A stretch of 20,436 nucleotides of DNA from a virus: IMG/VR virus record IMGVR_UViG_3300007963_000073, positions 1 to 20,436 of that record. One strand, written 5' to 3'. The position numbers and the translations under genes are program-made. A model generated the notes under the pieces. It was given only the letters and a program-made list of their open reading frames with translations. It did not search any database and was not told the DNA's origin. This document shows, in pieces, positions 1 through 20,436 of the stretch (the stretch's first letter is position 1; each line of letters begins with the position of its first letter).

Positions 1-1
1 A

Positions 2-670
2 GATATTCCTGCGCCTTCACAAAGGACAGTTGACCCTCAAGAACTTGTGGAATATCGCATGAGTCAGATGATGCAGCAGGATAATCCTTATATGGCGCAA
101 GCCATCACTCTGGCCAAACAACAGGCAAACAAAAGCGGTTTACTTAATACGACCATGGCCGCCTCTGCTGGTGTGGATGCCGCTATGAGAAACATCCTGC
201 CAATCGCGCAACAAGATGCCGCTACGTTGTTTACGCAAGGCATGGAAAATCAAAAGGCTGTCAATGAATTTTTGATGCAAGACTATCTAACCAAAACTAA
301 TTTTCAGTTAAATGAATTTGGCGCGCGCGTTACTACCTACAACCAAGCCTTGCAGCAAGCCTACGAAAGAAATGAGAAAGCGGTAGTTAGATGGTGGGAA
401 GCAACTCAGCGGAATCTTGATCGAGAATTTGATGTCTGGAAGACGCAGTTCTCGACTGAATCCAATCTTGCCTCGCAAGCAATAGGCTTGGAACACACTA
501 CTGGCGAAAACGCGAAGGCTTGTTCTCGTAATGCGGCTGCATCGCATGCCGCCACGATTCAAAAGATTGAGGCTGACTACGGAACCGGCAACTACAGCGC
601 TGAGTGGCGCGCTCACCAGATTAAGGTAGCCGAGAATAATTACCGCAACATGCTGGCATCCTGTGGCTAG
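2..670 (+). CDS. Probable virion protein, 3' part of a gene cut by the window edge
   Basis: The reading frame is open from base 2 to the TAG at 668-670, with no stop between the window edge and the first in-frame start-like codon (GTG at 47). The gene therefore most likely begins outside the window, and 47 is just an internal Val codon. The visible 222 residues are rich in Gln, Ala, Asn and Glu and look almost wholly alpha-helical, with no signal peptide, membrane segment or catalytic motif that I recognise. It sits directly upstream of the GNAT-like gene and the internal-virion gene series, and its stop overlaps the next start by 8 bases. That position suggests a structural or ejected virion component. 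The helical character does not look like a beta-rich tail nozzle. The role is inferred from context only. Confidence 0.75.
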   Translation, partial: DIPAPSQRTVDPQELVEYRMSQMMQQDNPYMAQAITLAKQQANKSGLLNTTMAASAGVDAAMRNILPIAQQDAATLFTQGMENQKAVNEFLMQDYLTKTNFQLNEFGARVTTYNQALQQAYERNEKAVVRWWEATQRNLDREFDVWKTQFSTESNLASQAIGLEHTTGENAKACSRNAAASHAATIQKIEADYGTGNYSAEWRAHQIKVAENNYRNMLASCG

Positions 671-1109
671 AGAAGCAACCCTCAAAGACATCCCCCAACT
701 AATTAACTTTATTACCCCGTTCCATGAGGACGGCGGATATAAAGACATCCCCTTCCAGAATAAGGTTGCTAAAACCAACCTGATACACATGCTTTCGTCT
801 CCAATGCACAAAGTGTGGGTGATTGAAAAGGATGGGGAAATTTGCGCTGCGCTTGGTGTGGTAAGCCAAGAACTGTGGTTTAGCAAGAGGCACTATGCAA
901 CCAACCTTTTCCTGTGCGCTAACGACAAGGGCAGGGGCACGGCTGGTTTCTTGCTTCGCAAATTTAAGAAGTGGGTTGATTCCAGACCCATCATCCAAGA
1001 CGTCACTCTCGCGGTTACTAGCGAAATCGGTAACACGGAGAGAACAGAACGTCTCTATCAAGCAGTCGGGTTTAAGAGCCTCGGCGGAGTTTATAGGTTA
1101 AACATATGA
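663..1109 (+). CDS. GNAT-fold acetyltransferase-like protein in the T7 gp13 position
   Basis: This 148-residue protein has the layout of a small GNAT acyl-CoA N-acetyltransferase. An N-terminal helical part is followed by strands around VWVIEKDGEICAALGVV (residues 51-67). A motif-A-like CANDKGRGTAGFLLRKF (85-101) would bind the CoA pyrophosphate, and the C-terminal ERLYQAVGFKSLGGVYRL (130-146) is typical of GNAT motif B. The start is a GTG at 663 that overlaps the upstream stop, so translation is probably coupled; no good Shine-Dalgarno is seen. It ends with an ATGA overlap into the next gene. In T7-like phages gp13, a small GNAT-related (DUF2833-type) protein, lies just before the internal core genes, and this gene has the same position. 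Whether it acetylates anything or only kept the fold cannot be told. Substrate unknown. Confidence 0.72.
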   Translation: MAREATLKDIPQLINFITPFHEDGGYKDIPFQNKVAKTNLIHMLSSPMHKVWVIEKDGEICAALGVVSQELWFSKRHYATNLFLCANDKGRGTAGFLLRKFKKWVDSRPIIQDVTLAVTSEIGNTERTERLYQAVGFKSLGGVYRLNI

Positions 1110-2086
1110 GTGGAATTTTTAAGTCAGTCAAGAAAGCATTCAAAAGCATAGGCAAGATTGTGAAGAAGGTGTTGCCCGTATTAGTGGTGGCAGCCGCTGT
1201 TTACTTTGGCGGCTCGTACTTAATGAGCCTTGGCGCTCAAAGTGGGTCCGCCGCCGCAATGTCCACAGCAACATCAGTATCTAAGTCGGCTGGCGTATGG
1301 AAATCTTTCCTTGGTGGTCTTGGCTCTGGAACAGCATCCTCCAATGCAGCAGCGTTTGCTGAAGCCTCTTATCAGGCAATGGGGGCCCTTCCAGTATCGG
1401 GTCAGGTTGCCGCAGGCACCGCTGCTGTTAACGCAGTCGGCACAGGGATGAAGGTTGGCGAAGCGGTAACGTTTGGAGTTAATGCCGCTCAGACGGCTTG
1501 GGGCTCTGGTTCAACTCAATCTGCTTGGCAGTCTTTAATCGGTGGATTCGGCGCTACTCCTGATGCAGTCGCAACTGTAGCCTCGCAAACCGCATTTCCG
1601 GCTTCTGGGAATATAGCCATGTCCGCTAGTGGAGAGGCTGTCAATGCTGCTACGGGCACTACTGAGGGGCTGGCTACTGGCTCTACAAATATGACACCTT
1701 ATTCTTCGGGAGAGCCGCTAATGACCGATGCTGGCGCAGGAACGGCATCAGCCGTCGCAAAGCCAGCAACAGATTTTGTAAGCGCTGGCCAAAGTGGGGA
1801 CTACCTCGGCAGCCTCCGAACCCAATCTACTGGGTTGTTTGATGTGATGCTTGAGAACATAAAGCAGGGTTCCGAGGAAGCCGCAAAGCGGCACACAGAG
1901 CGTATGGCAGCCATGAAGATGGGCTGGGCCATTCAGGGTGGCGGATTGATTATGAGCGGCCTTGGCGCTTATGCCAGCGCGAAAGATAAGGAGAAGGAAC
2001 TGGACAGGACCAGAAACTGGAAACCTACCGGAAATGAAAGATACACAGATGGCACTGCAATGTATCCAGATGGACTCATAACATGA
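1106..2086 (+). CDS. Probable internal virion protein with N-terminal membrane segment (gp14-like position)
   Basis: The 326-residue product starts with a basic amphipathic stretch (GIFKSVKKAFKSIGKIVKKV). A hydrophobic segment follows at about residues 23-45 (VLPVLVVAAAVYFGGSYLMS). A long Ala/Gly/Ser/Thr-rich low-complexity middle comes next, then a helical C-terminal part with a charged stretch near residues 245-310. This fits a small membrane-active protein carried in the head and ejected with the DNA, as T7 gp14 is, but I see no sequence motif that proves homology. It starts at ATG 1106, overlapping the upstream stop by 4 bases, and ends in an ATGA overlap with the next gene, so it belongs to a tightly coupled late operon. 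Alternative: a minor tail or head-completion protein. Confidence 0.7.
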   Translation: MSGIFKSVKKAFKSIGKIVKKVLPVLVVAAAVYFGGSYLMSLGAQSGSAAAMSTATSVSKSAGVWKSFLGGLGSGTASSNAAAFAEASYQAMGALPVSGQVAAGTAAVNAVGTGMKVGEAVTFGVNAAQTAWGSGSTQSAWQSLIGGFGATPDAVATVASQTAFPASGNIAMSASGEAVNAATGTTEGLATGSTNMTPYSSGEPLMTDAGAGTASAVAKPATDFVSAGQSGDYLGSLRTQSTGLFDVMLENIKQGSEEAAKRHTERMAAMKMGWAIQGGGLIMSGLGAYASAKDKEKELDRTRNWKPTGNERYTDGTAMYPDGLIT

Positions 2087-2718
2087 TCAACGAAGAGCAG
2101 GTAGTACCTGAACAACCGATGCCTGATCAAGGCGCACCCGTTCCGCCCATGACGCCAGAGCAGCCGGGTATGGCTCAAGGCCCTATGGGACCCATGCCCC
2201 CAGACGCAATGTCTCAAGGCATGCTTCAGACTCCTATGCAGAGTCAGGCTTTGGAAATGGATGATGAGTCTGCTGAACAGTCGGCAAGAAAGATGATTGC
2301 TTCATCGAAGAAAAAAATGTACGGCGATCAGTTTGATCAATTCATGGAAGTGCTTCAGGGTTCAGAGAACCTTGTCGAAGATTTGGCAATGATCTCACTC
2401 AATCTTCTTGTTCCAGAGGTCAGCGCTGTTGATTCACTGGATATGGGTATTCCTTATGACCACCTCATGGACGTATCGGCTGAGGTCGTATCGGAAGCAT
2501 ATGACATGGCTGTTCAGACTGGAACCTATCAACCGGGCTCTCAAGAAGAACTTCAGCGCAATCAGAACATCTCTTTAACGATGGTTGCTGGGGAACTTGG
2601 AAAGATGTTTGGAGCAGGCGGAACATTGCCTGAAGAGAGCGTGGTCGGATTCATCGATGCGGTTGCTGATGGCAACTACGACAACATCAGTCAGCCCATG
2701 GCTGGAGGAATGGTATGA
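2083..2718 (+). CDS. Probable virion protein with Pro/Met-rich N terminus
   Basis: The 211-residue acidic protein has a disordered N-terminal 65 residues dominated by Pro, Met and Gln (for example PMPDQGAPVPPMTPEQPGMA). A helical globular part follows from about residue 66 (SARKMIASSKKKMYGDQF) to the end. There are no membrane segments, cysteines or recognisable catalytic residues. It overlaps the preceding and following genes by ATGA, so expression should be coupled to both. Position between the membrane-segment protein and the 434-residue helical protein makes a virion or core-assembly role likely. I do not recognise the family. Similar proteins are common as hypothetical structural proteins next to giant ejected proteins in temperate podophages (general knowledge, not tested here). 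Confidence 0.7.
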   Translation: MINEEQVVPEQPMPDQGAPVPPMTPEQPGMAQGPMGPMPPDAMSQGMLQTPMQSQALEMDDESAEQSARKMIASSKKKMYGDQFDQFMEVLQGSENLVEDLAMISLNLLVPEVSAVDSLDMGIPYDHLMDVSAEVVSEAYDMAVQTGTYQPGSQEELQRNQNISLTMVAGELGKMFGAGGTLPEESVVGFIDAVADGNYDNISQPMAGGMV

Positions 2719-4019
2719 GCGCATTTGGTGCAGCACTATCAACAATGGGTGCGGGCCTGTTCCAGATGGGTCCGCAGATGGCGCAGGATCAAATATCTGC
2801 GATTGAGGCACAGGCTGAGGAAGCCAAACAGGCAAGAGCCGAGATGTTTAAGGTGACTGCCATGGCTATGGATCAGTACACCAACCAGATTCAAATCTCC
2901 CAGAACCAAGAAAAGATCGACTTACTCCGCAATGAGGACACAAGAAAGCAGGCCGACTTTGAATCCTCTCAGGCCGCTGCGAAGGCTGGCACTTGGGAGT
3001 GGAAGAAAATTGAGAATCGGACTGCTACTCAAAATCAACTTACGGGAGAAATTGAGTCTGTTGAAACTCAGCCAACATACGGCTGGCAAAACAGCGTCTC
3101 TATGGAGTTTGTTCCGTATAACCCGGGCCAGACAAGTCCTGATGGGCAAGCCGCCCCAGTTATAGGAAGTGGTGAAACTCTAACTTTTGAAAGCGAAGCC
3201 GCAGTTAAAAAAGCAATCAAGGATCAGTTAACCGCCCGGTTCGCAGATCAGCCGGATAAGTTGAAGGAATACACGAGCGCAAGCAACATAAATCGTCTGT
3301 TTCAGCAGGGCATCCAAGCAAACCCTCCGCTGTTCGTTATTGAAAAACCGACAAAAAGCAGTGCAACAAAAACAGAAGCGGGAAAAGTTACAGAAAGCAA
3401 GACTGTCACAACCGCGAATAAGCGGTTTATCGAGGAAGCCGTTACCCCTGAACTGGCAGCAGCCGGGGCAGCGGTAAACGACGAAAGAGTTGCGCAAGCA
3501 AACGTAACTGGTGGGTTAGGCGCATTTGCTGAACAGGCGAAGGCAACAAATGCGGCTCTGGTTGCAGAACAAAACGCAGCAGCCCCAACGGTGACAGGGG
3601 CAGACGCAGGGCTAATTACGGCCCCACTAACAGGGCAATCCCCCGCATACGGACAGGCTGAGGTAGCAGGCCAAGTCATGGGTCAGCCAACCGCTTCTGT
3701 TACTGCTCCAATAATGAGAGGTAGTCAGCCAACCGATTCCGCTACTACTTCGGAGCCAGTGGTATCCAGTGTCATTGGGGCAGGTGATGTACCCACCCAA
3801 AAAGAGGTTTACGAATACGACGCTGAAGAATCTGCTGCCTTTATTGATGAACTGATTGCAGGCATGCAGGCTGCCAATATTCCTAAAGAAACGATATTGG
3901 AGGAACTTAAAAAAATAATGACTGGTCTTTCAAAGGATGCAGCCGGTGCTAACAGTGTGTTTGCAGACGTCTTGGCCAGAAAGTACACCGCGTTATTAGT
4001 TCCACCATCGGGCGCTTAG
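2715..4019 (+). CDS. Probable internal virion protein, helical (gp15-like position)
   Basis: The 434-residue protein opens with a small glycine/alanine-rich stretch (MSAFGAALSTMGAGLFQMG). A strongly predicted coiled coil covers residues 20-95 (Gln/Glu/Ala-rich, QISAIEAQAEEAKQARAEMF). A mixed middle follows, then a Ser/Thr/Ala/Pro-rich linker around residues 290-355 containing a short near-repeat (GQPTAS / GSQPTDS, from a repeated 12-bp GTCAGCCAACCG). The C-terminal helical part (residues 360-430) closes it. Its place directly before the giant ORF matches T7 gp15, the middle member of the ejected core, but I see no direct sequence proof. ATG 2715 overlaps the upstream stop by 4 bases. The next gene starts 3 bases after its stop. 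Confidence 0.7.
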   Translation: MSAFGAALSTMGAGLFQMGPQMAQDQISAIEAQAEEAKQARAEMFKVTAMAMDQYTNQIQISQNQEKIDLLRNEDTRKQADFESSQAAAKAGTWEWKKIENRTATQNQLTGEIESVETQPTYGWQNSVSMEFVPYNPGQTSPDGQAAPVIGSGETLTFESEAAVKKAIKDQLTARFADQPDKLKEYTSASNINRLFQQGIQANPPLFVIEKPTKSSATKTEAGKVTESKTVTTANKRFIEEAVTPELAAAGAAVNDERVAQANVTGGLGAFAEQAKATNAALVAEQNAAAPTVTGADAGLITAPLTGQSPAYGQAEVAGQVMGQPTASVTAPIMRGSQPTDSATTSEPVVSSVIGAGDVPTQKEVYEYDAEESAAFIDELIAGMQAANIPKETILEELKKIMTGLSKDAAGANSVFADVLARKYTALLVPPSGA

Positions 4020-4022
4020 TTA

Positions 4023-7000
4023 ATGGCATCAGAAAATAATCTTAGTGTATTTGATCTTTTCGGTTCCTCGCCCCAGCCTCAACAGTCATCTGAAACGCTT
4101 TCCGTATTCGATTTATTTGGGCAGCCAGCAGCAGAGCAAGAACCAGATTATGAATCCTCTGGATATCTTTCTGACTTACTGCATGCTGGGGGAAGTGGCC
4201 TAGAGCGAACAACGGCTTCATTGCAAGCCGTATCCATGCTGGCTGGTGGCCCAGACATGGCTGACAACATTGCTGAGTATTACCGAAACTCAACTCAGCC
4301 AGAGTACATGGATGCGTTCAATCAAAGGTTGGCTGCCGCTTCTACACGTTGGGATAATGCTGAGGGCTGGTGGGAAAGTTTGGGGGCACTTGGCGGCGGT
4401 GCCTATCAGATTTTGCGCGACCCCAAGGCGCTTTCCTACTCAATTGTAGAAAACGCTGCGAACTTCCTCCCATCTTTAGGCACGGGTATAGCGGGCGCTA
4501 AGGTGGGAACAATGATTGCCCCCGGCGCTGGCTCAGGTGTTGGTTTCCTGACTGGAATGAGTGCGGGAACCATCGCGACTGAACTTGGTCACAAGACCTT
4601 GGAACTGGCGAGAGAGTTTGGCGCTGACGTAACGGACGCTGATAGCCTTCGTTCTGTGTTTGCGGACAGCGATTTCAGAGCGGAAGCCGCAAAACAAGGT
4701 CTAACCAAAGGTGCAGCAATCGCGCTCGTAGATGCGCTCTCGTTTAAGTTGGCAGGGCGTGTTGTTACAGCCCCGGGTCGAGAACTTAATAAGAAGGTAG
4801 AAAAAGAACTGATGGATGCTGGCGCGGATATCGCTGATCCAGCATCTGTTGCTAAAGCCTATGCCAGACCAGATGTTGCGGAAAAGATTGCTGCGCACAC
4901 TGAGAAATACATTGCCAAATCAAATAGGCTCACCCCGAAAATTGGCAGAGGTGCAGCAGCGCTTGGTTTGGAATCTACTGGGGAAGGCTTCGGAGAACTA
5001 AGCGGAGAATTCCTCGCTTCAGGTGAAGTCAAGCCTATTGATGCTTTGCACGAAGCCTTTGCGGGAATGGGGCAAAGTGCTGCACAGATAGGAATATCTA
5101 AGTCGCTGTCTGCCGGGAAAAAGCAAACCCAGAAGTTATTGCAGGAAGCAAGAAAGGCTCAGGTAGATAAAGTCGCGCAGGGTAAAGACTCGCAAATCGA
5201 TCCCGGTGCGTTAAATGAAGCGCTAAGGCAAAGGCTTGACGACGTTGATACCGTCCTTGAGCGGCAAGAGGGCCTAGCCCCGATTGAAGTCGCAGAGATG
5301 GAACGAGAGGTTGGAAGGGTGGACGCTACGACGCCTCTTGAGTCGGTAGTCAGCGCTTTACCTGATCTTCCCAACTATGAGACTTACAAGGGACGCTTAC
5401 AAGGAGCGGTGAGAGAACTTGAGGGTGACTCCCTTGTTATGTATGCCCCGCTCACTAAAGAAGAGCAAGCGGCAATGCAGGCGGGAGGTGGGCTTAAACG
5501 CGCCGTTGTTGCCTCCATAGCAGAAGAGGGCGTAACTCCCGGGGCCAATCAGTCAGTGGCGCGCGTTTCAGTGCCTACTGAAAACGTCTTGTTGAAAGCG
5601 AATTGGTCGAGAGGCCAGTTAATGATATCGCCTGACAATGTTGCGCTTGCTCCGTTAGTCTCGCCGCAGCAGGCAGTTCAGGAAACAGAAGCAGCGCAAG
5701 ACCTAGGCCCAGCCCTTGAACAAGAGCAGGCTCGTCTCCAGCGTGTACAGGCTCAGGCCGCACTGGAAGAGCAGGCTGAACTAGGTACTGCGGAGGGCAG
5801 AGCAGAGCGCGCTGAGAAGGCCCCCACGGTCTCCGCAAAACGTGCAGCCACGATACGTCGTGAAAGCAGGGATTTCCTCAAACGGCTTCCGGCTGACAAA
5901 CTTATTACAGGCAAGGGCAGGGTAAAAGGCGATCCTCGGAAACTGACTACCAACGAACTTCGTAAGGTTGTTGATAAGTACAACATTCCGGTAGAGCGCA
6001 ACCTTAGTCAGTCAGAACTTCAGGACGTCGTTCTTTCTTATAAGAGAGCGCTGGCAAAGCCGACTGGCCCTTCTATCAATAAAGTCCTCAGACCCAAGGG
6101 GTACCGACTCAGCCGCGTCTTCAATAAAGAGACCGATGCGCATGAGATTCATCTGGTCCCAGTCAAGAACAAGCCTAGATTAGCCAATCCTGTTCTGACG
6201 GCTTCATCCGTTGACCAGATCAGCATTCCAAACTACATCGACCTGATCGATGACCGACTTGCTGAAACAGGGGTAACAAGGTCCGATACGGCTCGGGTTG
6301 CCACTCAGTTACAGGACGCCAAAGCGGAGCGTAAAGAAGAGGGAAGACGGGTGGCTCAGGCAGCCCGTGAGCAGGCCGCTGCTGAGAAGAAAGGTAAGCC
6401 TACTATAAAGGAGGCAGTAAAACAGGCCGAGGAGCAGTTTGTTACTCGTAATAAGTCAGGGGTCCGTATAGATGAAGCAGGACTTCAGAACTTTGCCGAT
6501 AGCCTTCAGGAGAAGGAGTTCTGGACAAAGAGGCTGACCAAGGAGTTTGATGCCTATGTAGAGCGCCTACGTCGAGAACAGGCTTTGTCTCAGGCTCCTG
6601 TAATGCCGATAGGCCCGCTCAAAGGGCGTAGAACTGTTTTCTTTGAAGCCGTACCTGATACATCCCTTCCAGAGTACGAGCCTATCCGTCAGTTGGGTTA
6701 CGTCCAGCGGGAGAACTTTACCAACAGAGCAGCCAAGTTGCTTCAAACCCGTAACGGCACCGATGCGTTACTGGGGAAGATAGCCAACATATACGTCAAG
6801 CAGAAGCCCGGAGTCGGCGGTTACGAGAAGACTGTTAACCCCAACATCTTGATGACCCTGTCACCTAAGAGTGATACGAATCAAATCGCTGACGTTTACT
6901 CATGGGCAGTCCAGTACATCTTCAGACAGGCTGCTGTTCCATGGGCTATTCCTGACAACTCCTTGGACGTAGACTCGGACGCGGTCACTGTAGGAGCCCA

Positions 7001-10000
7001 CTTTAAGTTCAAAGGAAAAATAGGTGGAGCATCAGAAGCGCTTTTCTACAAAGAACTTCGTGAGAGCCTTGGCGTTGATTCTGGCTACACAAAAATTTCT
7101 CCTACGGATATAATTGTTCTCAACTTCGACCTAGACAAATCAAAGTTCGCAAGACGCATAGGCAGGTTCAATGGCAAAGCAAGCAAAAAGTTCGGGTTCC
7201 AAACAGAGTGGTTCACCTCGCGAGGGGAGTACCATGAAGCGAACTGGAATGAAGACCCATATGGAGAAAGTATCAGGGATAAAATTCGCGAAGCCGGATT
7301 CTCCGATCTACTCCCATTCCTTGATAGTCGGTTCGCGGCATTTAACAAACTCGCCGCAGAGTACGGCGTCAAAGTCCCAGAAGAAAAAGCAACTCAAGAA
7401 GATGGCCGACCAAGTAGGCCGCGAAGCGATAGAGGCGCTAGAGAACCCCCGCTAGACGCCGAGACCAGCCCCACCAAAGCCCCCGATCAGGGGGCTTTTT
7501 CTTTAGAGTCTCAGATACGAAAAATCGAGGCTCAAATAGCAGAACTTGACCCCGAGTCAGAGTCCGGTTTAATACAAGAACTAATCTTTCAAAGAAACTT
7601 CTTACTTGAGGAAGAAGCCCCCGATCAGGGGGCTTTTTCTTTAGCGCCGGAAGTAAAGAGCGATGAAGTTGTTCTTGTACATTACTCCCAGCAAAAGAAC
7701 CTCACCAAAACTGACCCCTCCTACCACGGCACTGGATATCAAGGCGCTGAGAAGAAGCGTAAGGAATCCTTTCCCGACACCTATGTAGACCGAACCTATT
7801 TCGGTTTTCTTGATTACCGCAGAGAAGGGGGCCTCGGCCCCAACCAGTATCAGGCAAAGATTCCGTTTGCGCGGCTGTATGACTTCGCTCGTGACCCTGA
7901 TGGACTAAACACTGCTACTACCTTTGATCGAGTCAACCGTTATGAACAGGCCATCAAGAACGCAGGCTATGCGGGTTACTACGTCAAAACGGGTAGGGGA
8001 ACAGTTGCTGCTGTCTTTGAGGAGATTGAACTAGAAGCGCCCGGAGCCTTCGCATTACTTCACCACGGCACACCCGGCACATGGGCATCAGGAGTTCCAG
8101 ACCTGAACTTCTTGGGAAGCGGAGAAGGAGCGCAAGCATTTGGCTGGGGCATCTACTTCGCACAGCGTAAAGGTGTTGCAGAAGATTATTGGACTACGTT
8201 ATCCCCCAAACAGTACTTTGTTGACGGGAAACCATACGATGTTACAAATCAAAAAGATCGTATATCCGCTTCTTATGCCAGAAACGAAGAGCGAGGGATA
8301 CTCCAACTCAAGCAAGAATTTCTTGATGACTCTTTTAATCAAGGCGATGAACTTCAGGCAGAGATTGACCCCATCAGACGATTCCTTCTCGATCCAGATA
8401 ACTTAGAAGAATTTAATAGGTTAGTTGCCGAGAGGGAAAAAGTCGCTGATAAAAGAGACAGGACATTAGAGCAGTTTGACGAAGCCAAAAATACAGAGGA
8501 AGCACTCAAGGCTCTTGGCAGAGACGCAGACGATTTACACAATGCCATCCTTGACGTAGTCGCTCCAAATTTAAGTACTTTGGGTTATCTGGCCGAACTT
8601 GAGTTTTCGTCTCAGGAGGCCGCTAAACAAACAGCCAAAACGGATCAAGATTATTTAAATCGCGCTAGAAAAGATCGCAGTCTCATCGGCAAAATCACCA
8701 CAGAGCAGGGAGGCAACGTTTATACCGTCGAGTTAGACGACAGTGTTATCGACAACTTGCTCGACTGGGATGCGCCGTTCAGCAAGCAGCCACCAAAGGT
8801 AAAGGCTGCGTTGGTTGAGTTGACAAGAAAAGCAGTTGGTCTTTCAGAAGCAAAAGAATACTTCGCCATTGAGGACAAAGATTGGGGCGCACTGACTCCA
8901 CTTCAAAAACAAGGTTACGTTGACGAAATTTCTGAAAATCTAAGTCTAAGTGTCAAAAATAACGATACAGGCGCAACGCTGTACAGAGCCCTTGAGCAAA
9001 TTTTACAGAGCAAAAAGAACGCATCCCTTGCGCTTAATTCACTAGACGTTCCGGGGCTTAAATATTACGACGGCGTTTCAAGAAGAGCAAAGAAAGGGAC
9101 TCACAACATTGTTCTTTGGGATCAGGACACCCTAAATACACTAGAGGTCCCCATACCAGACAAAACGTTCTGGTCACTTGAACAAAAGCCCGCCTTGAGC
9201 GGGCTTTCTACTTCTAAGGCCAGAGAGGTTCTACAAAAGCAGTTTGGCCCCGTCGTAGACAAACTTGAAAGCGAAGGTATTCTCGAAATCGTCAGGTCTG
9301 TAGAACAGGTTCCACAGGAACTGATTACGGGTGATGCAGCGCTAAGGGTTAGAGCGGTTTACGACAAGCGAACCTCTAAGACTTATCTGATTACCAGCAG
9401 GCTTAACGAAGGTAATGTTGGGAAGATACTTCTGCATGAGGTTGGCGTCCATTATGGTCTCCGACGCATGTTGGGCGACAGGTCTTACGCTGAACTTATT
9501 CTGGACATTAACAACCAGAAGGACGGAGCGCTCAAACCCTACTTTGATTACGTCAGGGAGGCTTACGGAAGCAGGCTGCAAAACGAATCTTCTGACGCTT
9601 TTGTTGAAGAGGTTATCGCCCGCATTGCTGAAGACACCAGTGAGCAAACTCTTTCGATAAGAGGACAGATTTGGGTTGCTGTTCGTGCATTCTTAAACAG
9701 GTTATTCGGCACCAATTTTAAGATCACTGATCGAGAAATCGGCTACATCATTCGTGGTGGTTCAGGGTTTGTGTCTGACCTGTTACGTCAAAAGGGCAGC
9801 CTCAAAACAGCAGCGGATCAAGGCTACACGCCTCCGTACATGCTGCTTAACGACTCTCCCGCGTTTGGGCAGAGAACAATCGGCTTTCCTGAATACACGC
9901 AGCCCATCAGGGACTTCACCGCGCGTCATATCCAGTACAGGGTAGCAAACCCGGACGGAACCAAACTCCCAAGCAAGGAGGAAGCGCAACTCCGCAAAAA

Positions 10001-13000
10001 CATGAACCGCATGATGAAGCATGCGGATACGCTGGGTAAGAGCATTAAAGAGGTAGATGTACACCTCCCCATACCAGCAGACACAACTAACCTGACCTCT
10101 CGGTACGCATTGTTCAAGAACAATCGCACCGGGACAGAGTTGGTCATTCGGGTCAGCAACCACTCAAAGGACATGGCCACGGCTATTGGTTCGTTCCCGT
10201 TTGTCTCCTTCAACAATGCGCATAAACAAGATATTGACTTTGCCGATATGGACAAAGCGGTCAGGATGCTTGCTGAGGGTAAAGCGGAAGGAACGAACGC
10301 CTTGGAGTTTTACATCCTTCACAGGCTTGGTGATGTCTTAGCCCCGCTGACGGATAAGCAACTAGACAGACTCGGTGACTACGCTAATTTCAAACGCGCA
10401 ATCCAGAGAGTTAAGCCCGATCTTTTCAAGCGTCTTGTCGCGATAGAGACAAGACAAGACCTCAACTCAGCAGCCGTCATCAATGACGACAATGCCATGT
10501 TCGCACTGGGACCTCCGGTGGAACGAAATGAGGTGCAGGAAGGTCTTGTTCGCGAACTGACTCATACCAAGAATCGCACCCTCTTTGAGCATCTAGAAGA
10601 GTCCCGTCTAAGCCGTTGGGATTGGCTGGTGCAAGGGATGATTGATACCTACCGCCCAATTGCAAAGTTGGAGAAGTTCGGCGCGAATACGGCTCAACGT
10701 GCGTGGCAGATGATGCACCTGTCCGAAAACACTCATGGGCTACTGAGCGCTGTTCTCAATTACGGAACACCAAAAGAGGTTACTAGGGACGGCAAATTTG
10801 ATTGGTACGACATAGACCGTGATCAGCAAGGACTGGTTGAGGTTCTGCGTGATCTGGGCGGTGGTAATGAAGTCGATAACTTCCTCGCATGGGTTGCTAT
10901 GAACCGTGCAGACACCCTGATGAAAGAGGGTAGGGAGAAGCACTTCACAGAACAGCAAATCCGTGAGGGCATGAAACTGAATCGTGGCCGTATGGAAGAT
11001 GGCCGCAATCGGGCTACCGCCTACATGAGGGCTATGCGTGGCTTATCCACTATTCAGAAGAGCATGCTGGATATGGCTGAGAAAGCGGGAGTCATTGATC
11101 CCGAACTTCGTAAGACCTTGCAGACAGACTTCTACGTTCCCTTCTACCGTGAGTTTGATCACAAGGACAAAGAGAACATCCGGGGACCGTCTCCAACCTA
11201 CGACTTCGTGAACATGAAGAACACGATCAAGAAGTTGCAAGGTTCGGAACTAGGTGTCCATGACATCCTGCACAACATGGTGATGAACTGGACCGCTTTA
11301 ATGAGTGCCAGCATGAAGAACCGTGCCGGAAGAGAAGCCATGGAAGCAGCAGTCGATGCGGGTGTTGCAACAAAGATTGAAGACGATCAGGACGCTGCGC
11401 AGATGGCGTTCGCAAAACGGCATGCCAGAAAGAGCAAATATGACAATTACGTCTATGTAATGGAGGAAGGGAAAAAGGTCTGGTACAACGTACATGACCC
11501 GCTGGTCTTGAATGCACTGGCATCTCTAACTTCTGGAACGCTGAACACCAGTTGGATCAGGCCGTTCCAGACGACCAAGCGTGTATTTACATTAGGCACC
11601 ACGTTATCCCCAGCGTTCAGGATAAGAAACCTTATTCGTGACGCAGTCAACTCAATTGCTGTAGGCAAACTCAATTACAACATCTTCGGAAACGTTGCCA
11701 GTGGGTACAGGGCAATGGCAAAAGGCAGTGTTGTTGAGTCTTCTATGCTCTCTGGTGGTGGCGGATTCTCGTTTGGCTTTCTGAATGATGACCCATCAGC
11801 AATAAGAAGGCTGGTTAAAGCGGGTGTAAAAGAGTCCCGCATTCTCGACACCACAAAAAAGGCCACAGGATTCCTCAGAGAGGGCTTCCAGTGGTATCAG
11901 GATGTTGGCAACAAGATTGAGAATGCTAACCGTGCTGCTTTGTATATGCAGCGCCGAGGAGAGGTGGGACATCTGCAAGCATCGTTTGAAGCGAGAGACT
12001 TGCTTAACTTCTCCAGCCATGGAAGGTTTGCCTTTGCGCAACTTCTAACGGCGTGGACCCCTTTTCTCAACGCACGCCTCATGGGTCTCGACAAGTTAGG
12101 CCGAGCCATGACCGGGGAAGAGCGTGGCCGCATGGTCACAGTGACGGGAGCGCTAGTCCTCGCCAGTATCGGGTACATGCTCTCCATGGAGGGTGATCCA
12201 GATTACGAAGAGTTAGAAGACTGGGTCAAAGATACCTACTGGCCCATCAAACTGCCCGGTGGGGACACTTTCTTTTTCCTGCCCAAGCCATTTGAAATGG
12301 GCGCGGTAACCAGTATCGCAGAGGCTATTACCAAGAACTTCATAGATAGCACTGGGGTACATGCGCCATACACGGCTGCCCGTATCAGAAAGATATTGAT
12401 GGCTCAGTTGGCATTTGATCCTAGACCCCAGTTGCTCCGACCAATCATTGAGGTCGGGACCAACAAGGATGCTTTCCTTGATCGACGCATTGAGTCACTT
12501 AGTTGGGACATGCAGAAGGTTCCGAAGACTCAACGTAAACGGGCATACACGTCAGAGATTGCTGTCTCAGCAAGCGAACTGATGGGGGTCTTAATGCCAG
12601 ACTGGATGGAAGATACAGATGTTCATCTTTCCCCTGTTCAGATCGACCACCTTATTAAAGGTTATCTGGGCTGGGCTGGTGCGAACGTTGTTGCTTCTGC
12701 GGACTACTTGCTCCGTGAGCAGGTCAAACCAGCCATTACGGGACGTGAGCCTGCTCCACGGGCTTCAAAGCGGATTGACGAGATGGATTGGGTTGGACCA
12801 ATTCCATTCCCCCTAAAGTCCTTTGTCTCATCTAGCCCTCGTAGAAACACGATTTACCTGACTCGCCTGTATGAGCAAATGGAAGAGGTGAAGAAGTACT
12901 ACGCCGAATACGTCCATTACCGTGAGCATGGCATGACCGATGAAATGATGGAGGTCGTGGCGCAGAGAGGGGACCTTCTGAAGTGGCGTAAGACTTACAA

Positions 13001-13196
13001 CACAGTCCAGACCCAACTTGGAAGGATTTCTAAACGTGTTCGTCAGATCGAAAGAGATCAGGAGATGACACCCGATGAGAAGCGCAAAGAAATTGATCGC
13101 CTCACAGAGATGCGAGGCGCGCTTGCGAAGCGGGTAGTAGAAGCACGAGCGAAATACGATTCAGCAGATAACCCATCACTGTACAAAACTCTATGA
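4023..13196 (+). CDS. Giant polyvalent internal virion protein (gp16 position) with ART-like and metallopeptidase-like domains
   Basis: One uninterrupted 3057-residue ORF. Visible parts in order: duplicated LSVFDLFG motif (residues 7-14 and 26-33); Gly/Ala-rich possibly membrane-active stretch (about 150-190); charged coiled coil (550-610); SAP/HeH-like helix pair (about 640-672, LTTNELRKVVDKYNIPV); an unknown domain (860-1125); linker KAPDQGAFSL (1152-1161); short helix; linker APDQGAFSL (1199-1207); an ART-like or unknown domain (1212-1335, HYS and YQAKIPFARLYD motifs); GAFAL (1341-1345); ADP-ribosyltransferase-like PolyVal domain (1347-1715, HHGTPGTW, GAQAFGWGIYFA, KYYDGVSR); FWSL (1716-1719); metallopeptidase-like domain (HEVGVH at 1805-1810, downstream EEV); AMFAL (2158-2162); a long helical C-terminal region resembling large-polyvalent-protein domains, with a hydrophobic segment near 2700 and a terminal coiled coil. 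I infer that it is ejected with DNA. No lytic transglycosylase motif was seen. The start has a weak Shine-Dalgarno. Confidence 0.85.
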   Translation: MASENNLSVFDLFGSSPQPQQSSETLSVFDLFGQPAAEQEPDYESSGYLSDLLHAGGSGLERTTASLQAVSMLAGGPDMADNIAEYYRNSTQPEYMDAFNQRLAAASTRWDNAEGWWESLGALGGGAYQILRDPKALSYSIVENAANFLPSLGTGIAGAKVGTMIAPGAGSGVGFLTGMSAGTIATELGHKTLELAREFGADVTDADSLRSVFADSDFRAEAAKQGLTKGAAIALVDALSFKLAGRVVTAPGRELNKKVEKELMDAGADIADPASVAKAYARPDVAEKIAAHTEKYIAKSNRLTPKIGRGAAALGLESTGEGFGELSGEFLASGEVKPIDALHEAFAGMGQSAAQIGISKSLSAGKKQTQKLLQEARKAQVDKVAQGKDSQIDPGALNEALRQRLDDVDTVLERQEGLAPIEVAEMEREVGRVDATTPLESVVSALPDLPNYETYKGRLQGAVRELEGDSLVMYAPLTKEEQAAMQAGGGLKRAVVASIAEEGVTPGANQSVARVSVPTENVLLKANWSRGQLMISPDNVALAPLVSPQQAVQETEAAQDLGPALEQEQARLQRVQAQAALEEQAELGTAEGRAERAEKAPTVSAKRAATIRRESRDFLKRLPADKLITGKGRVKGDPRKLTTNELRKVVDKYNIPVERNLSQSELQDVVLSYKRALAKPTGPSINKVLRPKGYRLSRVFNKETDAHEIHLVPVKNKPRLANPVLTASSVDQISIPNYIDLIDDRLAETGVTRSDTARVATQLQDAKAERKEEGRRVAQAAREQAAAEKKGKPTIKEAVKQAEEQFVTRNKSGVRIDEAGLQNFADSLQEKEFWTKRLTKEFDAYVERLRREQALSQAPVMPIGPLKGRRTVFFEAVPDTSLPEYEPIRQLGYVQRENFTNRAAKLLQTRNGTDALLGKIANIYVKQKPGVGGYEKTVNPNILMTLSPKSDTNQIADVYSWAVQYIFRQAAVPWAIPDNSLDVDSDAVTVGAHFKFKGKIGGASEALFYKELRESLGVDSGYTKISPTDIIVLNFDLDKSKFARRIGRFNGKASKKFGFQTEWFTSRGEYHEANWNEDPYGESIRDKIREAGFSDLLPFLDSRFAAFNKLAAEYGVKVPEEKATQEDGRPSRPRSDRGAREPPLDAETSPTKAPDQGAFSLESQIRKIEAQIAELDPESESGLIQELIFQRNFLLEEEAPDQGAFSLAPEVKSDEVVLVHYSQQKNLTKTDPSYHGTGYQGAEKKRKESFPDTYVDRTYFGFLDYRREGGLGPNQYQAKIPFARLYDFARDPDGLNTATTFDRVNRYEQAIKNAGYAGYYVKTGRGTVAAVFEEIELEAPGAFALLHHGTPGTWASGVPDLNFLGSGEGAQAFGWGIYFAQRKGVAEDYWTTLSPKQYFVDGKPYDVTNQKDRISASYARNEERGILQLKQEFLDDSFNQGDELQAEIDPIRRFLLDPDNLEEFNRLVAEREKVADKRDRTLEQFDEAKNTEEALKALGRDADDLHNAILDVVAPNLSTLGYLAELEFSSQEAAKQTAKTDQDYLNRARKDRSLIGKITTEQGGNVYTVELDDSVIDNLLDWDAPFSKQPPKVKAALVELTRKAVGLSEAKEYFAIEDKDWGALTPLQKQGYVDEISENLSLSVKNNDTGATLYRALEQILQSKKNASLALNSLDVPGLKYYDGVSRRAKKGTHNIVLWDQDTLNTLEVPIPDKTFWSLEQKPALSGLSTSKAREVLQKQFGPVVDKLESEGILEIVRSVEQVPQELITGDAALRVRAVYDKRTSKTYLITSRLNEGNVGKILLHEVGVHYGLRRMLGDRSYAELILDINNQKDGALKPYFDYVREAYGSRLQNESSDAFVEEVIARIAEDTSEQTLSIRGQIWVAVRAFLNRLFGTNFKITDREIGYIIRGGSGFVSDLLRQKGSLKTAADQGYTPPYMLLNDSPAFGQRTIGFPEYTQPIRDFTARHIQYRVANPDGTKLPSKEEAQLRKNMNRMMKHADTLGKSIKEVDVHLPIPADTTNLTSRYALFKNNRTGTELVIRVSNHSKDMATAIGSFPFVSFNNAHKQDIDFADMDKAVRMLAEGKAEGTNALEFYILHRLGDVLAPLTDKQLDRLGDYANFKRAIQRVKPDLFKRLVAIETRQDLNSAAVINDDNAMFALGPPVERNEVQEGLVRELTHTKNRTLFEHLEESRLSRWDWLVQGMIDTYRPIAKLEKFGANTAQRAWQMMHLSENTHGLLSAVLNYGTPKEVTRDGKFDWYDIDRDQQGLVEVLRDLGGGNEVDNFLAWVAMNRADTLMKEGREKHFTEQQIREGMKLNRGRMEDGRNRATAYMRAMRGLSTIQKSMLDMAEKAGVIDPELRKTLQTDFYVPFYREFDHKDKENIRGPSPTYDFVNMKNTIKKLQGSELGVHDILHNMVMNWTALMSASMKNRAGREAMEAAVDAGVATKIEDDQDAAQMAFAKRHARKSKYDNYVYVMEEGKKVWYNVHDPLVLNALASLTSGTLNTSWIRPFQTTKRVFTLGTTLSPAFRIRNLIRDAVNSIAVGKLNYNIFGNVASGYRAMAKGSVVESSMLSGGGGFSFGFLNDDPSAIRRLVKAGVKESRILDTTKKATGFLREGFQWYQDVGNKIENANRAALYMQRRGEVGHLQASFEARDLLNFSSHGRFAFAQLLTAWTPFLNARLMGLDKLGRAMTGEERGRMVTVTGALVLASIGYMLSMEGDPDYEELEDWVKDTYWPIKLPGGDTFFFLPKPFEMGAVTSIAEAITKNFIDSTGVHAPYTAARIRKILMAQLAFDPRPQLLRPIIEVGTNKDAFLDRRIESLSWDMQKVPKTQRKRAYTSEIAVSASELMGVLMPDWMEDTDVHLSPVQIDHLIKGYLGWAGANVVASADYLLREQVKPAITGREPAPRASKRIDEMDWVGPIPFPLKSFVSSSPRRNTIYLTRLYEQMEEVKKYYAEYVHYREHGMTDEMMEVVAQRGDLLKWRKTYNTVQTQLGRISKRVRQIERDQEMTPDEKRKEIDRLTEMRGALAKRVVEARAKYDSADNPSLYKTL
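7476..7504 (+). terminator. Terminator-like hairpin inside the giant ORF, copy 1
   Basis: AAAGCCCCC, loop GATCA, GGGGGCTTT form a 9-bp perfect stem followed by a T-rich run (TTTTTCTTT). This is the textbook shape of an intrinsic terminator on the plus strand, yet it is read in frame as KAPDQGAFSL (residues 1152-1161) in the giant protein. It sits exactly between the domain that ends near residue 1125 and a short helical module. Whether it stops RNA polymerase here is unknown; late phage transcripts must pass it to express the rest of the gene. Confidence 0.6.
7477..7644 (+). repeat. 30-bp direct repeat pair carrying the hairpin and FSL linker
   Basis: Positions 7477-7506 and 7615-7644 are identical over 30 bases, from AAGCCCCC to CTTTAG. 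The flanks differ on both sides, and the 46-codon spacing keeps the frame. The repeat encodes the linker APDQGAFSL in both places, so a linker-plus-hairpin cassette seems to have been duplicated around a short 37-residue helical module. Confidence 0.85.
7615..7642 (+). terminator. Terminator-like hairpin inside the giant ORF, copy 2
   Basis: AAGCCCCC, loop GATCA, GGGGGCTT form an 8-bp stem followed by TTTTTCTTT. The 30 bases from 7615 to 7644 are identical to 7477-7506, 138 bases (46 codons) upstream, so the same frame and the same peptide APDQGAFSL are encoded (residues 1199-1207). It lies just before the ART-like or unknown domain that starts near residue 1212. Confidence 0.6.
9185..9213 (+). 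terminator. Terminator-like hairpin inside the giant ORF, third and unrelated copy
   Basis: AAAGCCCGC, loop CTTGA, GCGGGCTTT form a 9-bp perfect stem, followed by the partly T-rich CTACTTCT. The sequence differs from the two upstream hairpins but has the same design. It is read in frame as QKPALSGLS (residues 1721-1729), directly after the ADP-ribosyltransferase-like domain and before the metallopeptidase-like domain. The weaker T-tract makes terminator activity less certain than for the other two. Confidence 0.45.
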
Positions 13197-13552
13197 AAAA
13201 GTTGTTCTTAATAAGCCTTTGTATCTTTGCGACCACTGGTTGTACTACCATAGCGAAAACATCGACAACCGCTGCCACTACAGCAGTAGGAGCGGTTGCA
13301 GCAGGCCCAGTCGGAGCAGTTGTAGGAGCGGCAGTAGGCGATCTGGCTGGCGAAATTATTGTTGAGCCGATATTGGAATTCAACAAGAAGAAAGTCGTAG
13401 TTGAGCAGAAGGTTGACTCCATATGGGGGTTGCTTGCGCGACTGGGAGAACAGGCGGCTTGGTTGATAGGAGCCATTATTCTCTTACCGATGTTGATCCC
13501 TCTGCTAGTGGGATACATCATTCCCTCGCCTCGCGAAAAACGCAGAAAGTGA
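13193..13552 (+). CDS. Lipoprotein-like membrane protein, possible lysis or envelope role
   Basis: This 119-residue protein begins with a short basic-hydrophobic signal (MKKLFLISLCIFATTGC). Its C17 could be a lipidated cysteine, although the -3 position is Thr, so the lipobox is imperfect. Residues 31-53 form a glycine/alanine-rich, glycine-zipper-like hydrophobic stretch. Residues 88-110 (AAWLIGAIILLPMLIPLLVGYII) form a clear transmembrane helix, followed by a basic tail (PSPREKRRK). It starts by an ATGA overlap with the giant ORF. In T7-like phages a holin and spanins lie just after the ejected-core and fibre genes, so a lysis role is possible. No family match is recognised and the topology is not that of a classic Rz/Rz1 pair. 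A superinfection-exclusion or membrane-anchor protein is the other option. Confidence 0.7.
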   Translation: MKKLFLISLCIFATTGCTTIAKTSTTAATTAVGAVAAGPVGAVVGAAVGDLAGEIIVEPILEFNKKKVVVEQKVDSIWGLLARLGEQAAWLIGAIILLPMLIPLLVGYIIPSPREKRRK

Positions 13553-13848
13553 ACTGTACACATTCGATTGTTCGAGTTTCATGGATTGATGCAGACAACG
13601 TATCTGGGTGGCAAGAATTCAAAGAAGAGCCCCCTTGGATTATTCACACTATCGGGTACCTAGTTTCTTCAGGCAAAAAGAAAACAGATTTTGTTGTCTT
13701 GGCGGACTCACACTTGCCGGACACAGACCAGTGGGGAGGACTCAACAGAATTCCGATGGGGATGGTCTTGAGCATCGACATCCTTCTTGAGTCAGTTCCC
13801 TGCGGTCGAAAATATGAAAATACTCGTAATTCCCGACACACAGATTAA
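13549..13848 (+). CDS. Small conserved-type phage protein of unknown function
   Basis: I start this gene at GTG 13549, which overlaps the previous TGA by 4 bases, giving 99 residues. The frame is open further upstream, but that part only shadows the membrane-protein gene. The sequence (IVRVSWIDADNVSGW, then IIHTIGYLVSSGKKKTDFVVLADSH, then RIPMGMVLSIDIL) follows a pattern I associate with short beta-rich hypothetical proteins near terminase and lysis genes of many tailed phages: a VxWxDA start, a TxGYL motif and a final IPxxxVxxI stretch. No catalytic residues are evident. Its 3' end overlaps the start of the phosphoesterase gene by 35 bases, an unusually long overlap. Confidence 0.65.
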   Translation: MNCTHSIVRVSWIDADNVSGWQEFKEEPPWIIHTIGYLVSSGKKKTDFVVLADSHLPDTDQWGGLNRIPMGMVLSIDILLESVPCGRKYENTRNSRHTD

Positions 13849-14593
13849 ACCCGGCGTTCCTATCGTCCAGATGAAATGGGCGGCAAGGGCCATCAGAGAC
13901 TACCTAGGTGAGGGTGACTACGTCGTCCACCTCGGGGACCATTGGGACTTCCCCTCCCTAAGTTCCTACTCCAGCAGGAGAGAGATCGAAGGCCAGCGGG
14001 TCATTGAAGATATCGAGGCTGGGAACAAGGCAATGGACTTGTTCTGGAAAACCTTAAAGCCCATGAAAAGCCGCCCCGAGTTTCATCTGCACGGGGGTAA
14101 TCACGAACACAGGCTAGTCAGGTATGTGAACGATCATCCCGTTCTCGATGGAGTGCTGTCTGAGGATGCACTCAACAGGGATGGCTGGAAATTTCATCCG
14201 TTTAAAACAGTGAATGCCATTGGCGGAGTTCACTTTACTCATTACTTTTATGCTCCCTACACAGGTCGAGCATACGGCGGCACAGCGGAGAACATTCTTC
14301 GCAACGTAGGTCTGTCTTATTGCCAAGGTCATAGGCAAGGGAAACTCGTAGCCGCCAGAGCGCTTCCAACAGGTCAGGTGCAAAGAGCGCTGATTTGCGG
14401 AAGTTGCTACCTCCACAAGGAGGGGTACCTCGGGCCGCAGGCCAAGGAATCATGGCACGGAGTTGTAGTTTTGAATGGCGTAGAAGATGGAGACTACGAC
14501 ATGATGGAACTAAGCCTCAAATACCTCTGCCGGAAATACGAAAAAATTGAATTACGGGATTACCTCGCAAAGGAGGGAATCGACCATGACTGA
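13814..14593 (+). CDS. Calcineurin-like metallophosphoesterase
   Basis: I start the 259-residue protein at ATG 13814 (MKILVIPDTQ) rather than at 13787, because the metallophosphoesterase fold begins exactly there. The metal-binding motifs are in order: D8-T-Q10, G41-D42-H-W-D45, G95-N96-H97-E98, H140 in GVHFTH and G172-H173-R-Q. This is the standard two-metal phosphoesterase set, except that the first motif has DxQ and the last GHxQ in place of DxH and GHxH. Such proteins hydrolyse phosphomonoesters or phosphodiesters; the phage substrate is unknown, and DNA or nucleotide processing is a guess. The start overlaps the preceding gene by 35 bases. The end overlaps the next gene by 8 bases, with AAAGGAGG inside its 3' end serving as that gene's ribosome site. 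Confidence 0.88.
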   Translation: MKILVIPDTQIKPGVPIVQMKWAARAIRDYLGEGDYVVHLGDHWDFPSLSSYSSRREIEGQRVIEDIEAGNKAMDLFWKTLKPMKSRPEFHLHGGNHEHRLVRYVNDHPVLDGVLSEDALNRDGWKFHPFKTVNAIGGVHFTHYFYAPYTGRAYGGTAENILRNVGLSYCQGHRQGKLVAARALPTGQVQRALICGSCYLHKEGYLGPQAKESWHGVVVLNGVEDGDYDMMELSLKYLCRKYEKIELRDYLAKEGIDHD

Positions 14594-14825
14594 AGAATAT
14601 TACATCTCACCGGAGCCAAATATGCGTTTACCAACACAGCGTCGAATTAGCAACCCCGAGTTTCAAGCCGCGCTTGTTGGTGCAAAAAGCATGCGGTCGA
14701 AACTCGCGGCTTGTTACGCGATGCTGAGTCAGCAAGGCGCATTCTCAGACTCTGGGCCAGACGTATGGGAACTTCGACAAGAAGTTGAGTCGCATTTACC
14801 TGAAGAACTTCAGGAGAGCATATGA
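14586..14825 (+). CDS. Small protein of unknown function
   Basis: The 79-residue acidic protein starts at ATG 14586, where a good Shine-Dalgarno (AAAGGAGG) lies about 10 bases upstream; an upstream in-frame ATG at 14547 lacks one. The sequence is helical in its second half (EFQAALVGAKSMRSKLAACYAMLSQQG and DVWELRQEVESHLPEEL) with no known motif that I recognise. It overlaps the phosphoesterase stop by 8 bases and the following DUF5681-type gene by ATGA. Context suggests a late small protein co-expressed with packaging-associated functions, but that is inference. Confidence 0.65.
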   Translation: MTEEYYISPEPNMRLPTQRRISNPEFQAALVGAKSMRSKLAACYAMLSQQGAFSDSGPDVWELRQEVESHLPEELQESI

Positions 14826-15142
14826 GCGAAGCAAAAGTAAAAGTACGAGGGAGGCCGTTCGTCAAGGGCGACCCCAGAATTAACCGAAAGGGTAAGCCAG
14901 TAGGTGCCCGCAGCAGGTTCTCAAAAGCATTTGTGGACGCCATGCTGGCTGACTTCGAGGAGCATGGCACAGACATCGTGACCAAGGTCCGAACTGAGGA
15001 CCCCTCTACATATATCAGGATTGCTGCCGCCTTGATCCCTGCCAAGTCTGAGCAGGAGATTGAGGTCAAGGACACGTCTCAGGAGAAGGTCTCAGAGATC
15101 GACTGGGATGTGATTACCGGAGGTAAAGCAGTAGAGAAGTGA
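14822..15142 (+). CDS. DUF5681-type protein, terminase-small-subunit-associated
   Basis: The 106-residue protein has the typical start of DUF5681 proteins: a GRPFVKGDPRINRKGKPVGA segment (residues 9-28), followed by RSRFSKAFVDAMLADFEEHG and an EDPSTYIRIAAALIPAK stretch. The C-terminal 35 residues are acidic. Family members are often encoded next to phage terminase genes and are sometimes annotated as small terminase subunits, though a biochemical role is not settled. Here it is the last gene of the plus-strand operon. Its stop codon forms the first bases of the terminator stem, and no large terminase follows; that gene must lie outside the window. The start overlaps the upstream stop by ATGA. 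Confidence 0.75.
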   Translation: MSEAKVKVRGRPFVKGDPRINRKGKPVGARSRFSKAFVDAMLADFEEHGTDIVTKVRTEDPSTYIRIAAALIPAKSEQEIEVKDTSQEKVSEIDWDVITGGKAVEK

Positions 15143-15203
15143 GGGAGGCGGGCAACCACCTGCGAGGGAAAAGTTGCCGCTTAAATTGCCCCCCTCATTT
15201 TTT
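15140..15203 (+). terminator. Intrinsic terminator ending the late operon
   Basis: TGAGGG (15140-15145) and GGGCAA (15150-15155) pair with TTGCCC (15186-15191) and CCCTCA (15192-15197), leaving a 4-base bulge on the 5' side. TTTTTT follows at 15198-15203. An alternative inner stem, GGCAAC/GTTGCC, is also possible. The stem begins on the stop codon of the last gene. It faces the minus-strand integrase operon and marks the boundary of the attachment region. Confidence 0.7.
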
Positions 15204-15356
15204 AGTGTAGCGTCAGTGTAGTGAAAACTTTCACCCGTAGTCGCCTTTGTCAAACGTTCTTTACCTTTTTAAAAAACACGTCAAATTCACTAACCGAAAT
15301 TGAACCCCTCGAAAGAAGTGAAAAGAAACGACAAAACAATCGGTTAGGTACGACAA
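15204..15356. repeat. Candidate integrase/excisionase arm-site repeats beside attP
   Basis: This gene-free stretch contains: AGTGTAG twice, 11 bp apart (15204-15210, 15215-15221); a GTGAAA-AC-TTTCAC dyad (15221-15234); a TTTTTAAAAA palindrome (15266-15275); an 8-bp inverted repeat CTAACCGA / TCGGTTAG (15290-15297, 15340-15347); and ACGACAA twice, 22 bp apart (15328-15334, 15350-15356). Spacings of one and two helical turns, and placement between the late terminator and the att core, fit arm-type binding sites of a tyrosine integrase and its excisionase. Binding is inferred, not shown. Confidence 0.45.
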
Positions 15357-15369
15357 GGCAGGAACGAAC

Positions 15370-15416
15370 TGGCTCCCCGGGCTGGACTCGAACCAGCGAC
15401 ATATGGATTAACAGTC
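15370..15416 (-). other. attP: attP core: 3' half of a tRNA-Asn(GUU) gene
   Basis: Read on the minus strand, these 47 bases start at GACTGTTAATCC (anticodon loop with GTT). They continue through a variable loop and an intact T arm (CTGG TTCGAGT CCAG) to an acceptor strand ending GGGGAGCCA. The 5' half (acceptor 5' strand, D arm, 5' side of the anticodon stem) is absent, so this is not a working tRNA gene. It is the identity segment that a tRNA-Asn-targeting integrase uses to restore the host gene. It lies 20 bp from the 3' end of the integrase gene, and phage genes flank it on both sides. Confidence 0.82.
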
Positions 15417-15435
15417 TAAGTTCCATTTTTTAATA

Positions 15436-16635
15436 TCAAGCACTTACGACACGGGGTGTAGCGAATTTTCCTGTTAAGCCCGCTTGACCCCTTGCAACGT
15501 ACAACGGTTCGCGTTTTTGGTACCACGCAACTAACTTCTCAACACAGTCCAGAAGGTGCTGTGTTTCCGCTGCGCTGTAGCCAGTAGTGATGTCCTTGTT
15601 CTTGTGGCCCATCAGGTCTTTCCGGTCTTCCAGACCTACCCCCTGAGTCCGCAGGCGAGTGGAGAAGGAGTGTCTGAGGTCATGGACTCTTAGACTGCTC
15701 CTGCCACGCGATGTACGGCTCTCTGAGCGGCATTCTGACAAACCAGCGGTATCCACTGCTCTGATCCAAGAAGACGTGTACAGGGTGCTGTAGGGCTTCC
15801 TGTAACGTCCAGTGGCGTAAGTGAACACATATTCCTCATGCTCACCCAACTTGCGCTCAACAATCTCACGCGCAACCGAGTTCAGAACAACCCTGTGTGG
15901 TCGATCCTTCACCTTTAATCCGAAGTAGTTCTCAGGAATATCAAAGCAGAGAATGTCTTCGTCAGGGTAGTGGATCAGAAAGTCCCACTTCAAATTGCAC
16001 ACCGTCGCATTCCGCAACCCTGTGTGGAGTGTAAAGAGAACAGCATCCTTGAGGTCAGCGTTCAGGTTATTCAGAAGCGCCTTCTCGTGACCCTGCGTCA
16101 GGGGGAAGCCCTTTACCGGGTTGGTAGGTAGCAACTGAATGTACGGCTTACGCGCCAACATGGGTGCTTTGTTCTCGTCCTTCCACTTACTGTGAGCAGA
16201 ATTCAGAATCGCGATAATCACTTTCAGGTGGTGGTTGATGGTCCCCGGGGCGTTGCCCTTGGCCTGACAATCCGCGACCAACTGCTTCACCTTCTCATGG
16301 TCACCATCGACTAGCCTCAGAGGAACATCCTTGAGGTAGTCGAGCAAGTGATCCACCCGCCGACAATCTTCCCACCACGACTTCCGCTCTCTTCGCTCAT
16401 CCAAATACCGCTTGGCTGCATCATCAAACATCCAGTGACGGCTCTTGCCGTTGATCAGATCATAAGCAGCGTTCTCTTCCAACTTTCTGAGAACCGCTTG
16501 CGCAATTTTCTTGTTCGTTGTTGACAAGGTGCAAGAAATCACAGTTTTATGCTCTGACCCAATAGCCGCCTCTGGTGGCACACTCACTGTTTTGTTCGCA
16601 TGCCAGTACTTACCTCGCTTAAATAGACCATCCAT
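15436..16635 (-). CDS. int: Tyrosine-family site-specific integrase
   Basis: This 399-residue protein has the full catalytic set of a phage tyrosine recombinase: R208 (HTGLRNAT), H318-x-x-R321 (VHDLRHSF), H344 (LMGHKNKD) and the nucleophile Y353 (TTGYSA). A Lys candidate lies near 241-243. The N-terminal part (about 60-170) should hold the arm-binding and core-binding SAM-like domains. It would integrate the phage at a host tRNA-Asn gene, as the adjacent att core shows, and its 3' end points at that site. It is the last gene of the minus-strand operon, starting 2 bases after the stop of the excisionase-like gene. The long serine/arginine-rich stretch before the HxxR motif is typical of loop variation in the family. 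Confidence 0.95.
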   Translation of the reverse strand: MDGLFKRGKYWHANKTVSVPPEAAIGSEHKTVISCTLSTTNKKIAQAVLRKLEENAAYDLINGKSRHWMFDDAAKRYLDERRERKSWWEDCRRVDHLLDYLKDVPLRLVDGDHEKVKQLVADCQAKGNAPGTINHHLKVIIAILNSAHSKWKDENKAPMLARKPYIQLLPTNPVKGFPLTQGHEKALLNNLNADLKDAVLFTLHTGLRNATVCNLKWDFLIHYPDEDILCFDIPENYFGLKVKDRPHRVVLNSVAREIVERKLGEHEEYVFTYATGRYRKPYSTLYTSSWIRAVDTAGLSECRSESRTSRGRSSLRVHDLRHSFSTRLRTQGVGLEDRKDLMGHKNKDITTGYSAAETQHLLDCVEKLVAWYQKREPLYVARGQAGLTGKFATPRVVSA

Positions 16636-16637
16636 TT

Positions 16638-16934
16638 TTATTTCCGGTTTATTCTCGTGAGGGGTTCGGTTGCCATTTTATCCACCACACTATCAAGATC
16701 AACCTTTTTGTAATACAAGCGTCTTCCGAATTTGTGGGTGGGGACAAGTTGTTTCAGGTAACGTTCCCATGTGTATTTGGATACGCCCAAATACTTTCTT
16801 GCGTCGGCCTGAGTTATCAGTATTGGCTTCTCAGCGTCAGACTCTGGGAGGGCGCTAACAATAGAGTAAATTTCCCCATCTACTGGTATTGACGAGCGCA
16901 TCATCTCCACCTTCTTAGAAAGGTATGTCATCAT
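16638..16934 (-). CDS. Excisionase-like HTH protein (MerR/HTH_17 type)
   Basis: The 98-residue protein carries the pattern ILITQADARKYLGVSKYTWERYL and then FGRRLYYKKVDLDSVV. This is a winged-helix excisionase/DNA-binding pattern with a helix-turn-helix followed by a short wing and a final helix. I chose the ATG at 16934 because the upstream SSB-like gene ends at 16915 and an AAGGGGGG Shine-Dalgarno lies a few bases before it; the frame is open to 16985 with another ATG there. It lies directly before the integrase with a 2-base gap, as Xis genes often do. It should control the direction of recombination at attP, perhaps by binding the repeats next to it, and could also repress int. Confidence 0.75.
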   Translation of the reverse strand: MMTYLSKKVEMMRSSIPVDGEIYSIVSALPESDAEKPILITQADARKYLGVSKYTWERYLKQLVPTHKFGRRLYYKKVDLDSVVDKMATEPLTRINRK

Positions 16935-17181
16935 CAAACCCCCCTTGCTGTGGCGCATCACTTTCTCTGGGCTGCTTTGGCGCAATGCTTAGTGACAAGC
17001 GCTTTTCTCCAGACTTGGTCTGATCAACCCAAATCGAAAGCCAGACCTGCGTCTGACCAGTGCCGAGGCCCAGCGCCGCGAGGTCGATCAACCCATCGCC
17101 ACGCCAAGAGGGGTCAGTATCCTTTTGTTTATTCTGATTCTTCAACAGGGAACCCCGGTTGGGTTTATGTTCGTATGCCAT
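16915..17181 (-). CDS. Small SSB-like protein with acidic C-terminal tip
   Basis: This 88-residue protein is read from ATG 17181, preceded by GAGGG at 8 bases; a start at 17196 lacks support. The core (RGSLLKNQNKQKDTDPSWRG, then WLSIWVDQTKSGEKRLSLSIAP) is beta-rich, and the end GGFDDDIPF matches the acidic DDDIPF tip by which bacterial single-strand binding proteins recruit partner enzymes. It is shorter than classic SSB (about 170 residues), and I do not see a complete OB-fold signature. A partner of the adjacent YqaJ-type nuclease and ERF-type annealase is a reasonable inference. It overlaps the YqaJ gene by 17 bases and the excisionase-like gene by 20. Confidence 0.65.
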   Translation of the reverse strand: MAYEHKPNRGSLLKNQNKQKDTDPSWRGDGLIDLAALGLGTGQTQVWLSIWVDQTKSGEKRLSLSIAPKQPRESDAPQQGGFDDDIPF

Positions 17182-17797
17182 CGTGCGCGCCCTCATAAAA
17201 AAGTGTTGTTATTGGCTCCACGGGGATGACTCGTCTAGGTCTTACCTGTGGGGGCCTCTTCTTACTGGAAACGTATTCCCAGAATTCTTCTAGCAGCGGA
17301 AACAAACATGCCCAGTACTCAGGCGAATACTCCACTATCCAGATTCTTTGTTCGAGCGGCGTCCATGACTGGAAAAAACACTGAGTTTCTTCGGAACAAG
17401 CAAGTTGCACCTGTATCTGTGCCATGTGCTGCGGAGAGATTCCGGCATATGGCTCTGTGTCACGGCATTTAATCTCGTGCAGGCCCAGTCCAATAAACTT
17501 CCCATCAGGACTAGCACCCAACCAATCGTGATCAGGGTGAATAAAAATACCAACATCGTGACTGAGAGAACCAATTGCAAGTTCCCCGTCATGTTTCGCA
17601 TCCTGTTCATGGTCCGTCCCGAATTGCATGAAACTGGTAACTTCTTTCTTGCTACCCATGTACTCCTCAAAGCATTTGTTTCGAGAAGAGTAGGCGGCTT
17701 TAAGTCCTGCTGCGGAGGCAGAGACGGAAGCGCTCAACAGGTAGGATTTGTATTCCAGCCAGAGGTCGGTCCCCTGAACTACGTCAATGTACGCCAC
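17165..17797 (-). CDS. YqaJ-type phage recombination exonuclease
   Basis: The 210-residue protein has the order of motifs of the lambda exonuclease/YqaJ family: helix with TDHEQDAKH (E64), GASPDGKFIG (D98), LHEIKC (E108-x-K110) and a QIQVQLACS helix after it. These form the two-metal PD-(D/E)xK-like active site. It should digest one strand of double-stranded DNA 5' to 3' and feed the ERF annealing protein encoded just upstream. The start is a GTG at 17797 that overlaps the ERF stop by 14 bases; no ATG start fits better. Length (210) is in the usual range for the family. Transcribed in the int/recombination operon. Confidence 0.87.
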   Translation of the reverse strand: MAYIDVVQGTDLWLEYKSYLLSASVSASAAGLKAAYSSRNKCFEEYMGSKKEVTSFMQFGTDHEQDAKHDGELAIGSLSHDVGIFIHPDHDWLGASPDGKFIGLGLHEIKCRDTEPYAGISPQHMAQIQVQLACSEETQCFFQSWTPLEQRIWIVEYSPEYWACLFPLLEEFWEYVSSKKRPPQVRPRRVIPVEPITTLFYEGAHDGIRT

Positions 17798-18422
17798 GGG
17801 CTATAGCCTTCAAGTTGATTTTGTCTGCTGGGATGATGCTGGCCTTCTGTTCATCAGATAACTTTTCGTAAGCCTTAGTCAAAGACTCGGGTCCCTTGGC
17901 AGCGGCCTTCGTAAGGCCGTTCAAAATTGTCTTCGGGGTTTCCGGCAACGGCTGATCTTTTTTGGTTTCGGGCTTATCAGTCTTCTTGTGCGCAGCGTCG
18001 TTGTCTTCCCCCTGAGCCATCGACCAGAGAGAAAGCGCTTGGTACCTGCGGATGTAACTCAGGGCGGCACCACTGGATTGATACAGATTCATGCCTTTCA
18101 ATTGCTCAACTGGCATAGCGAATCTGGTAGATATCCATTGGCCAGAAGTATGGGTAAGCAAAGTTGTTACCCCAAGTTGCGAGTGCGAGGGAGACCAAGG
18201 GCTTTGCAACATGTACAGGCCATGGTGCGAACATGCCGCCCTGATAACAGGAAGTACTTCATCTAACGGCGCGTATTTGTAGCCGTACCCTTGTGTAGTC
18301 TTGTTAACGTCCTCAATGTCTGCAAGAGCGGCATTCATGGCTGTTGCGATCTCATCGATTTGCGCGGACATGGTCATTCCCGACTCGCCGGGAAGTAGCC
18401 CGTGTTCTTCCGAGTTGTTCAT
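17784..18422 (-). CDS. ERF-family single-strand annealing protein
   Basis: This 212-residue protein matches the ERF superfamily pattern: a helix with IATAMNAALADIEDVNKT, then YGYKYAPLDEVLPVIRAACS, a LLTHTSGQWIS beta part, and YQSSGAALSYIRRYQALSLW, which is the hallmark motif before an acidic QGEDND segment. The C-terminal part (residues 135-212) is helical and lysine-rich. I start it at ATG 18422, which overlaps the upstream stop by ATGA and follows a GGAAGGGG Shine-Dalgarno; the frame is open to 18461. ERF proteins anneal complementary single strands during phage recombination and genome circularisation. It works with the YqaJ exonuclease encoded next in the operon. Confidence 0.88.
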   Translation of the reverse strand: MNNSEEHGLLPGESGMTMSAQIDEIATAMNAALADIEDVNKTTQGYGYKYAPLDEVLPVIRAACSHHGLYMLQSPWSPSHSQLGVTTLLTHTSGQWISTRFAMPVEQLKGMNLYQSSGAALSYIRRYQALSLWSMAQGEDNDAAHKKTDKPETKKDQPLPETPKTILNGLTKAAAKGPESLTKAYEKLSDEQKASIIPADKINLKAIARGVH

Positions 18423-18745
18423 ATGTTCCCCTTCCGTCTGTTCGCTTGTTCCGTTCTCCATACCTCAACTATTCCTTTCTCAGTGTCCCGTTTGTTTTGC
18501 ATCGTCTCTGAATCGACAATTGCTTCCTGTAAATCCTTCTCGTACTTTCTCCATTGGTCAGTTGTGACGGACTGCGCTTCGCGTTCAGCAACAGTTCCAG
18601 ATGCGTCGAGAAAGCCGTAGGCTTTTACCGTCTTGTCGTGCTTCTTCATTACTTCTGCTTTGGCTTTGGCTTTCGCTGCTTCGGTATCCGTCATGGCTAG
18701 GTATTGAAGTGCTTTAGTTACCCTATCTTCGTCAATCAAGGCCAT
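18419..18745 (-). CDS. Small coiled-coil protein of unknown function in the recombination operon
   Basis: This 108-residue protein is charged and helical. It has an Ala/Lys/Glu-rich start (VTKALQYLAMTDTEAAKAKA), a middle with KAYGFLDASGTVAEREA and a coiled-coil end (YEKDLQEAIVDSETMQNKRD). I start it at ATG 18745, with GAGAGG just upstream; the frame is open to 18760. Proteins of this look are frequent next to ERF or RecT genes in phage recombination operons (general knowledge), but their role is unknown to me. It overlaps the 79-residue upstream gene by 14 bases and the ERF gene by ATGA. Confidence 0.65.
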   Translation of the reverse strand: MALIDEDRVTKALQYLAMTDTEAAKAKAKAEVMKKHDKTVKAYGFLDASGTVAEREAQSVTTDQWRKYEKDLQEAIVDSETMQNKRDTEKGIVEVWRTEQANRRKGNI

Positions 18746-18971
18746 CGTCCTCTCGCGCATTTGCGCAGTCGTTGAAAAATTCGCACAGGGCCTGCTCTTC
18801 CACTGTCATGCGACTCGTTCCAATGAAACGTTTTAAAATCGGATAAATGAGGTCAGTAATTTCTTCCGGGTTTTCCATGATCAGCATCGAGATCATCAGT
18901 TTGTTCAGAAGGGCTTCTGGAGATGCTAGGCGAAAGTCTGAATTGCCTTCGCCATCGTGTTGATCAGCCAT
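18732..18971 (-). CDS. Small acidic helical protein of unknown function
   Basis: The 79-residue protein starts at ATG 18971 (MADQHDGEGN) with a GAGGAG Shine-Dalgarno at a good distance. A longer version starting at 19208 would only read the HNH-like gene in the wrong frame and can be set aside. It is acidic and helical (EALLNKLMISMLIMENPEEI, then LIYPILKRFI) with no known motif. Its first 46 bases overlap the end of the HNH-like gene, and its last 14 overlap the next gene, so it is surely part of the same transcript. Role unknown. Confidence 0.6.
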   Translation of the reverse strand: MADQHDGEGNSDFRLASPEALLNKLMISMLIMENPEEITDLIYPILKRFIGTSRMTVEEQALCEFFNDCANAREDDGLD

Positions 18972-19228
18972 AGTCTCTGCTCCTCGCGATAGCGATACGG
19001 GTGTTGGTGAAAATCCATATGGCAAGTGACGTGCATCGGCATCGCATAGGAATCGGATGCTTTGCTGCCTGTAGCGCCGAGATTGAGACCGGGCACCGAT
19101 ATAGCGTGGTGGGCTATCAATTGATTCTCTTCCCAGCCCTCGTGGCCGCAAATTACGCAACGTTGGCCATCTGCAACAATCCAATTTAGATACCTTTTCG
19201 ACCTCCATCTTTTCTGCTTTTCTAGCAA
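18926..19228 (-). CDS. DUF968/HNH-like zinc-binding nuclease
   Basis: The 100-residue protein has an RSKRYLNWI segment followed by C24-V-I-C27, then a histidine pair H40-H41 (LIAHHAIS), and near the end C69-H70-x-x-x-H74 (VTCHMDFH). This layout matches the DUF968/HNH-type phage nucleases that process recombination intermediates. The Cys and His residues can bind zinc, and the AHH motif supplies the catalytic histidine. The frame is closed upstream by TAG, so the TTG at 19228 is the first possible start. GAGGGG lies 8 bases before it, an ideal spacing, but both lie in a hairpin. It is the first gene of the leftward operon, after a structured leader. Confidence 0.78.
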   Translation of the reverse strand: MLEKQKRWRSKRYLNWIVADGQRCVICGHEGWEENQLIAHHAISVPGLNLGATGSKASDSYAMPMHVTCHMDFHQHPYRYREEQRLWLINTMAKAIQTFA

Positions 19229-19270
19229 GCGCTAATCCCCTCGGAAGGGAGGTCTCCCGAGGGGACGCTT
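19227..19270 (-). promoter_or_regulatory. Hairpin that masks the ribosome site and TTG start of the HNH-like gene
   Basis: On the transcript, AAGCG-U-CCCCUCGG pairs with CCGAGGGG-AUUAG-CGCUU, making an 8-bp G/C-rich stem plus a 5-bp outer stem. The 3' strand holds the Shine-Dalgarno GAGGGG (plus coordinates 19237-19242), and the outer stem covers the first two bases of the TTG start codon (19226-19228). If formed, it would block translation until opened by upstream RNA, a protein or temperature. Pairing is seen in the sequence; control is inferred. Confidence 0.55.
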
Positions 19271-19405
19271 GAGGGAGTTGCTGCTGGCGTCACGGGTACT
19301 AGGCTATGTTCATGCCCGGGCCATCGGCCCCCGCCGCCCAGCAAAACGGCACCCTCCTAACCGCACTTCCGATCAGGCTCGGTAGACACACTGGGGGTAA
19401 GAACA
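19271..19405 (-). ncRNA. Structured 5' leader or candidate regulatory RNA
   Basis: The stretch between the leftward promoter and the HNH-like gene has no convincing gene. It is G/C-rich relative to its surroundings and can fold. TTGCTG-GGCG (rc of 19335-19344) pairs with CGCC-AG-CAGCAA (19278-19289) as a 10-bp stem with a 2-base bulge. Inside it, GGGCC-GAT-GGCCC (19318-19330) forms a small hairpin. Outside it, GAGGG and CCCTC can close the structure. A 35-codon ORF starting at the probable first base of the RNA (19406 to 19299) is the only coding option and is weak. No known RNA family is recognised. Confidence 0.4.
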
Positions 19406-19412
19406 TGGAAAA

Positions 19413-19441
19413 AGTATAGGACAAGAGCCGTTGGGGGTCAA
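19413..19441 (-). promoter_or_regulatory. Sigma70-type promoter of the leftward recombination/integration operon
   Basis: On the minus strand TTGACC (19436-19441) and TATACT (19413-19418) are separated by exactly 17 bases, close to the TTGACA-17-TATAAT ideal. Transcription would start near 19406 and run leftward through the leader into the HNH-like gene and on to int. It lies just downstream of the repressor terminator, so this operon is transcribed independently of the repressor. A GTAGAC hexamer lies on each side (19382-19387 and 19442-19447) and could be part of an operator. Confidence 0.72.
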
Positions 19442-19460
19442 GTAGACTAACCTCTGCAAT

Positions 19461-19490
19461 AAAAAAATATGGGGCCATACTTGCCCCATA
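19461..19490 (-). terminator. Intrinsic terminator of the repressor gene
   Basis: On the minus strand TATGGGGC, a 7-base loop AAGTATG and GCCCCATA form an 8-bp perfect stem, directly followed by TTTTTTT. It begins about 20 bases after the repressor stop codon. It separates the repressor transcript from the promoter of the recombination operon. Confidence 0.88.
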
Positions 19491-19510
19491 CGAGAAAGTA
19501 GTTTTTACAA

Positions 19511-20137
19511 TCAGACGTCTTTCAAGGTCTGGACCGCCACCGCAAGAATCTTGTATTCACCCTCCGGTACTTGGGTTACTGGGTACTGACTATTCAGAGG
19601 CACCAGACTGTGTAGCGCACCTGCTTTCTTCAGTTGTCGGAATATGATGCTGTTGTCAGAGAGTTTGGCTAAAACATGATCTCCGCTTTCTGGCTCCCGA
19701 CTTGGATCAAAAATCACAACCGATCCTTCGCTGAAATTGGACGTATTGTTTTGCATATCGTCCCCAAGAAGTTCAAGGGCGAACCCGTCGTCTCCCACAG
19801 CGCTTGTTGTAGGCATATATTTCTCCTGTGTATCTAGACCTCCCGCAAGAAGGATGTTCACAGAAGATAGATCAATCAATGGTACAAAACTAACATCCGC
19901 CCGCTTTAGGGAGCCTGTCACGCTAGGGGCCCCTGTAGCAAGTTCTTCAGGATCAAGCCCCAAGGTCTTTGAAAGCGCGATTAAGTTTTCGCTCTTCAAT
20001 CCCTTGACGATTCCCAACTCGTACTGGCTAATCGCAGCGCGAGTCAGTCCTGATCTTTTTGCTACTTCCGCTTGTGTTAGACCGATGTTCATTCTGGCTT
20101 TTTTCAATCTATCCGCAAAACTTAATTTGCTCGACAT
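19511..20137 (-). CDS. LexA/CI-type phage repressor with apparently inactive peptidase domain
   Basis: I start this 208-residue protein at ATG 20137 (MSSKLSF), which follows GGAGAGAG; the frame also has an ATG 15 bases upstream. The N-terminal HTH_XRE domain covers residues 7-65 (RLKKARMNIGLTQAEVAKRS, then LTRAAISQYELG). After a linker, residues 85-205 follow the S24/LexA C-terminal fold (FVPLIDLSSVN, LELLGDDM, GSVVIFDP, GDHVLAKL). The usual catalytic Ser in GDSM is D127 here (GDDM at 125-128), and the usual Lys is R167 in IIFRQLKK. A cleavage-like AG occurs at residues 98-99 (LLAGG). It should bind operators as a dimer and hold lysogeny. It has its own terminator and is transcribed in the same direction as the int operon. 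Confidence 0.9.
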   Translation of the reverse strand: MSSKLSFADRLKKARMNIGLTQAEVAKRSGLTRAAISQYELGIVKGLKSENLIALSKTLGLDPEELATGAPSVTGSLKRADVSFVPLIDLSSVNILLAGGLDTQEKYMPTTSAVGDDGFALELLGDDMQNNTSNFSEGSVVIFDPSREPESGDHVLAKLSDNSIIFRQLKKAGALHSLVPLNSQYPVTQVPEGEYKILAVAVQTLKDV

Positions 20138-20159
20138 TTTCTCTCTCCACATTTGTTTT

Positions 20160-20178
20160 GGCAGGTTGGGTCACTGCC
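20160..20178. promoter_or_regulatory. Dyad in the upstream region of the repressor gene
   Basis: GGCAG, nine bases, CTGCC: 5-bp inverted arms 22 bases upstream of the repressor start. The position fits an autoregulatory operator or a leader hairpin. No convincing -10/-35 pair is seen nearby, so the repressor promoter remains unplaced (a weak TTGTAG-18-ATACAT is present on the minus strand). Confidence 0.3.
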
Positions 20179-20195
20179 ACTGCGTATGTATTTTT

Positions 20196-20436
20196 TTAGG
20201 GCTGATGTTCTACAAACCATTCGGGACAACCGCAACTCCACCCCCGATAATCTTTTCGACCATTTTTTAAATGATGGTTATCCATGTGGTGGGCAGGGAT
20301 CGAGTTATTGCCAAACCTTGACCAAAGATTTTTTGATTGGTCGGTGGTCATGCCCCCGGCAATGCCCGACGCCTTTCCCCACTCGGTGAGTCCACCCCAT
20401 GCCGCGAGAATATTCCATGTCAAAACGAAATCCGGA
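20196..20436 (-). CDS. Possible small HTH (Cro/YdaS-like) protein, cut by the window edge
   Basis: The frame is open from the right edge of the window to TAA at 20196. The first in-frame start candidate is TTG at 20423, but the frame continues upstream (PDFV before LTWNIL), so the true start may be outside. The visible part reads TWNILAAWGGLTEWGKASGI and then LWSRFGNNSIPAHHMDN. It resembles small phage HTH proteins that share a GG-L-t-x-W-a-k-a-x-G-I helix and an R-x-x-NSIPA-x-x-M motif. The C-terminal third (WSCGCPEWF) has unusual Trp/Cys content and no family look, so the ORF may be spurious and the region purely regulatory. If real, it would be co-transcribed with the repressor, 58 bases downstream. 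Confidence 0.4.
   Translation of the reverse strand, partial: PDFVLTWNILAAWGGLTEWGKASGIAGGMTTDQSKNLWSRFGNNSIPAHHMDNHHLKNGRKDYRGWSCGCPEWFVEHQP
20259..20278. promoter_or_regulatory. Operator-like dyad 1 upstream of the repressor
   Basis: ACCATTTTTTAAATGATGGT is a 20-bp near-palindrome: 8 of 10 base pairs match around the TTTAAA centre. It shares the ACCA...TGGT arms with a second dyad 62 bases to the right. This is the size and symmetry expected of a CI-type operator, but it lies inside the possible small HTH ORF, so one of the two readings may be wrong. Confidence 0.35.
20320..20342. promoter_or_regulatory. Operator-like dyad 2 upstream of the repressor
   Basis: GACCAA, an 11-base AT-rich spacer, TTGGTC: 6-bp perfect arms that share ACCA...TGGT with the dyad at 20259-20278. 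Paired operators near a repressor gene are usual for lambdoid-type switches. Binding is inferred from symmetry only. Confidence 0.32.

What the first reader, a model, noticed from the sequence alone, without database searches (positions are those of the whole stretch)
7476..9213. Three terminator-like hairpins read in frame at domain boundaries of a giant ORF
Three sequences with perfect 8-9 bp GC stems, 5-base loops and trailing T-rich runs sit inside one 9.2-kb ORF at 7476, 7615 and 9185, and each is translated as a linker. All three fall on module boundaries: before and after a short helix, and between the ART-like and metallopeptidase-like domains. Two are a 30-bp identical repeat; the third has a different sequence but the same design. 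Independent recurrence at boundaries argues against chance. They may be fossils of intergenic terminators, kept when stand-alone modules (each with its own terminator) were fused in frame. Or they may be working attenuators that make graded amounts of N-terminal and full-length products.
Basis: partly seen in the sequence, partly recalled or inferred. Interest (0 to 1): 0.78.

Follow-up and report, generated by a model that had tools for sequence, protein, structure and literature searches.

The report
Translated terminators joining giant-protein modules
Some giant phage proteins are stitched together at short DNA hairpins that look like transcription stop signals but are read straight through as protein linkers, and whole protein modules are swapped, gained or lost exactly at these hairpins.

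Summary
The three hairpins are real. Each has the anatomy of an intrinsic terminator and is translated in frame inside one 3057-aa phage polyvalent protein. Hairpin 3's exact sequence serves as an ordinary intergenic terminator in eight other viral contigs.

They are not peculiar to this window. In 168 homologous giant ORFs (1.25 Mb), strong sense-strand terminators occur 48 times, against 2 after synonymous codon shuffling. Stems without a T-tract are depleted. 25 of 31 distinct sites share one reading frame.

They mark module junctions. Sharp DNA breakpoints between giant genes fall at hairpins 23 times in 300 (2.9 expected). In Pectobacterium, Achromobacter, Aeromonas and metagenomic phages, homology starts or stops at the hairpin edge, or a whole module is gained or lost beside it. 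Unrelated proteins share a 37-nt identical hairpin-linker.

The stem just before the window's metallopeptidase-like domain is unchanged where neighbouring synonymous sites are saturated, so it is no neutral fossil.

Best explanation: captured terminators kept as portable, frame-preserving joints for module exchange (inferred). Attenuation of a late transcript is not excluded. Most breakpoints have no hairpin, so hairpins are favoured joints, not required ones. I found no earlier description.

The parts
4023..13196 (+). giant polyvalent-protein ORF, 3057 aa, that contains all three hairpins
   Evidence: ORF; LPD38; homologous giant phage proteins
6564..7475 (+). module upstream of hairpin 1, homologous to L097, L102, L099
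   Evidence: tblastn, 36-40% identity
7476..7506 (+). hairpin 1 (stem 7476-7498) and T-tract, translated KAPDQGAFSLE
7507..7614 (+). 36-aa helix-like segment between the two repeat copies; with one repeat copy a 138-bp, 46-codon unit
   Evidence: repeat spacing 138; no relative in the fetched loci; L102 has one hairpin at this border
7612..7644 (+). hairpin 2 and T-tract, translated EEAPDQGAFSLA
7647..8039 (+). VHYS module, related to parts of other giant phage proteins
   Evidence: tblastn hits H24-H26 and L007, L010, L164
8040..9182 (+). ART-PolyVal-like module
   Evidence: PF18760 below the curated cut-off; alignment with other ART modules
9185..9215 (+). hairpin 3 (stem 9185-9207) and T-rich tail, translated QKPALSGLSTSK; site A
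   Evidence: same exact stem-loop is an intergenic terminator elsewhere
9345..9701 (+). metallopeptidase-like domain with HExxxH motif
   Evidence: phrog_873 match; alignment with Achromobacter phage protein
12195..12740 (+). LPD38 domain
   Evidence: PF18857, E 4.6e-31

Best explanation
The hairpins are intrinsic terminators captured into the coding frame, where they now act as short portable linkers and joints between exchangeable modules of a phage polyvalent protein. Shown: they are terminator sequences, sense-oriented, translated, mostly in one frame, at module borders, and nucleotide homology between related giant genes begins or ends at their edges. Inferred: identical or near-identical joint copies of about 35-47 nt serve as homology for recombination by phage or host enzymes, and because copies share a frame, crossing over between them swaps, inserts or deletes a module without breaking the protein. 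Also inferred: stems stay intact because copies are renewed by such exchange, or because the hairpin keeps a transcriptional role.
For: 48 strong sense hairpins against 1.95 in synonymous shuffles; the excess is confined to stems with a sense T-tract, 31 v 0.35, while tail-less stems are depleted; one frame at 25 of 31 distinct sites; homologues match both flanks in 17% of cases at hairpins v 49% at random positions; 23 of 300 sharp homology breakpoints lie at hairpins v 2.9 expected; exact edge junctions L205/L214, Achromobacter site B, Aeromonas module loss, L281/L156 module gain or loss; 37-nt identical joint with unrelated flanks on both sides, L276/L280; hairpin 3 identical to intergenic terminators elsewhere; site A stem kept amid saturated synonymous sites.
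Against: About 92% of sharp breakpoints have no hairpin near them, and only 33 of 168 giant ORFs carry one. Breakpoints and sites are not independent of each other, since related phages share them. Nothing shows that the hairpin caused the exchange rather than marking it. Eighty ART-bearing loci outside this family show no strong case.
Confidence: 0.55

Rival explanations
1. Working intragenic terminators or attenuators. They lower transcription of the distal modules, or silence stray transcription in a lysogen, and are overridden by close-following ribosomes or phage antitermination during lytic growth.
For: Only sense-strand stems with T-tracts are enriched. Stems are kept at sites A and B. 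A published in-frame terminator reporter in E. coli cut downstream expression about 18-fold in wild type (PMC5021804).
Against: T-tracts are weaker in the ORF than at other sense terminators, 5.70 v 6.33 T of 8. RNA ending there has no stop codon, so shorter products would be non-stop. Exact swap and indel edges at the hairpins are not predicted by this model alone.
Confidence: 0.22
2. Neutral fossils: stand-alone genes with their own terminators were fused in frame and the terminators merely persist.
For: Sense orientation, position at module ends, and identity with intergenic terminators elsewhere. One ART-ending ORF, L018, is followed by a terminator. L275 shows a terminase-like gene whose tail runs through such a hairpin.
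Against: Stem conserved while fourfold sites nearby are saturated. Terminators are rare after stand-alone ART modules. No methionine codon in residues 1000-1815. One preferred frame, 25 of 31 sites.
Confidence: 0.15
3. A self-inserting palindromic repeat, like Rickettsia palindromic elements, that drops in frame into linkers.
For: In-frame, palindromic, translated, and the same 37 nt occur in unrelated contexts.
Against: No clean empty site was found: where both flanks match and the hairpin is absent, L208 against L254, the linker has the same length. No insertion signature, and the sequences differ between lineages.
Confidence: 0.04
4. The conserved thing is the peptide: a flexible linker or protease site of the GxSxS or FSL type, and the DNA palindrome is a by-product or a ribosome speed bump.
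For: The peptides are alike; polyvalent proteins such as P1 DdrB are proteolytically processed (PMC5512222); FS dipeptides are enriched in these proteins, 1099 v 776.
Against: Synonymous shuffling removes the hairpins. Hairpins without T-tracts are depleted, which a speed bump would not predict. FS elsewhere is encoded by TTT TCT less often than expected.
Confidence: 0.04

Closest known systems
Polyvalent proteins of phages and conjugative elements (Iyer et al. 2017, PMC5512222)
   Same: Giant multi-domain phage protein with LPD38 and ART-PolyVal-like modules; that paper raised recombination of cassettes as a possibility
   Different: The text searched there holds no mention of terminators or linkers; hairpin joints are not described
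Rickettsia palindromic elements (review PMC10969869)
   Same: Short palindromic DNA translated in frame inside coding genes
   Different: Those are repeats of about 150 bp in unrelated genes; these are 30-47 nt, terminator-shaped, sense-oriented and tied to module junctions, with no clean empty sites
Short boundary sequences at module junctions of mosaic phage genomes (known to me from general knowledge, not tested here)
   Same: Short shared sequence at the edge of exchanged segments
   Different: Those lie between genes; these lie inside one reading frame and are terminators
In-frame intrinsic terminator under transcription-translation coupling (pyrL; PMC5021804)
   Same: An intrinsic terminator whose hairpin a close ribosome can prevent from forming
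   Different: pyrL belongs to a leader peptide; these lie in the interior of a giant phage gene

Membership tests
Intrinsic (Rho-independent) terminator | G+C-rich stem-loop followed by a T-tract | tested here: met
   tail of hairpin 3 is weaker
Intrinsic (Rho-independent) terminator | Same sequence used after genes | tested here: met
   Hairpin 3 in eight other contigs, 19-35 nt after a stop codon
Intrinsic (Rho-independent) terminator | Ends transcription in the cell | not testable with these tools
   Needs RNA 3'-end mapping
Module-exchange joint of mosaic phage genes | Homology breakpoints coincide with the element | tested here: met
   23 of 300 v 2.9 expected; exact cases
Module-exchange joint of mosaic phage genes | Same element with unrelated modules around it | tested here: met
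   L276 v L280, 37 identical nt, flanks at background identity
Module-exchange joint of mosaic phage genes | Element promotes the exchange | not testable with these tools
   Needs a recombination assay
Rickettsia palindromic element-like insertion | In-frame translated palindrome | tested here: met
Rickettsia palindromic element-like insertion | Clean presence/absence of the element at an otherwise collinear site | tested here: not met
   No clean empty site in the flank comparison (output partly cut)
Phage polyvalent protein | Very large multi-domain protein with LPD domains | tested here: met
   PF18857 LPD38, E 4.6e-31, above cut-off
Phage polyvalent protein | ART-PolyVal and metallopeptidase modules | tested here: inconclusive
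   PF18760 below cut-off; HExxxH motif and phrog_873 match only

The most novel reading that the evidence does not exclude
A dedicated class of translated-terminator joints: phages use frame-matched terminator hairpins as standard connectors that both allow in-frame module swapping and gate how far the giant mRNA is transcribed, so that evolution and expression of the same protein are tuned by one 30-47-nt element.
Probability: 0.3. Interest if true: 0.88.

Novelty: new variant of a known kind. Interest (0 to 1): 0.74.

Why it matters
It gives a concrete DNA-level joint for how phages build and reshuffle giant multi-domain proteins in frame, and shows that strong intrinsic terminators can be carried and conserved inside coding sequence. 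Both are directly testable. Genome annotators who treat such hairpins as gene ends would split these proteins wrongly.

Tried and rejected
Chance: rejected by codon shuffles. All xFS linkers as decayed T-tracts: rejected, since TTT TCT is under-used for FS (35 v 71 expected). Ribosome-pausing hairpins: disfavoured because tail-less stems are depleted. Self-inserting palindrome: no clean empty sites. General trait of all ART-bearing giant phage proteins: not seen in 80 ART loci. Reinitiation after each hairpin: no in-frame ATG or GTG within 70 codons, and one TTG without a Shine-Dalgarno sequence. First genome-contig scan with the window protein alone found no relative. A first control that used stop-to-stop ORFs counted intergenic terminators as intragenic and was replaced. 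No structure was predicted, because the modules lack deep alignments.

Full report
What is there. One ORF at 4023-13196 encodes 3057 aa. Its C-terminal part carries LPD38 and matches giant proteins of many phages. Hairpins 1 and 2 are a 30-bp perfect repeat; hairpin 3 has a different stem. All are read through: KAPDQGAFSLE, EEAPDQGAFSLA, QKPALSGLSTSK. Order of parts: upstream module, hairpin 1, 36-aa helix-like segment, hairpin 2, VHYS module, ART-PolyVal-like module, hairpin 3, HExxxH domain. The ART label is a below-cut-off Pfam match and the metallopeptidase label rests on the motif and phrog_873.

Are they terminators? By sequence, yes. The exact 23 nt of hairpin 3 occur in eight other IMG/VR contigs, each 19-35 nt after a stop codon and followed by T. 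The hairpin 1 core occurs once elsewhere, in L263, where my ORF analysis does not establish which gene it ends. Termination itself was not testable.

More than chance. I collected about 160 further loci through the C-terminal domain. In 168 giant ORFs (1.25 Mb) sense terminators of -13 kcal/mol or better number 48; 40 synonymous shuffles give 1.95 on average, maximum 5. The excess is specific: perfect stems with a T-tract 31 v 0.35, without one 53 v 92, antisense only 2 v 1.2. Other genes in the same loci give 9 in 1.04 Mb, one of them the same motif in what looks like the N-terminal piece of a split giant gene, L114. Eighty loci chosen by the ART module gave no strong case outside this protein family.

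A common pattern. Translations recur as [TA]Pxx(x)G[VL]S[VTA]S, with a smaller GAFSL class. 25 of 31 distinct sites put the T-tract in one frame; window hairpins 1 and 2 and L102 hairpin 1 form the second class. A search of IMG/VR for CCCGGC-N3-8-GCCGGGGTTTCTGTTTCT gave nine hits, all in frame inside ORFs: seven giant-type or large ORFs and two terminase-like genes whose tail runs through the hairpin.

Module borders. Comparing 100 aa on each side with all other giant proteins, homologues matched both sides in 17% of cases at hairpins against 49% at random positions. In a scan that started from breakpoints rather than hairpins, 23 of 300 sharp ends of nucleotide homology lay within 25 nt of a hairpin, against 2.9 expected. 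So hairpins are favoured borders but most borders lack one.

Exact edges. L205 and L214 (Pectobacterium prophages) share 47 identical nt beginning just before the hairpin, then 89% identity downstream; upstream is unrelated. L208 and L209 have a similar downstream part without the hairpin, and their upstream parts resemble the two types, so all four combinations seem to exist. Achromobacter site B shows two unrelated upstream modules meeting one downstream part at the hairpin. Aeromonas L224/L227 lack a module of about 70 aa that starts at the end of the hairpin in L230/L243/L253. L281 and L156 are 98% identical up to and including the hairpin; L156 then has an extra in-frame module of about 145 codons before homology resumes. 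L276 and L280 share 37 identical nt with unrelated flanks on both sides. In the window, L102 has a homologous upstream module and the same bases after the T-tract but a single hairpin there, so relative to L102 the window carries a 138-bp (46-codon) unit between two copies.

Not neutral. At site A all six nearest relatives that cover the site have the hairpin, counting the window. The stem is 15-16 of 16 identical while fourfold sites just downstream are 19-36% identical, outside the near-identical L003. At site B all 12 aligned sequences keep nine pairs, with one compensated change in L178; as a covariation test that is weak (39 of 500 shuffles reach it). Window hairpin 2 and L102 hairpin 1 differ by two compensated pairs. 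Site A is not universal: several Achromobacter relatives lack a hairpin there.

Mechanism. Shown: terminator sequence, orientation, translation, frame, border position, exact edges. Inferred: shared joints act as recombination homology and frame keepers, and exchange renews them. Attenuation remains open: an intrinsic terminator reporter in E. coli was strongly polar even in wild type (PMC5021804), so these hairpins may have a real cost or use. Against attenuation as a source of shorter proteins: no stop codon before the RNA end, no methionine codon in residues 1000-1815 for restart, and weaker T-tracts than elsewhere.

Literature. Ten full-text searches found no description of translated terminators at domain joints. 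The library lacks most subscription papers, so this is not proof of absence.

Limits. Sites within a phage lineage are related, so p-values are optimistic. The homologue set is defined by one C-terminal domain. Hairpin energies and tail rules are my own thresholds. No experiment was possible.

Noticed in passing
L275:2395-4350 (hairpin at 4266-4296), also L278: A terminase-like gene whose C-terminal tail runs in frame through the same kind of hairpin and stops 16 codons later, so the pattern is not confined to polyvalent proteins.
   Followed up: partly
window 7023-9467 (residues 1001-1815): No methionine codon over about 815 residues of the giant ORF, which is unusual.
   Followed up: no
window 15436-16635 (-): Integrase gene on the opposite strand (phrog_1), suggesting a temperate phage.
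   Followed up: no
window 663-1109 and 13787-14593: Acetyltransferase-like (phrog_1249) and metallophosphoesterase-like (phrog_221) genes on either side of the giant gene.
   Followed up: no
window 3682-3749: Two 26-nt repeat copies 42 nt apart in the gene just upstream of the giant gene.
   Followed up: no
L093:5580-5608, L095:5565-5593, L149:5659, L232:6871: Terminator-like hairpins lie directly before the likely start of the giant gene in several relatives.
   Followed up: no
L224:10186-10211, L227:10186-10211, L229:10186-10211: A further in-frame hairpin inside the conserved C-terminal part with an unusually long T-run, present in few Aeromonas prophages and absent from about 45-50 homologues with both flanks; not at a module border.
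   Followed up: partly
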